This document shows, in pieces, positions 1-64,000 of a stretch of 64,000 bases of DNA. The notes under the pieces were generated by a model. The model had not been told where the DNA came from, did no database searches, and saw nothing but the letters and a program-made list of their open reading frames with translations. The DNA is taken from assembly GCF_001202035.1 (NCBI RefSeq), contig NZ_LGHT01000031.1, positions 248,001 through 312,000 on the forward strand. The letters are read 5' to 3'. The DNA comes from Pseudorhodobacter wandonensis (GTDB taxonomy: Bacteria > Pseudomonadota > Alphaproteobacteria > Rhodobacterales > Rhodobacteraceae). Numbering within the stretch: position 1 is the stretch's first letter; each line of letters opens with the position of its first letter. A program made the position numbers and the translations under genes.

Positions 1-683
1 TGCAGCAGGGTCAGGCATTCGTAATCCGTATGCGCGCCCATATTCACCGATTTATGGTCGGCCAGCGCTGTCTGGCGCACGTAATGCAGCAAACGCAGCT
101 GCGAAATCGGTTTGCTCATCTGGTCGGTCATCGCGCCGCACGGCAAACCGAGATGCAGTTCAAGCGCAGAGCAAACCAGCCGCCCCAGCGCCGAAATCCT
201 GGCATAGTATTGTGCCACGGTGCTTTGAAAACCGGGCAGGTCGGGCCAGACATTTGGCCCCAGAACCCGGTTTCCGGCAAGGTAATCCGGGTCATCGCGC
301 GGCAGATCCAGCCCCATGTCAAAAGCTTCATAGCTGCGATTTGCCTCATCCGGATAATCGCCCTTTTCGGTAAAGGGCACATATCCGCGATGGTTCGAGC
401 TATTGCCGATATAGTACCTTTGCTTGGCTGCCAGTGGCTGCGCGAAAAACTCTGCGGCGGCCTCATAGGTCGCTTCAATCATCTCTAGCGGAATGCCGTG
501 ATCGCAGATCCGGAAAAAGCCGAAATGGCGCGCTGCGCGGCCAATTCTATCGGCCACAACCTGCATTTTTGCAGGGTCCCCCGACCATAAATCCGCTACA
601 GAAATAAGCGGCAGACGGTCCAGATCGTCAATGTCACGATGCAATAAATATGTCACTTCAAGTTCCCCCTTTTGGTGTGACAT
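1..683 (-). CDS. 2-oxoglutarate/Fe(II)-dependent oxygenase (isopenicillin N synthase-like), 3' end cut off
   Basis: The frame is open to the window edge, so the C-terminus is missing. The 227 visible codons carry an N-terminal non-haem dioxygenase domain (about residues 28-140, including HFGFFRICDHGIP) and the start of the catalytic double-stranded beta-helix with the iron-binding H-x-D motif (HTD, residues 218-220, in GAHTDYECLTLL). The second His and the Arg that binds 2-oxoglutarate would lie beyond the window. Family members oxidise small molecules using 2-oxoglutarate and O2; the substrate cannot be read here. The start is uncertain: ATG at 683 has no clear ribosome-binding site, while GTG at 656 follows AAGGGGGA at a good distance. 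The gene begins 4 bases after the stop of the histidine kinase, so the two are probably co-transcribed. Confidence 0.85.
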   Translation of the reverse strand, partial: MSHQKGELEVTYLLHRDIDDLDRLPLISVADLWSGDPAKMQVVADRIGRAARHFGFFRICDHGIPLEMIEATYEAAAEFFAQPLAAKQRYYIGNSSNHRGYVPFTEKGDYPDEANRSYEAFDMGLDLPRDDPDYLAGNRVLGPNVWPDLPGFQSTVAQYYARISALGRLVCSALELHLGLPCGAMTDQMSKPISQLRLLHYVRQTALADHKSVNMGAHTDYECLTLL

Positions 684-687
684 GACG

Positions 688-2055
688 CTATCGATTCATA
701 GTTAACAAATCATTTGCGCTACCGGCGATCGCGGGGAAGTACAGATGAATCGTGGTGCCAAACCCGACATCAGATTCGACCGATACCCCGCCGCCGCTTT
801 GCTGCATGAACCCCATAACCATCGATAACCCCAAGCCTTTTCCGGCCCCTTCCGGTTTGGTTGTGTAAAATGGGTCGAAAATCTGTGGCAGGTTTTGCGC
901 CGGAATCCCTTGGCCGAAATCTTTTACGCTAACGCGCACATACGGCCCTTGCGCCAGCTTGCAACCCAGCTTGTCAGAATCGGCCCAGTTGTACCTGATA
1001 TTCTGCGTCGAAATAATCGGCCGCTCGCCTTTGGGTGCGGCATCGCGTGCGTTGCAAATCAGGTTGTAAATGGCTTCTTCTGCCAGTTTCGGGTCGGCCT
1101 TTACGCTCCAAAGGTCGGGTGCCAAATCTATGTCGAGCCAACCATTCAACAGCTGTTTGCTGCGGTCGCAGGCCGCCGTCACCAGCAGGTTCAAATCTAC
1201 AACTTTCGGCTCTAGCCTGGTGCGCTGTGCAAAGGCTAACATATCGCGGATCAGCTTGGCCCCTTGCGCCGCCGCAGCTTGCGCTTCGCCAAAGCATTCC
1301 TTTGCAGCAGGGCTGACGATCTCGGCTTCGATCAGCTCGAAGTTGCCAGAGATCACTGTCAGCAAGTTGTTGAAATCATGCGCAAAGCGTCCGGTAAGGC
1401 GGCCGACCGTCTCCAGCTTGCGGGCGGTGAACAGCTCGGCCTCCAACGCTTTGCGGCTTACGGTTTCAGTGTGCAAACTGGCATGGGCCTGCACCAAAGT
1501 ATGGTATTGCTGGGTTGATCGCGCCACTTCGGCCAAAAGCTCAAGCTTGGCGCTGGTCATTGCGGCGATAGTCGTCAAAACCTCCAGCTCGGCTTCGCCA
1601 AAGGCACCGGGCCGCGGGTGTTCGCTGTCAATTACGCCCACCACACGACCGCGAATGATCAAAGGCACGCAAATCTCAGATCGGGCGGGCTGCGTATCCG
1701 GAATGTAATTCTGATTCTTTAACAGATCGTCAACGACAACCGGCTGCTTGTTCTGCGCAACTTGCCCCGTAATCCCTTCGCCAAACGGTATTTTCAGCGG
1801 GTTCACAATGCTGCGCCCATAGGGGTTTTTTTCGCCCAAAGCCGCGACCTGGGTAAGCACCGTCTGGTTGTCGTCAGCCTGATAGATCACGCAATCGACA
1901 AAGTTCAAATGCCCCACAACTTTTTTCGCCACATACCAAAACAAGTCGTCAATGTTCGGTATTGCAATCAGATCAATGGCAAAGGCGTTCAGTGTGCGCA
2001 AAGCTGCGGCTTCATGGATATGGTTTTCGGTATCGCGCCCGTCTGCCGATTGCAT
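688..2055 (-). CDS. Soluble GAF-domain sensor histidine kinase
   Basis: A 455-residue protein with a GAF domain (about residues 20-175), a short coiled linker, a dimerisation/phosphoacceptor helix with GRLTGRFAHDFNNLL (His near residue 226) and a C-terminal HATPase domain. That domain shows an N box (IYNLICNARDA), G1 (DFGQGIP), F box (FDPFYTTK) and G2 (GKGLGLSM). There is no membrane segment and no receiver domain, so it is a cytosolic kinase whose ligand probably binds GAF and whose response regulator is not adjacent. The frame is open upstream to 2142, but ATG at 2055 is preferred because AAGGAAG precedes it by 7 bases. It lies directly upstream of the dioxygenase gene in the same operon. 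The signal sensed is unknown. Confidence 0.88.
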   Translation of the reverse strand: MQSADGRDTENHIHEAAALRTLNAFAIDLIAIPNIDDLFWYVAKKVVGHLNFVDCVIYQADDNQTVLTQVAALGEKNPYGRSIVNPLKIPFGEGITGQVAQNKQPVVVDDLLKNQNYIPDTQPARSEICVPLIIRGRVVGVIDSEHPRPGAFGEAELEVLTTIAAMTSAKLELLAEVARSTQQYHTLVQAHASLHTETVSRKALEAELFTARKLETVGRLTGRFAHDFNNLLTVISGNFELIEAEIVSPAAKECFGEAQAAAAQGAKLIRDMLAFAQRTRLEPKVVDLNLLVTAACDRSKQLLNGWLDIDLAPDLWSVKADPKLAEEAIYNLICNARDAAPKGERPIISTQNIRYNWADSDKLGCKLAQGPYVRVSVKDFGQGIPAQNLPQIFDPFYTTKPEGAGKGLGLSMVMGFMQQSGGGVSVESDVGFGTTIHLYFPAIAGSANDLLTMNR

Positions 2056-2262
2056 TGAAACGTCTTCCTTTTCCGCAACGCTTTGCAGGAACCCTAACCA
2101 ATACTCCCGCATTGAGATAGCCCAAAATAATCGCGCAACCACAAGTTAACCAAAACGCATCGAGGGCGTGGAATCCGTTGGCCGTGCAAAACGACGGCAT
2201 CGCAAGAGGCTAGCCAATGCCGAGACATTCTGGCGAAATTTATGTATTTTTTGGGGGTACAG

Positions 2263-2337
2263 TGGCAGTCCGTAGGGGAGTCGAACCCCTCTTCTCAGGT
2301 TGAAAACCTGATGTCCTAACCGATAGACGAACGGACC
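2263..2337 (-). tRNA. tRNA-Glu (anticodon UUC)
   Basis: On the minus strand the 75 bases fold as a cloverleaf. The acceptor stem is GGTCCGT with ACGGACT (G-U at the first pair), the anticodon stem-loop is TCAGGTTTTCAACCTGA with TTC as anticodon, the T arm is GAGGGGTTCGACTCCCC, and the encoded 3' CCA is at 2265-2263. The TTC anticodon, together with the D-arm sequence, identifies it as a glutamate tRNA. It stands alone between the kinase and recJ. Confidence 0.95.
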
Positions 2338-2437
2338 GCGCTTTCTGTGAGGCGGTTTTTAGTCAGACGTGCCGAGAGGCGCAAGGGGTAAAATTCATCT
2401 TTTTTAAAAAAACTTTTTTGCCGCCTATCGGCCACCT

Positions 2438-4183
2438 TTACACCCTCGCGGCATCCTCCAAACGCAGCTGCACTTTGCTGCGTCCGCCAAAGCTGTTGAT
2501 CTCCAGCCGCCCTGCCAAATGGAAACGCGCCGCGCCGGGGTTTTCCAGCATCGGCCCCAGTGGCCCGTCAAAGGCGCCAAAGGCGATGCCGTCAATCTTG
2601 GCGCCCATGCCGTCACCAAAGCTGATGCGTAAATGGCTATCGCCCACACGCCGCCCCGTAACCTGTTGGTCGGCAAAGGCAAAACGAGGCGCGGGCGAGC
2701 CTGCCCCAAACGGCCCCGCCGCTTCGATCTGCTCGATAAACGCTGGTGTGGCCGCCGAAGGCATCAGCAGCCCCTCCAGCCGCAAATCTGCAGGGCCCCC
2801 CAAACCGGCGCCCTGCCGCGCCAACAACTCGGCCAAACGTGCCATCGCGGCAGGTATCTGCGCCTCCTCTACTGTCAGCCCTGCTGCCATCTTATGCCCG
2901 CCACCGCGCAACAGCAGCCCCTCGGCGGCGACGCGGTGAATCGCGGCCCCAAGGTCTACCCCCGCAATAGACCGGCCCGAGCCTTTTCCAATACCATCCT
3001 CAACCCCGATCACCACCGCAGGCCGCCCCGTGGCCTCTTTCAGCCGTGCCGCCACAATGCCAACCACGCCGGGGTGCCAGCCCGCACCGGCCGCCCAAAC
3101 CAGCGGCCCGTCAAGGCCCCGTTCCTCGGCCTGCGCCAGTGCCGCTGCCCGCACAGCGGCCTCGATATCGCGCCGCTCGGAGTTCAGCATGTCCAACCGC
3201 TCGGCCAGTGCTGCCGCCTCGGACGCATCTTCGCAGGCCAAAAGGCGCGCGCCCAGATCGGCCGCGCCAATCCGCCCGCCGGCATTGACACGCGGCCCCA
3301 GCAAAAACCCCAAAGCATAGGTGTTGGGGGCCTGATCCATCCGCGCCACATCGGCCAGCGCACGCAGGCCAATCCTGTCACGCCGTGCCATCACCTTTAG
3401 CCCTTGTCGCACTAGCGCCCGGTTCACCCCGATCAGCGGCGCAACATCGGCCACAGTGGCCAGCGCCACAAGGTCCAGCATCGCCATCAGGTCCGGCCCG
3501 GTCACGCCTTCGCCACGCAACTGCCGGTTCGCCTCGACCAACATCAAAAACACCACCGAGGCCGCACAAAGATGCGCAAGATCGCCGCTTTCATCCTGCC
3601 GGTTCGGGTTTACCACGGCCAATGCCGCAGGCAGATCCTCACCGCCCAAGTGGTGGTCAAGCACCACCACATCCGCACCCCGCGCGGCGGCAATCGGCTC
3701 ATGGCTCAACGTCCCGCAATCGACACAGACAATCAAATCATGGTCGCGCGCCAATGCCTCCATCGCGGGCACATTGGGGCCATAGCCCTCGTCAATCCGG
3801 TCGGGAATATACAGCGTGGCGCGGTGCCCCATCGCCCGCAACCACACAATCAACAAAGCGGCAGACGCGCCCCCGTCCACATCATAATCTGCAAAAACCG
3901 CGATTCGTTGCCGTGCCTTTACGGCGGCCATAAACCGCTTGGTCGCGCGATCCATATCTTTCAAGGTCAACGGGTCCGGCAACAAATCCCGCAGGGCAGG
4001 GGCCATATAGCTCTCAACCGCATCCGGGCTAACCCCGCGCCGCACCAGCGTCACGCAGAGCGCTTGCGGCAAATGCGTGACCTGCGCCATCGCCTCGGCC
4101 AGCCGCTGTTCTTCGCTATCCGGCCCAACCCAACGCCGCCCTGTGGCCGAGGCCTCAACCCCCAAAAACGCGCGCTCTGCCAT
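2438..4183 (-). CDS. recJ: Single-stranded-DNA-specific 5'-3' exonuclease RecJ
   Basis: A 581-residue protein, close to the E. coli length of 577. The DHH phosphoesterase core shows the metal-binding motifs DYDVDG (residues 99-104) and LDHHLGG (DHH at 176-178), followed by a DHHA1 domain containing the GRSIAGVDLG and RGGGHKMAAG motifs and an OB-fold C-terminus. RecJ degrades single-stranded DNA in RecF-pathway recombination, mismatch repair and base-excision repair in the cytoplasm. ATG at 4183 is chosen because GGGGA lies 6 bases upstream; an open extension to a TTG at 4240 would translate the upstream repeat element and the glpX terminator, so it is rejected. Confidence 0.95.
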   Translation of the reverse strand: MAERAFLGVEASATGRRWVGPDSEEQRLAEAMAQVTHLPQALCVTLVRRGVSPDAVESYMAPALRDLLPDPLTLKDMDRATKRFMAAVKARQRIAVFADYDVDGGASAALLIVWLRAMGHRATLYIPDRIDEGYGPNVPAMEALARDHDLIVCVDCGTLSHEPIAAARGADVVVLDHHLGGEDLPAALAVVNPNRQDESGDLAHLCAASVVFLMLVEANRQLRGEGVTGPDLMAMLDLVALATVADVAPLIGVNRALVRQGLKVMARRDRIGLRALADVARMDQAPNTYALGFLLGPRVNAGGRIGAADLGARLLACEDASEAAALAERLDMLNSERRDIEAAVRAAALAQAEERGLDGPLVWAAGAGWHPGVVGIVAARLKEATGRPAVVIGVEDGIGKGSGRSIAGVDLGAAIHRVAAEGLLLRGGGHKMAAGLTVEEAQIPAAMARLAELLARQGAGLGGPADLRLEGLLMPSAATPAFIEQIEAAGPFGAGSPAPRFAFADQQVTGRRVGDSHLRISFGDGMGAKIDGIAFGAFDGPLGPMLENPGAARFHLAGRLEINSFGGRSKVQLRLEDAARV

Positions 4184-4196
4184 GCCAATCCCCAAA

Positions 4197-4228
4197 CCTG
4201 CAATTTCATCTTGGCTTAAATACCTAAA
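4197..4228 (-). repeat. Conserved upstream element, copy 1 (in front of recJ)
   Basis: These 32 bases match 7833-7864 at 30 positions. Read on the minus strand the core is TATTTAAGCCAAGATGAAA, pointing into recJ and ending about 14 bases before its ATG. A weaker third copy precedes icd at 49491-49509. All three copies have the same orientation relative to the gene downstream, which suggests a promoter or 5'-leader role rather than a mobile repeat. Confidence 0.6.
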
Positions 4229-4253
4229 AACCCGCGCCAATGACAGGCGCGGG
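4226..4253 (-). terminator. Rho-independent terminator of glpX
   Basis: On the minus strand, CCCGCGCC and GGCGCGGG form an 8-bp perfect GC stem with a 7-base loop, followed at once by TTTTT. It lies 31 bases after the glpX stop. Its T tract runs directly into the conserved element upstream of recJ. Confidence 0.85.
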
Positions 4254-4284
4254 CTTCAAAGAATACGACAAATCCAAGGGCAGT

Positions 4285-5250
4285 TTACTTTACTGGGCTG
4301 CGATAGGTCATCCGCCGCACCGATCCGGTCTTTGACCGCATCAACAGGGTCTCGGTCGTCACCCAACCCGGCTCACGCTTGATGCCCGCCAGGATCGAGC
4401 CGCTGGTCACGCCGGTTGCGGCAAAAATCACGTCTGCCGTCACCATTTCATCACGCGTATAAACGCGGTTCAAATCGGTGATGCCAGCCTTGGCTGCGCG
4501 GCCCCGCTCATCATCATTGCGAAACAACAAGCGGCCATAGATTTGCCCACCCATGCATTTCAACGCCGAGGCCGCAAGCACCCCTTCAGGCGCGCCACCA
4601 GACCCCATATACATATCAATACCGGTCACATCCGCTTCGGCGCAGTGGATAACCCCCGCTACATCCCCATCGGTAATCAAGCGGATGGCCGCGCCGGTGC
4701 TGCGGATTTCAGCAATGATCTCTTCATGGCGCGGACGCTCCAACACGCAAACGGTGATGTTTTCCGGCCCGCATCCTTTGGCCTTGGCCAGCGCATGCAC
4801 GCGCTCGGCAGGCGTCATATCCAGCGTGACAGTATCTACGGCATAGCCCGGCCCGATGGCCAGTTTGTCCATATATACGTCTGGTGCGTGCAACAACGTG
4901 CCGCGCGGTGCCATCGCAATCACGGTCAGCGCGTTAGGCATGTCTTTGGCGGTCAGCGTCGTGCCTTCCAACGGGTCCAGCGCAATATCCACCGCAGGGC
5001 CGCTGCCTGTGCCCACTTCTTCGCCGATAAACAGCATCGGTGCTTCGTCGCGCTCGCCTTCACCGATCACCACCACACCGGCAATATCCAGCAGGTTCAG
5101 CTGGTCGCGCATCGCGTTCACTGCCGCTTGATCCGCCGCCTTTTCATCGCCGCGCCCTACCAGCTTGGCCGAGGCCAAAGCCGCAGCTTCAGACACGCGG
5201 GCCAACCCCAGCGACAATAAGCGATCGTGAAATTCCAAAGCGTCGGACAT
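4285..5250 (-). CDS. glpX: Fructose-1,6-bisphosphatase class II
   Basis: A 321-residue GlpX-family phosphatase. Metal- and substrate-binding motifs are visible: GEGERDEAPM (residues 63-72), DPLEGTT (92-98), ITDGDVAGVI and MGSGGAPEGVLAA. It hydrolyses fructose 1,6-bisphosphate to fructose 6-phosphate in gluconeogenesis, or in the Calvin cycle where one exists; no Calvin-cycle genes are in view. ATG at 5250 is preceded by AAGGAAG at 4 bases, and an in-frame extension to 5277 lacks such a site. It is followed by its own terminator, so it appears to be monocistronic. Confidence 0.95.
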   Translation of the reverse strand: MSDALEFHDRLLSLGLARVSEAAALASAKLVGRGDEKAADQAAVNAMRDQLNLLDIAGVVVIGEGERDEAPMLFIGEEVGTGSGPAVDIALDPLEGTTLTAKDMPNALTVIAMAPRGTLLHAPDVYMDKLAIGPGYAVDTVTLDMTPAERVHALAKAKGCGPENITVCVLERPRHEEIIAEIRSTGAAIRLITDGDVAGVIHCAEADVTGIDMYMGSGGAPEGVLAASALKCMGGQIYGRLLFRNDDERGRAAKAGITDLNRVYTRDEMVTADVIFAATGVTSGSILAGIKREPGWVTTETLLMRSKTGSVRRMTYRSPVK

Positions 5251-5375
5251 GCGACTTCCTTTTCCAAATAAGGGCAAAAAACTAGGAATGTCGTAGCGCG
5301 TTCACTAGGGGCAGGACAAGCATGTTAGCGCCGGACATTTGCCGCTAAATCACTGTTTGGTGCAGAAATCTAACG

Positions 5376-6041
5376 CTAAATCGGCCTTTGCACCCGCAAC
5401 AGCATCTGCAACAACACGCCAATCATTAGACCGTTCAGCAAATGCCAAAGAAAATGGCTGCCAATGGCAAAGCTCGGGCAAATCGCGATATCAATCGTCC
5501 GAAACACCAGTGACAGACAAAATACCCCCGTCGCCGCCCAGACCCACGGCCACATCGGGTGGCGCCGCCGTTGGCTAAGCAGTGAAAACACCAGCAAGGC
5601 CAGCAGCGCCGGCGCATATTGCTCGGACCCGTTCAGAACGCCGGGCGGGCCGCTTTCGCCTTCACCACTCGCCAGCATCACAATGATAACCACCGCCGCC
5701 ACTGCTGCGGCAATCACCCCGATCCGCCTTGGCCTTACCCCACCAATCCGCTGCATCGCCACCAGCACAAAGGCCGCGACAAAGCTCCATATCGGGATTG
5801 TATCGGCATATTCCGACCAAGTGTTCGCAAAGGTGTGAAACAGAAATGAGCCAACACCAATCAGCGCCGCCATCCCGATCAGCGCCCAAACAACGCCATC
5901 CGCACCGCGTCGGCGCGCCTCAACCGCAGCCCAAAGGGCCGCGGCAATAAAGGAAAGATTGCTTAGCGCATTAAAGGGTTCGGCCCAAAACCCGGGCCCC
6001 GGCCGCTCGCAGTAAATATCAACCGCGGCGAACCAGTCCAC
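5376..6041 (-). CDS. Ceramidase-like (CREST superfamily) membrane protein
   Basis: A 221-residue integral membrane protein with about seven hydrophobic segments. Signature residues of the alkaline ceramidase/CREST family are present: YCER near the N-terminus, AEPFNALSNLSF, GVGSFLFHTFA, D in EYADTIPIWSF, and GSHFLWHLLNG near the C-terminus, giving the Ser, His and Asp set expected for zinc-dependent lipid amide hydrolysis. The substrate in a bacterium is not known; membrane amide-linked lipids are a guess. The GTG start at 6041 directly abuts the TGA of hom, so translation is probably coupled to it. Confidence 0.8.
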   Translation of the reverse strand: MDWFAAVDIYCERPGPGFWAEPFNALSNLSFIAAALWAAVEARRRGADGVVWALIGMAALIGVGSFLFHTFANTWSEYADTIPIWSFVAAFVLVAMQRIGGVRPRRIGVIAAAVAAVVIIVMLASGEGESGPPGVLNGSEQYAPALLALLVFSLLSQRRRHPMWPWVWAATGVFCLSLVFRTIDIAICPSFAIGSHFLWHLLNGLMIGVLLQMLLRVQRPI

Positions 6042-7328
6042 TCAGACCTCTTCGATCCGCAAGGCCACCGGATCGCCCAGAACAACCCCGGTCTTTGACA
6101 TCCGCGCCAACGCGTCATTCACATCGTCGCGTGTGGCCTTATGCGTCACAATCAACACCGGCGCTTGCGCATCGGTATGATCATATTGCCGCATCCGGTG
6201 AATTGAGATTCCGGCATCGCCCAAGGCCGTCGCCACTTTGGCCAGCGCACCCGGCTTGTCGACCAGCATCATCCGCAGATACCACGCCGAAGCCGATGTA
6301 ACGGCCGCAGCCACAGGCACCGCCAACTGTGTGGCAGGCATGCCAAAGGTCGGCATCCGCATACCGCGCGCAATATCCATTACGTCGCCCATCACAGCGC
6401 TTGCGGTCGGCCCCATACCGGCACCGGCCCCGCGCATCACCACTTGGCCCACCGAATCGCCTTCCAGCACCACCATATTTGTGCCGCCCGAAAGCTGCCC
6501 CAATGGGCTGCTGACCGGCACCAAACACGGCGTCATCCGCTGCTCAAGCCCGCGCCCTGTAACCTGCGCCACCCCCAGCAATTTGATCCGGTAGCCCAGA
6601 TCGGCAGCGTGGCGGATATCGTTGATCATAATCGCACCGATTCCCTCCAACTCGACCGAGTCAAAGGCAACACGGGTGCCAAACGCAATCGCAGCCAGCA
6701 GCGAAAGCTTGTGCCCCGCGTCAATCCCGCCGACGTCCAAATTCGGGTCGGCCTCCAGATAGCCCAATTGCCGCGCTTCTTCGAAAACCTGCGCATAGGG
6801 CAGGCCCGCATCTTCCATCCGCGTCAGAATATAGTTGCAGGTGCCATTCATCACGCCCATCACACGGCGCATCCCGTTGGCAGCCAACCCCTCGGTCAGC
6901 GCCTTGATCACCGGAATGCCACCCGCCACAGCCGCCTCAAAGCGGATAACCCGCCCCGCCGCCTCGGCCGAGAGCGCCAGCCCATGCCCGTGATGCGCCA
7001 GCAAGGCCTTGTTGGCCGTCACCACATCTTTGCCTGCCGCAATCGCGGCTACGGTCGCATCACGCGCAGGGCCTTCATGGCCGCCCATCACCTCAACAAA
7101 CACATCGACATCATCGCGCTGCGCCAAGGCTACAGGGTCCACTTCCCAGGCATAGCCGGATAGGTCCGCATCGCGGTTCTTTGTACGATCACGGGCAGAA
7201 ACGGCAGTAATAACCACTTCGCGCCCGGCGCGGGCGGCAAGCAGATCGGCATGTTTTTGCACAATCTGCACCACACCAATCCCCACCGTCCCAAGACCGG
7301 CCAAACCTAAACGCAAAGGGGCTGCCAT
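6042..7328 (-). CDS. hom: Homoserine dehydrogenase
   Basis: A 428-residue enzyme. The N-terminal NAD(P)-binding Rossmann domain has GLAGLGTVGIGVV, the catalytic/substrate domain has NGTCNYILT and GYLEADPNLDVGGIDAGHK, and a C-terminal ACT domain (about the last 80 residues, SASAWYLRMMLVDKPGALA) suggests allosteric feedback by threonine. It reduces aspartate semialdehyde to homoserine for threonine and methionine synthesis. ATG at 7328 is chosen over ATG at 7340 because GGAGA lies 6 bases before it. It leads an operon with the ceramidase-like gene. Confidence 0.95.
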   Translation of the reverse strand: MAAPLRLGLAGLGTVGIGVVQIVQKHADLLAARAGREVVITAVSARDRTKNRDADLSGYAWEVDPVALAQRDDVDVFVEVMGGHEGPARDATVAAIAAGKDVVTANKALLAHHGHGLALSAEAAGRVIRFEAAVAGGIPVIKALTEGLAANGMRRVMGVMNGTCNYILTRMEDAGLPYAQVFEEARQLGYLEADPNLDVGGIDAGHKLSLLAAIAFGTRVAFDSVELEGIGAIMINDIRHAADLGYRIKLLGVAQVTGRGLEQRMTPCLVPVSSPLGQLSGGTNMVVLEGDSVGQVVMRGAGAGMGPTASAVMGDVMDIARGMRMPTFGMPATQLAVPVAAAVTSASAWYLRMMLVDKPGALAKVATALGDAGISIHRMRQYDHTDAQAPVLIVTHKATRDDVNDALARMSKTGVVLGDPVALRIEEV

Positions 7329-7439
7329 ATCATTCTCCATCAGCAGGGGGGTAAATCTTGTGACCTGTTAGCCTGTCACGCGCGGGCTTGCAACATCGCG
7401 GGGCTGCGCATGTCGCCTAAGCCGCCGCCAATTCCACGG

Positions 7440-7763
7440 TCAATTCTTATTGGCAAATTTCGTCGGATAGTCCGCCAACGCCGCCGCCAACCGCGCCCGC
7501 GTCTCGGGGCTGTGCACGGGCCCCAGCATCGCCGCGGCCCGTACCCGCAACCCTGCCGCACGCGCCGCCAGCGCATCGCGTGCCTCGGCTGTGGCGCGTC
7601 CGGGCACGGCTTGCGCAGTCAATCCCTCTATCGGCACCAGCTGCGGCGCAGACAAAGGCCCGGATTCTTCGGAAAACGCCGCCTGTGCACTATCCACCTC
7701 GGGAAAGCTTGCACAGCCTGGCAACAGGGCCAACAGCGAAAATGTAACCAAGGCGCGCAGCAT
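7440..7763 (-). CDS. Small predicted lipoprotein of unknown function
   Basis: A 107-residue protein with a lipoprotein signal peptide: a hydrophobic stretch then LLPGC, with Cys17 as the lipidated residue. The mature part is Ala-rich and helical, with no recognised domain. It is probably anchored to the inner or outer membrane on the periplasmic side. The second copy of the conserved upstream element (7833-7864) sits about 70 bases before the start and points into it. Function is unknown. Confidence 0.65.
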   Translation of the reverse strand: MLRALVTFSLLALLPGCASFPEVDSAQAAFSEESGPLSAPQLVPIEGLTAQAVPGRATAEARDALAARAAGLRVRAAAMLGPVHSPETRARLAAALADYPTKFANKN

Positions 7764-7832
7764 TGCAATCTTTCACACAAGCAAGGGTCCGCCAAGCATA
7801 CTGCCCAGCATGGCTCGGGGCAAGCGCTCCTG

Positions 7833-7864
7833 CCTGCGATTTCATCTTGGCTCAAATACCTAAA
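7833..7864 (-). repeat. Conserved upstream element, copy 2 (in front of the lipoprotein gene)
   Basis: These 32 bases are identical to 4197-4228 except at two positions. The minus-strand core is TATTTGAGCCAAGATGAAA, oriented towards the lipoprotein start at 7763. It lies in the short gap before the divergent TetR gene. Confidence 0.6.
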
Positions 7865-7925
7865 TCCTGCCCGTACCGCACGAACCTACCTTTGACTCAA
7901 ACAGACCATCCGCTACACACAGCCC

Positions 7926-8537
7926 ATGGCTCGCAAAATCGGCTCCTCTGCAGATATCACCGGCCCGCGCATCCGCAGCGCGGCTTTGGGGCTGTTTGCC
8001 CGCCACGGCTTCGCTGCCGTCTCCATGCGCCAGATCGCAGCTGCAGTCGGCGTGCAGGCCGGGGCGCTCTATCTTTACACGCCCGATAAACAGGCCCTGC
8101 TGTTCGACCTGATGCACGACCATATGACCAGCCTGCTTGCCGCCTTTGCCGCCCTGCCGGCCCAGGCCACACCACAAGCCCGGCTTGATCAATTCGCCCG
8201 CTTTCACATCGGCTATCACCTTGACCGCCCCGAGGCCGTTTTCATCGCCTATATGGAACTGCGCGCCCTGACGCCTGAAAATTTCACCGCGATCGAGGCG
8301 CTGCGCCACGAATATGAAGACCATCTGCAAAGCATCCTGACACAAGGCGCGGCTTCGGGGGCGTTTTTGCTGCCCGATGCCAAAATGGCCACGCTGGCCC
8401 TGATTGCGATGCTGACAGGGGTTACCAACTGGTACCGCCCCGATGGCAGGCTGTCGCGTGAAGATGTGCAAAGCCTTTACGCCGAAATGGCCCTGCGCTC
8501 GGTTGGCGCAGCCCCAAGCGATGCGCGCGAAATCTAA
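7926..8537 (+). CDS. TetR/AcrR family transcriptional regulator
   Basis: A 203-residue one-component regulator. The N-terminal helix-turn-helix (about residues 14-58) reads AALGLFARHGFAAVSMRQIA followed by GVQAGALYLYTPDKQALL, typical of TetR_N. The C-terminal half is an all-helical ligand and dimer domain. It is divergent from the lipoprotein gene and upstream of the ArsC/Spx-like gene, so either could be a target, but no clear operator was found. The inducer is unknown. Confidence 0.88.
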   Translation: MARKIGSSADITGPRIRSAALGLFARHGFAAVSMRQIAAAVGVQAGALYLYTPDKQALLFDLMHDHMTSLLAAFAALPAQATPQARLDQFARFHIGYHLDRPEAVFIAYMELRALTPENFTAIEALRHEYEDHLQSILTQGAASGAFLLPDAKMATLALIAMLTGVTNWYRPDGRLSREDVQSLYAEMALRSVGAAPSDAREI

Positions 8538-8690
8538 ACCACGTTAAACGCTTGGGGGTGTTGCCCGCCGCGTTTGCGCCTATATTGCGTGCATACCTCA
8601 ACGCCATTTCTGGCGCGCAATACTGTAAACCGTATGACAAACAATGCGTTGCAAAACCATCCGCACGCGCCTCAACCTAGGGAGACTGCG

Positions 8691-9014
8691 ATGATCCTAT
8701 ATGGAATCTCTACCTGCGACACCTGCAAAAAAGCCCTCAAAGCCCTAGAGGCCGCAGGCCACAGCCCTCAATTCCACGACGTCCGGGCCAACCCGTTGTC
8801 CGAGGCGGAAATTCTGGAATTCGTCACCGACTTTGGTGGCGCAATAATAAACCAGAAATCCACCACATGGCGCGGCGCGTCTGATTGGCTCAAAGCGTCA
8901 GAGCCGGATGAGCAGCTAAAACAGCAACCCACCCTGATGAAGCGCCCTGTCATTCGCAGCGACCAAGGCCTGACCTTGGGCTGGGATGAGGCCGTTCAGG
9001 CCAAATATCTCTGA
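8691..9014 (+). CDS. ArsC/Spx-family thioredoxin-fold protein (YffB-like)
   Basis: A 107-residue protein starting MILYGISTCDTCKKALKAL. It has the CxxC-type N-terminal motif (C9, C12) of the ArsC/Spx/YffB family and the late RPVIRSDQGLTLGW motif. A redox or reductase role is likely, but the length and sequence fit the YffB branch rather than a proven arsenate reductase, and it lies far from the arsenic operons at 43-47 kb. ATG at 8691 is supported by AGGGAG 6 bases upstream; the longer open frame from 8574 has no such site. Confidence 0.85.
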   Translation: MILYGISTCDTCKKALKALEAAGHSPQFHDVRANPLSEAEILEFVTDFGGAIINQKSTTWRGASDWLKASEPDEQLKQQPTLMKRPVIRSDQGLTLGWDEAVQAKYL

Positions 9015-9034
9015 CCACAACCCGTCGGCGTACC

Positions 9035-9055
9035 CGGCCCGCCCAAAGCGGGCCG
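9035..9055. terminator. Stem-loop between convergent genes
   Basis: CGGCCCGC and GCGGGCCG form an 8-bp perfect stem with a 5-base loop. It lies between the stop codons of the ArsC/Spx-like gene and the cold-shock gene. There is no T run, so intrinsic termination is only probable. Confidence 0.45.
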
Positions 9056-9074
9056 CCGCAGGCCAAGCAAGCCG

Positions 9075-9281
9075 TCAGAGAAGCCGCAAATCGCCGGCCG
9101 ATTCTTTGCCGTCGCGGCCAGATTGCATCTCATAGCCAATTTTCTGATTGTCGCTCAGCCCGGTCAAGCCGGCGCGCTCGACGGCTGAAATATGGACAAA
9201 AATGTCTTTTCCGCCGTTATCGGGTGCAATGAAACCATAGCCTTTAGTGCTGTTAAACCACTTTACGGTGCCGGTAGGCAT
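9075..9281 (-). CDS. CspA-family cold-shock protein
   Basis: A 68-residue single cold-shock domain protein. The RNA-binding motifs RNP1 (KGYGFI) and RNP2 (DIFVHIS) are intact, in [20 protein letters not shown] and the following strand. It binds single-stranded RNA/DNA as an RNA chaperone in the cytoplasm. ATG at 9281 has AAGGAG 8 bases upstream. About 150 bases of apparently non-coding leader lie upstream, long enough to hold a thermosensing 5' UTR as in other csp genes, but no fold was established. Confidence 0.95.
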
Positions 9282-9429
9282 GCCGCGTCTCCTTCTTCGA
9301 TTCCCCCGCCAGCGACATGCCGCGGGACTGCGAGATCCGTGCTTTCCCAAGTGCCCGCTGCCCTAAGGTCAGGCTTTGGTTGGGAAACCTCCGATCACAG
9401 TTAAAATCATGCCGAATCGTAGAAGAAAA

Positions 9430-9996
9430 TCAAGATGCTTGTGCAAGACCGGCAATCCTGCGCTGCAACAGCCTGTCCAAAGACAGCAAGCCGCCGCCTT
9501 TTAGAACCAGAATGCTTAACAACAACGCCCATAACAGCCGCTGATCCCAAATCAACGCACCCGAGGCCCGATCAAAAACCGCGCCCAATGTGTCGCCCGA
9601 AACCCCGTGCCCATAGACATCAACGATGCTTTGCACCGTAACAAATCCGATCATCCCCAAGGCCGCAAGTCGCGTGAACAGCCCGATCACAATCAGCAAT
9701 GGCAGCAGAAATTCGGCCAGCGTTCCCGCCACAACGACCAGATAGTGAAGGGCCCCGAACCGGCTGAAATCATAGCCAAAGGCCTCGGTTGCCTGCGGAA
9801 AGATCTGGATATAGGCGCCGTCGGTTGGCATCAAAAAACCGGTCAACCCCGGCCCGATTTTGGTACTGGCCGAGGCCCAAAAATAAAACAATAGCACCGC
9901 AGCAAAAACCAGACGTGCAAGCAGTGGCAGCAGCAAGGTGCCAAGTTCGTCCAGCGCGGCTGCAACATGATTATATTTTGTAATCAAGGTGTTCAT
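9430..9996 (-). CDS. DoxX-family membrane protein of the bufferin operon
   Basis: A 188-residue protein with four hydrophobic segments typical of DoxX, including LLARLVFAAVLLFYFWAS and GTLAEFLLPLLIVIGLFTRL. It is the last of four genes in the operon of precursor, MNIO enzyme, DUF2063 protein and DoxX protein. DoxX proteins recur in such clusters, where a membrane redox or quinone-linked role is suspected; no catalytic motif proves it here. ATG at 9996 overlaps the TGA of the DUF2063 gene (ATGA), so translation is coupled; an ATG two codons upstream is less likely. Confidence 0.85.
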   Translation of the reverse strand: MNTLITKYNHVAAALDELGTLLLPLLARLVFAAVLLFYFWASASTKIGPGLTGFLMPTDGAYIQIFPQATEAFGYDFSRFGALHYLVVVAGTLAEFLLPLLIVIGLFTRLAALGMIGFVTVQSIVDVYGHGVSGDTLGAVFDRASGALIWDQRLLWALLLSILVLKGGGLLSLDRLLQRRIAGLAQAS

Positions 9997-10733
9997 CCGC
10001 AATCCTCATCCAATCCGGTTATCGCGCCGCCCTGTATCAGCAGGCCAAGCAGCGCCGTTATGTCAAAATTTTCCCCCGCCTGTTCAAGCGCTTGTCCAAC
10101 TGTAGTTCCGGCGTGTAGGGCCGCTATGACATCCGCCCCCTGTGGCGGCAAAAGATGTGGCACGGCGTCAAAACCGGGGCGCAGAACCAGCGCCGATTCA
10201 GGTCGCATTTGGGGCGCCGCGCCGCCACTGGTATTGGCCTGCCAGATCGACCAAACCGGATACTTTGACGCAACCCAGCGCAGGGCCGGTGCCAGATGCA
10301 GTCGCGCCGCCATGAATCGTTCCGGCGCCAAGGCAGCCAAAGTTTCGGCCGCAATCGGGGCAGCATCGGCTGCATGATAGGCTTCGCGCAGCGCAAATTC
10401 GAGCCGCGCCACGTCGGGCAAATAGGGCAGATTCGCAAGCGGCGGGAAATCTGCCAAAAAATTAGGCATCTCAGCGCCGTAGAACATCATCAGCCGCGAC
10501 TTCGGCGGATGCTGACGCAAAAACGCGCCCGCAAGCGCCTTGAAATAGGTTTCGCCCAGCAGCTTTTGCAACACGGGAAAGCCTTGCTCCAAGGCCTCGA
10601 TCAAACTGCCCGCGACATTATTGCGATAGACCGAAAAGCGCCGCCCCGCAGGGCGCCCCTCCGCATCTATCAGCCCTGTCGGCACAGCCAGATCGGGGTC
10701 GAGCAGGGCTTGGGTGAACGCCGATTCCTTCAT
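9993..10733 (-). CDS. DUF2063 (HvfC/BufC-type) partner protein
   Basis: A 246-residue cytosolic protein. The N-terminal DUF2063 domain (about residues 6-100) shows [29 protein letters not shown] and [21 protein letters not shown]. Proteins of this type accompany DUF692/MNIO enzymes and are thought to present the precursor peptide to the enzyme. The gene overlaps the end of the MNIO gene by 4 bases and the start of the DoxX gene by 4 bases, as expected for subunits made in fixed ratio. Confidence 0.88.
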
Positions 10734-11578
10734 GCCGCAGGCACCAGAATGCGGGCGGCCCGCGCTGCCTCGGCCGCCAAAACAGGCCAGTCGGGGACAT
10801 CATTGTCCCATTCGATCAGCGTCGGCAGCGGCCCCGCGCGGCCAATCAGCCCGGCATATAACTGCCAAACCGGATCGACCACCTCGCAGCCGTGGCTATC
10901 AATCAGCAAGGGCGCGCCATGGTCATCCATATCGGCAAAATGCCCGCCAAGATGCACCTCTCCGACCAATTCAACAGGAAAATCAGCCAGATACGCCTCG
11001 GCATCAAAATCCAGATTGGTGGCCGAGACATAGACATTATTCACATCAAGCAGCAGCCCGCAGCCGGTGCGCGTGGCCACTTCGCGCAAGAACTCAACCT
11101 CGGCCAGATCGGCATCCTGAAATGCCAGATACGAGGACGGATTCTCCAGCAGCATGCGCCTTCCCAACACCTCTTGCACGCGGTCGATATGATCGGCCAC
11201 CCGTGCCACCGTGGCCGCCGTATAGGGCAGGGGCAACAGATCATTCAGAAACGTGTCATCATGGCTGGACCATGCCAGATGTTCGGAAAAGCTCGCCGGT
11301 TTCAGCCAGTCGCACAAATGCTTCAACCGCGCCAGATGGCCCTCATCCAAGCCACCTTCGCCGCCGATCGAAAGCCCGACACCATGCACCGAAATGGCAA
11401 AACGTTCGGCCAGATGCCGCAACTGCGCCAAAGGCCTGCCGCCATCGCCCATATAGTTTTCGGCGTGAATTTCCAGCCACTCTACCGGTGCCGGATTTTC
11501 CAGAATATCTTTGAAATGCTGGGGCTTATAGCCAACGCCGGGCCGGGCGGGCAAATGCTGTGCGGCGGAATCGAACAT
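10730..11578 (-). CDS. bufB: MNIO (DUF692) multinuclear iron oxidase, BufB type
   Basis: A 282-residue TIM-barrel enzyme of the DUF692 family. Likely iron-ligand motifs are visible: [43 protein letters not shown] and GEVHLGGH. Family members bind two or three iron ions and oxidise cysteine side chains in peptides, for example to oxazolone/thioamide in methanobactin or thiooxazole in bufferins. The substrate here is inferred to be the adjacent Cys-containing precursor. ATG at 11578 has AAAGGAG 7 bases upstream; the longer frame to 11617 would run into the intergenic hairpin. Confidence 0.93.
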
Positions 11579-11599
11579 GCTCGCTCCTTTTGCAAAGAA

Positions 11600-11631
11600 A
11601 AGGGCCCCCCGCCGCATCGGGCAGGGGGCCG
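11600..11631 (-). terminator. Hairpin between precursor and enzyme genes (attenuator)
   Basis: On the minus strand, GGCCCCCT and GGGGGGCC with inner GCC/GGC pairs form a strong stem followed by CTTTTCTTT. It lies between the stop of the precursor gene (11639) and the ribosome-binding site of bufB. As a leaky terminator or a 3' stabiliser it would give more precursor than enzyme mRNA, as is common in RiPP operons. Confidence 0.65.
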
Positions 11632-11638
11632 GTGGTGG

Positions 11639-11929
11639 TTAGCCAGCCATGTCGCGCTCAAGCGGCTCAAGGCTGCCCATGCGGCCTTCGGGCAGTTCCA
11701 TCGTGGTGCATGTGCCGGTTGGAACCAGCGACCAGGCGTTGCCCTGATAGTCAACTTTCGACGTGCCTGCGCAGGTGGTGCCAGGACCGGCCGCGCAATC
11801 ATTCTTGCCAGCCAAAGCGACGCCAAAGCATTTTTCCTTGGCATCCTGTGCCGCAGCAGGCATCGCCGCTGCCGACAACGCCGCCGCCAATGCGCCAGCA
11901 ACAACCAGTGTTTTTGAATTGATAGACAT
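11639..11929 (-). CDS. bufA: Bufferin-type precursor (DUF2282, BufA1-like), secreted Cys-containing RiPP
   Basis: A 96-residue protein with a Sec signal peptide ([20 protein letters not shown], cleavage after AAAQ or near it). A short mature part holds four cysteines in [23 protein letters not shown] and PTGTCTT. This spacing matches the DUF2282 bufferin precursors as I recall them; in Caulobacter such proteins are modified on Cys, exported to the periplasm and bind copper. Here the MNIO enzyme, its DUF2063 partner and a DoxX protein follow in the same operon. AAGGGGAG precedes the ATG by about 5 bases. Metal specificity is inferred from the family. Confidence 0.9.
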
Positions 11930-12085
11930 TTTCTTCTCCCCTTGGGCAATTTCGTTTCATCGCAGTGTCGCGATACAGTAACCCTAGCCTGCCGCCGCAA
12001 TCACAGACCAATAACAGCCGCGTGTCCAACGCGGGCGTGACCTATTGTAACATAGCGGGGCATCTGGCGCAGGGGGAAAAGGCCA

Positions 12086-12114
12086 TAAAAAAAGCACCGG
12101 AACCCCGGCGCTTT
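12086..12114 (-). terminator. Rho-independent terminator of thrS
   Basis: On the minus strand, AAGCGCCGG and CCGGTGCTT pair around a short GGTT loop (one G-T pair) and are followed by a run of T. It lies 22 bases after the thrS stop and insulates thrS from the bufferin operon, whose promoter should lie between here and 11929. Confidence 0.85.
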
Positions 12115-12136
12115 TCTCTGTTTTTCAACGGTTTGG

Positions 12137-14083
12137 TTATTTCAGGTCAGGGGCCGTTGCCTCATCCGCCAAAATCCGGGTAATCGCATCAAGGCTTTCC
12201 GAAATGGTTTTTGTTTCACCCAGGCGGCGCACGGAAACCGTTTTTTCTTCGACCTCACGCATACCGACGGCCAAGATCACCGGCACTTTACCAACCGAAT
12301 GCTCACGGATCTTATAGTTGATCTTCTCATTCCGCAGATCCACCTCGGCCCGCACGCCGACAGCGTTCAGCGCGGCGGCCACCTCCATCGCGTAATCATC
12401 GGCATCCGACACAATCGCCGCCACGACAACCTGACGCGGTGCGATCCAGAACGGCAGCTTGCCTTCGTGGGATTCGATCAGAATGCCGATAAACCGTTCA
12501 AACGAGCCAAGGCAGGCACGGTGCAGCATATAAGGCGTGTGCTTTGCGCCATCCTCGCCAATATAGTTTGCGCCAAGACGGGCTGGAATATTCGGGTCCA
12601 ACTGCAAGGTGCCACATTGCCAATCGCGGCCAATCGCATCGGTCAGCACGAATTCCAGTTTGGGGGCATAAAATGCACCTTCGCCGGGGAACAGCTCAAA
12701 CTCGCAGCCGGCGGCGTTGCAGGCATTGGCAAGTGCTGTCTCCATCAAGTCCCAGCTGGCATCCGAGCCCACGCGCTTTTCTGGCCGCGTTGACAGTTTG
12801 ACCCGCCATTTGTCAAAGCCCAGATCGGCATAGACCTTGGACAGAAACTCGATGAATTTCTTGGTTTCCGCTTCGATCTGGTCCTCGCGGCAGAAAATAT
12901 GCCCGTCATCCTGGGTAAAGCCGCGCACCCGCATGATGCCATGCAACGCACCGCTTGGCTCGTACCGGTTGCAAGACCCGAATTCGGCCATGCGCAAAGG
13001 CAGGTCGCGGTAAGATTTAAGCCCGACGTTGAAAATCTGCACATGGCAGGGGCAGTTCATCGGTTTCAGCGCATTGATGGTTTTTTCGCGGGCGTGGTCT
13101 TCATCCACCTCCACGATAAACATGTTTTCCTGATAGCTTTCCCAATGGCCCGAGGCTTCCCACAGCTTGCGGCTAACCACTTGCGGGGTGTTCACCTCGA
13201 CATAGCCATCCGCGCGCTGGCGGCGGCGCATGTAATCTTGCAATTCGGTATAGATCGTCCAGCCGTTCGGATGCCAGAAAATCTGGCCGGGGGCCTCTTC
13301 TTGCATGTGGAACAGGTTCATTTCACGGCCCAACTTTCGGTGGTCGCGCTTGGCCGCCTCTTCCAGCATGGTCAGATGCGCCTTCAGGTCGTCGCGGTTC
13401 TTGAACGCCACGCCGTAAATCCGCTGCAACATCGGGCGGCTGCTGTCGCCGCGCCAATAGGCACCGGCCACCGACATCAGCTTGAACCCATCCGCGGGCA
13501 ATTGGCCTGTGTGCTGCAAATGCGGGCCACGGCACAGGTCTTGCCAATCGCCGTGCCAGTACATGCGCAGGTCTTCGTTGCCGGGGATGCTGTTAATCAG
13601 CTCAACCTTATAGGGTTCGCCCTTGGCCTCATAATGCGCGATGGCGCGGGCGCGGTCCCACACCTCGGTGCGAACAGGGTCGCGCAAGTTGATGATTTGT
13701 TTCATCTTTGCTTCGATCGCGCCAAGGTCTTCGGGGGTAAAAGGTTCCACGCGGTCAAAATCGTAATACCAGCCGTCTTTGATAACGGGGCCAATCGTGA
13801 CCTTTACGTCAGGCCACAGCTCTTGCACCGCGCGCGCCATCACATGCGCAAGGTCGTGGCGGATCAGTTCCAGCGCGGGCGCGTCATCGGCCAAAGTGTT
13901 CAGGGCAATCGTGGCATCCGTCATAATCGGCCACTGCATATCAAAATGCGCGCCGTTCACCGTGGCGCTGATGGCCTTTTTGGCAAGGCTGACGGCAATG
14001 CTGGCCGCGACTTCGGCAGGGGTAACGCCCGCGTCAAAGCTGCGAATATTGCCATCGGGAAAGGTAAGGGAAATCTGGGCCAT
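12137..14083 (-). CDS. thrS: Threonyl-tRNA synthetase
   Basis: A 648-residue class II aminoacyl-tRNA synthetase with the full ThrRS layout. An N-terminal TGS domain (about residues 1-60) is followed by the editing/SAD domain with [11 protein letters not shown] and a zinc-binding Cys in the active site. The catalytic core has motif 2 ([29 protein letters not shown], near residues 360-390) and motif 3 ([12 protein letters not shown]), and an anticodon-binding domain closes the protein. It charges tRNA-Thr in the cytoplasm. ATG at 14083 is preferred since GAGGAGG lies 8-9 bases upstream; the GTG at 14092 overlaps that site. Confidence 0.97.
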
Positions 14084-14280
14084 CTGGGCCACCTCCTCGG
14101 TTTGGCGCCCACGATGCGCCCGGTTGCGGGTTTATGTCGGCCCGATATGCTTGTGCATTGGAAAAAAGTCAACCGCCCCCGACTTTCCGTCAAAAATCCA
14201 GATTTTCGGGCGAAAAGCCGCAGGCGGCTTGGCCCTGTCGCGGCAACGGTCTATAGCTGGGGCAAGTACAGGGGGGCAGC

Positions 14281-15030
14281 ATGCAAACCAAAACCTTTAC
14301 AACGGCCCAAGGCCGCGAAATCGCCTATCATTTCACCGCAGGGCAGGGGCCGGGCGTGGTGTTTCTTGGCGGCTTCAAATCGGATATGCAGGGCACCAAG
14401 GCGCTGTTTCTGCAAGACTGGGCAGCGGCCAATAACCGCGCCTTTTTGCGGTTTGATTACTCCGGCCACGGTCAATCCTCGGGTGACTTTCTGGATGGCG
14501 CGATCGGCGATTGGTTTGAGGATGCGCTGGCCGCGATCACCACGCTGACCACCGGCCCGCAAATCCTTGTCGGTTCCTCGATGGGCGGCTGGATTTCCTT
14601 GCTGGTCGCCCTCGCCATTCCTGACCGTGTCGCTGGCCTGATAGGCATCGCCGCCGCCCCCGATTTCACCGAAGACAGCATGTGGGCCAGTTTCACCGAA
14701 GCGCAAAAGGCTGATCTGGCCGCGGGGCAGGTGGCACTGCCCTCGGATTACGCGGATGAACCCTATATCATCACCAAACGCCTGATTGACGAAGGCCGCA
14801 ACCGCCTTGTCTTGCGCAGCCCGCTGCATCTGCCGTTTCCGGTGCGCCTGTTGCAAGGCACGGATGACACGGATGTGCCGCCCGCAGTGGCCCTTCGCCT
14901 GCTTGATCACGCGCAAAGCCCCGATTTGCGCCTGACGTTGGTCAAAGGCGCCGATCACCGCTTTTCAACGCCCGAGTGCCTTGCGCTGATCGCCTTGGCG
15001 CTGGCCGAAATGCCCAAAGGCGCCGGATAG
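14281..15030 (+). CDS. Alpha/beta hydrolase (serine esterase/thioesterase type)
   Basis: A 249-residue single-domain alpha/beta hydrolase with an intact catalytic triad. The nucleophile Ser lies in VGSSMGGW, Asp in GTDDTDVPP, and His in KGADHRFS near the C-terminus; GGFKSDM probably supplies the oxyanion hole. It has no signal peptide, so it is cytosolic. The sequence resembles the ABHD10-like deacylase/thioesterase group, but the substrate cannot be assigned. It stands alone on the plus strand and ends at a terminator shared with phaZ. Confidence 0.85.
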   Translation: MQTKTFTTAQGREIAYHFTAGQGPGVVFLGGFKSDMQGTKALFLQDWAAANNRAFLRFDYSGHGQSSGDFLDGAIGDWFEDALAAITTLTTGPQILVGSSMGGWISLLVALAIPDRVAGLIGIAAAPDFTEDSMWASFTEAQKADLAAGQVALPSDYADEPYIITKRLIDEGRNRLVLRSPLHLPFPVRLLQGTDDTDVPPAVALRLLDHAQSPDLRLTLVKGADHRFSTPECLALIALALAEMPKGAG

Positions 15031-15100
15031 GTAGGGGCGGCAAGGCAATTCGCCGTGGGTTACGCCTCTTTGCTGCGCTCGGTTTTACCCTTGATCCAAT

Positions 15101-15137
15101 AAAAAAGGCCCCCGGCATTCCCTGCCGGGGGCCTTTT
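15101..15137. terminator. Bidirectional Rho-independent terminator
   Basis: AAAAGGCCCCCGGCA and TGCCGGGGGCCTTTT form a long perfect stem with a short loop, with A and T tracts on both sides. It lies between the convergent hydrolase and phaZ genes and can terminate both. Confidence 0.9.
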
Positions 15138-15154
15138 CAGATCTGGTTCAATGC

Positions 15155-16456
15155 TTACGAAGCTACCTGCGCATTCGTATTGGCCACTTTCTTTGCCACG
15201 GTTTTTTCCGAATCGGCGGGGGTGTCGCCCGAATTGGCATCAATGAATGCCAACACCAAAGGCCGGATGTTCAAACGCCAGCTTTTGCCCGCGAAAATCC
15301 CGTAATGGCCTGCGTCTGGCTCCAGGTGGCTGGCTTTCTTGCTGTCAGGCAGGCCCGTGCACAATGCCAAGGCCGCAATACACTGGCCGGGGGCCGAAAT
15401 ATCGTCATTCGTGCCTTCAACGGTTTTCACGGCGACTCGGGTAATCGCGCCAATATCGACTTTCTTGCCCTTGATCGTAAATTCATTCTTCGCAATTTCA
15501 CGATTCTTGAAAATCCGCTCGACTGTCGAAAGATAAAATTCGGCGGGCATATCCATCACAGCCAGATATTCATCATAGAACCGGTTATGCGCATCATGGT
15601 CCGATGCCTGGCCCCGCGCCACGCGCAAGATCTGCTCTTGAAAGGCTTTGCCATGACGCTCGGCATTCATCGAAATAAAGCTTTGCAGCTGCAACAACCC
15701 CGGATAGACCAACCGCCCCGCGCCAGGATACATATAGCCGACGCGCTGAATGGCGGTTTGTTCCAACTGGCCCATTGTGACGCGGCGGCCAAAATCGGTC
15801 ACTTCGGTTGCTGCGGCATCCGGGTCTACCGGCCCGCCGATCAGCGTCAGGCTGCGCGGCTGTGCGTCAGGGTCTTCGGCGGCCAGATAGGCCGTGGCGG
15901 CCAGCGCCAAAGGCACAGGCTGACAAACTGCGATAACATGTGTGTCCGGCCCCAATTCACGCATGAAATCAGTCAGGTACAGCGTGTAATCCTCAACATC
16001 GAACTTGCCTGCCGAAACCGGAATTTCGCGCGCATTGTGCCAATCCGTCACGTAAACATCACAGTCGGGCAATAGGCTGGTCACAGTCGAGCGGACCAAC
16101 GTAGCATAATGGCCCGACATCGGCGCAATCAGCAAAACCTTGCGTTTCATCGGCGCACGGCGGCGGACAAAGAAATGGATCAAATTGCCAAACGGCCGTT
16201 CGACCACTTTCTTCACATCGACCAAATGGTCCTGGCCTTCGGGGCCGGGGATCGAGCGAATGCCCCAATCGGGTTTATCGACCATACGCGCGAATGTGCG
16301 CTCGGTCACTTCACCCCAAGCGGCGGTCAATTTGATCATCGGGTTCATGGAAAGGCCAAACGCAGGGTAGGACGCCATAGCCCGCGCAGTAGCACCCAAC
16401 CATTCATTTGTGTTGCGGGCACTTTCCATAAGGTCGTAGGTCATCATATACTTCAT
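15155..16456 (-). CDS. phaZ: Intracellular polyhydroxybutyrate depolymerase
   Basis: A 433-residue intracellular PHA depolymerase starting MKYMMTYDLMESARNTNEWL. The catalytic nucleophile is a Cys in the lipase-box-like VCQPVPLALA, with Asp in the GTNDDISAPGQC region and His in PDAGHYGIFAGK. It mobilises stored polyhydroxybutyrate granules to hydroxybutyrate. GGAG lies 5 bases before the ATG at 16456; the open extension to 16498 has no such site. It is divergent from phaC, and the 103-base gap between them holds a putative PhaR box. Confidence 0.93.
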   Translation of the reverse strand: MKYMMTYDLMESARNTNEWLGATARAMASYPAFGLSMNPMIKLTAAWGEVTERTFARMVDKPDWGIRSIPGPEGQDHLVDVKKVVERPFGNLIHFFVRRRAPMKRKVLLIAPMSGHYATLVRSTVTSLLPDCDVYVTDWHNAREIPVSAGKFDVEDYTLYLTDFMRELGPDTHVIAVCQPVPLALAATAYLAAEDPDAQPRSLTLIGGPVDPDAAATEVTDFGRRVTMGQLEQTAIQRVGYMYPGAGRLVYPGLLQLQSFISMNAERHGKAFQEQILRVARGQASDHDAHNRFYDEYLAVMDMPAEFYLSTVERIFKNREIAKNEFTIKGKKVDIGAITRVAVKTVEGTNDDISAPGQCIAALALCTGLPDSKKASHLEPDAGHYGIFAGKSWRLNIRPLVLAFIDANSGDTPADSEKTVAKKVANTNAQVAS

Positions 16457-16524
16457 GTCAGCTCCAAAGCCATTTGGGGTGCGGCGTAAGGGTCGCATTC
16501 CGATTTCGAATTACGACGGGTATG

Positions 16525-16535
16525 CTGCATTGCAG
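16525..16535. promoter_or_regulatory. Putative PhaR operator in the phaZ-phaC gap
   Basis: CTGCATTGCAG fits the CTGC-N3-GCAG pattern I recall for PhaR binding in Paracoccus. It lies 25 bases before the phaC start and 69 bases before the phaZ start, so it could control both. Confidence 0.6.
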
Positions 16536-16559
16536 CGAATATAGGGGGGAAAGATTAAT

Positions 16560-18383
16560 ATGGCAACAACTCAGAATGAAGGCGAAGAACGTCTGGCACG
16601 TTTGAACGCAAATCTTCAAAAGGTTGAGGAATTGTCCAAACGTCTGACCATGGCACTCGCGCAGCGTAAAGAGGCCGATCCCGCATTGTCTGGCCCAAGC
16701 GAGGATGTTTATCTGAAGGCCGCGACGGCCTATGTCGCCGAGATGATGCAAAACCCCTCCAAACTTATCGAAAATCAGGTCAGCTACTGGGGCAAGACCC
16801 TAAAGCATTACGTCGATGCACAGCATGTCCTTCTTAAGGGCGAAATTAAGGCGCCGGCCGATCCGACCCCGAAAGACCGTCGTTTTTCCAACCCCCTGTG
16901 GGAAGAACACCCCTTTTTCAACTATCTCAAACAGCAATATCTGCTGAACTCGGAAATGATCGCCAATACCGTCGAAGGTCTCGACCATATCGACCCCGCC
17001 GATAAAAAGCGGGTCGAGTATTTTACCCGCCAGATCGTCGATATGCTCTCGCCAACCAATTTCCTTGGCACCAACCCCGATGCGCTGGAAAAAGCGGTGG
17101 CGACCGATGGCGAAAGCCTTGTTGCGGGGCTTGAAAACCTCGTGCGCGATATCGAAAGCAATCAGGGCGACCTGCTGGTCACATTGGCCGACAAACAGGC
17201 CTTCAAAGTCGGCGAAAACATCGCCACCACACCCGGCGCCGTTGTCTATCGCAACAAGATGATGGAGCTGATCCAATACAGCCCGACCACCGAAAAGGTG
17301 CATGACATCCCGCTGGTCATGTTTCCGCCATGGATCAACAAATTCTATATCCTCGATCTGAAACCCCAGAACAGCCTGATCAAATGGATCGTCGATCAGG
17401 GCTTTACGCTGTTCGTGGTGTCTTGGGTCAACCCCGATGCCAGCTATGCCGATGTCGGCATGGATGATTACATCCGCGATGGCTATCTGCGCGCAATGGC
17501 CGAGGCGCGGCGGATCTGCGGTACCAAGCAGATCAACGCTGTCGGCTATTGCATTGCAGGCACCACGCTGTCGCTGACACTGGGGCATCTGGCCAAAGCG
17601 GGCGATAAAACCGTCAAATCCGCTACATTCTTTACCACCCTGACCGACTTCTCCGATCAGGGCGAGGTGGGCGTTTTTCTGAACGACGATTTCGTTGATG
17701 GCATCGAACGGCAAGTGGCGGTGGACGGAATTCTCAGCAAATCCTTCATGTCGCGCACCTTCTCCTTCCTGCGCTCGAACGACCTGATCTACCAGCCTGC
17801 CATCAAAAGCTACATGATGGGCGAGGCCCCGCCGGCCTTTGACCTGCTGTTCTGGAACGGTGACGGCACCAACCTTCCGGCCAAGATGTCGGTCGAATAC
17901 CTGCGCGGCCTGTGCCAAGCCGACGGCCTCGCGCGCGGCGTATTTCCGGTCTTTGGCGAGCCTGTCAGCCTGTCAGACATCAAAGTGCCGGTCTGCGCCA
18001 TCGCATGCGAAACCGACCACATCGCCGCGTGGAAAAGCAGCTACAACGGCATCAAGCAGTTTGGCTCCAAGGACAAAACCTTCCTCATGGCGCAATCGGG
18101 CCATATCGCAGGCATCGTCAACCCGCCGACCAAGCAGAAATACGGCTATTACACCAATGAGTCGCCGATGACGACGCCCGAGGAGTTTATGGACGGCGCT
18201 ACCTTTCATAAGGTCAGCTGGTGGCCACGTTGGGGCGAATGGCTGGCCGAACAATCGGGAAAAATGGTCGCAGCCCGCGATCCGGGTGGCCCCGAGAACC
18301 CCGTTCTTGCCCCGGCCCCCGGCACCTATGTCAGCGCCACTCCCGGCCAAAAGCCGGAAACATCAACAGAGTCAGTGACCTAG
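16560..18383 (+). CDS. phaC: Class I poly(3-hydroxyalkanoate) synthase
   Basis: A 607-residue class I PHA polymerase. The N-terminal PhaC domain (about residues 100-270) precedes an alpha/beta-hydrolase core with catalytic Cys331 in GYCIAGT, Asp486 in CETDHIAAW and His515 in SGHIAGIVNPP. It polymerises (R)-3-hydroxybutyryl-CoA into granule polymer. No phaA or phaB is in view, so monomer supply is encoded elsewhere. The phasin gene follows 139 bases downstream, but it has its own putative PhaR boxes and so probably its own promoter. Confidence 0.97.
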   Translation: MATTQNEGEERLARLNANLQKVEELSKRLTMALAQRKEADPALSGPSEDVYLKAATAYVAEMMQNPSKLIENQVSYWGKTLKHYVDAQHVLLKGEIKAPADPTPKDRRFSNPLWEEHPFFNYLKQQYLLNSEMIANTVEGLDHIDPADKKRVEYFTRQIVDMLSPTNFLGTNPDALEKAVATDGESLVAGLENLVRDIESNQGDLLVTLADKQAFKVGENIATTPGAVVYRNKMMELIQYSPTTEKVHDIPLVMFPPWINKFYILDLKPQNSLIKWIVDQGFTLFVVSWVNPDASYADVGMDDYIRDGYLRAMAEARRICGTKQINAVGYCIAGTTLSLTLGHLAKAGDKTVKSATFFTTLTDFSDQGEVGVFLNDDFVDGIERQVAVDGILSKSFMSRTFSFLRSNDLIYQPAIKSYMMGEAPPAFDLLFWNGDGTNLPAKMSVEYLRGLCQADGLARGVFPVFGEPVSLSDIKVPVCAIACETDHIAAWKSSYNGIKQFGSKDKTFLMAQSGHIAGIVNPPTKQKYGYYTNESPMTTPEEFMDGATFHKVSWWPRWGEWLAEQSGKMVAARDPGGPENPVLAPAPGTYVSATPGQKPETSTESVT

Positions 18384-18427
18384 GGGCAGCTTAAAGGTTT
18401 TTCCTTGCTACGTTGTAAAAAATCATG

Positions 18428-18465
18428 CTGCAATGCAGAATAATACTTGAAATGCCGCACTGCAG
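18428..18465 (+). promoter_or_regulatory. Two putative PhaR boxes upstream of phaP
   Basis: CTGCAATGCAG at 18428-18438 is a perfect CTGC-N3-GCAG palindrome, and CCGCACTGCAG at 18455-18465 matches with one change. They are 27 bases apart, about two and a half helical turns, and end 57 bases before the phasin start. Confidence 0.65.
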
Positions 18466-18522
18466 CATGTATATCTTTCTCATCAAGCAACGCGGTACTG
18501 CGCCGCCGATAGGAGAATTCAA

Positions 18523-18972
18523 ATGACTAAGACCCCAGACATGACGAAAATGGTTCAAGACATGATGGCTTCCTTCCCAGTTGACAACGCGGCATTCCAG
18601 AACGCGTTTAAAACTCAGGCTGCTATGGCTGAAAAGCTGTCGAAAGTGGCTTTGGAAGCTGCTGAAAAGTCCAACGAGATTTCCTCGAAATGGGCAAAAG
18701 ACACGCTGGCAAAAGTTTCGGGCGTAACCTCGGCCAAAGCTGACGCCGCTGACTACACCAAAGCTGCAACCGAATTTGCATCGGCTGCTTCGGAAATGGC
18801 TGCTGAAAACATGGCTGCTTTCGCTGAAGTTGCGAAAAAAGTTCAGATGGAAACTGTTGAACTGATGCTGGCTGCTGGCAAAGACCTGTCCGAAGAAACA
18901 ACTGCTGCTGTTAAAAAAGCAACTGCTGACGTTCAGACTGCTGCCAAAAAAGCAACTGCTGCTACAAAGTAA
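18523..18972 (+). CDS. phaP: Phasin, polyhydroxybutyrate granule coat protein
   Basis: A 149-residue amphipathic, all-helical, Ala/Lys/Glu-rich protein of the phasin 2 family (MTKTPDMTKMVQDMMASFPV onward). Phasins coat PHB granules, limit their size and stimulate the synthase. AGGAG lies 7 bases before the ATG. Codon use differs from the neighbours: Ala is mostly GCT and GCA and Lys often AAA, as expected for a very highly expressed gene. Its own terminator follows. Confidence 0.92.
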   Translation: MTKTPDMTKMVQDMMASFPVDNAAFQNAFKTQAAMAEKLSKVALEAAEKSNEISSKWAKDTLAKVSGVTSAKADAADYTKAATEFASAASEMAAENMAAFAEVAKKVQMETVELMLAAGKDLSEETTAAVKKATADVQTAAKKATAATK

Positions 18973-19019
18973 GGTTCGTCGGCGCGTCCGACACACTCCC
19001 TGTTAATGATGCGCCAAAG

Positions 19020-19056
19020 GCGGGCTTCTGATGAAGCCCGCTCTTTCTTTTTTTTC
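19020..19056 (+). terminator. Rho-independent terminator of phaP
   Basis: GCGGGCTT and AAGCCCGC form an 8-bp perfect stem with a 6-base loop, followed by CTCTTTCTTTTTTTTC. It lies 48 bases after the phaP stop and separates phaP from phaR. Confidence 0.92.
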
Positions 19057-19057
19057 T

Positions 19058-19085
19058 GCGCTGCACTAAGCTTTTCCGCAGTGCA
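19058..19085 (+). promoter_or_regulatory. Putative PhaR autoregulatory site
   Basis: CTGCACTAAG and CCGCAGTGCA flank a centre such that TGCACT (19062-19067) and AGTGCA (19080-19085) form an inverted repeat. CCGC-AGT-GCA is a near match to the PhaR box. It lies between the phaP terminator and the phaR start, about 45 bases upstream. Confidence 0.45.
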
Positions 19086-19129
19086 ACATTATTGCGTTGT
19101 GAATTTTCTGATTTCCAAAGGGGGGCACC

Positions 19130-19693
19130 ATGGCCGAAACTCAACAGCCGCTGCTGATCAAACGTTACGCCAGCCGTCGCCTCTATAATACCGAAACCTC
19201 AGATTATGTGACGCTTGAGGATATCTCGGGCTTTATCCGCAAAGGCCGTGAGGTCCAGATCATCGATCTGAAATCCGGCGATGACCTGACCCGCCAATAC
19301 CTTCTGCAAATCGTGGCCGAACATGAAAGCAAAGGCGAAAGCGTCTTGCCGACAAACGTGCTGAACGATCTGGTGCGCAGCTATACCAGCGGGGTGAATT
19401 CTGTTGTGCCGCAGTTTCTGGCCGCATCCTTTGATATGCTGCGCGACAGCCAGTCAAAAATGGTCGAGAACCTGACCAAGGTGCCAAACCCGATGGCCAA
19501 TGTGCCGGGTTTTGATGCCATGCGCAAACAGCAAGAAGCGTTTTTGAAAACCATCATGGGCGGTGTTCCGGGGTGGTCTGGCAAAGCCGGGTCTGAAGAT
19601 GACGCCCCCGCGGCCTCAGGATCAGATTCAGACGAGCTGCGCGAGATAAAGGCGCAACTTGCAGAATTGCAAAAGAAGCTTTCCAAGCTCTGA
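19130..19693 (+). CDS. phaR: Polyhydroxyalkanoate synthesis repressor PhaR
   Basis: A 187-residue regulator. The N-terminal PHB/PHA accumulation regulator DNA-binding domain reads IKRYASRRLYNTETSDYVTL (about residues 10-70), followed by a helical domain and a C-terminal coiled coil (ELREIKAQLAELQKKLSKL). PhaR senses polymer: it binds nascent granules and leaves its operators, so phasin and synthase are made only when PHB accumulates. CTGC-N3-GCAG boxes lie upstream of phaC and phaP, with a related site before phaR itself. Confidence 0.95.
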   Translation: MAETQQPLLIKRYASRRLYNTETSDYVTLEDISGFIRKGREVQIIDLKSGDDLTRQYLLQIVAEHESKGESVLPTNVLNDLVRSYTSGVNSVVPQFLAASFDMLRDSQSKMVENLTKVPNPMANVPGFDAMRKQQEAFLKTIMGGVPGWSGKAGSEDDAPAASGSDSDELREIKAQLAELQKKLSKL

Positions 19694-19733
19694 ACCGCGT
19701 TTTCGCGTCGAAAACCTGCCTGTCACAACGGGT

Positions 19734-19758
19734 CAGGCCGCAGCCGTAAAGCGGCCTG
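19734..19758. terminator. Stem-loop between phaR and puuB
   Basis: CAGGCCGC and GCGGCCTG form an 8-bp perfect stem with a 9-base loop. It lies between the convergent stops of phaR and the puuB-like gene. There is no T run, so the terminator role is inferred from position. Confidence 0.4.
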
Positions 19759-19759
19759 C

Positions 19760-21043
19760 CTAAACCCCCAGTTTGTCGCGCATCCCGTACCAAGTCATTG
19801 CCGCCACCAGCAGCGGCCAGCGCAGCGCTGTTCCGCCGGGAAAGCGCGGCTGGGGCAGGGTGGCCAGCACATCAAACCCACCCGCTTGCCCCCGCACAGC
19901 CTCGGCCATCAGCTTGCCTGCCAATGTGGCGATTGCCACGCCATGGCCCGAATAGCCCGAGGCCGAAAACACCCGTGGATGCGTGCGCATAAAGCAGGGC
20001 ATCCGGTTCATCGTTATCGCCAGCGTGCCGCCCCAAGCATAATCAATCTTGGCATCGGCCAGCTGAGGATAGACCGCAAGCATCGGTTTTCGCACGGTTT
20101 TCACGATGTCGGGAAATTTGTAGCCATAGCTTTCTCCGCCGCCAAACAGCAGGCGTTTGTCATCTGACAAGCGCCAGTAATTGACCACGAACTTACTGTC
20201 TGCCACGGCCACATTCTGCGCCAGAATCCCTGCCGCACGCTCGCCCAGTGGTTCGGTCGCAAGGATGAAATTGTTGATCGGCATCACCCGCGCGGCAACC
20301 TTGCGGTCCAGCCCGCTCAGATACCCGTTGCCCGCCAAAATCACATGGTTGCAGCTGACACGGCCATGCGCGGTTAGCACCTCGGTGCGCAGGTTGTGCT
20401 GGATGTGATGCACCTCGGACCGCTCATAAATCCGTGCGCCCGCTTTTACAGCGGCTTTGGCCAGCCCGATGGCAAAGTTCAGCGGGTGCAAATGCCCCGC
20501 GCCACGGTCCAGATCGCCGCCCTTGAACGCAGCCGATCCGATCAACCCATCGGGCAGCGGCTCTATCTGGTCATAGCCATAAACGCGCGACAGTTTCTCG
20601 GCATAGGCCCGCGCATGCGCAACCTCGGCATCGGAATAGCACGCATGCGCCACGCCCGCATGAAAGGGCAGGCTCATCTCGGCCGCCAGCTTGCGTACCA
20701 GTGCTTTAGCGTCTTCGGCCATATCCCACAGCTTGCGCGCGGCGTCCTGCCCTGCCATCTTTTCCAGCGCGTCTTGCTCCAGCCGCTGGCCCGACCCAAC
20801 CTGCCCGCCATTGCGCCCCGACGCACCAAAGCCCACGCGCTGCGCCTCAACCACCACGACATCCAGCCCCGCCCGCGCCAGATGCAAGGCCGCCGACAAT
20901 CCGGTAAAGCCTGCTCCGATGATGCAAACATCCGCGCTGACTTGCCCCTTGACCGGCGCAAACGCGGCAAGCGGCGTCGCCGTCGCGGCATAGTAAGAGG
21001 CGGGGTATTGCCCCGGCTTATCGTTCACATGCAGCAGGTTCAT
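19760..21043 (-). CDS. puuB: FAD-dependent gamma-glutamylputrescine oxidase-like enzyme
   Basis: A 427-residue D-amino-acid-oxidase-fold flavoenzyme. The FAD-binding GxGxxG is in CIIGAGFTGLSAALHLARAG, followed by GASGRNGGQVGSG, and the C-terminal FAD contact is SGYSGHGVAIATLAGKLMAE. It best fits PuuB/OrdL, which oxidises gamma-glutamylputrescine to the aldehyde with release of ammonia and hydrogen peroxide. Its ATG overlaps the stop of the PuuA-like gene (ATGA), which supports the pathway assignment. A related amine substrate remains possible. Confidence 0.85.
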   Translation of the reverse strand: MNLLHVNDKPGQYPASYYAATATPLAAFAPVKGQVSADVCIIGAGFTGLSAALHLARAGLDVVVVEAQRVGFGASGRNGGQVGSGQRLEQDALEKMAGQDAARKLWDMAEDAKALVRKLAAEMSLPFHAGVAHACYSDAEVAHARAYAEKLSRVYGYDQIEPLPDGLIGSAAFKGGDLDRGAGHLHPLNFAIGLAKAAVKAGARIYERSEVHHIQHNLRTEVLTAHGRVSCNHVILAGNGYLSGLDRKVAARVMPINNFILATEPLGERAAGILAQNVAVADSKFVVNYWRLSDDKRLLFGGGESYGYKFPDIVKTVRKPMLAVYPQLADAKIDYAWGGTLAITMNRMPCFMRTHPRVFSASGYSGHGVAIATLAGKLMAEAVRGQAGGFDVLATLPQPRFPGGTALRWPLLVAAMTWYGMRDKLGV

Positions 21044-22395
21044 ACGTTCAACAACAGATGCTCACGTTCCCAGGGGCTAATGACCTGCTGAAATTCCTTG
21101 TATTCGTTGCGTTTTACCGAGTCGTAAACCTTGCAGAACTCGGTCCCCAATACCTCGCGCAGCTCGGCGTCCTCTTCCAACAGGTCAAGCGCATCGCCCA
21201 TGGTATAGGGCAAATCGGTTTCGATGTTATAGGCATCGCCCGTGCATTCCGCGCGGGGCGCTTTGGCCTCGATCAACCCCAGATAGCCACAGGCAAGGCT
21301 GGCCGCCAAGCCCAGATAGGGGTTGCAATCCATCCCCGCCAGCCGGTTTTCCACCCGCCGCGCCTCGGGCCCCGAAATCGGCACACGCAGGCCGGTGGTG
21401 CGGTTGTCACGCCCCCATTCAAGGTTAATAGGCGCCGCAAAATCAGGCACATAGCGGCGATAGCTGTTCACATAGGGCGCCAGCAACGCCACCGCCCCCG
21501 GCAAATGGTTTTGCATCCCCGCGATGAAATGCAGGAACGCATCGGTTTCCGACCCGTCCGGATTTGAAAAGATGTTCTTGCCGGTTTTGATATCCACGAC
21601 CGAGTGGTGGATATGCATCGCCGACCCCGGCTCGCCCTCGATCGGCTTGGCCATAAAGGTGGCAAAGCAGTCATGCCGCAGCGCCGCCTCGCGGATCAGC
21701 CGCTTAAAGAAAAAGATCTCATCGGCCAGCCGCACCGGGTCGCCATGCGCAAGGTTGATCTCAACTTGCCCCGCGCCGCCCTCTTGCAAAATGCCGTCGA
21801 TTTCCATGCCCTGTGCCTCGGCAAAATCATAGATATCGTCAATTACCTTGCCATATTCATCAACCGCAGACATCGAATAGGCCTGCTTGCCCGCAGCGCG
21901 CCGCCCCGACCGACCCATCGGCGGCAAAACCGGCATATTCGGGTCAAGATTGCGCGCGGTCAGGAAAAACTCCATCTCGGGCGCGACTACGGGGGCCCAG
22001 CCCTTGGCCGCATACAGCGCCAGCACGCGTTTCAACACATTGCGCGGCGCGGTCGGCACGGGGTTGCCCTGCTGGTCCTGCGCATCATGGATCACCTGCA
22101 CCGTCACATCCGCCGTCCAGGGGGCGGCTGTCGTGGTCGAATAATCCGGCACCAAAACCATATCCGGCTCGGTAAACAGCCCCGAAGGGTTATCGGCCCA
22201 CTCGCCCGTAATCGTCTGCAAGAAAATCGAGTTCGGCAGGAAATAGTTCGCCTGCGTCGCAAATTTGGACGCAGGCATCGCCTTGCCGCGTGCCACCCCC
22301 GCAATATCGGCGATGATACATTCGACCTCGTCCAATCTCCGCCCCGCAATATACTCACGTGCTGCATCGGGTAGCTTGTCTGTCCACTTGCTCAT
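21040..22395 (-). CDS. puuA: Glutamine-synthetase-family gamma-glutamylputrescine ligase
   Basis: A 451-residue glutamine synthetase type III-like catalytic protein with APEMEFFLT, GAGQVEINLAHGDP, SAMHIHHSV and NRTTGLRVPISGPEARRVENR. It lacks the classic adenylylation loop of true GlnA and sits in an operon with a PuuB-like oxidase and a glutamine amidotransferase, so ATP-dependent glutamylation of putrescine or a related amine is the likely reaction. It is cytosolic. A second paralogous ligase is encoded at 24404-25741. Confidence 0.85.
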   Translation of the reverse strand: MSKWTDKLPDAAREYIAGRRLDEVECIIADIAGVARGKAMPASKFATQANYFLPNSIFLQTITGEWADNPSGLFTEPDMVLVPDYSTTTAAPWTADVTVQVIHDAQDQQGNPVPTAPRNVLKRVLALYAAKGWAPVVAPEMEFFLTARNLDPNMPVLPPMGRSGRRAAGKQAYSMSAVDEYGKVIDDIYDFAEAQGMEIDGILQEGGAGQVEINLAHGDPVRLADEIFFFKRLIREAALRHDCFATFMAKPIEGEPGSAMHIHHSVVDIKTGKNIFSNPDGSETDAFLHFIAGMQNHLPGAVALLAPYVNSYRRYVPDFAAPINLEWGRDNRTTGLRVPISGPEARRVENRLAGMDCNPYLGLAASLACGYLGLIEAKAPRAECTGDAYNIETDLPYTMGDALDLLEEDAELREVLGTEFCKVYDSVKRNEYKEFQQVISPWEREHLLLNV

Positions 22396-22419
22396 CAGAA
22401 GGCTCCGGCCTTTGAAATC

Positions 22420-23100
22420 TCAGCCTCTCGGCTGTTTGAAAAATGCGGCGATCTGGTCTGCCATGCTGCTATCGTGCAACGGCTCGTCAAGCCGCGCGGT
22501 TGCGGCCTCTAGCAACCCGTCCGGTACCAAACCCTTGCCACGTGTTTTCATCAAACCGTCAACAAATGCGGGCTTAAACTCGGGGTGGGGCTGCACGGTA
22601 AAGGCGCGATCATCATAAAGCAGTGCGGCATTGGCGCAAAAATCGTTGCTGCCAACCACTTCGGCCGCGTCAGGCTTTTCAACCACCTGATCCTGATGCC
22701 AGGCATTCAGCCGCACAGTCTTGCCGCCGAAATCGTAATCGGTGGCGCCCACGGCCCAGCCTTTGGTGAACTTTTCAACACGCCCGCCCATGGCCTGCGC
22801 AATGATCTGATGGCCAAAACAAATGCCGACCATCGGCACATGCGCGGCATAACTGGCGCGGATAAAATCCTCCAGCGGCGGTATCCACGGGTGGTCCTCA
22901 TAGGCGCCGAACTTCGACCCCGTGATCAACCAACCGTCAGCGGCCTTTACGTCTGGCGGAAACTCACCCTCCAGCACGCGCCAGGTTTTGAACGTAAACC
23001 CGTGCCCGGCCAGCAAACGCTGGAACATATCGGGGTAATCCCCCATCTCGTCCATTAGTTGGTCGGGGGAAAGGCCCGTTTGTAAAATGCCAATCAGCAT
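22420..23100 (-). CDS. Class I glutamine amidotransferase-like protein
   Basis: A 226-residue GATase1 domain protein. The nucleophile Cys is in VGICFGHQIIAQAMGG, the catalytic His is in VQPHPEFKPAF, and the Glu is two residues after it. It begins the puuA-puuB operon, 24 bases upstream of puuA, so hydrolysis of a gamma-glutamyl amide from polyamine breakdown is a reasonable guess. The fold resembles GMP-synthase-type amidotransferases more than PuuD. ATG at 23100 starts the conserved MLIGILQTG; only a weak AGG lies upstream. Confidence 0.82.
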   Translation of the reverse strand: MLIGILQTGLSPDQLMDEMGDYPDMFQRLLAGHGFTFKTWRVLEGEFPPDVKAADGWLITGSKFGAYEDHPWIPPLEDFIRASYAAHVPMVGICFGHQIIAQAMGGRVEKFTKGWAVGATDYDFGGKTVRLNAWHQDQVVEKPDAAEVVGSNDFCANAALLYDDRAFTVQPHPEFKPAFVDGLMKTRGKGLVPDGLLEAATARLDEPLHDSSMADQIAAFFKQPRG

Positions 23101-23234
23101 GAAATACCTATCTGTTGATGACCAAACCCTATCCGCACCACAGGGGGGGCGGCAAGGGGGGAAACACGCGCTGCAACCTCTTGTCTCTGTCGGCATCCTG
23201 CGCCACCATAGGCCAAACCGAAAAGGAACATCCC

Positions 23235-23552
23235 ATGATCGACATCAGCGCCAGCAAAGTGGTCCAAGTGATCTTTCAAGCCCGCGAAGGTCGTGTGGCC
23301 GAAGCAGAGTTGCGCCAATTCATCGAAAACCTGAATGAGGATGAACAAGCCCACCTAACCGCAATCGCATGGGTCGGGCGCGGCAGCTTTGAGGCCGAAG
23401 AATACGCCGAGGCGCTTGCCACCGCACGTTCGGAAAAAACCACACCAACCGCTGATTACCTGATGGGTATGCCGCATCTGCCGGAAAACCTCGAAGCCGG
23501 CCTCGATGCTATGGGCGTCGATGTCGAAGGCGAGGAAGAAGACCTGTTGTGA
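23235..23552 (+). CDS. DUF3775 family protein of unknown function
   Basis: A 105-residue acidic protein, MIDISASKVVQVIFQAREGR onward, ending in the very acidic DVEGEEEDLL. The sequence matches the DUF3775 family as I recall it. It has no signal peptide or membrane segment. AAAAGGAAC lies about 6 bases before ATG 23235, so the open extension to 23115 is not used. It is divergent from the amidotransferase gene. Function is unknown. Confidence 0.8.
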   Translation: MIDISASKVVQVIFQAREGRVAEAELRQFIENLNEDEQAHLTAIAWVGRGSFEAEEYAEALATARSEKTTPTADYLMGMPHLPENLEAGLDAMGVDVEGEEEDLL

Positions 23553-23603
23553 TTTTAGGGGGGCATCTGGCTGTGCGCCTATCGGGCGCGCGCAATCCTC
23601 AAT

Positions 23604-24209
23604 TCACGCCTGCCAAACCGGATGCTTGACCATCACGGCGGCAAACCTGTCTGATGCCAAAAAGCGTTCCAGCCATGCTTGCACATGCGGCCAGTCTTGC
23701 GCGTCAAACCAGGCCTTATCAATAAAGGCGAACTGCCGCACAAAGGGCAGCAGCGCATAATCGGCAAGGCTGGCGCGGGCAAAAATCCACTCGCCCGTTC
23801 CGGCGCGGAGTGCAACATCCAGATCCTCGAAAAACCGCACCGCCTCGGCCCGCGCGGCCTCAACCTCTGCCGCGTCATAGCGGCTGTCGTATTTCACACG
23901 GTCCAGCGCGCGCTTGAACGGCCCATCGCCCCGCGCAATCCAGTCCCATCCGGCGTCGGGCATCTCCAACCAAGCCTCGGGGTCGTTTTGGCGCAAGGCC
24001 CAGACCATCACGTCAAGGCTTTCATCGATCACCCCTTGTTCGCTCACCAAACACGGCACCGTACCACTGGGCGAGGCCGCTAAAAACGCCGCAGGTTTGT
24101 CGCGCAACAAAATCTCGCGCAGATCGACCGGCACGCCAGATACCGCCACCGCCAACCGCGCCCGCATCGCATAGGGGCAGCGGCGAAAGGAATAGAGGAT
24201 AGGGGTCAT
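23604..24209 (-). CDS. Glutathione S-transferase family protein
   Basis: A 201-residue protein. The N-terminal thioredoxin-like domain starts MTPILYSFRRCPYAMRARLA, with a catalytic-type Cys11 as in omega or GrxB-like classes, and includes PSGTVPCLV and the glutathione-contact residues ES in VIDESLDVMVW. The C-terminal half is the helical GST domain. It may act in thiol exchange or detoxification. A TTAA-N7-TTAAC box lies about 112 bases upstream of the start and reads on the same strand, so cell-cycle regulator CtrA may influence it. Confidence 0.87.
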   Translation of the reverse strand: MTPILYSFRRCPYAMRARLAVAVSGVPVDLREILLRDKPAAFLAASPSGTVPCLVSEQGVIDESLDVMVWALRQNDPEAWLEMPDAGWDWIARGDGPFKRALDRVKYDSRYDAAEVEAARAEAVRFFEDLDVALRAGTGEWIFARASLADYALLPFVRQFAFIDKAWFDAQDWPHVQAWLERFLASDRFAAVMVKHPVWQA

Positions 24210-24320
24210 ATGCAGTGCTCCAAATCTGGCACAATCCTATGCCAGCCCAGCATTTTCCACAACGCAGCATCGCCTTGAACCGCGCCAAGAGGTGGGCAGA
24301 TTTTGCGCTGACCGCAGGGG

Positions 24321-24335
24321 TTAATATCCGGTTAA
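24321..24335 (-). promoter_or_regulatory. CtrA-type box upstream of the GST gene
   Basis: On the minus strand, TTAACCGGATATTAA followed by C fits TTAA-N7-TTAAC exactly. It lies in the 194-base gap between the GS-like gene and the GST gene. The match to the consensus is seen; binding by CtrA is inferred. Confidence 0.5.
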
Positions 24336-24403
24336 TGCAAAACGCAAATTCGTTTTATATCAATGTATTACCAAAACGTCCGCGCGCGGCCAGCAGGCGA
24401 AAA

Positions 24404-25741
24404 TCACACCGTGTCAAGGTACAGCTCCAGCTGTTCCTCGGCGCTCAATTCATCCAGATACAGCATTTCCTGCCGCTTGGTCAGGGCATAATTCCGGATC
24501 AGGTCCCGGCTGAAAATCCGTGGCAAGATTTCGGATTTTTCAAACGCTTCGATCGCCGCCGCCCAATCGGTCGGAATCTGATCCAGATTTTCTTGGGCAT
24601 AGGCGTTGCCGGTGATCGGCTGGGGTGGCTCTATTCCGTCTTCGATGCCATTCAATGCGGCCCCCAAAATCACGGCCAGCATCAGATAAGGGTTCACATC
24701 GCCCCCCGCAACACGATGCTCGATCCGCCGCGCCGAAGGGCTGCCCGCCGGAATCCGGATGGCCGCCGTGCGGTTTTCATAGCCCCAGCAAACCACAGTC
24801 GGCGCGTGGGCATCAGGAACCAGCCTTTCATAACTGTTGCCATGCGGGGCAAAAAGCAGCGTGGAATCCTTCATTGCCTCAAGGCAGCCGGCCACCGCAT
24901 GCCGCAGCTTGGCCGTCCCTTTTGGCCCGCCACTGTCAAAGATATTGTCGCCATCATTGTCGAGAATCGAAAAATGCGTGTGCAACCCCGAGCCGGAATA
25001 TTCGGGGTAGGGCTTGGCCATGAAAGAGGCCGCAAACCCGTGCCGCCGCGCCAGACCTTTGACCAGCATTTTGAACAGCCACGCATCATCGGCCGCCCGC
25101 AGCGCATCATCACAATGCATCAGGTTCACCTCAAACTGGCCAAGGCCGGTTTCCGAGGTCGAGGTATCGGCCGGAATATCCATCGCTTCGCAAGCGTCAT
25201 AGAGGTCTGTAAAGAACACATCAAAGGCATCCAGCGCCCGTATCGACAGCGTTTCGGCCGCTTTGCGCCGTTTGCCCGATCGCGGCGAGGCAGGCGCCTG
25301 CATTTTCTTGCCGCTATCGTCGATCAGAAAGAACTCCAGCTCCATCGCGCAAACAGGGGTCAAACCGCGCGCTTTGTAGCGGGCCACCACGGCTGCAAGG
25401 GCCTGACGTGGGCAACCATCATAAGGTTGGCCATTTTCGCGAAACATCCAGATTGGCAGCAGGGCCGTCGGTGCCTCCAGCCACGGCATCGGCATAAATC
25501 CACGCTCGGTCGGTTTCAGTACGCCGTCGGCATCGCCCTGTTCAAACACCAGCGGGCTGTTATCAATATCTTCCCCCCAAATATCGAGGTTCAGCACCGA
25601 AAACGGAAAACGGATTCCGTCTTTCACGGCTTTGTCTGCGAATCGCGACGGCACACGTTTCCCGCGCGCTTGCCCGTTCAGGTCTGCCGCAGCGACGCGG
25701 ATCGTGCGAACCTCGGGATGCTTTCTCAGCCAGTCTTTCAT
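24404..25741 (-). CDS. Second glutamine-synthetase-family gamma-glutamyl ligase
   Basis: A 445-residue paralogue of the PuuA-like protein with AMELEFFLIDD, GLGQFEVNLMHCDD, SGLHTHFSI and NRTAAIRIPAGSPSARRIEHR. It is the last gene of a five-gene operon with a polar-amino-acid ABC transporter and starts 3 bases after the second permease. The likely job is to glutamylate an amine or amino acid brought in by that transporter, but the substrate is not shown by sequence. It differs from the puuA-type copy at many positions, so the two probably do not share a substrate. Confidence 0.82.
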   Translation of the reverse strand: MKDWLRKHPEVRTIRVAAADLNGQARGKRVPSRFADKAVKDGIRFPFSVLNLDIWGEDIDNSPLVFEQGDADGVLKPTERGFMPMPWLEAPTALLPIWMFRENGQPYDGCPRQALAAVVARYKARGLTPVCAMELEFFLIDDSGKKMQAPASPRSGKRRKAAETLSIRALDAFDVFFTDLYDACEAMDIPADTSTSETGLGQFEVNLMHCDDALRAADDAWLFKMLVKGLARRHGFAASFMAKPYPEYSGSGLHTHFSILDNDGDNIFDSGGPKGTAKLRHAVAGCLEAMKDSTLLFAPHGNSYERLVPDAHAPTVVCWGYENRTAAIRIPAGSPSARRIEHRVAGGDVNPYLMLAVILGAALNGIEDGIEPPQPITGNAYAQENLDQIPTDWAAAIEAFEKSEILPRIFSRDLIRNYALTKRQEMLYLDELSAEEQLELYLDTV

Positions 25742-25744
25742 ATG

Positions 25745-26572
25745 TCACCTGATGATTTGCGGCCGCACTTTGATCTTGCTCCGCTCGTTGCTTGGCAAAT
25801 GCCTGTTCAGCCGCCGGTTAACCGCCCCGAAAAGCCGGATCACTGCTAGTGTCAGCAAGATGAAATAGAAGGCAACAATAGGATAGGGGATAAAGGGGTT
25901 GAACGTTTTATCCACCAGATAACTGGCATAATACAATGCGTCGCCTTCTTGCCGAAAAGCCGGAAAGCCCGAAAAGAACACCAGCGTCGTGGCGTGGAAT
26001 AGAAAGATCGCCTCATTCGTATAGGCGGGCCAGGCCAGCCGCAGCATTGTAGGCCATTGAATGCGGATAAAACGCGACCAGCCAGAAATACCATAGGCAT
26101 CGGCCGCCTCAAGATCGCCCTTGGGGATAGACCGCAGCGCGCCGTAGAAAATTTCGGCTGTGTAGGCAGCGGTATTCAAAAACAGCACAATCAGCGCCCC
26201 GGCCCAGGCCCGTGACAACCAGCTGACCTCGGCCGTCAGGCCAAACAGTTCAATACCGTTTCGAGGCAACAGCACCAGCGCCTCATATGCCAAGAAGAAC
26301 TGGATAAACAACGGCGACCCGCGAAAGATAAAGATGAACCATTCGGCAGGCTTGCGCAGGATCATCTGGTTAGATGCCTTGGCCATTGCCACAGCATTTG
26401 CCAGCACAAAGCCGAACAACAGGGCCAAAACGCCGAAATAGATGTTCCACATCATCCCGGACCCAATCAGCGTGAATTGCTGGCATAGGGTGAAATCGGT
26501 TTTGGGTAACAGGCGTTCGCCCATCCCCATGGAGCGCAGGCCATAGTCGGCAATGGTTTGCAGGCAGCTCAT
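25745..26572 (-). CDS. Polar amino-acid ABC transporter permease (HisM type)
   Basis: A 275-residue inner-membrane protein with about five to six membrane segments and the binding-protein-dependent permease EAA loop (AADAYGISGWSRFIRIQWP). It pairs with the preceding HisQ-type permease to form the channel of a type I importer. Its ATG overlaps the TGA of that gene (ATGA). The operon order ATPase, binding protein, two permeases and ligase is complete. Confidence 0.9.
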   Translation of the reverse strand: MSCLQTIADYGLRSMGMGERLLPKTDFTLCQQFTLIGSGMMWNIYFGVLALLFGFVLANAVAMAKASNQMILRKPAEWFIFIFRGSPLFIQFFLAYEALVLLPRNGIELFGLTAEVSWLSRAWAGALIVLFLNTAAYTAEIFYGALRSIPKGDLEAADAYGISGWSRFIRIQWPTMLRLAWPAYTNEAIFLFHATTLVFFSGFPAFRQEGDALYYASYLVDKTFNPFIPYPIVAFYFILLTLAVIRLFGAVNRRLNRHLPSNERSKIKVRPQIIR

Positions 26573-27450
26573 GCGGCGGCCTTTCGTTGTGCTTCGCCCG
26601 AGGCGGTTGCCTGACCGTGGCTAAGACGGGTTTGGATGCGGGTTAAAACCAATTCGGAAATCTTGGTCATCGCCAGATAAAACACCAACAACCCCAAGAA
26701 GTAATACAGCCGCCAATCAGGGTGCGGATAGGCATAGGCGCTGGTTTTCGCGCCACCCAGTTCCCGCGCCCAATAAACGATATCCTGCACACCCAGCAGG
26801 AACAAAAGCGGCGTAGCCTTGATAAGGATCATCCACAGGTTTGAAAGGCCGGGCAGGGCGTAAACCCACATCTGCGGCACCAGAACGCGGCGAAATACCT
26901 GGCCATGGTTCATGCCATAGGCCTCGGCGGTTTCAAGCTGCGCGCGCGGCACGGCTTGCATCGCGCCATAGAGAACGTTCGAAGCAAAGGCACCAAACAC
27001 CAGCGCGAATGTCACCACCGCCAGCGCAAAACCGTAAAGCGAATGCCAGATCTGGGCCGAGGAATTCAAGGGCACCTTGGCCTCGGGGCAGACGCGAAAC
27101 TCTAACCCGTTGCGCACAGGTTCGGTCCAGTCGGGGCAGCGGACGACGTGAAAGAAATACTCAATCCCCTGGTCAAGCGCGATGACAAAGAACAGGAAAA
27201 AGACAATATCGGGCACACCACGCACCATGGCGGTATAGGTTTTGCCAATTATGCGCAGCGGCAAGCGCTGGGAACGCGACATCATGGCGCCGCCAAAGCC
27301 AAAGGCCAAAGCGACCGGCGCCGTAACCGCCAACAGCGTCAGCACGGTCAGAAAAGACCAATAGAAATCAATATGCTTGCCTGTGGTCAGGTAGCACAAC
27401 AGCCAGGTTAGGCCGTGTAGATTGTTTGGGTCGGCGCAGCTTGAAAACAT
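26569..27450 (-). CDS. Polar amino-acid ABC transporter permease (HisQ type)
   Basis: A permease of about 293 residues with the EAA loop (AEAYGMNHGQVFRRVLVPQMW) and five or so membrane segments. The second half of the membrane pore is the HisM-type protein that overlaps its 3' end. The start is uncertain: ATG at 27450 (MFSSCADPNN) and ATG at 27480 both lack a strong ribosome-binding site. The periplasmic loop between segments is longer than usual (about 40 residues, with two Cys). Confidence 0.88.
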   Translation of the reverse strand: MFSSCADPNNLHGLTWLLCYLTTGKHIDFYWSFLTVLTLLAVTAPVALAFGFGGAMMSRSQRLPLRIIGKTYTAMVRGVPDIVFFLFFVIALDQGIEYFFHVVRCPDWTEPVRNGLEFRVCPEAKVPLNSSAQIWHSLYGFALAVVTFALVFGAFASNVLYGAMQAVPRAQLETAEAYGMNHGQVFRRVLVPQMWVYALPGLSNLWMILIKATPLLFLLGVQDIVYWARELGGAKTSAYAYPHPDWRLYYFLGLLVFYLAMTKISELVLTRIQTRLSHGQATASGEAQRKAAA

Positions 27451-27530
27451 GAAAATCCAATGAGGGCAGCGCAAACGCATTTTCTAGCAATGGTTGCGCT
27501 GCCCGTCTTTTATGTCGAAACCTGCCGCAA

Positions 27531-28253
27531 TCAGTACGTTGCGACCGTATCGCCGAACCATTTTACGATGAGTTCGTTCAACGAGCCATCAGCTTTCATC
27601 GTCGTAATGCCGGCGTCGAACTTTTCGCGGAGCGCGGAATCCGACTTGCGGAAGGCCATGCCAACACCATCACCCAGCGGAACGTCGGTACCCGCCCAAG
27701 CGAACTGGCCATTCGATTCTGCCAAGATTGGTGCAAGATATTCTTTATCAGCAAACACAGCATCGGCTTCGCCGTTGCGCACAGCCGCTACGGTTTCATC
27801 CGGAGTGGCAAATTCGACCAGGGTCGCGCCGCTTTCCTGTACATAACCGGCCTGAATTGTGCCGGTTTGTGCCGAAACGGGAACGGATTTCACATCAACG
27901 CCTGCATCCAGCGCCATATAGGCCGAAACCGCTGGCGGAATGTAGTTTTGTGTAAAATCAACAACTTCGCCGCGCTCTTTGGTGATGCTCATCCCCGCGA
28001 TGATAACATCGTAGTTACCCGATTGCAGGTTGGGGATGATGCCATCCCAATCGGTCGTCACCCATTCGCAGGTCAGGCTGGCCATTTCGCACAGCTTGTC
28101 ACCCAGTTCGCGCTCAAACCCGTCTACTTCGCCGGCGTCGTTGATGAAGTTATAGGGAGGGTAGGCGCCTTCGGTCCCCATGCGCACGGTTTCGGCGAAA
28201 GAGGCACCGGCAGTCAGCGCCAGAATGGCAGTGGTCAGAATTAGTTTTTTCAT
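27531..28253 (-). CDS. Periplasmic amino-acid-binding protein
   Basis: A 240-residue family 3 solute-binding protein. The signal peptide is MKKLILTTAILALTAGASFA, and the mature part starts near ETVRMGTEGAYPPYNF, with signature GFERELGDKLCEMA and DGIIPNLQSGNYDVIIAGM. It captures the substrate for the adjacent permeases; histidine/ornithine/polyamine-type ligands are common in this family but not determined here. ATG at 28253 is preceded by AGGGATC; upstream extension frames would destroy the signal peptide. Confidence 0.92.
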   Translation of the reverse strand: MKKLILTTAILALTAGASFAETVRMGTEGAYPPYNFINDAGEVDGFERELGDKLCEMASLTCEWVTTDWDGIIPNLQSGNYDVIIAGMSITKERGEVVDFTQNYIPPAVSAYMALDAGVDVKSVPVSAQTGTIQAGYVQESGATLVEFATPDETVAAVRNGEADAVFADKEYLAPILAESNGQFAWAGTDVPLGDGVGMAFRKSDSALREKFDAGITTMKADGSLNELIVKWFGDTVATY

Positions 28254-28296
28254 TGTTTGATCCCTATTGTTTAGTTTCTTGGTGATGCTTTGTGCC

Positions 28297-29103
28297 CTAG
28301 CCACCGGCAGAAAGGAAGCCTTGCAAACGCTCTGTTTGCGGGTTTCCGAAAACGGCTTCTGGTGGGCCTTCTTCTTCGGTTCGTCCTTGGTGCAAGAACA
28401 CGACATGATCGGATACATCCGCCGCCAGTCGCATATCATGCGTTACCAGCAGCATGGTGCGGCCTTCCTCGGCCAAGGCTTTGATAACCTTGACAACCTC
28501 TTGTTCCAATTCAGGGTCAAGCGCCGAAGTGGGTTCGTCGAACAGCAAGGCCCGAGGTTCCATGCACAGCGCCCGCGCGATAGCGGCACGTTGTTGTTGG
28601 CCACCAGACAGCATTGCCGGCCAGGCATCGGCCTTGTCGCCAATACCGACTTTTTCCAGATATTCGCGCGCCTTGGCCTCTACCTCTACCGGGTCGCGTT
28701 TCAGCACCGTCACTGGCGCTTCCATGACGTTTTGCAAAATCGTCATATGCGACCAAAGATTGAATTGTTGAAACACCATCGAGAGGTTGGTGCGGATGCG
28801 CGTCACCTGCGCACGGTCGGCGGGATGGCGGTTCAAGCCCTCACCGCGCCAATGCACAGCCTCGCCTTCAAACTTTATTTCACCCTGCTGGCTATCCTCA
28901 AGCAGGTTGCAACAGCGCAAGAGCGTGGATTTGCCAGAACCCGACGACCCGATCAGCGAAATGACATGGCCTTTTGGCGCAACCATATCGATGCCTTTCA
29001 GCACCTCGAGCTGGCCATAGCTTTTGTGAAGGTCCCGGATTTCAATGACAGGCGTTTCAGAGCCGTCGGTGAGCCGGGCGTCAGGGCGGGTTTCTAGTTT
29101 CAC
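28297..29103 (-). CDS. Polar amino-acid ABC transporter ATP-binding protein
   Basis: A 268-residue ATPase of the HisP/GlnQ type. Walker A is GSSGSGKST, the Q loop is MVFQQFNLWSHMT, the signature is LSGGQQQR, Walker B is ALLFDEPTSALD and the switch His is in VTHDM. An N-terminal extension of about 18 residues precedes the conserved VIEIRDLHKSYG. It starts with GTG and leads the five-gene transporter and ligase operon; 107 bases separate it from the PhnD-like gene upstream. Confidence 0.93.
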   Translation of the reverse strand: MKLETRPDARLTDGSETPVIEIRDLHKSYGQLEVLKGIDMVAPKGHVISLIGSSGSGKSTLLRCCNLLEDSQQGEIKFEGEAVHWRGEGLNRHPADRAQVTRIRTNLSMVFQQFNLWSHMTILQNVMEAPVTVLKRDPVEVEAKAREYLEKVGIGDKADAWPAMLSGGQQQRAAIARALCMEPRALLFDEPTSALDPELEQEVVKVIKALAEEGRTMLLVTHDMRLAADVSDHVVFLHQGRTEEEGPPEAVFGNPQTERLQGFLSAGG

Positions 29104-29210
29104 GAAAACTCACTTTGAAGGTGTACTCGCCCAAATTAGGGCGTAAAAATTGCCGCGATGCAACGGGCTATTTTACAAAGCGTCACGTCACATGCCCGGA
29201 TTTCGGGGCT

Positions 29211-29996
29211 TTACACGCTGATTTGGTCGGGAGGAGGCGGGTTTGGCACGGCCAGATAGGCGCTGGCAGGAATGGCTATCAATCCGCGCAGCCCGAGAAT
29301 CGTGCGTATTGGCGCGGGAAGATCGGCAATGGCTTGGGCGACAGTATCAAACAAAACCTTGGTCAGACCATGCTGGGCGGTGATCAAGGGCAGGCCCGGG
29401 CTGGGTGGCGTGCGGGCGATCACTTTCAGCTTTTGCGCATTTTCATCAAGCCGCATCAGATGCCGCCATGTGACAGCATCAACCGCGCCAATATCGGCCC
29501 GCCCATCGGCCACTGCACGAACTGTCAGGCGGTGCCCTTGGGTTACCAATCCTGCCGGCAGGTGCAGCCCCAGTTCCGCGGCATAGGTCTGTGGCGCGGC
29601 CCAACCGGATTGCGACATCGGGTCGTTATAGGCCAAAGCCACACCATCAAACGCGGCTAATTCGCTGCGCGGGTCATCCTTGCGGGCGACAAAATAGCTG
29701 CAATACTGGCCGGGCGGGCAGTCCGGTACGCCATAATCAGGCGTACCAACCAGCGCGACAATAGGGTTAAGTTGCGCGCGAAACGGATAGCCGCAGGTCT
29801 GCGACAACAGCATATCGGGCGCGCGCCAAATTGCCATCAGATCTGGTCCGCGTGTCAAGCTGTCCGGGGCGGCGTGCCCCTGATGGCGCAGACCATCGCG
29901 TATCAACCGCCAAAGCGCGTCATTCGCTATGACCAAATCGCCAAAATCATACATCTGCAAAGATGCGGTTGGGGCGGCAAACGTGGTCGAAGTCAC
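29211..29996 (-). CDS. PhnD/SsuA-like substrate-binding-fold protein without signal peptide
   Basis: A 261-residue protein with the phosphate/phosphonate-binding-like fold: LRHQGHAAPDSLTRG, LSQTCGYPF, YCSYFVARKDDP and the hinge ALAYNDPMSQSGWAAPQ. Family members are usually periplasmic, but this one begins TSTTFAAPTASLQMYDFGDL with no signal peptide or lipobox, so it may be cytosolic or the start may be misplaced. The GTG start overlaps the TGA of the TerB gene (GTGA), which makes a far upstream start impossible without disturbing that gene. No permease or ATPase of the phosphonate type is adjacent. Function is unclear. Confidence 0.7.
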   Translation of the reverse strand: MTSTTFAAPTASLQMYDFGDLVIANDALWRLIRDGLRHQGHAAPDSLTRGPDLMAIWRAPDMLLSQTCGYPFRAQLNPIVALVGTPDYGVPDCPPGQYCSYFVARKDDPRSELAAFDGVALAYNDPMSQSGWAAPQTYAAELGLHLPAGLVTQGHRLTVRAVADGRADIGAVDAVTWRHLMRLDENAQKLKVIARTPPSPGLPLITAQHGLTKVLFDTVAQAIADLPAPIRTILGLRGLIAIPASAYLAVPNPPPPDQISV

Positions 29997-30439
29997 AGTT
30001 TTGATGCCTTTTGCCGTGCGAGTGCCGATTCTTGATCTGTCAGACCCAAAAGATTGGCGACAAGCCGCATAAGCTGGTCTTCGCCCGCATCACGGTTGTC
30101 GTCAACAAGCGCAACCGACCACATCGCCTGCAATAGCCCTGCGCGATCTTCCAGTGCCGTTGCGTCCTTGATCGCGCGGGTAAAGCGTACGGTGTCGGGG
30201 GCTTCCTGTTCCAGGGATTCAGCCTGTGCGCGCATTTTCGCTGCAGCCCAAGGTGTCAGATTGTGACGTGATGCCAATATGTTATCGATACGCGCCATTT
30301 CAACTTGGGCATAGTCACCATCGGCACGGGCCAGCCGCACAAGCAATGCGGCCAGTGCCAGATCGGCATCCGGTTCGGGCAGGCGGTCAGGGGTCGGGGC
30401 CGTCAGGCGGCGCAGCAATGCATCAAACATAGAGCCCAT
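29993..30439 (-). CDS. TerB-family protein
   Basis: A 148-residue all-helical TerB-like domain protein (about residues 25-145), with acidic clusters such as RADGDYAQVEMARID and VDDNRDAGEDQLMRLV that could bind metal. Named for tellurite resistance, the domain is widespread and its role here is unknown. It overlaps the PhnD-like gene by 4 bases and is divergent from dprA across a gap of about 145 bases. No TerD, TerC or TerZ gene is near. Confidence 0.82.
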   Translation of the reverse strand: MGSMFDALLRRLTAPTPDRLPEPDADLALAALLVRLARADGDYAQVEMARIDNILASRHNLTPWAAAKMRAQAESLEQEAPDTVRFTRAIKDATALEDRAGLLQAMWSVALVDDNRDAGEDQLMRLVANLLGLTDQESALARQKASKL

Positions 30440-30583
30440 ATAAGGGGGATTGGTTGCGGTGCCAATTGGCCGAAATGCAAAGCTTTGGAATTTGGCATCA
30501 AAATCTGCAATTCGAGGAATGATTCACGATCCATTAACTTTAGTTGGCGACAAAGATTACAGGACCAATCGAAGGCTGCCCCA

Positions 30584-31750
30584 ATGGATTCGGATCTTTT
30601 TGCCCATAAACATGGTGCCCCTGCCGATCTTTCGGCCGATCAAAGGCTGGATTGGCTGCGTCTTATCCGGTCACGGCGGGTGGGGGCCGTGACCTTTCAC
30701 CGGCTTTTGGCCGAGCATGGCAGCGCAGCGGCCGCCTTGGCCGCGCTGCCACGTATTGCTGCCGAGGCAGGTGTGAAAGACTATTCTGTTTGTCACCAAG
30801 ATGTTGCTTTGCATGAAATGTCATTGGCACGGGTGGCGGATGCGCGGATGGTTTGCTGGGGCGAGGCGACCTATCCCGAAGCGCTGTATGATCTGACCGA
30901 CGCGCCCCCAGTGCTGTGGACCATGGGTGATCTCACACTTTTGAACCGGCCTGCCGTGGCGATGGTTGGTGCGCGTAATGCCTCTAGTCTTGGGTTGCGG
31001 ATGGCGACGCGATTGGCCGAAACCTTGGGGGAACGGGGCTTTGTGGTGGTGTCGGGCTTGGCGCGCGGCATTGATGCCGCAGCACATAAGGCGGCGCTGG
31101 CGCTGGGTACCATTGCTGTTCAGGCGGGTGGGGTTGACGTGATATACCCCGACGAAAACACAAGCCTTGCGCAAGACATTGCCGCCAAGGGTTGCCGGAT
31201 ATCCGAACAGCCGATGGGCATGGCCCCACAAGCGCGGCATTTTCCGATGCGCAACCGATTGGTTTCGGGCCTGTCGCGGGCAGTGGTGGTGGTTGAGGCT
31301 GCAGCACGGTCGGGCAGCTTGATCACCGCCCGCAACGCGCTTGACCAAGGGCGTGAGGTGCTGGCCGTGCCGGGCCACCCCTTTGATGCGCGTGCATCGG
31401 GGTGCAATATGCTGATCCGCGATGGCGCAACCTTGGTGCGCAATTCATCCGACGTGATTGAGGCGATCGGCACCGGCATGCCTGACAAGCGCCACGAAGT
31501 GCCCGTTCGCCCACTGCCGCAGGCTGCGCCGCCTTTGCCCGGCCCCGTGCCCGAACGCCGACCATTGGCCGAAATAGCCAGCCTCCACAGCCAGATCCTC
31601 GCCCGTCTTGGCCCAAGCCCGCTGGCCGAGGACCAGCTTGTTCGCGATTTGGCAATGCCCACAGCCCGCATCGCGCCCGAGCTGTTGATGCTGGAACTGG
31701 AAGGCAAAGTGCTGCGTCAGGCCGGTGGATTGCTGTCGCGGCGCGACTGA
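30584..31750 (+). CDS. dprA: DNA-processing protein DprA
   Basis: A 388-residue DprA/Smf protein. An N-terminal helical domain precedes the Rossmann core with AMVGARNAS, VVSGLARGIDAAAH, FPMRNRLVSGLSRAVVVVEA and GSLITARNALDQGREV, and a C-terminal winged-helix domain covers about the last 65 residues. It loads RecA on incoming single-stranded DNA in transformation or gene-transfer-agent uptake. ATG at 30584 has GAAGG upstream; the open frame to 30305 runs across the divergent TerB start. A TTAAC half site lies in the gap, but not a full CtrA box. Confidence 0.93.
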   Translation: MDSDLFAHKHGAPADLSADQRLDWLRLIRSRRVGAVTFHRLLAEHGSAAAALAALPRIAAEAGVKDYSVCHQDVALHEMSLARVADARMVCWGEATYPEALYDLTDAPPVLWTMGDLTLLNRPAVAMVGARNASSLGLRMATRLAETLGERGFVVVSGLARGIDAAAHKAALALGTIAVQAGGVDVIYPDENTSLAQDIAAKGCRISEQPMGMAPQARHFPMRNRLVSGLSRAVVVVEAAARSGSLITARNALDQGREVLAVPGHPFDARASGCNMLIRDGATLVRNSSDVIEAIGTGMPDKRHEVPVRPLPQAAPPLPGPVPERRPLAEIASLHSQILARLGPSPLAEDQLVRDLAMPTARIAPELLMLELEGKVLRQAGGLLSRRD

Positions 31751-31973
31751 TTGCATAGGGCTTTGCACGCATGCCAAGGGAGCCAAGGCAGGTTTTGCCA
31801 CGACACAACGCCGTGAAACATTGGTTGATCTGCGTTTCTGCACTTGCAGTATAAGTTCAAAAAGGCAATCAGGTCAGCGGTTTTGGGACGTTGGCAGTGC
31901 TCCATTGACATTGCCTGCCATTCGCCCACATCTTGCCCTGCCCCTGTCGGGTCCGTTTGAACAAGAGGTTATT

Positions 31974-34697
31974 ATGGCTGTTGTCGTCGTCGAGTCCCCC
32001 GCTAAAGCCAAGACAATCAACAAATATCTCGGTTCCAACTATACGGTTCTGGCCTCATTCGGGCATGTGCGCGACTTGCCACCCAAAGACGGCTCGGTAG
32101 ACCCCGAAGACGAATTTGCGATGAAATGGGAGGTGGCCTCTGACAGCAAAAAACATGTAAAGGCCATCGCGGATGCGCTGAAAAGCGATAACGAACTGAT
32201 CCTCGCGACCGACCCTGACCGTGAGGGAGAGGCGATTTCCTGGCACCTGCAAGAGGCGCTTGCCAAGAGCATCAAGAAAGATACCAAGGTCAGCCGCGTC
32301 ACCTTTAATGCCATTACCAAGGCCGCAGTTTCCGAGGCGATGAAAAACCCGCGCCAGATTGATGTGCCCTTGGTTGATGCCTATCTGGCGCGCCGTGCTT
32401 TGGACTATTTGGTGGGCTTTACGCTGTCGCCGGTTTTGTGGCGCAAACTGCCAGGGGCAAAATCGGCGGGGCGCGTGCAATCGGTTTGCTTGCGTCTGAT
32501 TGTCGAGCGTGAAATGGAGATTGAAGCCTTTCGCGCGCGCGAGTTCTGGGGCGTGAATGCCCGGCTTCAAACGCCGCGCGGGCAGGAATATGACGCCCGT
32601 CTGACAGTTCTCGGCGGTAAGAAATTGGACAAATTCGACATTGCCAATGTCGAAGCGGCTGATCTGGCTGTTCAGGCGGTTACGTCCCGAAATTTGACGG
32701 TGCAGTCGGTTGAGGCAAAGCCCGCAGCACGCAACCCGTCTGCGCCCTTCATGACCTCGACTTTGCAACAAGAAGCAAGCCGCAAGTTTGGTATGGGGGC
32801 CAAGCAGACGATGGGCGCCGCGCAGCGCCTGTATGAGGCAGGCCACATCACCTATATGCGGACCGACGGTATTGATATGGCGCCCGAGGCGATTACAGCC
32901 GCACGGGCAGCCATCAAGTCGCGCTATGGTGATAAATATGTGCCCGAAACCCCGCGGGTTTACAAAAACAAAGCCAAGAACGCACAAGAGGCGCACGAAT
33001 GTATCCGCCCCACCGATATGGACAAGGCGGCAGAAGACCTGCGCTTGGATGGTGAGCAGAAAAAGCTCTATGATCTGATTTGGAAGCGGACGATTGCCAG
33101 CCAAATGGCGGCAGCGCGGCTGGAGCGGACCACCGTAGATGTCGGCAGCAAGGATGGCCAAGTGGTGCTGCGTGCAACCGGGCAGGTGGTGCTGTTTGAC
33201 GGTTTCCTTAAACTTTATGAAGAAGGCCGCGATGATGAGGATGGCGACGAAGGCCGTTTGCCACAGATCATGGAAGGTGAGGCTGCCGACTTTGTAAAAG
33301 GCGCCTTTGCCGAAGCCTTTGCCAAGGCAGCGGCTTCGGGCGATGACGTGATCGAAGCATCGGCCACGCGGGTGCCTTCGGCGGTAACGAATGCCGCGCA
33401 ATCGGTGCTCGGCGCCCAGCATTTCACCCAGCCGCCGCCACGCTATACCGAGGCAACGCTGGTCAAGCGGATGGAAGAACTGGGGATCGGGCGGCCTTCG
33501 ACCTACGCCTCTATTCTGACGACAATTGTTGACCGCGAATATGTGCGCAAAGATAAAAACCGTCTGTTCCCCGAAGATAAGGGGCGCTTGGTGACGGCGT
33601 TTTTGTCAAACTATTTCCGCAAATATGTCGAATATGATTTCACGGCCGATCTTGAAGGGCAGCTGGATGACGTGTCGGCAGGCGACCGCGATTATAAGGA
33701 AGTTCTGGCGCGGTTCTGGCGTGACTTTTCAGCCGCGATTGCCGAAACGGCAGATTTGCGGATTGGCGAGGTTCTGACCAAAATCGATGAATTCCTTGGT
33801 CCGCATTTGTACCCCGAGCGTGCTGACGGGTCTGACCCGCGGGCTTGTCCTGTCTGCGGTGACGGGCGGTTGCATCTGAAAACGGCGCGGTCGGGCGGGG
33901 CGTTTATCGGCTGCGGAAATTATCCGGAATGCCGGTATACGCGGCCGATTTCAGTGCCGGGTGGGGAGGAAGGCGCAGTTATCTCGCCCGATGGGTTGGT
34001 TTTGGGTGTGGATGAAGGCGAACAGATCAGCCTGCGGACCGGCCGTTTCGGCCCCTATGTTCAGCGTGGCGAGGCGAGCGAAGACGTGCCAAAACCGCCG
34101 CGGGCGAGCCTTCCGAAAGGCTGGTCGCCTGAGGCGATGGATTTGGAAAAGGCGCTGACCTTGCTGTCTTTGCCGCGCCAAATCGGGCCGCACCCCGAAG
34201 ATGGCGAAATGGTCGAGGCGGCAATCGGGCGTTATGGCCCCTATGTGAAGCATAACAAAACCTATGCAAACCTGCCCGATGTCGAAGAGGTTTTCACGAT
34301 CGGGATGAACCGCGCGGTTGAGGTTCTGGCCAATAAATACAGCAAGGCGCGGGTAGCGGCCGAGCCGATCAAGGATTTGGGCGAGCATCCCGATGGCGGG
34401 CCGATGACTGTGATGCCAGGGCGGTACGGGCCCTATATCAAGTGGGGCAAAATCAATGCGACCGTTCCGAAAGAGGTTGAGCCGGCTGATGTTTCAGTAG
34501 AGCAGGCTATTGAATTGTTGGCAGAGCGGGCGGCGAAAACGGGGGCAAAAAAGAAAGCTCCTGCCAAGAAAGCCGCCCCCAAGAAAGCGGCGGAAAAGAA
34601 GCCTGCTGCCAAGAAAGCTGCCCCGAAAACGGCCGCAAAAAAGGCGCCTGCAAAGAAGGCCCCAGCCAAGAAAGCGGCAAGCGGGGACGCGGCGTAA
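31974..34697 (+). CDS. topA: DNA topoisomerase I with Lys/Ala-rich tail
   Basis: A 907-residue type IA topoisomerase. The N-terminal TOPRIM domain (about residues 1-130) has VVVESPAKAKTI and DPDREGEAISWHL, and the catalytic Tyr294 is in ITYMRTDG. One zinc-ribbon motif of four Cys is seen (CPVCGDG ... IGCGNYPEC). Three repeated DNA-binding modules follow with GRFGPYVQ, GRYGPYVKHNKT and GRYGPYIKWGK. The last 50 or so residues are a histone-H1-like KKAPAKKAAPKK tail. It relaxes negative supercoils. ATG at 31974 has AAGAGG upstream. The 223-base gap after dprA shows no gene. Confidence 0.97.
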   Translation: MAVVVVESPAKAKTINKYLGSNYTVLASFGHVRDLPPKDGSVDPEDEFAMKWEVASDSKKHVKAIADALKSDNELILATDPDREGEAISWHLQEALAKSIKKDTKVSRVTFNAITKAAVSEAMKNPRQIDVPLVDAYLARRALDYLVGFTLSPVLWRKLPGAKSAGRVQSVCLRLIVEREMEIEAFRAREFWGVNARLQTPRGQEYDARLTVLGGKKLDKFDIANVEAADLAVQAVTSRNLTVQSVEAKPAARNPSAPFMTSTLQQEASRKFGMGAKQTMGAAQRLYEAGHITYMRTDGIDMAPEAITAARAAIKSRYGDKYVPETPRVYKNKAKNAQEAHECIRPTDMDKAAEDLRLDGEQKKLYDLIWKRTIASQMAAARLERTTVDVGSKDGQVVLRATGQVVLFDGFLKLYEEGRDDEDGDEGRLPQIMEGEAADFVKGAFAEAFAKAAASGDDVIEASATRVPSAVTNAAQSVLGAQHFTQPPPRYTEATLVKRMEELGIGRPSTYASILTTIVDREYVRKDKNRLFPEDKGRLVTAFLSNYFRKYVEYDFTADLEGQLDDVSAGDRDYKEVLARFWRDFSAAIAETADLRIGEVLTKIDEFLGPHLYPERADGSDPRACPVCGDGRLHLKTARSGGAFIGCGNYPECRYTRPISVPGGEEGAVISPDGLVLGVDEGEQISLRTGRFGPYVQRGEASEDVPKPPRASLPKGWSPEAMDLEKALTLLSLPRQIGPHPEDGEMVEAAIGRYGPYVKHNKTYANLPDVEEVFTIGMNRAVEVLANKYSKARVAAEPIKDLGEHPDGGPMTVMPGRYGPYIKWGKINATVPKEVEPADVSVEQAIELLAERAAKTGAKKKAPAKKAAPKKAAEKKPAAKKAAPKTAAKKAPAKKAPAKKAASGDAA

Positions 34698-34737
34698 GGC
34701 GGTTCGTCCGCGTGCGAGCATTTCTGTAACTATCTGA

Positions 34738-34774
34738 AAGGGTTAGGTTTTATTGAAAAACTTAACCCTTTTTT
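34738..34774 (+). terminator. Rho-independent terminator of topA
   Basis: AAGGGTTA-GTTTT and AAAA-TTAACCCTT form a stem with one mismatch and a short loop, followed by TTTTTT. It begins 40 bases after the topA stop. Confidence 0.8.
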
Positions 34775-34904
34775 AATGTTTTGTCCGCCCCTCATGCATC
34801 CTCTTGGGGCGATTGACCGCAGGCTGGGGCATGGCTGCGGAATATCCAAACCAAACCTGTAGGGATCTGGCTTTGGTGACGCGAGGTAGGCGACGGGCAG
34901 TCTT

Positions 34905-34926
34905 TTATTGATTGACGAGTCAATAA
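34905..34926 (+). promoter_or_regulatory. Putative BetI operator
   Basis: TTATTGA (34905-34911) and TCAATAA (34920-34926) form a perfect 7-bp inverted repeat around TTGACGAG, 46 bases before the betI start. It lies where a TetR-type autoregulator of betIBA would bind and overlaps the expected promoter. Confidence 0.6.
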
Positions 34927-34971
34927 ACTTCCCGCAAATTGCGACCTGCACTTAATTCAGGGAATCCCGCG

Positions 34972-35556
34972 ATGCCCAAGCTGGGAATGGAACCAATTCG
35001 TAAGACAGCACTGGTCAAAGCGACGATCATGGAGATCGGGCGGGCCGGGTCTTTGGATGTAACGGTGGGGCAGATTGCCAAGCGGGCCGGCATGTCGACC
35101 GCGCTGGCGCATCACTATTTCGGCGGTAAAGAGCAGATATTTTTGGCGGCGATGCGCCATATTCTGACGCTCTACGGGGCCGAGGTTCGGGGCGCTATGG
35201 TTCTGGCCAAGACGCCCGAGGCGCGGTTGGAGGCGATTTTGCTGGCGTCATTCAGCCCTGCCAACTTTCGCCGCGAAGTGGTGAGCGCGTGGCTGAATTT
35301 TTATGTGCTGGCGCAAACCACACCCGGCGCGCGGCGTTTGCTGGCGGTCTATCAGCGGCGGTTGCAATCAAACCTTGTGGCGGCGCTGCGGCCTTTGGTG
35401 GGGGCGCGTGCGGTGGCGCTTGCTGATGCTGTGGGCGCGTTGATTGACGGGGTTTATTTGCGCGCGGCCCTGAGCGAGCGGCCGTCGGATGCCGAGGCCG
35501 CGGTGCAGCTGATCAGGGCCTATCTGGCCGCAGAAATACAAGAACGTAAGGAGTAA
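34972..35556 (+). CDS. betI: Choline-responsive repressor BetI
   Basis: A 194-residue TetR-family regulator of the BetI type: [19 protein letters not shown], then helix-turn-helix [28 protein letters not shown]. BetI represses the choline-to-betaine operon and releases it when choline is present. It starts the operon betI-betB-betA with a 4-base gap to betB. AGGGA lies 9 bases before ATG 34972. A 7-bp inverted repeat upstream is a likely operator. Confidence 0.93.
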
Positions 35557-35560
35557 GCCG

Positions 35561-37003
35561 ATGATTGCGCAGCCAAAAGCGAGCCATTTTGTAAATGGCG
35601 ACTGGATGGAAGACAGCGCCGGGGCGCCAATTGAGGTGATCTATCCGGCCACGGGCGAGGTGATTGCGCGATTGCATGAGGCGACTGCGGCGGTGATCGA
35701 CGCGGCGCTGGAGTCTGCCAAGGCGGCACAAAAGGAATGGGCGGCGCGCAAACCTGTCGAGCGCGGTCGGGTTTTGCGGCGGGCGGCGGATTTGATCCGC
35801 GCGCGTGGCGATGCGCTGGCGCGGCTGGAAACGCTGGACACCGGCAAGCCGATGCAGGAAACGCTGGTGGCCGATTGGCCCTCGGGCGCGGATGCGTTGG
35901 AGTATTTTGGCGGGCTTGTCGCAAGCGTGACAGGCGAGACGATTTCGTTGGGCGGCGATTTTGCCTATACCTTGCGTGAGGCGCTGGGCGTGTGCGTGGG
36001 CATTGGCGCGTGGAATTACCCAAGCCAGATCGCGTGTTGGAAGTCGGCACCGGCCTTGGCGATGGGCAATGCGATGGTGTTCAAGCCGTCCGAAGAGACA
36101 CCTTTGGGCGCGCTGGAACTGGCGCAGATTTTCATCGAGGCGGGCCTGCCTGCAGGGTTGTTTAACGTGGTGCAAGGGCGTGGCGCGGTGGGCGCAGGGC
36201 TGGTGACCGACCCGCGCGTGGACAAAGTGTCGCTGACCGGTTCGGTGCCGACGGGGCGCAAGGTTTATGCCGCTGCAGCCGCAGGTGTGCGCCATGTGAC
36301 AATGGAGCTGGGCGGCAAATCGCCGTTGATCATCTTTGATGATGCCGATCTGGACAGCGCTGTCGGGGCGGCGATGATGGCGAATTTTTATTCGGCAGGG
36401 CAGGTGTGCAGCAATGGCACGCGGGTGTTTGTGCAAAAGGGTATTCTGCCGGCGTTTCTGGCGGCTTTGGCCAAGCGCGCCGAAAAGATTGTCTTGGGCG
36501 ACCCGATGGATATGGCCACGCAGATGGGGCCGTTGGTCAATGCCGCGCAGGTCGATAAGGTCATGGGCTATGTGAACGGTGCGCTGGCCGAAGGTGCGCG
36601 CTTGGTCACGGGTGGCAAGCGTGACGGCATGTTTGTGCAGCCCACGGTTTTTGCCGATGTGACGGACGATATGGTTCTGGCCTGTGAAGAGGTGTTTGGG
36701 CCGGTGATGGCCGTGCTTTCGTTTTCGGATGAAGAAGAGGTTGTAAGCCGCGCAAATGATACGGATTTCGGGCTGGCGGCAGGTGTGTTTACGGCCAACC
36801 TTGCGCGGGCGCACCGCGTCATTGCGGCGCTGCAGGCCGGTACTTGTTGGATCAACACCTATAATTTGACGCCGGTAGAAATGCCCTTTGGCGGGATGAA
36901 GCAGTCTGGCGTGGGCCGCGAAAACGGCAAGGCGGCGCTGGAATATTATAGCCAGACCAAGAGCGTATATGTCGGCATGGGGCCGGTCGATGCGCCGTAT
37001 TGA
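35561..37003 (+). CDS. betB: Betaine aldehyde dehydrogenase
   Basis: A 480-residue NAD-dependent aldehyde dehydrogenase. Catalytic Cys lies in [13 protein letters not shown] and Glu in [10 protein letters not shown]; the coenzyme loop is [13 protein letters not shown] and [20 protein letters not shown] is conserved. It oxidises betaine aldehyde to the osmoprotectant glycine betaine. The gene sits between betI and betA in the usual order, which fixes the substrate assignment more firmly than sequence alone. Confidence 0.95.
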
Positions 37004-37021
37004 GGCCGGAAATTGGGTGAG

Positions 37022-38671
37022 ATGATGCAGGCGGAATATGTGATTGTTGGCGCGGGCTCGGCAGGGTGCGCGATGGCGTACCGGCTGGCCGAGGCGGGTG
37101 CCTCGGTTATTGTGATCGAGTTTGGCGGCAGTGATGTGGGGCCGTTTATCCAGATGCCGGCCGCGCTGTCCTATCCGATGAATATGGGGATTTATGACTG
37201 GGGGATGTCGTCAGAACCCGAGCCGCATTTGGGTGGGCGGTCGTTGGTTACGCCGCGCGGCAAGGTGATCGGCGGGTCAAGCAGCATCAACGGCATGGTC
37301 TATGTGCGCGGCCATGCGCGTGATTTCGACCATTGGGCCGAAGCAGGGGCCGAGGGCTGGGCCTATGCCGATGTGCTGCCCTATTTCCGGCGGATGGAGC
37401 ATTGGCACGGCGGCACGTCCGCGTATCGCGGCACAGACGGGCCTTTGCACATTACGCGCGGGCCCCGTGACAACCCCTTGTTCGACGCCTTTATTCAGGC
37501 GGGCGAACAGGCCGGCTATCCTGTGACGCCCGATTATAACGGTGCCGCGCAAGAAGGTTTTGGCCCGATGGAGGCCACGATTTACAAAGGGCAACGCTGG
37601 TCGGCGGCAAATGCCTATTTGAAGCCTGCGCTGAAGTCGGGGCGGGTAAAGGTGGTGCGCGGGCTGGCGCGCAAAGTAGTGATAGAAGACGGTCGCGCGG
37701 TGGGCGTAGAGGTTGCGCGCGGCGGCTCGGTTGAGGTGATCTCGGCTGGCAAAGAGGTGATTTTGGCGGCGAGCAGCCTGAATTCGCCGAAACTGTTGAT
37801 GCTGTCGGGCATTGGCCCCGCCGCGCATCTGGCCGAACATGGGATTGAGGTGGTGGCTGACCGTCCGGGTGTGGGCAGCAATCTGCAGGACCATCTTGAG
37901 GTTTATATGCAGTTTGCAAGCAAACTGCCGATTACGCTGTATAAATACTGGAACCTGCTGGGCAAGGCGTTGATCGGGGCGCAGTGGTTGTTTACCCGCA
38001 AGGGGCTTGGGGCGTCGAACCAGTTTGAGGCTTGTGGCTTTATTCGCAGCAAGATCGGCGTGGAATACCCTGATATTCAATATCATTTCCTGCCGATTGC
38101 TGTGCGCTATGATGGTAAGGCCAGCGCTGAGGGGCATGGATTTCAGGTCCATACCGGCCCGATGCGCAGCCCGTCGCGGGGCACGGTGCGGCTGCGTTCG
38201 GCGGATCCGGCGGATAAGCCGGTTATCAAATTCAACTACATGTCCGAGGTGCAGGATTGGGAGGATTTCCGTGCCTGTATCCGCCTGACGCGCGAAGTGT
38301 TCGGGCAAGCCGCAATGCGACCCTTTGTAAAGCATGAGATCCAACCGGGGGCAGGCGTGCAAAGTGACGCCGAAATCGATGATTTCATCCGCGAACATGC
38401 CGAAAGCGCCTATCACCCCTGCGGCACGGCCAAGATGGGGCGGCGTGATGACCCGATGGCGGTGGTTGATTCCGAATGCCGTGTGATCGGCGTTGAAGGG
38501 TTGCGGCTGGCCGATAGTTCGATTTTTCCGCGTATTACCAACGGGAACCTGAACGGGCCGTCGATCATGGTGGGCGAAAAAGCGGCGGACCACATTTTGG
38601 GTCGCACGCCCCTTGCGCCTTTGAATCTTGGGCCAGAGATGAATGAAGATTGGCGCGACACGCAGCGCTAA
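37022..38671 (+). CDS. betA: Choline dehydrogenase (GMC flavoenzyme)
   Basis: A 549-residue GMC oxidoreductase. The FAD site is [20 protein letters not shown], the GMC signature 1 is [20 protein letters not shown] and signature 2 is [16 protein letters not shown]. The active-site His/Asn pair is in [14 protein letters not shown] and [18 protein letters not shown]. It oxidises choline to betaine aldehyde, membrane-associated, feeding BetB. The start is ATG 37022 or 37025; GGTGAG lies just upstream, and an earlier TTG is less likely. It completes the betIBA operon; no betT/betC transporter or sulfatase is adjacent. Confidence 0.95.
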
Positions 38672-38682
38672 TATTTGATTAG

Positions 38683-38710
38683 GGTTAACCAAGGTTAACC
38701 AAAGGTTAAC
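38683..38710 (+). promoter_or_regulatory. Tandem CtrA-type boxes upstream of the nuclease gene
   Basis: Three GGTTAAC units follow each other at about 10-11-base steps. TTAA at 38695-38698 and 38706-38709 are separated by exactly 7 bases and followed by C, a perfect TTAA-N7-TTAAC box. TTAA at 38685-38688 adds a second overlapping pair with 6-base spacing. They lie 43-70 bases before the nuclease start. Confidence 0.6.
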
Positions 38711-38752
38711 AAAATTCTTGATTTCCGCCCGATTTGGGCGGAAAACGAGGCC

Positions 38753-39403
38753 ATGTTAACCTTTCGTTCTATCCTTGTTCTGTATCTTATGCTTGCGGGC
38801 CCGGTGGGTGCGCTAACGCTGTCCGGGCAAGCGCGGGTTGTGGATGGCGATACATTGATTTTGGCGGGCGAGCGCATTCGCCTGTTTGGTATTGACGCGC
38901 CAGAGCTGCGGCAACGCTGTGACAACTCGGGGCGCAATTGGGCGTGTGGGGCTTGGGCCGCAGAGGTGCTGACCAAGCTTACCGACCGAGGGGGGCTGAA
39001 ATGTGAGGCGCTGGATCGTGACCGCTATGGCCGCACTGTGGCACGTTGCACGGTATCGGGGCGCGATATAGGTGGTGAAATGGTACGTGCGGGGGCGGCT
39101 GCGGCCTATGTTCAATACTCGGATGACTATGTAGCGGCTGAGGCCGCTGCCAAGGCCGAGGCGCGCGGAATATGGTCGGGGGCGGTGACGGCACCGGCCG
39201 AGTATCGCAAAATCGCGCGTCAGCAACCGGCGCCCAAAGGCTGTACGATCAAGGGCAATATTAATGCCAAGGGCAAACGGATTTACCACATGCCCGGCCA
39301 GCGCGATTACGCCGCAACGCAGATTTCCGAGGCCAAGGGCGAAGCGTTCTTTTGTTCCGAAGCGCAGGCGCGCGCCGCCGGGTTTCGGGCCGCAAAACGC
39401 TGA
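38753..39403 (+). CDS. Secreted staphylococcal-nuclease-like (thermonuclease) protein
   Basis: A 216-residue protein with an N-terminal signal sequence (MLTFRSILVLYLMLAGPVGA). The SNase domain covers about residues 22-145, with VVDGDTLIL, RIRLFGIDAPEL and DRYGRTVARC carrying the conserved Asp and Arg residues. A C-terminal module of about 50 residues reads GCTIKGNINAKGKRIYHMPG and ends with FFCSEAQARAAGFRAAK, which resembles the small domain NCBI calls sunset. It probably degrades DNA/RNA outside the cytoplasm. Tandem TTAA-N7-TTAA boxes upstream suggest control by CtrA. Confidence 0.88.
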   Translation: MLTFRSILVLYLMLAGPVGALTLSGQARVVDGDTLILAGERIRLFGIDAPELRQRCDNSGRNWACGAWAAEVLTKLTDRGGLKCEALDRDRYGRTVARCTVSGRDIGGEMVRAGAAAAYVQYSDDYVAAEAAAKAEARGIWSGAVTAPAEYRKIARQQPAPKGCTIKGNINAKGKRIYHMPGQRDYAATQISEAKGEAFFCSEAQARAAGFRAAKR

Positions 39404-39499
39404 TTCCGCAATATTTTATTGCAGGTTTGATCCCTGTCAAAGCGGTATCGAATGGCTGGGGATATGCTTTCTTTGACGCGAACAAAGAAGGAGAGACCC

Positions 39500-39739
39500 A
39501 TGTCGCATACCCCCCATGAACTGGCCGAAGAATTCCCCGCTGAAGTTGAGAAAATGCACAAGCTGAAGCTGGAAAATGCGCATTTCGCCAAGCTTTTTGA
39601 TGAATATCATGAGGTGAATCGCGCCGTGCATCGGGCCGAGGTTAGCGTTGAGCCCACGGATGATGCGCATGAAGGCGAGCTGCGCAAGCAACGGGCGCGG
39701 CTGAAAGATGAAATCTGGGCGCTGATTTCGGCGGCCTAA
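39500..39739 (+). CDS. YdcH/DUF465 small helical protein
   Basis: A 79-residue highly charged, coiled-coil-like protein: MSHTPHELAEEFPAEVEKMH, then FAKLFDEYHEVNRAVHRAE and LRKQRARLKDEIWALIS, the DUF465 pattern. AAGGAGAG lies 6 bases before ATG 39500. Function is unknown; family members are cytosolic. Its stop overlaps the end of the convergent regulator gene by 4 bases. Confidence 0.88.
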   Translation: MSHTPHELAEEFPAEVEKMHKLKLENAHFAKLFDEYHEVNRAVHRAEVSVEPTDDAHEGELRKQRARLKDEIWALISAA

Positions 39740-41133
39740 GGCAAGTCGGGGTCGATGCCATAGGGCACGACCCCGCGCGCATCGGGATTGACCGACAGGC
39801 GCTTTTCCAGTGGCGGTACCGAGCGCTGATGACAATCGGACCGCTCGCATATCCGACAGGAAATACCGATGGGTTCAAACCGGCCCTTCAGGTCAAGGCC
39901 GTCGGCATAGACCAATTGCTCGGCGTGGCCGATTTCACAGCCTAAACCAATGGCATAGCGCCGGACGGGCGCGCCAAATGCGCCCCCCGATTTTGACACA
40001 TCACGCGCAAGGCAGACATAGCGCACGCCATCAGGCGTTTCTGCCAGTTGGCGCAGAAAGCGGCCCGGCGTTTCAAAGGCTTGGTGAACATTCCACAGCG
40101 GGCAGGCACCGCCGAACCGCGCGAATTGAAAGCGGGTGGCCGAATGGCGTTTCGTGACCGTGCCGGCCTGATCGACCCGCACAAAAAAGAACGGCACCCC
40201 TTTGGCGCCGGGGCGTTGCAATGTCGATAGCCTGTGGGCGACCTGCTCGATCGAGCTGTCAAAAAGATCGGACAGGCGTTCAAGGTCGTGGCGTTCCTGC
40301 CCAGCCGCGCGCAAAAACGCAGTGTAGGGCATGATCGCTGCGCCGGCAAAGTAATTGGCCAACCCGATTTTGGCGATGCTGCGGGCGGCGGGGCTTTGGA
40401 ATTGGGCGAGGTCGAGCGTCGCCTCGAGCAAATCATTCTGGGTAAGTAGGGCCACTTGATGCAGCAGTTGAAAGCGCCGCGTGGCACCTGTTGCGCGGCT
40501 GGACAGGGCAAGCTGCTTGGCCTTGGGATCAAAGCGGCGCAATTCAGAAATGTTCGAAAGTGTCAAATCGATGTTCAGGCTTTCAAGCGTAGCGAGAGCC
40601 GTGTTTTCTATTGGTATATCAGGGCCTTTTAAGGTGGCGTAACGCTCGGCTGCCTTATCGACGGCATCGATGTAATTATCGCAATAGTGAAAGAAGTCGC
40701 GCACTTCCTCCCACGGCGAGGGGGCGCTGTCGGTGCGGCCCAATGCCTCATCCAACGAGGCGAGGCGTTCGTGGCTTTGGCGATAAGCGCGGTGCAGATC
40801 GAGAAAGGCGCGGGCCAGCCCTGGGGCATTCGAGGCAGCAAGCCGCAGATCGGACAGTGGCGGCGGCGCAGTGAAGACAGGATCGGCGAGCGCCTCGCGC
40901 ATGTCGGTGACGATGCGCTCGCTGTCGCCGGTGGAAAGCTCGGTCACGTCTTGGCCGAACTCTTGCGCCAGTCCCAGCACCACGCTTGCCGAAATGGGCC
41001 GGTGGTTGTTTTCCATCTGGTTCAGATAGGGCAGGGAGACGCCAAGTTTCTGGGCAAAAATCTTTTGGGTCAGGCGCAGACGGCCGCGCAATTCACGCAG
41101 TTTCGCGCCGGCATAGAGTTTTTGGGTGGCCAT
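39736..41133 (-). CDS. ScfR-family (PccR/RamB-like) short-chain fatty acyl regulator
   Basis: A 465-residue regulator. The N-terminal XRE helix-turn-helix (about residues 8-65) reads KLRELRGRLRLTQKIFAQKLGVSLPYLNQMENNHRPIS. The long central domain resembles IrrE/ImmA-type proteins, and the C-terminal DUF2083 domain has conserved Cys in FGGACPLWNVHQAF and SCRICERSDCHQR. Relatives control propionyl-CoA or acetate metabolism in response to acyl-CoA thioesters and bind TTTGCAAA boxes; two such boxes stand right before this gene. ATG 41133 follows GAGGG. No target metabolic gene is adjacent. Confidence 0.9.
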   Translation of the reverse strand: MATQKLYAGAKLRELRGRLRLTQKIFAQKLGVSLPYLNQMENNHRPISASVVLGLAQEFGQDVTELSTGDSERIVTDMREALADPVFTAPPPLSDLRLAASNAPGLARAFLDLHRAYRQSHERLASLDEALGRTDSAPSPWEEVRDFFHYCDNYIDAVDKAAERYATLKGPDIPIENTALATLESLNIDLTLSNISELRRFDPKAKQLALSSRATGATRRFQLLHQVALLTQNDLLEATLDLAQFQSPAARSIAKIGLANYFAGAAIMPYTAFLRAAGQERHDLERLSDLFDSSIEQVAHRLSTLQRPGAKGVPFFFVRVDQAGTVTKRHSATRFQFARFGGACPLWNVHQAFETPGRFLRQLAETPDGVRYVCLARDVSKSGGAFGAPVRRYAIGLGCEIGHAEQLVYADGLDLKGRFEPIGISCRICERSDCHQRSVPPLEKRLSVNPDARGVVPYGIDPDLP

Positions 41134-41147
41134 TTCGCGCCCTCTGG

Positions 41148-41176
41148 TTTGCAAAGTTTAGCGTGGCTTTGCAAAG
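41148..41176 (-). promoter_or_regulatory. Two TTTGCAAA boxes upstream of the ScfR-family gene
   Basis: TTTGCAAA at 41148-41155 and again at 41168-41175, each palindromic and 20 bases apart centre to centre (two helical turns). They begin 15 bases upstream of the regulator start, where bound protein would block its own transcription. The octamer is the one I recall for PccR/RamB regulators. Confidence 0.65.
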
Positions 41177-41184
41177 CGGCGGCG

Positions 41185-42402
41185 TCAAGACGATTTCAGC
41201 TGGCTTTCGCGGCGCAAGACCCAAATAATGCAGGCGATCGAGGCAACCGACGTAAGCAGCATCAGCAGAACCAAAGGCATCGGGCCGGTTTGCGGGCCAA
41301 GCACCACGCCTGCAAGCGCCGAGAGCAAAGCGCCAGTGCCGATCAGGAAGGCGCCACCCAGCCCCGCTGCCGAGCCTGCAAGGCTGGGGCGGACAGAGAG
41401 CATGCCTGCGTTGGCGCTGGGATTCAGAAGGCCGTTGCCCAGCCCGACAAAGACCATCAAGCCGAAAAACAGGTTGGGCCCTGCGGCGTTGATCAGAGTA
41501 AGCAGGGCGAGGGCAACCATCCCGCCGGTTGAGGTGAGGGCCCCCGCCAGAACCATGCGATTCACCCCGTAGCGCACCGAGTAGCGGCCCGAAAAGAAGT
41601 TTCCTGCCATATAGCCAAAGGCCGGCGCACCGAAATACAGCCCGAGTGTGGCCGCATCCATGTGGAAAAACGTTGTGCCGACATAGGGTGCCCCGCCGAG
41701 ATAGGCGAAAAATGCACCAGAGGAAAAGCCTGCCGCCAGACAATAGCCCCAAAAGCGTTGTGACCGCAGCAAGGCCGGGTATTGGCGCATTTGGGCGGTA
41801 AAGCTGCTGGCGCGGGTGGTTGCGGTTTCGCCCATATCGAACCAGATCACGACAAAGGCGGTCGCGCCTGATAGCATCAGCATGATGAACGAGGCCTGCC
41901 AGCCGAACGCTTCATCCAGCAGGCCGCCGATGACCGGGGCGATCATTGGCACCACTGCCATGCCCATAGAGACATAGCCTATCATCGAGGCGGCTTGATC
42001 TTGGGGCACCATGTCACGAACGGCGGCACGCGACAGCACAAAGCCCGAGGCGATGACGGCCTGCACCAGACGGCAGGTAATAAACACGCCGTAATTTGGT
42101 GCGAGAAGCGCGCCTGCGCTGGCCAGTGTAAAAATTGCAGTGGCCGCAAGGATAACGGGGCGGCGGCCAAAACGGTCGGACACGGGGCCAACGAACAGTT
42201 GCAGCAGCGCAGTGGTGGCGAGGTAGAGCGACAAGGACAGCTGCATCACGGCGTAATCGACATCGAAATACAGGGCCATCGAGGGCAATGACGGCAAAAA
42301 TACATTCAGCGACATCGCCGCGACGCCGGCCATGAACACGAGTGTTGTTATATGTGGTGCGGTGGTCCGGTCAAAATAGCGGACAGTCGGTGGTGTAATC
42401 AT
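41185..42402 (-). CDS. MFS multidrug efflux transporter (Bcr/CflA type)
   Basis: A 405-residue major facilitator protein with 12 predicted membrane segments. The loop 2-3 motif is GPVSDRFGRRPVIL, and segment 4-5 motifs include CRLVQAVIASGFVLSRAAVRDM. The Bcr/CflA family exports drugs or metabolites by proton antiport from the inner membrane. The substrate is not predictable. It lies upstream of the ScfR-family gene on the same strand, with the TTTGCAAA boxes between them. Confidence 0.9.
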   Translation of the reverse strand: MITPPTVRYFDRTTAPHITTLVFMAGVAAMSLNVFLPSLPSMALYFDVDYAVMQLSLSLYLATTALLQLFVGPVSDRFGRRPVILAATAIFTLASAGALLAPNYGVFITCRLVQAVIASGFVLSRAAVRDMVPQDQAASMIGYVSMGMAVVPMIAPVIGGLLDEAFGWQASFIMLMLSGATAFVVIWFDMGETATTRASSFTAQMRQYPALLRSQRFWGYCLAAGFSSGAFFAYLGGAPYVGTTFFHMDAATLGLYFGAPAFGYMAGNFFSGRYSVRYGVNRMVLAGALTSTGGMVALALLTLINAAGPNLFFGLMVFVGLGNGLLNPSANAGMLSVRPSLAGSAAGLGGAFLIGTGALLSALAGVVLGPQTGPMPLVLLMLLTSVASIACIIWVLRRESQLKSS

Positions 42403-42460
42403 GTCAGGTGGCTACGCCCATCGCGGCGGGCTGTCTATTGCGGAAATGCCTGACGCGGCG

Positions 42461-42805
42461 TCAAACCCATTTGTGAAAGATGAAAAACGCCCCAAGCGCA
42501 ATAAAGCCGAAGCCGACAAGGTGGTTCCAGGACAGCGGCTCTTTCAGGTAAAGAACGGAAAACGCAGCAAAAACCAGCAGGGTGATGACCTCTTGTATGG
42601 TTTTCAGCTCGGCCGCGGAAAAATAGCCGTGGCCGATGCGATTGGCCGGCACCTGCAGCATATATTCAAACAGCGCGATGCCCCAGCTGATGGCGATCAC
42701 GGCCAGCAGCGGCGCGGATTTATACTTGAGGTGGCCATACCACGCAAAGGTCATAAAGACGTTGGAAGCGATGAGCAGGCCGATGGTGATAAGGGGCGTG
42801 GGCAT
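42461..42805 (-). CDS. DUF486 small membrane protein
   Basis: A 114-residue protein with four hydrophobic segments: MPTPLITIGLLIASNVFMTF, APLLAVIAISWGIALFEYML, QEVITLLVFAAFSVLYL and HLVGFGFIALGAFFIF. The sequence matches DUF486, a drug/metabolite-transporter-like family. It has the size of a half-transporter that would dimerise. ATG 42805 has AAAGG 8 bases upstream; the extension to 42901 has none. Function is unknown. Confidence 0.85.
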   Translation of the reverse strand: MPTPLITIGLLIASNVFMTFAWYGHLKYKSAPLLAVIAISWGIALFEYMLQVPANRIGHGYFSAAELKTIQEVITLLVFAAFSVLYLKEPLSWNHLVGFGFIALGAFFIFHKWV

Positions 42806-42910
42806 GTGTGGGACCTTTTGTAGGATTTGCGGGATTTGTCGCAGAATTGCGGGAATGTGCCAGTGGTATTCTGTGACTTGATTTGCGTCATGGTTGGGCA
42901 ATCGCGCTTA

Positions 42911-42924
42911 TGCGCACATGCGCA
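42911..42924 (+). promoter_or_regulatory. Inverted repeat upstream of arsR (first operon)
   Basis: TGCGCA-CA-TGCGCA, two palindromic hexamers inside a larger imperfect dyad, 18 bases before the arsR start. This is a plausible operator for the ArsR-type repressor, inferred from position and symmetry only. Confidence 0.4.
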
Positions 42925-42941
42925 AAAGCCAAGGTGTGCCA

Positions 42942-43217
42942 ATGATTCTGACTGCGTTAACTGCCCTTGCCGAACCGACACGTCTGGCCGCGATGCGGGC
43001 CTTGCGGGACGGTGACGAGCATTGTGTTTGTGAGTTGATGGCGCGGATTGGCGCAACGCAAAGCCGGATGTCGCGGCATATGCAGGTGCTGAAACAGGCG
43101 GGGTTGGTGGTGGACAAGCGCGATGCACAATGGGTGCGCTATCGGATTACGCCTGATTTGGCGGCCCCGTTGCGGGCGTTGTTGGATGCGGCGCTGGCAG
43201 ACGAGGTAAAGGCATGA
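42942..43217 (+). CDS. arsR: ArsR/SmtB family metal(loid)-responsive repressor
   Basis: A 91-residue winged-helix repressor: MILTALTALAEPTRLAAMRA, then the metal-site helix HCVCELMARIGATQSRMSRHMQVLKQAGLV. The C-V-C pair in the alpha-3 helix matches the As(III)/Sb(III)-sensing site of type I ArsR. Its TGA overlaps the ATG of the permease gene (ATGA). AAGG lies upstream of ATG 42942; a frame open to 42894 gives an alternative longer start. It probably represses the permease-thioredoxin operon. Confidence 0.88.
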   Translation: MILTALTALAEPTRLAAMRALRDGDEHCVCELMARIGATQSRMSRHMQVLKQAGLVVDKRDAQWVRYRITPDLAAPLRALLDAALADEVKA

Positions 43218-44212
43218 GTATTTTTAGCTGGATGAATGACCAGTTGCTGCGGATGCAGTGGCTTTCTGGCCTTGTGACAGCAGGTGTGCGAGGATTGGGC
43301 CTAGACCCTGCGTCGCGGATTGGCGGGTCGGTGCAGTTTTTCGTTTATGACGTGGTCAAGATTTTCATTCTGCTTTCAGTGCTGATTTTCGTGATCTCTT
43401 ACCTGCAAAGCTATTTTCCGCCAGAGCGGACGCGGCGGATATTGGGCGGACGCTCGGGCATCGGTGCGAATATTCTGGGGGCATTGCTGGGCACGATCAC
43501 GCCGTTTTGCTCTTGCTCGTCTATTCCTTTGTTCATCGGGTTTACTGCTGCAGGTTTGCCGTTGGGGGTGACGTTCTCGTTTCTGATTTCATCGCCTTTG
43601 GTTGATATGGCCTCGGTCATCCTGCTCGCTTCAATTTTCAGCTGGCCGATTGCATTGGCTTATGTGGGGGTTGGGCTGATTGTGGCAGTGGTCGGGGGGA
43701 CAATCATTGGCAAGCTGGGGATGGAGGGGCAGGTGGAAAGCTTTGTCCATAACGTGCCGGTGACGGATGCAGATGAAAGCCTGAGCCGTGCAGAGCGGAT
43801 TGGATTTGCCCGCGGTCAGGTCTTGGATATTGCGGGTAAGGTTTGGCCCTATGTTCTGATTGGCGTGGGTATCGGGGCGGTTATTCACAATTGGGTGCCC
43901 GAGGCGACGATTTCGGCGCTGCTGGGCCAAGACAAATGGTGGGCGGTGCCGGTGGCCACGGTGGTGGGCATTCCGATGTATGCCGATATTTTTGGCACCT
44001 TACCGATCGCCGAGGCGCTGGTGGGCAAAGGTGTGGGGCTGGGCACGGTTCTGGCCTTTATGATGGCGGTGACTGCACTGTCGCTGCCGTCGCTTATCAT
44101 GCTGAAAAGGGTGGTTAAAATGCCGTTGCTTGTGGCGTTTACCGGGCTGGTGACGGTTGGCATTCTGACCATCGGATTCGCGTTTAACGCGATCACACAT
44201 ATGTTCATATGA
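43214..44212 (+). CDS. ArsP-type permease (trivalent organoarsenical or metal efflux)
   Basis: A 332-residue membrane protein with about eight segments. The hallmark TPFCSCSSIPLFIGF (conserved Cys pair) is followed by GLPLGVTFSFLISSPLVDMAS and GIPMYADIFGTLPIAEAL. This fold covers ArsP, which exports methylarsenite, and SO_0444-type Cu/Zn permeases; the Cys motif alone cannot separate them. Coupling to an ArsR-type repressor and a CxxC mini-thioredoxin, and closeness to arsH, favour an organoarsenical role. Confidence 0.85.
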   Translation: MSIFSWMNDQLLRMQWLSGLVTAGVRGLGLDPASRIGGSVQFFVYDVVKIFILLSVLIFVISYLQSYFPPERTRRILGGRSGIGANILGALLGTITPFCSCSSIPLFIGFTAAGLPLGVTFSFLISSPLVDMASVILLASIFSWPIALAYVGVGLIVAVVGGTIIGKLGMEGQVESFVHNVPVTDADESLSRAERIGFARGQVLDIAGKVWPYVLIGVGIGAVIHNWVPEATISALLGQDKWWAVPVATVVGIPMYADIFGTLPIAEALVGKGVGLGTVLAFMMAVTALSLPSLIMLKRVVKMPLLVAFTGLVTVGILTIGFAFNAITHMFI

Positions 44213-44223
44213 AAGGAGATATC

Positions 44224-44451
44224 ATGATTATCAAGATCCTTGGTTCTGGCTGCAAGAAATGTGGTATTTTGGCGGAGAATGCCTTGGCTGCGGCACATGC
44301 GGCGGGCAAAACCGCCGAGATTGTGAAAGTCACGGATTTTGCCGAGATTGCGGGATATGGTGTGATGTCGACGCCTGCTTTGGTGGTCGATGAAAAGTTG
44401 ATCGCATCTGGCAAGGTGCTGACAATCGATGAAATCAGCGCCTTGCTGTAA
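44224..44451 (+). CDS. Small thioredoxin-fold protein (CxxC) of the arsenic operon
   Basis: A 75-residue redox-active mini-thioredoxin, MIIKILGSGCKKCGILAENA with CKKC near residue 10-13, and the cis-Pro loop in GVMSTPALVVDEKLIASGKV. It is of the TM0996 type often found next to ArsP-like permeases. It may keep the metalloid trivalent for export or pass electrons to the permease. AAGGAGAT lies 3 bases before the ATG. A frame open from 44209 overlaps the permease stop. Confidence 0.88.
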   Translation: MIIKILGSGCKKCGILAENALAAAHAAGKTAEIVKVTDFAEIAGYGVMSTPALVVDEKLIASGKVLTIDEISALL

Positions 44452-44641
44452 ACGTATTGGCGCAGCGCCAGAGGTGTATTTTTCCGATGTGGCGGTGGCG
44501 GGTCGCCATGCGAAAGGCATAGTATCAGGTGCTGCCGAGTTTCAAATATGCCTGTATGGCGGCAGGGTGAATCTGGAAGGCCCGAGTCATGCCCCATGAC
44601 CCTGCACATCTGACGATGCAGCTGGAAAGGGTGCCATGTGA

Positions 44642-44667
44642 GCGGGCGGCGAAAACCTGACGCCCGC
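44642..44667 (-). terminator. Stem-loop after arsH
   Basis: GCGGGCG and CGCCCGC form a 7-bp perfect stem with a 12-base loop, 7 bases after the arsH stop. There is no T run. The 222-base gap to the convergent thioredoxin gene holds nothing else recognisable. Confidence 0.4.
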
Positions 44668-44673
44668 CAAGCG

Positions 44674-45393
44674 TTAGGTTGCGGCAGTCTGGTTTACCCG
44701 TTTCATCAGCTCGGCGGCGGATTCCTTGCGCTCGGAATAGCGGTCAACAAGGTAATCGGCGCGATCACGGGTAAGCAGGGTGAATTTGTACAATTCTTCC
44801 ATCACGTCAACGATACGGTCATACAGCGGCGAGGGGCGCATGCGGCCAGCCTCGTCAAACTCTTGAAACGCTTTGGGAATTGACGATTGGTTGGGGATGG
44901 TGATCAGCCGCATCCAGCGCCCCAGAATGCGCATCTGATTGACGGCGTTAAAGCTTTGTGAGCCGCCGGAAACCTGCATCACCGCCAGCGTTTTGCCTTG
45001 GGTCGGGCGAACCGCGCCGTCAGACAGAGGAATCCAGTCGATTTGGGTTTTCATCAGGCCGGTCATGGCGCCGTGACGTTCGGGCGATGACCAGACCATG
45101 CCTTCGGACCACGCGACCAGCCCGCGCAATTCCTGCACTTTGGGGTGGCTGGCATCGGTGTTGTCATCGACCAGCGGCAGGCCCGAGGGGTCGAAAAACC
45201 GCACTTCGGCCCCTAGATGGGTCAGGATGCGGCCCGCCTCTTTGGCGGGCAACCGGCTGAAACTGCGCGACCGGAGCGAGCCGTAGAGTATGAGGATGCG
45301 CGGCGCATGGGTTTTATGCGGCGGGGCCAGCAATGCGGCCTCATCTATTGCGGGCAGCAGGGCGGGGTTGATGTTGGGGGTATCAGACAACAC
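44674..45393 (-). CDS. arsH: NADPH-dependent arsenical oxidase/flavoprotein ArsH
   Basis: A flavodoxin-fold protein of about 239 residues. The FMN phosphate loop is [21 protein letters not shown], with [20 protein letters not shown] and [20 protein letters not shown] typical of ArsH. It oxidises trivalent methylarsenite to less toxic pentavalent forms. It is last in the operon arsR-acr3-arsC-arsH and overlaps the arsC stop. The start is uncertain: AAAGGAA precedes GTG 45393 (and TTG 45390), whereas ATG 45408 lacks a site. Confidence 0.93.
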
Positions 45394-45811
45394 GGTTTCC
45401 TTTCGCATCAATGATCAACGCGCCGTCTTCCTTGGCAAAGGGGCCGGGGGGGAATTGGTCAAGCAGGTCAAGCACGGATTCGGATGGGCGGCACAGGCGC
45501 ACACCTTTGGGGGTGCAGACGATCGGCCGGTTCACAAGGATCGGATGCGCGATCATCGCGTCGAGCAGTTGATCGTCGGTGACGCCGGGCTGCGTGAGGC
45601 CCAGTTCAGCCGCCGGGGTTTTGCTGACCCGCAGCGCCTGTTGCGGTGTAAGGTTGGCGGCAGCGAACAGCGCAAGCAGTTGGGGGCGGGTCCAGCCTTC
45701 GGTTTGGTAATCGATGACCACGGGCGTGTAGCCCGCCGCTGTAATGAGGTCCAGAACATTGCGCGACGTGCCGCAGGCGGGGTTGTGGTGGATGACGATA
45801 GGAAAGGTCAT
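45383..45811 (-). CDS. arsC: Arsenate reductase, glutaredoxin-coupled
   Basis: A 142-residue ArsC of the E. coli R773 type. The catalytic Cys13 lies in [16 protein letters not shown], and [20 protein letters not shown] carries the conserved arginines that bind arsenate. It reduces arsenate to arsenite for export by Acr3. Its ATG overlaps the acr3 stop (ATGA). Confidence 0.95.
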
Positions 45812-46821
45812 TTTGGAAAGCTCTCTCTGGTGCGGTTGGCAAAGGCGACGAGTGACAGCATGACAGGCACCTCGACCAGCACGCCGACCACGGTGACAAG
45901 CGCCGCGCCGGAATTCAGGCCAAAGAGGCCAATCGCGACAGCGACCGCCAGTTCGAAAAAGTTGGAGGTGCCGATCAATGCGCAAGGGGCGGCGACGGAA
46001 TGGGGCAGTTTCCATGCCCAAGCCCAGCCATAACCCAAGGCAAAGATGCCGTAGGATTGCAGGATGATTGGTACGGCAAGCAGCGCGATCAGCGTGGGCT
46101 GTGCCAGAATGACCGGCCCTTGAAAGCCGAAGAGCAGCACAACGGTCAGCAGCAGGCCCATGATCGAGGCGGGCTTGATACGGGCAGTGAAATCGTTGAC
46201 GGCCGCGCCGCGTTTGACCAGTGCCGCGCGGGTAAGCACGCCTGCGACCAGCGGGATGACAACGTAAAGCACCGTTGACAGGATCAACGTTTCCCACGGC
46301 ACGGCAATTTCAGTCACACCCAGCAGAAAGGCGACGATGGGGGCAAAGGCCACAACCATGATCAGATCGTTCAGCGACACCTGCACCAAGGTGTAGTTTG
46401 CATCGCCCTTGGTCATTTGCGACCAGACAAAGACCATCGCCGTGCAGGGGGCTGCGCCCAGCAAAATAAGGCCTGCGATGTATTCAGTCGCCTGTGCAGG
46501 GGGGATGAAAGCGGCAAAGACATGTTGGAAAAACAAAACGCCAAGCGCGGCCATCGTAAACGGTTTGATCAGCCAGTTGATGATAATGGTGATGACCAGC
46601 CCTTTGGGCCGCGCCCCCACGGATTTGAGCGAGCCGAGATCAACCGCGACCATCATCGGGTAGACCATCGCCCAGATCAGCACCGCGACGACAAGGTTAA
46701 CCGAGGCATATTCCAACGCGGCCAAGCTGGCGAACAGTGCGGGCAGCACGTTGCCCAAGATAAGCCCCGCAAGGATGCACAGGGCAACCCAAAGCGAAAG
46801 ATAGCGTTCAAACAGGCTCAT
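45808..46821 (-). CDS. acr3: Arsenite efflux transporter, ACR3 family
   Basis: A 337-residue inner-membrane carrier with ten predicted segments. The essential Cys is in [19 protein letters not shown], and other conserved motifs are [12 protein letters not shown] and [18 protein letters not shown]. It exports As(III) driven by the proton gradient, receiving arsenite made by ArsC. Its ATG overlaps the stop of arsR upstream. Confidence 0.95.
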
Positions 46822-47153
46822 GTCAGGTCCTTTTCGGGCATGGTCGGGGAAGGGGTGCAGCAGGTATCATCGGCCAGCGGCAGCGTGGCGATGAATTGTG
46901 ACAGCGGGGCAAAGGCCTGTGGCGCCAGTGCGTAGCAAATGCGCGGGCCGTCGATTTCGCCGCTTATCACTCCGGCGGCTTTGAGGATGCGCAGATGTTC
47001 GGAGACGGTGGATTGCGCAAGGCCGATGGCGCCGACGATATCGCCGCCGATACAGCCCGGCGTGCGCGCCAGCAGCTGCAAAATGCGCAGGCGGGCGGGG
47101 TGGGCAAGGGCCTTGGCCAGTTCGGAGAGATGGGTTTCGGAATCAGGGGTCAT
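46818..47153 (-). CDS. arsR: ArsR-family arsenic-responsive repressor (second operon)
   Basis: A 111-residue winged-helix repressor with [20 protein letters not shown] and [20 protein letters not shown]. Unlike the first ArsR it lacks the C-V-C pair in the recognition region; Cys residues instead sit at TPGC, in RICYA and as a CC pair near the C-terminus (DDTCCTPSP). It thus uses a different sensing site. It probably controls its own operon arsR-acr3-arsC-arsH through the dyad just upstream. Confidence 0.92.
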
Positions 47154-47162
47154 TTAATTCGC

Positions 47163-47187
47163 CTATCGTCGATTGACGATTTGATAG
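47163..47187 (-). promoter_or_regulatory. Putative operator of the arsR-acr3-arsC-arsH operon
   Basis: ATCGTC and GACGAT (47165-47180) form a perfect 6-bp inverted repeat around GATT, with outer CTATC/GATAG extending the symmetry. It lies 10 to 34 bases before the arsR start. Confidence 0.6.
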
Positions 47188-47228
47188 GGCGAAACATTGG
47201 ATGGGTCAAGCATGAAACGCAAAGCGGC

Positions 47229-47255
47229 GCACCGGCCCCCAACGGGGACCGGTGC
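47229..47255 (-). terminator. Stem-loop terminator of icd
   Basis: On the minus strand, GCACCGG-CCCC and GGGG-CCGGTGC form an 11-bp stem with small bulges and loop. It lies 8 bases after the icd stop. The following sequence is only mildly T-rich. Confidence 0.6.
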
Positions 47256-47263
47256 TGGTTGGT

Positions 47264-49477
47264 TTAGGCCAGAATTTTCAACATGGTGGCCGAAGGGCGC
47301 ATCACATTGGCGGTTTTTTCAGCATCGGTCAGGAAGTAGCCGCCCAGATCTGCGGGCTTGCCCTCATCTGCCATCAGCTCGGCCAGAATTGCATCTTCGT
47401 TTTCTTCCAATACCTTGGCGATTGGGGCGAAATGCGCAGTCAGGCTTGCATCTTCGTTCTGGTTGGCCAAAGCCTGCGCCCAGTACAGTGCAAAGTAGTA
47501 GTGGCTGGTGCGGTTGTCGGTTTGGCCAACCTTGGGGGCGGGCGATTTGTTGTTGTCCAACACGCCTTGGGTCGCGCGATCTACGGCAATGCCGAGAATG
47601 CGGGCTTTGTCATTCGCCTTGGTTTCAGCCAGAAACTTCAGGCTTTCCCCCAAGGCGCAGAACTCGCCCAGGCTGTCCCAACGCAGGTGGTTTTCTTCTG
47701 CCAGCTGTTGAACATGTTTGGGCGCCGAGCCGCCGGCGCCGGTTTCAAACATGCCGCCACCATTCATCAGTTTCACGATCGAAAGCATCTTGGCCGAGGT
47801 GCCCAGTTCCAGAATCGGGAATAGGTCGGTCAGGTAATCGCGCAGCACGTTGCCGGTGATTGCGATCGAGTTTTGACCCTTGCGGATGGTTTCCAGCGAC
47901 AGGCGGGTCGCGGCGCGGGGTGTCAGAACCTGGAACTTGTCGGCCACACCTGCCTTGGCAAGGATCGGGCGGACATATTTCAGCAACTCGGCATCATGGG
48001 CGCGGGATTCATCAAGCCAGAAAATCGCTTGGCAGCCTTCGGCCTTTTGACGGCTGATCGCCAGTTGCACCCAGTCTTCGATCGGCGCTTGGTTGCTCGA
48101 GGCCGAGCGCCAGATGTCGCCTGCCTCGACCGTATGTTCATGCAAGATGTCGCCATTTGCCAGAACGATGCGAACGTTGCCAGCGGTCGGGATTTCAAAG
48201 GTGGTCGGGTGCGAGCCGTATTCCTCGGCCTTTTGGGCCATCAGGCCGACGTTTTGCACGGTGCCCGCAGTGGTTGGATCCAACGCGCCGGTTTCTTTGA
48301 AATACTTGACCGTTTCATCATAGACGGGCGCATAAGAGCTGTCGGGGATGACGCAGTTTGTGTCGGCGGCTTTGCCATCCGGGCCCCAGCCTTTGCCGCC
48401 TGCGCGGATCAGGGCGGGCAATGAGGCATCGATGATCACGTCAGAAGGGACGTGCAGGTTGGTGATACCTTTGTCCGAGTTCACCATATACATCGGCGGG
48501 CGCTCGGCCATAACGGCATCGATTGCCGCGAGGATTTCGGTGCCCTCATCCATTTTGGCGACTTGGTCCAAAACCGCGCCAAGGCCGGAATTGGGGTTCA
48601 CGCCTGCGGCGGCCATTTTGTCGCCGAATTTGTCAAACACCGGCTGCAGGAAAACCTTAACAGCGTGGCCGAACAGGATCGGGTCCGAGACCTTCATCAT
48701 CGTGGCTTTGAGGTGGATCGAGAACAGCGTGCCTGCAGCTTTGGTCGCGGCCACTTGTTCGGCCAAGAAGGAATCCAGCGCGCGGGCCGACATGAATGTG
48801 GCATCAACCACGGTGCCAGCTGCGTATTTCACGCCGTCTTTCAGCACAGTTACACTGCCATCGGCGGCGGTCAGTTCAATACGTGCGGGGCCGGCCTGTT
48901 CGGCGGTGATGGTTGCCGATTTTTCGTTGGAGAAGAAATCGTTGGCCGACATTGTTGAGACAACGGTTTTGCTGTCTGGTGCCCATTTGCCCATCGAGTG
49001 CGGGTTGGCCATAGCATAGTTTTTCACGGCAACGGCCGCGCGACGATCCGAGTTGCCTTCGCGCAGAACCGGGTTCACGGCCGAGCCCTTGATCGCGTCA
49101 AAACGGGCGCGGATTGCCTTTTCTGCGTCTGTGCTTGGGTCTGCTGGGTAGTCGGGGATGGCATAGCCTTTGGACTGCAATTCCTTAACGGCGGCTACCA
49201 ACTGTGGCACCGAGGCCGAGATGTTTGGCAGCTTGATGACGTTGGCAGTGGGGGTTTTGACCAGCTGGCCCAGCTCGGCCAGATCATCGGGTTGGCGCTG
49301 CTCGGGCGTCAGGTTTTCAGGGAAGGTCGCGATGATACGGCCTGCAAGCGAGATATCTTTGACGCCAACCGAAACACCGGCTGCCGCCGCAAAGGACTGA
49401 ATAATCGGCAAAAGCGATGCCGAGGCAAGCTGGGGAGCTTCGTCAACCTTGGTGTAAATGATATCTGCATTGGTCAT
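47264..49477 (-). CDS. icd: Isocitrate dehydrogenase (NADP), monomeric type
   Basis: A 737-residue monomeric IDH, far longer than the 420-residue dimeric form. It begins [19 protein letters not shown] and has [52 protein letters not shown] and TARIRVFL-type substrate residues replaced by the monomeric-family set. It oxidises isocitrate to 2-oxoglutarate with NADP in the TCA cycle. Only a weak AGG site precedes the ATG. A copy of the conserved upstream element lies 14 bases before the start. Confidence 0.96.
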
Positions 49478-49490
49478 GGTCAGGCCTATC

Positions 49491-49509
49491 TTTCATCTTG
49501 GTTAAATGC
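49491..49509 (-). repeat. Conserved upstream element, copy 3 (in front of icd)
   Basis: On the minus strand, CATTTAACCAAGATGAAA matches the cores at 4197-4228 and 7833-7864 apart from one missing base and a few changes. As with the others, it points into the gene downstream. Confidence 0.4.
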
Positions 49510-49625
49510 GTTAGGAATTGGCTTTGCCATGCCCGAGTTTGATGTAAAATGCAATGACACGCCGCAAGGGCGTGCCATATTTCTGCGCGAAAATGCTGTG
49601 CGATGTTGGGTTTATCGCTAACAGC

Positions 49626-50309
49626 TTAGGTGATTTTGACGGTCAGCGTTCCGAGGCCTTCGATCATCGCCTCCATCACGTCGCCGCGCTGTACGGCCCC
49701 CACACCCGAGGGGGTGCCAGAGAGGATGACATCGCCGGCTTGCAGTTCAAAATACTCGGAGAGATAGGCGATCATTTCCGGCACTTTCCAGATCATCTGG
49801 TTCAGATCACCCGTTTGGCGCGGGGTGCCGTTCACAGCCAGCGAGATCTGGCCTTGGGTCAGGTGGCCTGTGGCGGCGACAGGGTGCAGCGGGCCGACGG
49901 GGGCCGAGCGTTCAAAGGCCTTGCCGATTTCCCACGGGCGCCCTGCTTTTTTCGCCTCGGCCTGCAGATCACGGCGGGTCATATCAAGGCCGATGGCATA
50001 GCCCCAGACGTGGTTCAACGCGTCGTCAAGGCTGATATTGTTGCCGCCGGATTTCAGGGCGACGACCAGTTCTACCTCGTGATGCACATCGCTGGAATGG
50101 GGCGGGTAGGGAAAACTGCCCGAAGCGTCAAGGTTGTCCGGGTTTTTCTGGAAAAAGAATGGCGCTTCGCGGTTCGGGTCATGGCCCATTTCAACCGCAT
50201 GGGCGGCGTAGTTGCGGCCAATGCAATAGACGCGGCGTACCGGAAAAGCGGCACCTGTGCTGGTGGGGATGGTTGGCGTGGCGGGGGTGGGGATTACGGT
50301 TTGGGTCAT
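49626..50309 (-). CDS. Fumarylacetoacetate hydrolase family protein
   Basis: A 227-residue FAH-domain protein with VYCIGRNYAAHAVEMG, PFFFQKNPD, VHHEVELVVAL (metal-binding Glu residues), YAIGLDMTRRDLQ and SGTPSGVGAVQRGD. Members cleave C-C bonds in acylpyruvates, decarboxylate oxaloacetate or open hydroxy-oxo acids; fumarylpyruvate or acylpyruvate hydrolysis fits the sequence best. ATG 50309 has AAAGG 5 bases upstream. The frame is open further upstream and there merges with the small frameshifted frame described next. Confidence 0.9.
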   Translation of the reverse strand: MTQTVIPTPATPTIPTSTGAAFPVRRVYCIGRNYAAHAVEMGHDPNREAPFFFQKNPDNLDASGSFPYPPHSSDVHHEVELVVALKSGGNNISLDDALNHVWGYAIGLDMTRRDLQAEAKKAGRPWEIGKAFERSAPVGPLHPVAATGHLTQGQISLAVNGTPRQTGDLNQMIWKVPEMIAYLSEYFELQAGDVILSGTPSGVGAVQRGDVMEAMIEGLGTLTVKIT

Positions 50310-50410
50310 CTTGGCCTTTGGAGGGTGGTGTTTCGTGACGGTAGGGCTGATAGCGGTGCGGGGCAAGAGTGGGCTGCGTGGCCGTAAACGGGTGGTGTGT
50401 GCCGCGCGCG

Positions 50411-50600
50411 TCAGATCGGGGCTGTGCGCTTGCCTTTCAGGAACGCTTGCGGCGTGGGCATGCCCCGGCGGGCATTGGCCAACGGCAAGCCGCCTTGGGG
50501 GCGTGGCAGATGATGATCGGGATAAATGCCGGGTTGCGGGGGGCAGGTTGCCCGTCAGATATTTGAAAGCGCATTCCATGTCGTCAAAGACATGGCGCAT
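50411..50600 (-). pseudogene. Small gene with apparent single-base frameshift in a G6 run
   Basis: From ATG 50600, with AGGA 4 bases upstream, the frame reads MRHVFDDMECAFKYLTGNLP. It then enters a run of six C (plus-strand G, 50538-50543). Removing one base there continues as PPQPGIYPDHHLPRPQGG and on to FLKGKRTAPI and a TGA at 50411, about 62 residues with coding-like third positions. As given, the first frame runs on in frame to the FAH gene and the second has no start. I do not recognise the protein. It is either a degraded gene, a slippage site, or a base error in the run. Confidence 0.45.
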
Positions 50601-50804
50601 CGCATCCTGGCTTTTGGTTTGGGAATAAGGGTTACATATGGGAGGCTCCGGAATGGGTGGCGATTGAAACGTTGCCAGAACCTGTTGGCCGAGGGCCAGT
50701 GTTTTTCGGGCAATTGTTGGGCCTTATCTGTCAGATAGGCGGCTTGCCGCGGCATTGTATGGGCCGACAGAGACTGGTTAATCCCGGCAAGTAGGTAATT
50801 AATC

Positions 50805-50818
50805 TTTACATGTGTAAA
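50805..50818 (+). promoter_or_regulatory. Putative operator upstream of the LacI-family gene
   Basis: TTTACATGTGTAAA is a perfect TTTACA/TGTAAA dyad, 78 bases before the regulator start. It matches the two boxes before smoE (13 of 14 bases against TTTACGCATGTAAA read on the opposite strand). The rest of the gap from 50601 to 50896 shows no convincing gene. Confidence 0.65.
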
Positions 50819-50896
50819 TAAATTGGTGACTGTAGTAGGGTAGTTTTGAGTGATATCGCTGCTGCCGAAAAGAATACCGCATGAGTTGGGCAACGG

Positions 50897-51931
50897 ATGA
50901 AACCTAAGATCAATACGATGGAAGAGCTTTCAGAAGCGATTGGCGTTTCGCGCCCAACGCTGTCGCGCTATTTTCAAAGCCCCGACAGTGTACGTGGAAA
51001 GACCTCGGAAAAGATCCGGCAGGGGTTGGAACGTGTCGAATATGTGCCGAATTTCTTTGCCACAAGGATGAACCGCAAAACCACGGGCATTATCGGGGTT
51101 ATCATACCGTATCTAAACGATCTTTTCTTTACCAAGCTGTTGATGGCGATCGAGACGGCCGCAATGGAGGCGGGTTATACAGTTATCACGCAATGTTCGC
51201 ATTCTGACCCGTCGATTGAGGCGCGTGCAGCCGAAACCCTGATGTCGATGAGCGTGGATGGCGCGCTGGTGGCGCCGCTGGGCGATCAGAGCGACCCCGA
51301 GGTGCAGCGCAGGCTGGGTTCGCGGCTGCCGTTTATGCTTGTCGACTCGCGCCCGACGACGATGCCGGATGTCGATTTCGTTGGCACGGACCATAAGCAA
51401 AGCACTGGTTTAATTACAGAATATCTGTGCCGTGTGGGAAGGCCGCCGGTGTTTCTGGCCATGCCGCGCGTGAATTTCAACGCCGTTGAGCGCGAGAACG
51501 CCTATATCGCCAAACTGACCGAGCTTGGCCATAAACCCGAGGTTATCGGTATCGATCCTATCGATTCGCGCTGGCACTTTGAGGCGCATGGCGAGGCGGT
51601 TCTGGACCAGTATTTTTCGCATGGCGCGTATCTGGACCGTTCGATTCTCTGCGTAAATGACCGTGTTGCGATTGGCGCTTTGCGTGCCGCGTCGCGGCAT
51701 GGGTTGGTGCCGGGGCGGATGGCCAAGGGCGGTTTGCGGATCGCGGGTCATGATGATTACCCGCTGTGCCCCTTTACCACGCCAGCGTTGACGACAGTGG
51801 CGCAGAATGTCGAAGCCATTGGAAAGGCGTCGGTTTCGCGGCTGGTTGAAATGATACGCGGGGAAAATAGCGCAAATGAGTCGCAGGTTCAGCTGTTTGA
51901 TGGCGTCTTAAAATTGCGCGAGTCGGCCTAG
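50897..51931 (+). CDS. LacI-family regulator of the polyol operon
   Basis: A 344-residue repressor. The N-terminal helix-turn-helix reads TMEELSEAIGVSRPTLSRYFQ (about residues 7-27), with the hinge helix near residue 50-60, followed by a periplasmic-binding-protein-like sugar-sensing domain (TGIIGVIIPYLNDLFF to the C-terminus). It stands directly upstream of the sorbitol/mannitol operon; matching TTTAC-N4-GTAAA palindromes lie before both it and smoE. The inducer is probably a polyol or its transport product. It ends 108 bases before smoE. Confidence 0.9.
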   Translation: MKPKINTMEELSEAIGVSRPTLSRYFQSPDSVRGKTSEKIRQGLERVEYVPNFFATRMNRKTTGIIGVIIPYLNDLFFTKLLMAIETAAMEAGYTVITQCSHSDPSIEARAAETLMSMSVDGALVAPLGDQSDPEVQRRLGSRLPFMLVDSRPTTMPDVDFVGTDHKQSTGLITEYLCRVGRPPVFLAMPRVNFNAVERENAYIAKLTELGHKPEVIGIDPIDSRWHFEAHGEAVLDQYFSHGAYLDRSILCVNDRVAIGALRAASRHGLVPGRMAKGGLRIAGHDDYPLCPFTTPALTTVAQNVEAIGKASVSRLVEMIRGENSANESQVQLFDGVLKLRESA

Positions 51932-51979
51932 TTTCGAACGATTGCTGCTTTGCGGCAAAAAGTTTTCAAAAGTTTTTTC

Positions 51980-52021
51980 TTGACGCATGTAAAAAAATCC
52001 CGCAATCTTTACGCATGTAAA
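51980..52021 (+). promoter_or_regulatory. Paired LacI-type operators upstream of smoE
   Basis: TTGACGCATGTAAA (51980-51993) and TTTACGCATGTAAA (52008-52021) are repeats of the same imperfect palindrome, 28 bases apart. The second is 18 bases before the smoE start, next to its ribosome-binding site GGGAGG. The upper box includes a TTGAC that may serve as the -35 region. Confidence 0.7.
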
Positions 52022-52039
52022 AAACGGGAGGTCATTTAC

Positions 52040-53359
52040 ATGGCGATTAAACGCGCACTTCTTAACACAGCAGTTGGTCTTGGTTTGGTTGCTGGTTTTT
52101 CGGCAGCTGCAAGCGCTGAGACACTGACAATTGCGACCGTTAACAACGGCGACATGGTTCGCATGCAGGGTCTTGCATCCGAATTCACCGCAGCAAACCC
52201 AGACATCACGCTTGAGTGGGTTACGCTGGAAGAAAACGTACTGCGCCAGAAGGTTACAACTGATGTTGCCACCAAAGGCGGGCAGTTCGACATTATGACA
52301 ATCGGCACATACGAAGTTCCAATCTGGGCAAAGCAGGGCTGGCTGGTATCGCTGGACGACTTGCCTGCCGAGTGGGACAAAGCAGACCTGTTGCCTGCTA
52401 TCGCTGGCGGTCTGTCGGTTGACGGCAGCCTGTATGCAGCGCCGTTCTACGGCGAAAGCTCGATGGTTATGTACCGCAAGGACTTGATGGAAAAAGCTGG
52501 CCTGACCATGCCAGACGCCCCAACCTGGGCGTTCATCAAAGAAGCTGCGGAAAAGATGACCGACAAAGCGAACGAAGTTTATGGCATCTGTCTGCGCGGT
52601 AAAGCAGGCTGGGGCGAAAACATGGCGTTCCTGACCGCGATGTCCAACTCGTTTGGCGCAAAGTGGTTTGATGAAAACTGGAACGCACAGTTCGACCAGA
52701 AGCCATGGGCTGATACGCTGAACTTCTATCTTGACCTGATGACCAACTACGGTCCTCCTGGTGCGGCTAACAACGGTTTCAACGAAAACCTGTCGTTGAT
52801 GCAAACCGGCCATTGCGGCATGTGGATCGACGCAACTGTTGCGGCATCCTTTGTTTCCAACCCGAAGGACAGCCAAGTTGCTGAACAGATGGGTTATGCA
52901 TTGGCACCCGACAACGGTTTGGGCAAGCGCGGCAACTGGCTCTGGGCTTGGTCCTTGGCTATCCCTGCTGGCACAGACTCGACCGATGCTGCGAAAAAGT
53001 TTGTAGCTTGGGCAACCTCGAAAGAGTACACTGCCTTGGTTGCGTCGAAAGAAGGCTGGGCAAACGTGCCTCCGGGAACCCGTACTTCGCTGTATGAAAA
53101 CTCTGAGTACTTGGCAGCTGCTCCATTTGCGAAAATGACCTTGGACAGCATCAACGCAGCTGACCCAACGCACCCAACCGTTGACCCAGTGCCTTACACA
53201 GGCGTTCAGTTCGTCGCTATTCCTGAATTCCAGGGTATCGCAACAGCTGTTGGTCAGCAGTTCTCGGCAGCTTTGGCCGGTACTGAAACGGCAGAAAATG
53301 CACTGAAAGCAGCGCAGGACCTGACCGTAAAAGAAATGAAGGCAGCAGGCTACAACTAA
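52040..53359 (+). CDS. smoE: Sorbitol/mannitol ABC transporter substrate-binding protein
   Basis: A 439-residue extracellular solute-binding protein family 1 member. The signal peptide is MAIKRALLNTAVGLGLVAGF with SAAASA before the mature ETLTIATVNNGDM. It binds polyols in the periplasm. GGGAGG lies 9 bases before ATG 52040. Codons are shifted towards GCT/GCA, GTT and ACC, as in the phasin gene, and a hairpin with T run follows the stop, both signs of expression far above that of the permeases. The family name follows SmoE of Rhodobacter; related trehalose/sugar binders are possible. Confidence 0.93.
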   Translation: MAIKRALLNTAVGLGLVAGFSAAASAETLTIATVNNGDMVRMQGLASEFTAANPDITLEWVTLEENVLRQKVTTDVATKGGQFDIMTIGTYEVPIWAKQGWLVSLDDLPAEWDKADLLPAIAGGLSVDGSLYAAPFYGESSMVMYRKDLMEKAGLTMPDAPTWAFIKEAAEKMTDKANEVYGICLRGKAGWGENMAFLTAMSNSFGAKWFDENWNAQFDQKPWADTLNFYLDLMTNYGPPGAANNGFNENLSLMQTGHCGMWIDATVAASFVSNPKDSQVAEQMGYALAPDNGLGKRGNWLWAWSLAIPAGTDSTDAAKKFVAWATSKEYTALVASKEGWANVPPGTRTSLYENSEYLAAAPFAKMTLDSINAADPTHPTVDPVPYTGVQFVAIPEFQGIATAVGQQFSAALAGTETAENALKAAQDLTVKEMKAAGYN

Positions 53360-53377
53360 GCCAGCGTCCGATCTGTC

Positions 53378-53410
53378 GGGGCCGGCCACAAAGGCTGGCC
53401 CCACTTTTTT
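53378..53410 (+). terminator. Attenuator between smoE and smoF
   Basis: GGGGCCGGCC and GGCTGGCCCC form a 10-bp stem (one G-T pair) with a 5-base loop, followed by ACTTTTTT. It lies 19 bases after the smoE stop and should reduce transcription into the transporter membrane genes. Confidence 0.85.
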
Positions 53411-53482
53411 CAAAGATAGCTTTGATGCATCTTGGCGTTAGGCTGAGACTCCCCCTTTACCGCAATTTGCAGGATGGCCCCA

Positions 53483-54355
53483 ATGTCCACACAGCATTCC
53501 CGCTCTGCCGCGAAACTGATGATTGCACCCGCGACGTTCCTTTTGTTCGTCTGGATGTTGGTTCCGTTGGTCATGACGATTTACTACTCGTTTCAACGCT
53601 ATCGGCTGCTGACGCCGGATCGGCGTGGATTTATCGGGTTTGACAACTACGTCAACTTTATCGACAACCCCGCGTTCTGGAGCTCGATGGGCAATACGTT
53701 GCTGTTGGTTGGCGGCGTTCTGGTCATCACCATCGTTTTCGGTATTTTGTTCGCGCTGTTGCTGGATATGCCGATGTTCGGCCAAGGCATTGTGCGGATT
53801 TTGGTTATTGCGCCGTTCTTTGTTATGCCAACGGTTTCCGCGCTGGTGTGGAAGAACTTTTTTATGAACCCGGTCAATGGTTTGTTCGCCTTTGCGGCCA
53901 AGGCGTTGGGGCTGCAACCTTATGACTTCCTGTCTCAGGCGCCGCTTGCCTCGATCATCGGGATTGTCAGCTGGCAGTGGTTGCCCTTTGCGACGCTGAT
54001 TTTGCTGACCGCGATCCAGAGCCTTGACAGTGAGCAGTTGGAAGCTGCCGAAATGGATGGCGCGCCTGCACTCAGCCGCTTTTTCTATATCAAGCTGCCG
54101 CATCTTAGCCGCGCGATTACGGTTGTGATCTTGATCCAGACGATCTTTTTGCTGTCGGTTTTCGCCGAAATTCTGGTTACCACCAATGGCGGCCCGGGCA
54201 CGGCAAGTACCAACCTGACCTACCTTGTTTACGCCAAGAGCCTTTTGTCCTTTGACGTCGGTGCCGGTTCGGCAGGTGGTGTGATTGCGATTATTCTGGC
54301 CAATATTGTTGCCATCTTCCTGATGCGCGCAATCGGTAAGAACCTGGATTCCTAA
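53483..54355 (+). CDS. smoF: Polyol ABC transporter permease
   Basis: A 290-residue inner-membrane permease of the MalF type with six membrane segments. The EAA loop is LEAAEMDGAPALSRFFYIKLPHL near residues 190-210. It forms the channel with the next gene product. ATG at 53483 with AGGA upstream is preferred; ATG at 53474 is 3 codons earlier. Confidence 0.92.
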   Translation: MSTQHSRSAAKLMIAPATFLLFVWMLVPLVMTIYYSFQRYRLLTPDRRGFIGFDNYVNFIDNPAFWSSMGNTLLLVGGVLVITIVFGILFALLLDMPMFGQGIVRILVIAPFFVMPTVSALVWKNFFMNPVNGLFAFAAKALGLQPYDFLSQAPLASIIGIVSWQWLPFATLILLTAIQSLDSEQLEAAEMDGAPALSRFFYIKLPHLSRAITVVILIQTIFLLSVFAEILVTTNGGPGTASTNLTYLVYAKSLLSFDVGAGSAGGVIAIILANIVAIFLMRAIGKNLDS

Positions 54356-54380
54356 ACCCTTAGCACATGGAGGACACCTG

Positions 54381-55211
54381 ATGGCCCGTGCAATATCAAC
54401 ACGTCGCAAGATCGGCATCACGGCCCTGGCTTGGGCGCTGGGACTGCTGATTTTCTTTCCGATCCTTTGGACCTTTCTGACCAGCTTTAAATCCGAAGCT
54501 GATGCGATTGCCGACCCGCCGTTGTTTTTGAACTTTCACTGGACGATGGAAAACTATTTCGCCGTGCAGGAACGGTCGGATTATTTCAAGCACTTCTGGA
54601 ACTCGGTGGTAATTGCCGGCGGGTCCACCCTGTTGGGCCTGATTATCGCGGTGCCTGCCGCGTGGTCGATGGCCTTTGTGCCGGGCAAATACACCAAGGA
54701 TGTCTTGATGTGGATGCTTTCGACCAAGATGATGCCGCCGGTTGGCGTGCTGATCCCGATCTATCTGATTTTCCGGTCTACCGGCCTGTTGGATAGCAAA
54801 ACCGGCTTGGTCATCGTGATGACGCTGATCAACCTGCCGATTATCGTTTGGATGCTTTACACCTATTTCAAGGAAATTCCGGGCGAGATTTTGGAAGCGG
54901 CACGGATGGATGGTGCGACGTTGCGCGAAGAGATCATCTATGTGCTGACGCCGATGGCCATCCCCGGCATTGCATCGACCTTGTTGTTGAACGTGATCTT
55001 GGCTTGGAATGAGGCGTTCTGGACGCTGAACCTTGCGGCCTCAAAGGCGGCGCCGTTGACGACCTTTATCGCCGGATATTCCAGCCCCGAAGGTCTGTTC
55101 TATGCCAAACTTAGCGCGGCCTCGATCATGGCTATCGCACCAATTCTTATCATGGGCTGGTTCAGCCAAAAACAACTCGTCCGCGGTCTCACCTTCGGCG
55201 CAGTGAAATAA
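54381..55211 (+). CDS. smoG: Polyol ABC transporter permease
   Basis: A 276-residue MalG-type permease with six membrane segments and the EAA loop EAARMDGATLREEIIYVLTPM. TGGAGGACACC precedes the ATG. Together with SmoF and SmoK it makes the polyol importer. Confidence 0.93.
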   Translation: MARAISTRRKIGITALAWALGLLIFFPILWTFLTSFKSEADAIADPPLFLNFHWTMENYFAVQERSDYFKHFWNSVVIAGGSTLLGLIIAVPAAWSMAFVPGKYTKDVLMWMLSTKMMPPVGVLIPIYLIFRSTGLLDSKTGLVIVMTLINLPIIVWMLYTYFKEIPGEILEAARMDGATLREEIIYVLTPMAIPGIASTLLLNVILAWNEAFWTLNLAASKAAPLTTFIAGYSSPEGLFYAKLSAASIMAIAPILIMGWFSQKQLVRGLTFGAVK

Positions 55212-55223
55212 GGAGTTCAGACT

Positions 55224-56228
55224 ATGGGACGTATTACACTTGATAAAGTCGCAAAGCGTTTTGGTGACGTAGAGGTCATTCCACCGCTGGATCTGACGAT
55301 TGAAGAGGGCGAGTTTGTTGTGTTTGTTGGCCCGTCGGGTTGCGGCAAATCCACGCTTTTGCGCTTGATTGCAGGGCTGGAAGATGTGTCGGGCGGCCAG
55401 ATCCGCATTGACGGCAAAGATGCCACGCTGACCCCACCTGCCAAGCGCGGGTTGGCGATGGTGTTCCAATCCTATGCTTTGTATCCGCATATGTCGGTGC
55501 GCAAAAACATCGCCTTTCCGTTGAAAATGGCGGGGATGGATCAGGCTGAACAGGACCGCCGCATTGATAATGCTGCGAAAATTCTGAACCTAACCGATTA
55601 TATCGACCGTAAACCCGGCCAGCTTTCGGGTGGTCAGCGCCAGCGTGTGGCGATTGGCCGTGCGATTGTGCGTGAGCCTGCGGCGTTCTTGTTTGACGAG
55701 CCTTTGTCGAACCTTGACGCGGCATTGCGGGTTGGCATGCGCCTGGAAATCACCGAGCTGCATTCGCGCCTGAAAACCACAATGATTTATGTGACGCATG
55801 ATCAGGTTGAAGCCATGACTATGGCCGACAAAATTGTGGTGCTGCGCGCAGGGCATATTGAACAAGTGGGCAGCCCGCTGGAACTGTACCGCAGCCCGCG
55901 CAACCTGTTCGTGGCTGGCTTTATCGGCAGCCCGAAAATGAACCTGATCGCCGGGGCCGAGGCCAAAAAGCACGGCGCTGCAACGATCGGTATCCGTCCT
56001 GAACATATTAACGTTTCCAAAACCGAAGGCGCATGGAAAGGCCGCGTTGGCGTTTCCGAACACCTTGGGTCTGACACGTTCTTTTATGTGCATGACACCG
56101 GTTTGGTTGATGACATCACCGTCCGCGTACCGGGCGAATTTGACTTGAAATCCGGCGACACTGTTTACCTGACACCCGAAGCAGACAAAATCCACCGCTT
56201 TGATGACAAAGGATTGAGGTTCGAATGA
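55224..56228 (+). CDS. smoK: Polyol ABC transporter ATP-binding protein
   Basis: A 334-residue MalK-type ATPase: Walker A is GPSGCGKST, the Q loop [14 protein letters not shown], the signature [14 protein letters not shown], Walker [12 protein letters not shown], the switch His in [13 protein letters not shown]-terminal TOBE/regulatory domain of about 100 residues follows. It powers polyol import. Its end overlaps the start of smoS by 4 bases (ATGA). Confidence 0.95.
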
Positions 56229-56998
56229 AACGGCTTGTTGGCAAATCCGCACTTATCACCGGCTCGGCCCGTGGCATCGGGCGCGGGTTTGCCGCAGCCT
56301 ATATCCGCGAGGGCGCAACAGTCGCCATCGCGGATATTAACTTGGCGGCGGCGCAAGCGACTGCGGCGGAATTGGGCGCGGGTGCCTATGCCGTGCAGTT
56401 GGACGTGACTGATCAGGCCAGTATTGACGCAGGCATCGCGGCGGTTGTGGCGCAGGCAGGCAAGCTGGATATCTTGATTAATAATGCGGCGCTGTTTGAT
56501 GCGGCGGAAACGGTTGATATTACCCGTGCCAGCTATGACAGGCTTTATGCCGTAAACGTGGCGGGTACGCTGTTCACCATGCAGGCCGCGGCAAAACAGA
56601 TGATAAAACAAGGCCATGGCGGCAAGATTATCAACATGGCGTCCCAAGCAGGGCGTCGCGGGGAACCGCTTGTGTTGGTCTATTGTTCGACCAAGGCGGC
56701 CGTCATTTCGATGACCCAATCGGCAGGGCTGAACCTGATCAAGCACGGCATCAATGTGAATGCTATCGCGCCCGGTGTGGTGGATGGCGATCATTGGGAG
56801 CATGTGGACAGTATGTTCGCCAAGCTTGAGGGCAAAGAACCCGGCCAGAAAAAGGCCGAAGTGGCCGCAGGTGTGCCAGCGGGCCGCTTTGCCACTCCTG
56901 ATGACCTGACTGGAATGGCGGTTTTTCTCGCCTCGTCAGAGTCGAATTATATTCTGTCGCAGACGTACAACGTCGACGGCGGGCAATGGATGAGTTGA
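56225..56998 (+). CDS. smoS: Sorbitol (L-iditol 2-) dehydrogenase, SDR family
   Basis: A 257-residue short-chain dehydrogenase. The NAD site is [22 protein letters not shown] is the structural motif, the catalytic Ser is in INMASQAG and the YxxxK pair is in [11 protein letters not shown]. It oxidises D-sorbitol to fructose and galactitol-type polyols. Operon position behind the polyol importer and before mtlK supports the identity with R. sphaeroides SmoS. Confidence 0.93.
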
Positions 56999-57010
56999 TA
57001 GGAAACGCAG

Positions 57011-58477
57011 ATGAAATTGTCGAACGCCACTTTGGCCAGCCTTCCCGATACGGTTCGGGTTCCCAAATATGATCGCGCTGGCCTGACACCGGGGATCGTG
57101 CATATCGGGCTTGGCAATTTTCACCGTGGGCATCAGGCGTGGTATTTGCACCGCTTGTTTGACCTTGGGCTGAACCATGATTGGGCGATCATCGGGGCAG
57201 GGGTGCGGGCCAACGACGCGGTGATGCGCGACAAGCTGTTGGCGCAAGACTGCCTGACCACGTTGATCGAGCTTGACCCCTCGGGCAAGTCGGTTGAGGT
57301 GACAGGCTCAATGATCGATTTTGTGGCGATCGAGGAAGGCAATGGCGCGTTGATCCGCCAAATGGCTGACCCGGCGATCCGCATTGTCGCGTTGACGGTG
57401 ACCGAGGGCGGCTACTACATCAACCCGACCGATGGCAGCTTTAACGCGGGCCATGCCGATATTGTGTATGACGCTGGGCATATGGATGCGCCGAAAACTG
57501 CCTTTGGCGCGATGATTGCAGCATTGCGGCTGCGGCGTGATGCTGGCACTGGCCCGTTCACTTGCCAAAGCTGCGACAACCTGCAAGGCAATGGCGCGAT
57601 TTTGCGCCAAACTTTGGTTGGCCTTGCGCGTTTGTCTGACCCGGCGCTGGCTGATTGGATTAACGACAACTGCACCTTCCCGAACTCGATGGTCGATTGC
57701 ATCGTGCCCGCGACCGGCCCGAATGAGCTGGCGCTTGTGCGGGAATTCGGGATTGAGGACGCTGCCCCTGTGACGCATGAAAACTTTCGCCAATGGGTGA
57801 TTGAGGATGCGTTCTGCGCAGGCCGCCCTGATTGGGATAAAGTGGGCGCAACCTTTACGCCCCATGTGCATGACTATGAAACCATGAAAATCCGCATTCT
57901 GAACGCGGGGCATCAGGTGATTGCCAATGCGGGTGATTTGCTGTCGGTGGTTACGATCGCGGGCTGCATGGAGCATCCGGCCATTCGTGCGCTGTTCAAC
58001 AAGGTGGAAAAAACCGAGATTGCGCCGCATGTGAATCCTGTGCCAGGTATGACGCCCGATGCATATGTCGAGCTGATCGAGCGGCGGTTTTCGAACCCGT
58101 CGATCGTTGATACCACGCGCCGTGTTGCCTTTGATGGCTCGTCCCGCCACCCCGGATTCTTGCTGCCATTGGTGCGCTCGGGTCTGGCGGCAGACGTGCC
58201 GGTTGAGGGATTGGCGCTGGTTGAGGCGATCTGGGCGCGGATGTGCGAAAGCACGCGGGAAGACGGCACTGTGATCGAGCCGAACGACCCCTATTGGGAT
58301 GCGCTGCAAACGGCGGCCCGTGCTGCCAAAACGCGCCCACAAGCGTGGCTGGAGCAAAGCCATATCTATGGTGATTTGGCCAATGCGCCCCGCTTTGCCG
58401 AGGCATTCGGGCGTGCGTTGACCAGCATCTGGGAAAAGGGCTGTGCGCCAACGATCATGGATTATTGCGCAAAATAA
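57011..58477 (+). CDS. mtlK: Mannitol 2-dehydrogenase
   Basis: A 488-residue long-chain polyol dehydrogenase. The NAD site is GIVHIGLGNFHRGHQAWYL, with EDAFCAGRPDWDKVGA and the catalytic Lys in MKIRILNAGHQVIA. It oxidises mannitol to fructose, and arabitol in some relatives. It is the last gene of the polyol operon here: the fructokinase and xylulokinase genes that I recall following it in R. sphaeroides are absent, and a restriction-modification pair is found instead, convergent and 5 bases away. Confidence 0.95.
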   Translation: MKLSNATLASLPDTVRVPKYDRAGLTPGIVHIGLGNFHRGHQAWYLHRLFDLGLNHDWAIIGAGVRANDAVMRDKLLAQDCLTTLIELDPSGKSVEVTGSMIDFVAIEEGNGALIRQMADPAIRIVALTVTEGGYYINPTDGSFNAGHADIVYDAGHMDAPKTAFGAMIAALRLRRDAGTGPFTCQSCDNLQGNGAILRQTLVGLARLSDPALADWINDNCTFPNSMVDCIVPATGPNELALVREFGIEDAAPVTHENFRQWVIEDAFCAGRPDWDKVGATFTPHVHDYETMKIRILNAGHQVIANAGDLLSVVTIAGCMEHPAIRALFNKVEKTEIAPHVNPVPGMTPDAYVELIERRFSNPSIVDTTRRVAFDGSSRHPGFLLPLVRSGLAADVPVEGLALVEAIWARMCESTREDGTVIEPNDPYWDALQTAARAAKTRPQAWLEQSHIYGDLANAPRFAEAFGRALTSIWEKGCAPTIMDYCAK

Positions 58478-58482
58478 AGGGC

Positions 58483-59376
58483 TTACAGGGTGTGGCTTAT
58501 GGCCACGCCCTGTTCGGCTGCAAGCGTTGCCTCGGCCAGTGTTATCGGGCGGTAAGATATGAATTCGCTGCCTGCGCATTTGGGCAGGCCCAAAGCGGCA
58601 ATCAAAGGCGCGTCGTATTGGCCAGAGAGCAGCAAAATGCCCTCGCGCGCCAACAGGTCGCGGGTGCCACGGCCGTTATCGGACCGGATGCGCCGCATGA
58701 AATCTTGCTGTTGTGCCACGGCCTCGACCACGTCGCGGGTGATGGGCTGGCCTTGGACACTGCGGAACAGCTGCGCCATGCGTTGGTTGCCTGTTGCGCC
58801 TGCAAAGATTTTATCAACCTCATCCGCCGCAATGCCGCGCCAGAAATTCGGCGGGTAGGGGTGGTTTTGCAGCAGCCACAAAATATGCGCAAAACCTTGT
58901 GCTGAAATGGTTTTCTTGGCGTCTTTGTTCTGCCCCGTGGTCAGATAGGCAGGCCGCGCGTTGATCAGGCCCAGATAGCAGCGGGCGCGGGCCTCATCTG
59001 CGGCGACCAGTAAGCAGGGGTGCCCCACAGCCTCGGTCGGGATCATCCAATTATTGCCCATGGTGTTTTTGATATCAACATCCTGACCAAGGATCTGGGT
59101 GTCGAGCTTGCCCTTGGGCAGGCGCAGCAAGGCGCGCAGCTCTATTTCGACCCGCGTGCCGATATAGGTTTTTTCGGTCTTTTCCAGATCATCATAGGAT
59201 CTGCGGCCGGTTTTGGGCGTCATGATTACGTCATCGACGCAGCGGCGCAGCATGGCGGGAAAGCTGTTGGCCAAATCGCCGTTTGCCCGTTTTGTGATCT
59301 CATCCGCGAGAAGGGACAGGCGGCTGTGATCAGGGTGGCCCGCGACGACCAGGCTATCTGGAATTGCCTGTTTCAA
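58483..59376 (-). CDS. Type II restriction endonuclease, NaeI-like
   Basis: A 297-residue protein that resembles NaeI (317 residues). The region DDLEKTEKTYIGTRVEIELR is followed by DTQILGQDVDIKNTMGNNW, giving a PD-(D/E)xK-type site: Glu77 or Glu79, Asp92, Asp101 and Lys103 (DIK). These sit about 6 residues downstream of Glu70, Asp86, Asp95 and Lys97 that I recall from the NaeI structure. The C-terminal half would be the effector-site domain. NaeI cuts GCCGGC and needs a second site for activity; the same specificity is inferred, not shown. The start is TTG 59376, four bases after the methyltransferase stop. Confidence 0.75.
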   Translation of the reverse strand: MKQAIPDSLVVAGHPDHSRLSLLADEITKRANGDLANSFPAMLRRCVDDVIMTPKTGRRSYDDLEKTEKTYIGTRVEIELRALLRLPKGKLDTQILGQDVDIKNTMGNNWMIPTEAVGHPCLLVAADEARARCYLGLINARPAYLTTGQNKDAKKTISAQGFAHILWLLQNHPYPPNFWRGIAADEVDKIFAGATGNQRMAQLFRSVQGQPITRDVVEAVAQQQDFMRRIRSDNGRGTRDLLAREGILLLSGQYDAPLIAALGLPKCAGSEFISYRPITLAEATLAAEQGVAISHTL

Positions 59377-59380
59377 GCGC

Positions 59381-60340
59381 CTAGCCGTTTACCGCCCGCA
59401 ACACCCGTTTGCGCAGGGCCTTGGCGATTTGTGCCGAAACGGCCTGTGCCACAGGCGGTGGAAAGGCATTGCCGACTTGGCGGTAAGCATTTGTTTTTGC
59501 GCCGGTAAAGTGCCAATCATCCGGGAAACCCTGAATGCGGGCGACCATCGGGACGGTGAGGCGTGGCATGCCGGTGTGCAGGTGATCGGGTGCCTCGGCT
59601 GCCAAGGTGCGGCCTTCGACGCCAAGGCTGGCCCAAGCGGCGCGGGCGCGGGTCGGGCCAAGATCGGGGCCGCCGTGCTTTTTGGACCCACCGACGATTG
59701 TGGGCGCAATCTCATCAGCTTTGGCCGCCCAATCTTTGGCGCCGTGCCAACCGCCTGCGGCCATCAGGTCGCGCAGGGTTTCGCCCACGGTGGGCGGGTT
59801 ATGGGGGTTCGGCTCGGGCCAGTCAAAAAGATCGGCGCGCTCTTTTTGCATCGCGACGATGACCACACGCGGGCGCAGCTGCGGCACGCCGTAGTCCGAC
59901 GCGTTCAGCAACCGCCAATCGGCACGGTAGCCCAGTTTATCCAGTTGTGACTTTAACCGCTCACGGTAGTCATGAAACACGGCATCGAGAAAGCCACGCA
60001 CGTTTTCGATCATCACGGCACGGGGACGGGCGGCGTCAATGATATCAAGCGCGTCGTTGAACAGATTGCGTTCATCCTTTTCGCCAAGCTGTTTGCCGGC
60101 AACCGAAAACGGCGGGCAGGGCAAGCCACCCGCCAGCAAATCCATGCCAGTGTAGCCCGCCGCGCGGTCTTTGAAAACGCGCACATCGTCTTCAATGACG
60201 TTCCATTGCGGGCGGTTGTGGCGCAGGGTGTTGCAGCAATGCTTATCAATTTCGACCAGCGCCGTATGCGCAAAGCCGGCCTTTTCCAGCCCCAAGGCCT
60301 GACCGCCGGCGCCTGCGCAAAGTTCAACGGATGTCAGCAT
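59381..60340 (-). CDS. DNA (cytosine-5-)-methyltransferase of a type II RM system
   Basis: A 319-residue m5C methyltransferase with all main motifs in order: I (ELCAGAGGQALGLEKAGF), IV (GGLPCPPFSVAGKQLG with catalytic Cys), VI (ENVRGFL), VIII (QLRPRVVIV), a short target-recognition region, and X (RQVGNAFPPPVA). It would protect the host from the adjacent NaeI-like nuclease by methylating the shared site. AGGAG lies 8 bases before ATG 60340. It is read first in the operon, so protection is made before the nuclease. No C-protein regulator is present. Confidence 0.93.
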   Translation of the reverse strand: MLTSVELCAGAGGQALGLEKAGFAHTALVEIDKHCCNTLRHNRPQWNVIEDDVRVFKDRAAGYTGMDLLAGGLPCPPFSVAGKQLGEKDERNLFNDALDIIDAARPRAVMIENVRGFLDAVFHDYRERLKSQLDKLGYRADWRLLNASDYGVPQLRPRVVIVAMQKERADLFDWPEPNPHNPPTVGETLRDLMAAGGWHGAKDWAAKADEIAPTIVGGSKKHGGPDLGPTRARAAWASLGVEGRTLAAEAPDHLHTGMPRLTVPMVARIQGFPDDWHFTGAKTNAYRQVGNAFPPPVAQAVSAQIAKALRKRVLRAVNG

Positions 60341-60459
60341 CTGGCCTGCTCCTATTTCGGCCTGAAACCTGTGGTGATGGTGCGACCTAGGGCACCGCAG
60401 CGGGATCAAGCGTTCTTTTTTCGTTCTTAGCTGTTTTTGCGTCTTACAGCAAGACCGAT

Positions 60460-60493
60460 GCGGGGCTGGGGAAAGCGTTTACCCAAGCCCCGC
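60460..60493 (-). terminator. Stem-loop after tyrS
   Basis: GCGGGGCTGGGG and CCCAAGCCCCGC pair over 11 of 12 positions around a 10-base loop, 9 bases after the tyrS stop. There is no T run. It separates tyrS from the RM operon downstream. Confidence 0.55.
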
Positions 60494-60502
60494 TGCAGTT
60501 GA

Positions 60503-61753
60503 TTAGCCCAGAACGATCAAAGCGTGACGCTTGCGGCCGGCGGTCAGTTTGATCGGGGCTGCCAAATCGGCAGCGGTGATCATCTGGCCGGCCTCGGTCA
60601 CGGGTTCATCATTCAGGCGCGCGCCGCCTTCGGCGATCAGGCGTTTGGCGTCTTTGCCAGATTTCGCAAGGCCGGATTTGACGAACAGGGACGAGACAGA
60701 AACGCCATCGGCCAGTTCTGCCGCTGTAACGGCGAAGGTTGGCAAATCATCACCGGTGCCGCCTTTTTCAAACACTTCGCGGGCGGTTGCCTCGGCTGCG
60801 GCTGCGGCTTCGGCCCCGTGGCACAGGGTTGTCACCTCATTGGCGAGGATAACTTTGGCGGCGTTGATTTCCGAGCCTTGCAGCGCGCCGAGGCGGTCGC
60901 ATTCGTCAAGCGGCAACTCGGTATAGAGTTTGAGGAAGCGGCCAACATCGGCATCGGTGGTGTTGCGCCAGAACTGCCAGAATTCATAAGGCGACAGCAT
61001 GTCAGCGTTCAGCCAGATCGCGCCCGACTGGCTTTTGCCCATTTTCTTGCCGTCTGACGTGGTCAGCAAGGGCGAGGTAAGGCCAAAGATCTGGTTGTCC
61101 AGCACGCGGCGCGTAAGGTCGATACCGTTGACGATATTGCCCCATTGGTCCGAGCCGCCCATCTGTAGCAGGCAGCCGTAACGGCGGTTTAGTTCAAGGA
61201 AGTCATATGCTTGCAAGATCATGTAGTTGAATTCAAGGAAAGACAGCGATTGCTCGCGGTCTAGCCGTGACTTTACGCTTTCAAACGAAAGCATGCGGTT
61301 GATGGAAAAATGCCGCCCGATGTCGCGCAGGAAATCGAGGTAATTCAGGCCGTCCAGCCATTCGGCGTTGTTCAGCATCAACGCATCGTTCGGGCCATCG
61401 CCAAACTGGACGTAAGAGGTGAAAACCTTGCGGATGCCCGCGATATTTTCGTCAATCTGTTCTGGCCCCAGCAGCGGGCGTTCATCGGCGCGGAAAGACG
61501 GGTCGCCCACCTTGGTGGTGCCGCCACCCATCAGGACAATCGGCTTGCCGCCGGATTTTTGCAACCAGCGCAGCATCATGATCTGGATAAGCGACCCCAC
61601 ATGCAGCGATTTGGCTGTGGCGTCAAAACCGATGTAACCGGGCAAGGTGCCTTTGACCAAAGCTTCGTCCAACGCCTGATAGTCGGTGCAGTCGGCCAAA
61701 AAGCCGCGCTCGATCATTACGCGCATGAATTCCGATTTTGCATGGTAGGTCAT
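60503..61753 (-). CDS. tyrS: Tyrosyl-tRNA synthetase
   Basis: A 416-residue class Ic synthetase. The HIGH-like motif is in [20 protein letters not shown], the tyrosine site in [20 protein letters not shown] and GGSDQWGNI, the KMSKS-like loop is DGKKMGKSQ, and a C-terminal S4 domain (about the last 65 residues) binds tRNA. It charges tRNA-Tyr. ATG at 61753 follows GAGAG. Confidence 0.97.
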
Positions 61754-61825
61754 GGGGCTCTCGTGCTTTATAGATATGTTATGCGCGTATAGCGGGACGG
61801 CGGGGTGCCGTCAAAGGGGGCTTTG

Positions 61826-62920
61826 ATGTTGAAGGCAGGAACAGTTTGGGCACTGGGTGCGATGTCGGGAACCTCGCTTGACGGGGTGGATGCGGCGATG
61901 GTTCTGACCGACGGGCACCGGATTCTGGAATTCGGCAATACCGCCTACCGTGAATATTCAGCTGCGCAGCGGGAATTGATCCGGTCCGGTCTGGGGCTGT
62001 GGCCGGGTGATGACGGGGTAGAGCCGATCGCCGAGGAAATCGAGGCGGCCCACGCTGCGGTGCTGGGAATGTTCGAAGGGGCCGAGATTGTGGGCTTTCA
62101 CGGGCAGACCCTTGCGCATGACCCGGGCGGGCGCGGAACGCATCAGGCCGGGTCCGGCGCGGTATTGGCCGAGGTTTTGGGCCTGCCTGTCGTGTGGGAT
62201 TTTCGCACCGCCGATGTGCAGATGGGCGGGCAGGGCGCGCCCTTGGCACCGTTTTTCCATTTCGCCTGTGCCAAGTTTATCGGGGCCGAGGCACCGGTGG
62301 CGTTTTTGAACCTTGGCGGTGTGGGGAATGTGACATGGGTTGATCCGCGCCATCATGCGCCCGAAGAGGCGGGGGCGTGTTTGGCCTTTGACACTGGCCC
62401 CGCGAATGCGCCGATCAATGATCTGGTCGCCGCGCGCTTGGGTCTAGAGCGTGACGAAGGTGGCGCTTTGGCGGCGGCGGGTGTGCCGGATGAAGCCGTG
62501 CTGACGCAGTTTCTGGCGCATCCATATTTCTATAAAATGCCGCCCAAGTCGCTGGACCGGAACGATTTTGCCAGTTTAAGCGCGGCAGTAGCCGGGTTGT
62601 CGGATGCCGATGCCGCAGCGACCTTGACAGCAGCGGCCGCGGCGGCCGTGGCCAAAGGGGCCGAGCATTTCCCCGCGCCGGTGTCCAAACTTTTGGTGAC
62701 AGGGGGCGGGCGGCATAATGCGGCGATGATGTCGATGCTGGCCGAGTTGATGCAATGCGAGGTGTTGCCGGTTGAGGCCGTGGGGCTGGATGGCGACATG
62801 TTAGAGGCGCAGGCCTTTGCCTATTTGGCGGTGCGTGTGGCGATGGGTTTGCCGACCTCTTGCCCCGGCACCACAGGGGTGCGGGCGGCAATTGGCGGCG
62901 GGCAGATCAGCCAACCTTAG
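61826..62920 (+). CDS. anmK: Anhydro-N-acetylmuramic acid kinase
   Basis: A 364-residue kinase of the ASKHA fold: [19 protein letters not shown] (phosphate 1), [40 protein letters not shown] and [14 protein letters not shown] (adenosine). It opens and phosphorylates 1,6-anhydroMurNAc during murein recycling. AAAGGGGG lies 4 bases before ATG 61826. It is divergent from tyrS and overlaps the end of rarD by 14 bases on the other strand. Confidence 0.95.
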
Positions 62921-63818
62921 ATTTGCGGCCGCGAAACATGGCGACGCTATACAGTACCAATGCAGCCCAGATCATCGGGAATGCGATCATTCGCGCAAGG
63001 CCGAACGGTTCGCCAAAGGCAAAGACCGCGATAAGGAAAATCATTGTTGGCGCCGTGTATTGCATGATGCCGATGGTCGAAAGCCGTAGCAGTTTTGCCC
63101 CATTGGCGTAAAGCATCAAGGGAATGGCTGTGACAAGGCCACATCCCAGCAACAGCACGGTGTCAGTGGTGTTACCTTGGAAAAAGTGGCTGGTTCCCGT
63201 GGTTTGGGCATAAGCGATGTAGGCAATCGCGAATGGGGTTAGCAGCAATACCTCTAGCGTGAAGCCTTGGTTCGGGCCAATGGGAAGCTGCTTTTTGAAA
63301 TAGGCGTAAAAGCCCCATGTCAAAGTGAGGGTGAGTGCGACGAGGGGCAGCCGCCCTGCGCCCACGGTCAGCACGACCACGGCTATCGCGGCCAGCAAGA
63401 CCGCGTATTTTTGCAGCTTGCTGAGATTTTCTTTCAGCAAAACGGCACCCAGCAAGATGCTGAACAGAGGGTTGATGTAATAGCCGAGAGCAGCATCAAG
63501 GGCGTGGCCTGCGCCGATGGCCCAAACATAAACGCCCCAGTTAAGCGAGACGAGTGTTGCGGTTATGGCTGCCATGCCCAGCATCGCAGGGGTGCGCAAG
63601 GCGCGCTTGAGATCGGCCGTGCGACCTTGGAGGATGAGAACCGCAGCGGCGATGGGCAAGGACCAGAGCACGCGATGGGCGATCACCTCTTGCGGGGGGA
63701 TATGGGCCAGTTCTTTCATGTAGAGCGGCAGAAAGCCCCAGAAGATATAGGCGGACATGGCGAAGAAGAAGCCTGCAAGGCTGTCTTGGTTTGTCGGGTT
63801 TTGTGTGTTCTGGGTCAT
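62907..63818 (-). CDS. rarD: RarD/EamA-family permease
   Basis: A 303-residue membrane protein of ten segments with two EamA repeats. RarD hallmarks are [33 protein letters not shown] and [20 protein letters not shown]. The transported compound is unknown; the name comes from chloramphenicol sensitivity. ATG 63818 is the most probable start; no strong ribosome-binding site is seen. Confidence 0.92.
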
Positions 63819-63952
63819 GGCATTGGCGTAGCGCCATGTTGGCGGGTCGGCCAGACCCAAACTTGTGTCGGGTACATTTTGGGGCTTGCCGATGCTTGGG
63901 CTGGCGGACAGGGCGGAGCCTTCGGCGAGGATATTTTTAGATAGATGATGGG

Positions 63953-63982
63953 GCCTTGGCAGACGGGTTTGCCTGCCAAGGC
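63953..63982 (-). terminator. Stem-loop near the window end
   Basis: GCCTTGGCAG and CTGCCAAGGC form a 10-bp perfect stem with a 10-base loop. A possible minus-strand stop (TAA at 63992-63990, preceded by codons for Lys-Arg) lies just upstream, so this may end a gene outside the window. There is no T run. Confidence 0.4.
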
Positions 63983-64000
63983 GATAGGTTTAGCGCTTGA

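Follow-up and report, generated by a model that had tools for sequence, protein, structure and literature searches.

Bufferins form a class that has already been described and surveyed, with a cluster core of precursor, MNIO, DUF2063 and DoxX genes (PMC12452194). The bufferin 1 operon of Caulobacter vibrioides (CC3254–CC3257, also CCNA_03363–03366) contains the same families as the locus presented here, in the same order, DUF2282–DUF692–DUF2063–DoxX (PMC3511200, PMC8224329). In its product, Buf1, the central cysteines are reported to be modified and the outer pair to form a disulfide, and the Cys-derived thiooxazoles to bind Cu(I) and Cu(II) (PMC12452194). The operon is driven by sigmaF through the promoter GTAACC-N16-CGAA with NrsF as the negative regulator; the homologous cluster under sigF control is described as copper-induced and inactivation of sigF as severely impairing growth with copper (PMC8224329). 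The gig (gold-induced genes) operons of Cupriavidus metallidurans and Legionella pneumophila have also been termed bufferin operons (PMC12452194). That of Legionella, which is likened to the present locus by its description alone, is a four-gene operon with DoxX and DUF2063 genes, the control of which has been suggested to involve a regulator specific to Legionella and to be influenced by RpoS (PMC5413113). The HvfABCX/oxazolin and captophorin clusters (Haemophilus, Neisseria and Fontimonas) likewise combine an MNIO with a DUF2063 partner, often with DoxX, and are reported to involve Cys-derived heterocycles and copper binding (PMC12668002, PMC12452194). Methanobactin biosynthesis (MbnABC) uses a related MNIO, and its precursor MbnA is described as having no Sec signal (PMC12452194). 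A search of the openly accessible literature found no report on the control of bufferin operons in the Rhodobacterales.

Here, we describe a locus from a 64 000-nucleotide stretch of DNA (the window) of a Pseudorhodobacter-like bacterium (Rhodobacterales). We hold with good confidence that it is a bufferin 1 biosynthetic operon with the maturation and control proposed below.

Operon organization and conservation

The genes bufA, bufB, bufC and doxX lie within 9430–11929 on the minus strand (Table 1), where a preliminary description had recognized a DUF2282 precursor, a DUF692 enzyme, a DUF2063 protein and a DoxX protein in a bufferin-type layout. Profile searches and coordinates bear out all four members of this set, which corresponds to the published cluster core. 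All four reading frames are unbroken, bufA and bufB are separated by a spacer of 60 nt, and the ATGA overlaps that had been noted among the last three genes can be read at 10730–10733 (bufB/bufC) and 9993–9996 (bufC/doxX). The strand, the upstream dyad, the absence of NrsF and the hairpin after bufA go beyond that description. The A–B–C–DoxX order recurs in 77 of 80 related loci, which is beyond chance; the three exceptions are all located at contig ends, with DoxX missing from two (L042 and L053) and BufA from one (L069). The genome contains a single DUF2282 gene and a single MNIO gene, both in the bufferin operon.

The operon is not retained throughout the class, as a DUF2282 match is missing in 23 of the 61 genomes searched (this genome counted in). 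Together with a dyad that is less well preserved than the average site (see below), this could be taken as a sign of decay or lack of expression of the operon in this genome, a reading made very improbable by the intact frames, by the retention in BufB of residues that are invariant over 62 aligned rows and by a precursor identity of 80–83% to the three closest named Pseudorhodobacter loci (L032–L034), although the identity to MAGs labelled Pseudorhodobacter (L046, L065 and L105) is 67–72%.

Table 1. Features of the bufferin locus, in window coordinates.
Feature	Position	Strand	Basis or remark
doxX, DoxX-family protein, 188 aa	9430..9996	-	ATG at 9996, stop at 9430; profile search, alignment, model
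bufC, DUF2063 partner protein (PME type 1), 246 aa	9993..10733	-	profile search, AlphaFold2 model
bufB, MNIO (DUF692) maturase, 282 aa	10730..11578	-	Met at 11578, stop at 10730; profile searches
GC-rich hairpin then T-rich stretch in the bufA–bufB gap (attenuator or 3'-end stabilizer)	11603..11630	-	11 pairs, 10 of them GC
bufA, bufferin 1 precursor (DUF2282), 96 aa	11639..11929	-	profile search, sequence
TAGGGT, possible -10, with constant spacing to the dyad	11981..11986	-	39 of 62 sites have TA at the same offset
TTGGTC, possible -35, abutting the dyad	12006..12011	-	weak: 36 of 62 sites have TGG at the same offset, only 10 of 62 have TTGG
29-bp dyad TCACG-CCCG-CGTT-GGA-CACG-CGGC-TGTTA, putative operator	12012..12040	-	comparison of related loci
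Inverted repeat then T run, probable thrS terminator, between thrS and bufA	12090..12115	-	sequence

Gene products

Profile searches, which the preliminary description had proposed as a check, place the enzyme among the bufferin maturases. BufB passes the equivalog cut-off of NCBIfam NF050167 (MNIO_BufB, ‘MNIO family bufferin maturase’) with 374.8 against 310 bits and matches Pfam PF05114 (MbnB_TglH_ChrH) with 348.8 bits. The His, Asp, Glu and Asn positions that are common to solved MNIO enzymes are invariant in the 62 aligned rows, and the catalytic positions also align with those of the methanobactin MNIO. The HvfB (oxazolin) and MbnB models match BufB as well, as would be expected of an HvfB/oxazolin- or methanobactin-type MNIO with another product; their scores of 237.7 and 50.3 bits are far under the respective cut-offs of 360 and 325, whereas the bufferin model passes its own. 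Furthermore, the oxazolin and captophorin precursors carry repeated EGKCG motifs, while the precursor in the window is a DUF2282 protein without such repeats, and we regard an HvfB- or MbnB-type enzyme as hardly credible here.

As the presumed substrate of a bufferin maturase, BufA falls inside DUF2282, the family to which it had been provisionally assigned (E = 2.1e-25; 88.9 bits against a cut-off of 22.4). The four cysteines that had been counted are Cys34, Cys45, Cys53 and Cys74. Exactly four are present in 78 of 79 related precursors, a count that uses the first copy alone where a locus has two; the exception (L039) has a fifth cysteine inside the signal peptide. Read by eye, the N-terminus of BufA is short, with one Lys followed by a hydrophobic stretch to ...PAAAQ, all ahead of the first cysteine, and represents a putative Sec-type signal.

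BufC matches DUF2063 over residues 4–93 (91.7 bits against a cut-off of 27.2) and misses the cut-off of the HvfC model (46.4 against 142). A phmmer search against PDB sequences gave a single weak and unrelated match (E = 0.074), so that a fold search was needed. The full-length AlphaFold2 model (pLDDT 95.5) matches TglI (8hci/8hi7) and NGO1945 (3dee), which are solved MNIO partners; the predicted fold of the DUF2063 protein of the preliminary description is that of known MNIO partners.

A DoxX gene, which is frequent and not obligatory in bufferin 1 operons, is present in the window. Its product matches PF07681 with 22.4 bits (E = 1.9e-4), slightly under the cut-off of 23.6; at E ≤ 0.001, which is not the curated cut-off, 45 of 46 aligned proteins match DoxX, that of the window among them. 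The score with the HvfX model (30.9) is under its cut-off of 80. The predicted structure is mostly helical (pLDDT 91.8), the protein is probably located in the membrane, and a fold search with this model against the PDB gave no match (best E 4.6). Conserved cysteines are absent from both DoxX and BufC; thiol–disulfide exchange is thus an unlikely mode of action for DoxX.

Promoter region and putative operator

In contrast to the sigmaF–NrsF control of the Caulobacter operon, NrsF has no match in this genome (the Caulobacter control was positive) and the promoter region contains a dyad. The best site in the window for the GTAACC-N16-CGAA promoter has two mismatches, a class that is observed in 21 of 80 cases against 19.6 expected from shuffles. 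A candidate sigmaF promoter noticed by eye, GTATCG-N16-CGAA at 22–47 nt before bufA, was rejected because two mismatches are at chance level and NrsF is absent. The computed best two-mismatch site is a different one, 211 nt upstream of bufA. In many relatives a GTAACA stands ∼225 bp upstream. It belongs to the end of thrS (CTG TAA CAT...) and is not a control site, and the same applies to the N16 match at −226 in L104, which falls on this thrS-end GTAACA.

The dyad precedes bufA in 61 of 71 relatives without an adjacent sigF–nrsF pair and in none of the eight with one. It was also found in 12 of 20 further loci of the family that were kept out of model building and in 0 of 5 outside the family. 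Among 149 family genomes, the strict dyad occurs in 43 and NrsF in 22, with none containing both. Several bufferin genomes of the family (G016, G022 and G023) lack both NrsF and a clear dyad, so that the two modules do not account for every operon. The consensus is a double dyad, TNACG-N4-CGTG-N3-CACG-N4-CGTGA, usually with one strict site per genome; that of the window is among the more degenerate, with 14 of 17 core positions compared with a mean of 15.4 over 62 sites. The TA of the −10-like element, when not at the offset given in Table 1, is one base off in 13 more sites, and the other tested offsets gave 0–8.

The loci are related, the statistics ignore kinship and the region follows thrS in conserved synteny, and the dyad might then be a by-product of shared intergenic ancestry rather than an operator. 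We consider this distinctly improbable. When 54 non-redundant sites are aligned without gaps, the dyad and the −10-like TA stand out as the strongest features, and dyad symmetry is 60% at the centre of the dyad, whereas the median for other centres is 25%; moreover, the dyad is missing where sigF–nrsF adjoins the operon and is kept in four loci (L064, L072, L076 and L083) in which thrS is at least 0.9 kb away. No regulator gene in a shared neighbourhood was seen among the eight neighbours in the window, and three inspected dyad sites that do not precede bufA gave no lead to the identity of the regulator. The evidence is evenly balanced on a more specific proposal, namely that many family members, this genome among them, control bufferin production through an undescribed and nearly bufferin-dedicated transcription factor that binds the double dyad, as a module interchangeable with sigmaF–NrsF before the same operon.

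A hairpin directly follows bufA in 64 of 80 related loci. It perhaps sets an excess of precursor, and could serve as an mRNA stabilizer and not as an attenuator.

Proposed mechanism

BufA would be synthesized with a Sec signal peptide and probably acted on in the cytosol by the BufB–BufC pair, an MNIO oxidase with its DUF2063/RRE partner. By analogy with Buf1, the central Cys45 and Cys53 would probably be converted to 5-thiooxazoles by iron-dependent oxidation, the product exported and a Cys34–Cys74 disulfide formed, and mature BufA would bind surplus copper in the periplasm; thiooxazole chemistry, copper binding and copper tolerance are all carried over from the literature on relatives. Attenuation or stabilization at the hairpin would probably leave more bufA message than bufBC–doxX message, and precursor would consequently exceed enzyme. 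The start of transcription probably lies ∼40–60 nt ahead of bufA, with the promoter adjoining the dyad. A putative dyad-binding regulator would take the place of the sigmaF–NrsF pair of Caulobacter and some relatives; we infer both this regulator and the direction of its regulation.

The same operon might have its main role against gold, silver, chromium, cadmium or oxidative or sulfur stress, with copper secondary. The Caulobacter operon is reported to respond to chromium and cadmium (PMC3511200) and the Legionella gig operon to gold and copper (PMC5413113), and DoxX has been tied to oxidative or sulfur stress by the authors of the bufferin survey (PMC12452194). Caulobacter Buf1, however, binds copper (PMC12452194), and loss of sigF is reported to affect copper tolerance while the sensitivity profile for chromate and cadmium was described as similar (PMC8224329), which makes a main role other than in copper binding rather unlikely.

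Implications

The operon itself is a further case of a large described class and requires no new mechanism. The missing conserved cysteines in DoxX and BufC limit the range of roles for DoxX, and the hairpin after bufA suggests a means of setting precursor excess over enzyme. The part that may be worth following is control, with induction through sigmaF–NrsF in Caulobacter and perhaps through a conserved DNA site in the present lineage. As a conserved and nearly operon-specific site, the dyad offers a direct handle on another regulator of bufferin production.

Operon organization and protein families

All four genes of the bufferin-type operon placed at 9430–11929 of the window by the preliminary description were found on the minus strand (Table), with bufA and bufB separated by 60 nt and with the expected ATGA overlaps seen at the bufB/bufC and bufC/doxX junctions. 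Using hmmscan, BufA was matched to DUF2282 (88.9 bits, cut-off 22.4), BufB to MbnB_TglH_ChrH (348.8 bits, cut-off 25) and BufC to DUF2063 (91.7 bits, cut-off 27.2), and the DoxX protein scored 22.4 bits against the DoxX model, slightly under the cut-off of 23.6. The assignment of the locus as a bufferin operon is supported by these searches, with BufA in DUF2282 and BufB past the cut-off of the NCBI equivalog 'MNIO family bufferin maturase' (374.8 versus 310 bits). In the NCBIfam search, the operon proteins fell below the cut-offs of the HvfB, HvfC and HvfX equivalogs and BufA had no match.

Table. Features of the bufferin operon and its surroundings (window coordinates unless a locus is named)
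Feature	Position	Strand	Remarks
bufA	11639–11929	minus	DUF2282 precursor
bufB	10730–11578	minus	MNIO/DUF692 maturase
bufC	9993–10733	minus	DUF2063 partner
doxX	9430–9996	minus	
Dyad	12012–12040	minus	29-bp inverted repeat upstream of bufA; putative operator
GC-rich hairpin, then T-rich stretch	11603–11630	minus	after bufA; 11 pairs, 10 GC
Cold-shock protein gene	9075–9350		downstream of operon; matches in 69 of 80 loci (best 80 of 583)
ArsC-family gene	8574–9014		downstream of operon; matches in 69 of 80 loci (best 80 of 583)
Divergent sigF–nrsF and σF-type promoter	just upstream of bufA in L035, L052, L054, L062, L068, L070, L087, L096		without dyad
Strict-pattern dyad in locus L118 (genome G095)	1501–1529		between bufA and bufB, not upstream of bufA

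The core of bufferin clusters has been described as precursor, MNIO, DUF2063 and DoxX genes, and Buf1 clusters can also include genes for a sigma factor and NrsF (PMC12452194). The thiooxazoles of Caulobacter Buf1 derive from Cys, the central Cys being modified and the outer two joined in a disulfide, and the protein binds both Cu(I) and Cu(II) and aids growth in copper excess (PMC12452194); 5-thiooxazole has been attributed broadly to MNIO-PME1 systems (PMC12668002). The Caulobacter operon is σF-controlled and copper-induced (PMC3511200; PMC8224329). Since core genes and chemistry have already been described in this literature, the operon of the window is ordinary for its class, a further case of known bufferin operons.

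The genome, 100% complete, spans 3.9 Mb in 45 contigs. It contains one DUF2282 gene and one MNIO gene, and a genome search gave no match to NrsF. Among the named matches listed for BufB, those in Pseudorhodobacter sp. E13 and P. ferrugineus rank highest (86% identity), followed by P. antarcticus (81%) and then other Rhodobacterales. Distribution of the operon is patchy, as a DUF2282 match is absent from eight of 37 Rhodobacteraceae genomes (own included) and from 15 of 24 genomes of other alphaproteobacterial families.

Conservation

Related loci were compared using the best 80 of 583 confirmed, a sample biased to close relatives. The four genes occur in the order of the window in 77 of the 80, the other three being broken by contig ends, and thrS lies near the operon in 76. 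All 79 precursors found in these loci keep the four Cys residues, that of L039 having one more in its signal. Tandem copies of bufA ahead of bufB were observed in three relatives (L038, L040 and L043; upstream of 6001), and contig 18 of genome G015 has two DUF2282 matches with 0.3 kb between them.

BufB residues His100, Glu145, Asp178, Asn181, His209, Asp227, His229 and Glu256 (numbered from Met1) are common to 3BWW, TglH and MbnB, and His65 is common to 3BWW and TglH, the MbnB alignment beginning after it. All nine positions are invariant in an alignment of 62 rows, and we take them to be the iron ligands, as in published structures. The predicted structure of BufC (pLDDT 95.5) matches TglI (8hci, E = 7.4e-07; 8hi7, E = 1.3e-06) and NGO1945 (3dee, E = 1.2e-04) in a fold search, and its alignment contains no conserved Cys. 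The DoxX model (pLDDT 91.8) gave no PDB match in a fold search. Because DoxX has no invariant or near-invariant Cys and 51 of 58 aligned rows are entirely Cys-free, we infer that a thiol–disulfide role is unlikely.

A stem with at least eight GC pairs is present within 60 nt 3′ of bufA in 64 of the best 80 of 583 loci, compared with 25 of 1600 60-mers drawn at random from these loci and none of 80 stretches directly before bufA. The 77 bufA–bufB gaps folded from this set have a mean z of −2.9, with 55 below −2. At least four T within 10 nt past the stem were found in only 26 of the 80 loci (control 150 of 1600), and the hairpin therefore looks like a terminator in some loci only, perhaps acting as a stabilizer in others. 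The window region overall has three terminator-like sites, fewer than in shuffles (mean 5.3).

Control region

Control by σF, the first expectation from Caulobacter, was rejected for the window, which has neither a σF-type promoter nor adjoining genes for SigF and its negative regulator NrsF. Across 80 upstream regions (the window and 79 relatives, from the best 80 of 583), GTAAC[AG]-N16-CGAA lies 74–100 bp upstream of bufA in eight of the 79 relatives, exactly those in which SigF and NrsF genes adjoin the operon within the sequence covered. A further occurrence in L104, at −226, was discarded as it lies inside the end of thrS.

Most upstream regions in this set without a σF promoter contain the dyad, as found by motif search. 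Among the 71 relatives without adjoining SigF–NrsF, the dyad score is at least 18 in 61, 12–18 in five and lower in five; none of the eight with SigF–NrsF reaches 18 (one locus scores 14.4). This exclusion has a Fisher P of 1.7e-6 with kinship ignored, for a model trained on the same upstream sequences, a threshold chosen after the scores were seen and some upstream contigs short enough for an adjoining SigF to be missed. GTAAT-N15-CGAA is present in four of the five lowest scorers among the 71. Loci L042, L051, L074 and L094 (L051 and L074 labelled Tabrizicola) have this sequence ∼100–120 bp upstream of bufA, with no dyad and no SigF–NrsF seen next door, and possibly represent a third kind of control.

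The held-out test drew on 29 loci other than that of the window, 25 with upstream regions outside the training set and 20 of these from the same family. The dyad is common in the family but not universal, as 12 of the 20 family loci score at least 18 (two more at 17.6 and 13.1) and the five from other families all stay at or below 5.2. Three family loci from NrsF genomes (G018, G024 and G034) score at most 5.0 and all have a σF-type sequence; three others (G016, G022 and G023) have neither a clear dyad nor NrsF. Random 190-base stretches reach 18 in 18 of 1600 cases for the best 80 of 583 loci and in 22 of 580 for the 29 loci of this test, where some may include a real site.

Genome-wide specificity was assessed with a strict pattern, relaxed to take in the site of the window, which undercounts, being present in no more than 31 of the 80 upstream regions (best 80 of 583 loci). 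The genome of the window has one such site, upstream of bufA. The pattern occurs in six of 21 genomes (reversed-pattern control, none) and in 43 of 149 family genomes, with 44 distinct sites, all but ten of them inspected (control, three sites). In 34 of 36 loci fetched from the two scans, it lies 60–116 bp upstream of the estimated bufA start. The remaining two are L118 (Table) and L119; in the latter bufA is absent and the site, which may be a second target of the putative regulator, falls in the space from an aldehyde-dehydrogenase-like frame to where another frame begins. Genome G103 has two sites, one upstream of bufA and one within an SDR-like frame. NrsF is present in 22 of the 149 genomes, 21 of them with a score above the curated cut-off, but the 43 genomes with the strict pattern all lack a match, a zero overlap with a hypergeometric chance of 2.7e-4, kinship ignored.

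Complementarity at the dyad centre is 60% for 54 non-redundant sites, against a median of 25% at other centres. A TA at fixed distance downstream, present at 39 of 62 sites and shifted by one base in 13 more, resembles a −10 element. The dyad of the window agrees with the core at 14 of 17 positions, against a mean of 15.4 and a minimum of 13 across sites, and nine of its 15 pairs are complementary. The dyad of G006, whose genome carries the label of the genus of the window, is identical in its letters to that of the P. ferrugineus locus L033, in support of Pseudorhodobacter as the genus. The simplest reading of these sequences is that the dyad is a putative operator, an activator or repressor site, abutting the promoter. 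Searching the main text of PMC12452194 for terminators, hairpins, operators and promoters by word gave no hits. The control region is the part of the operon for which the literature consulted does not account, and it is testable.
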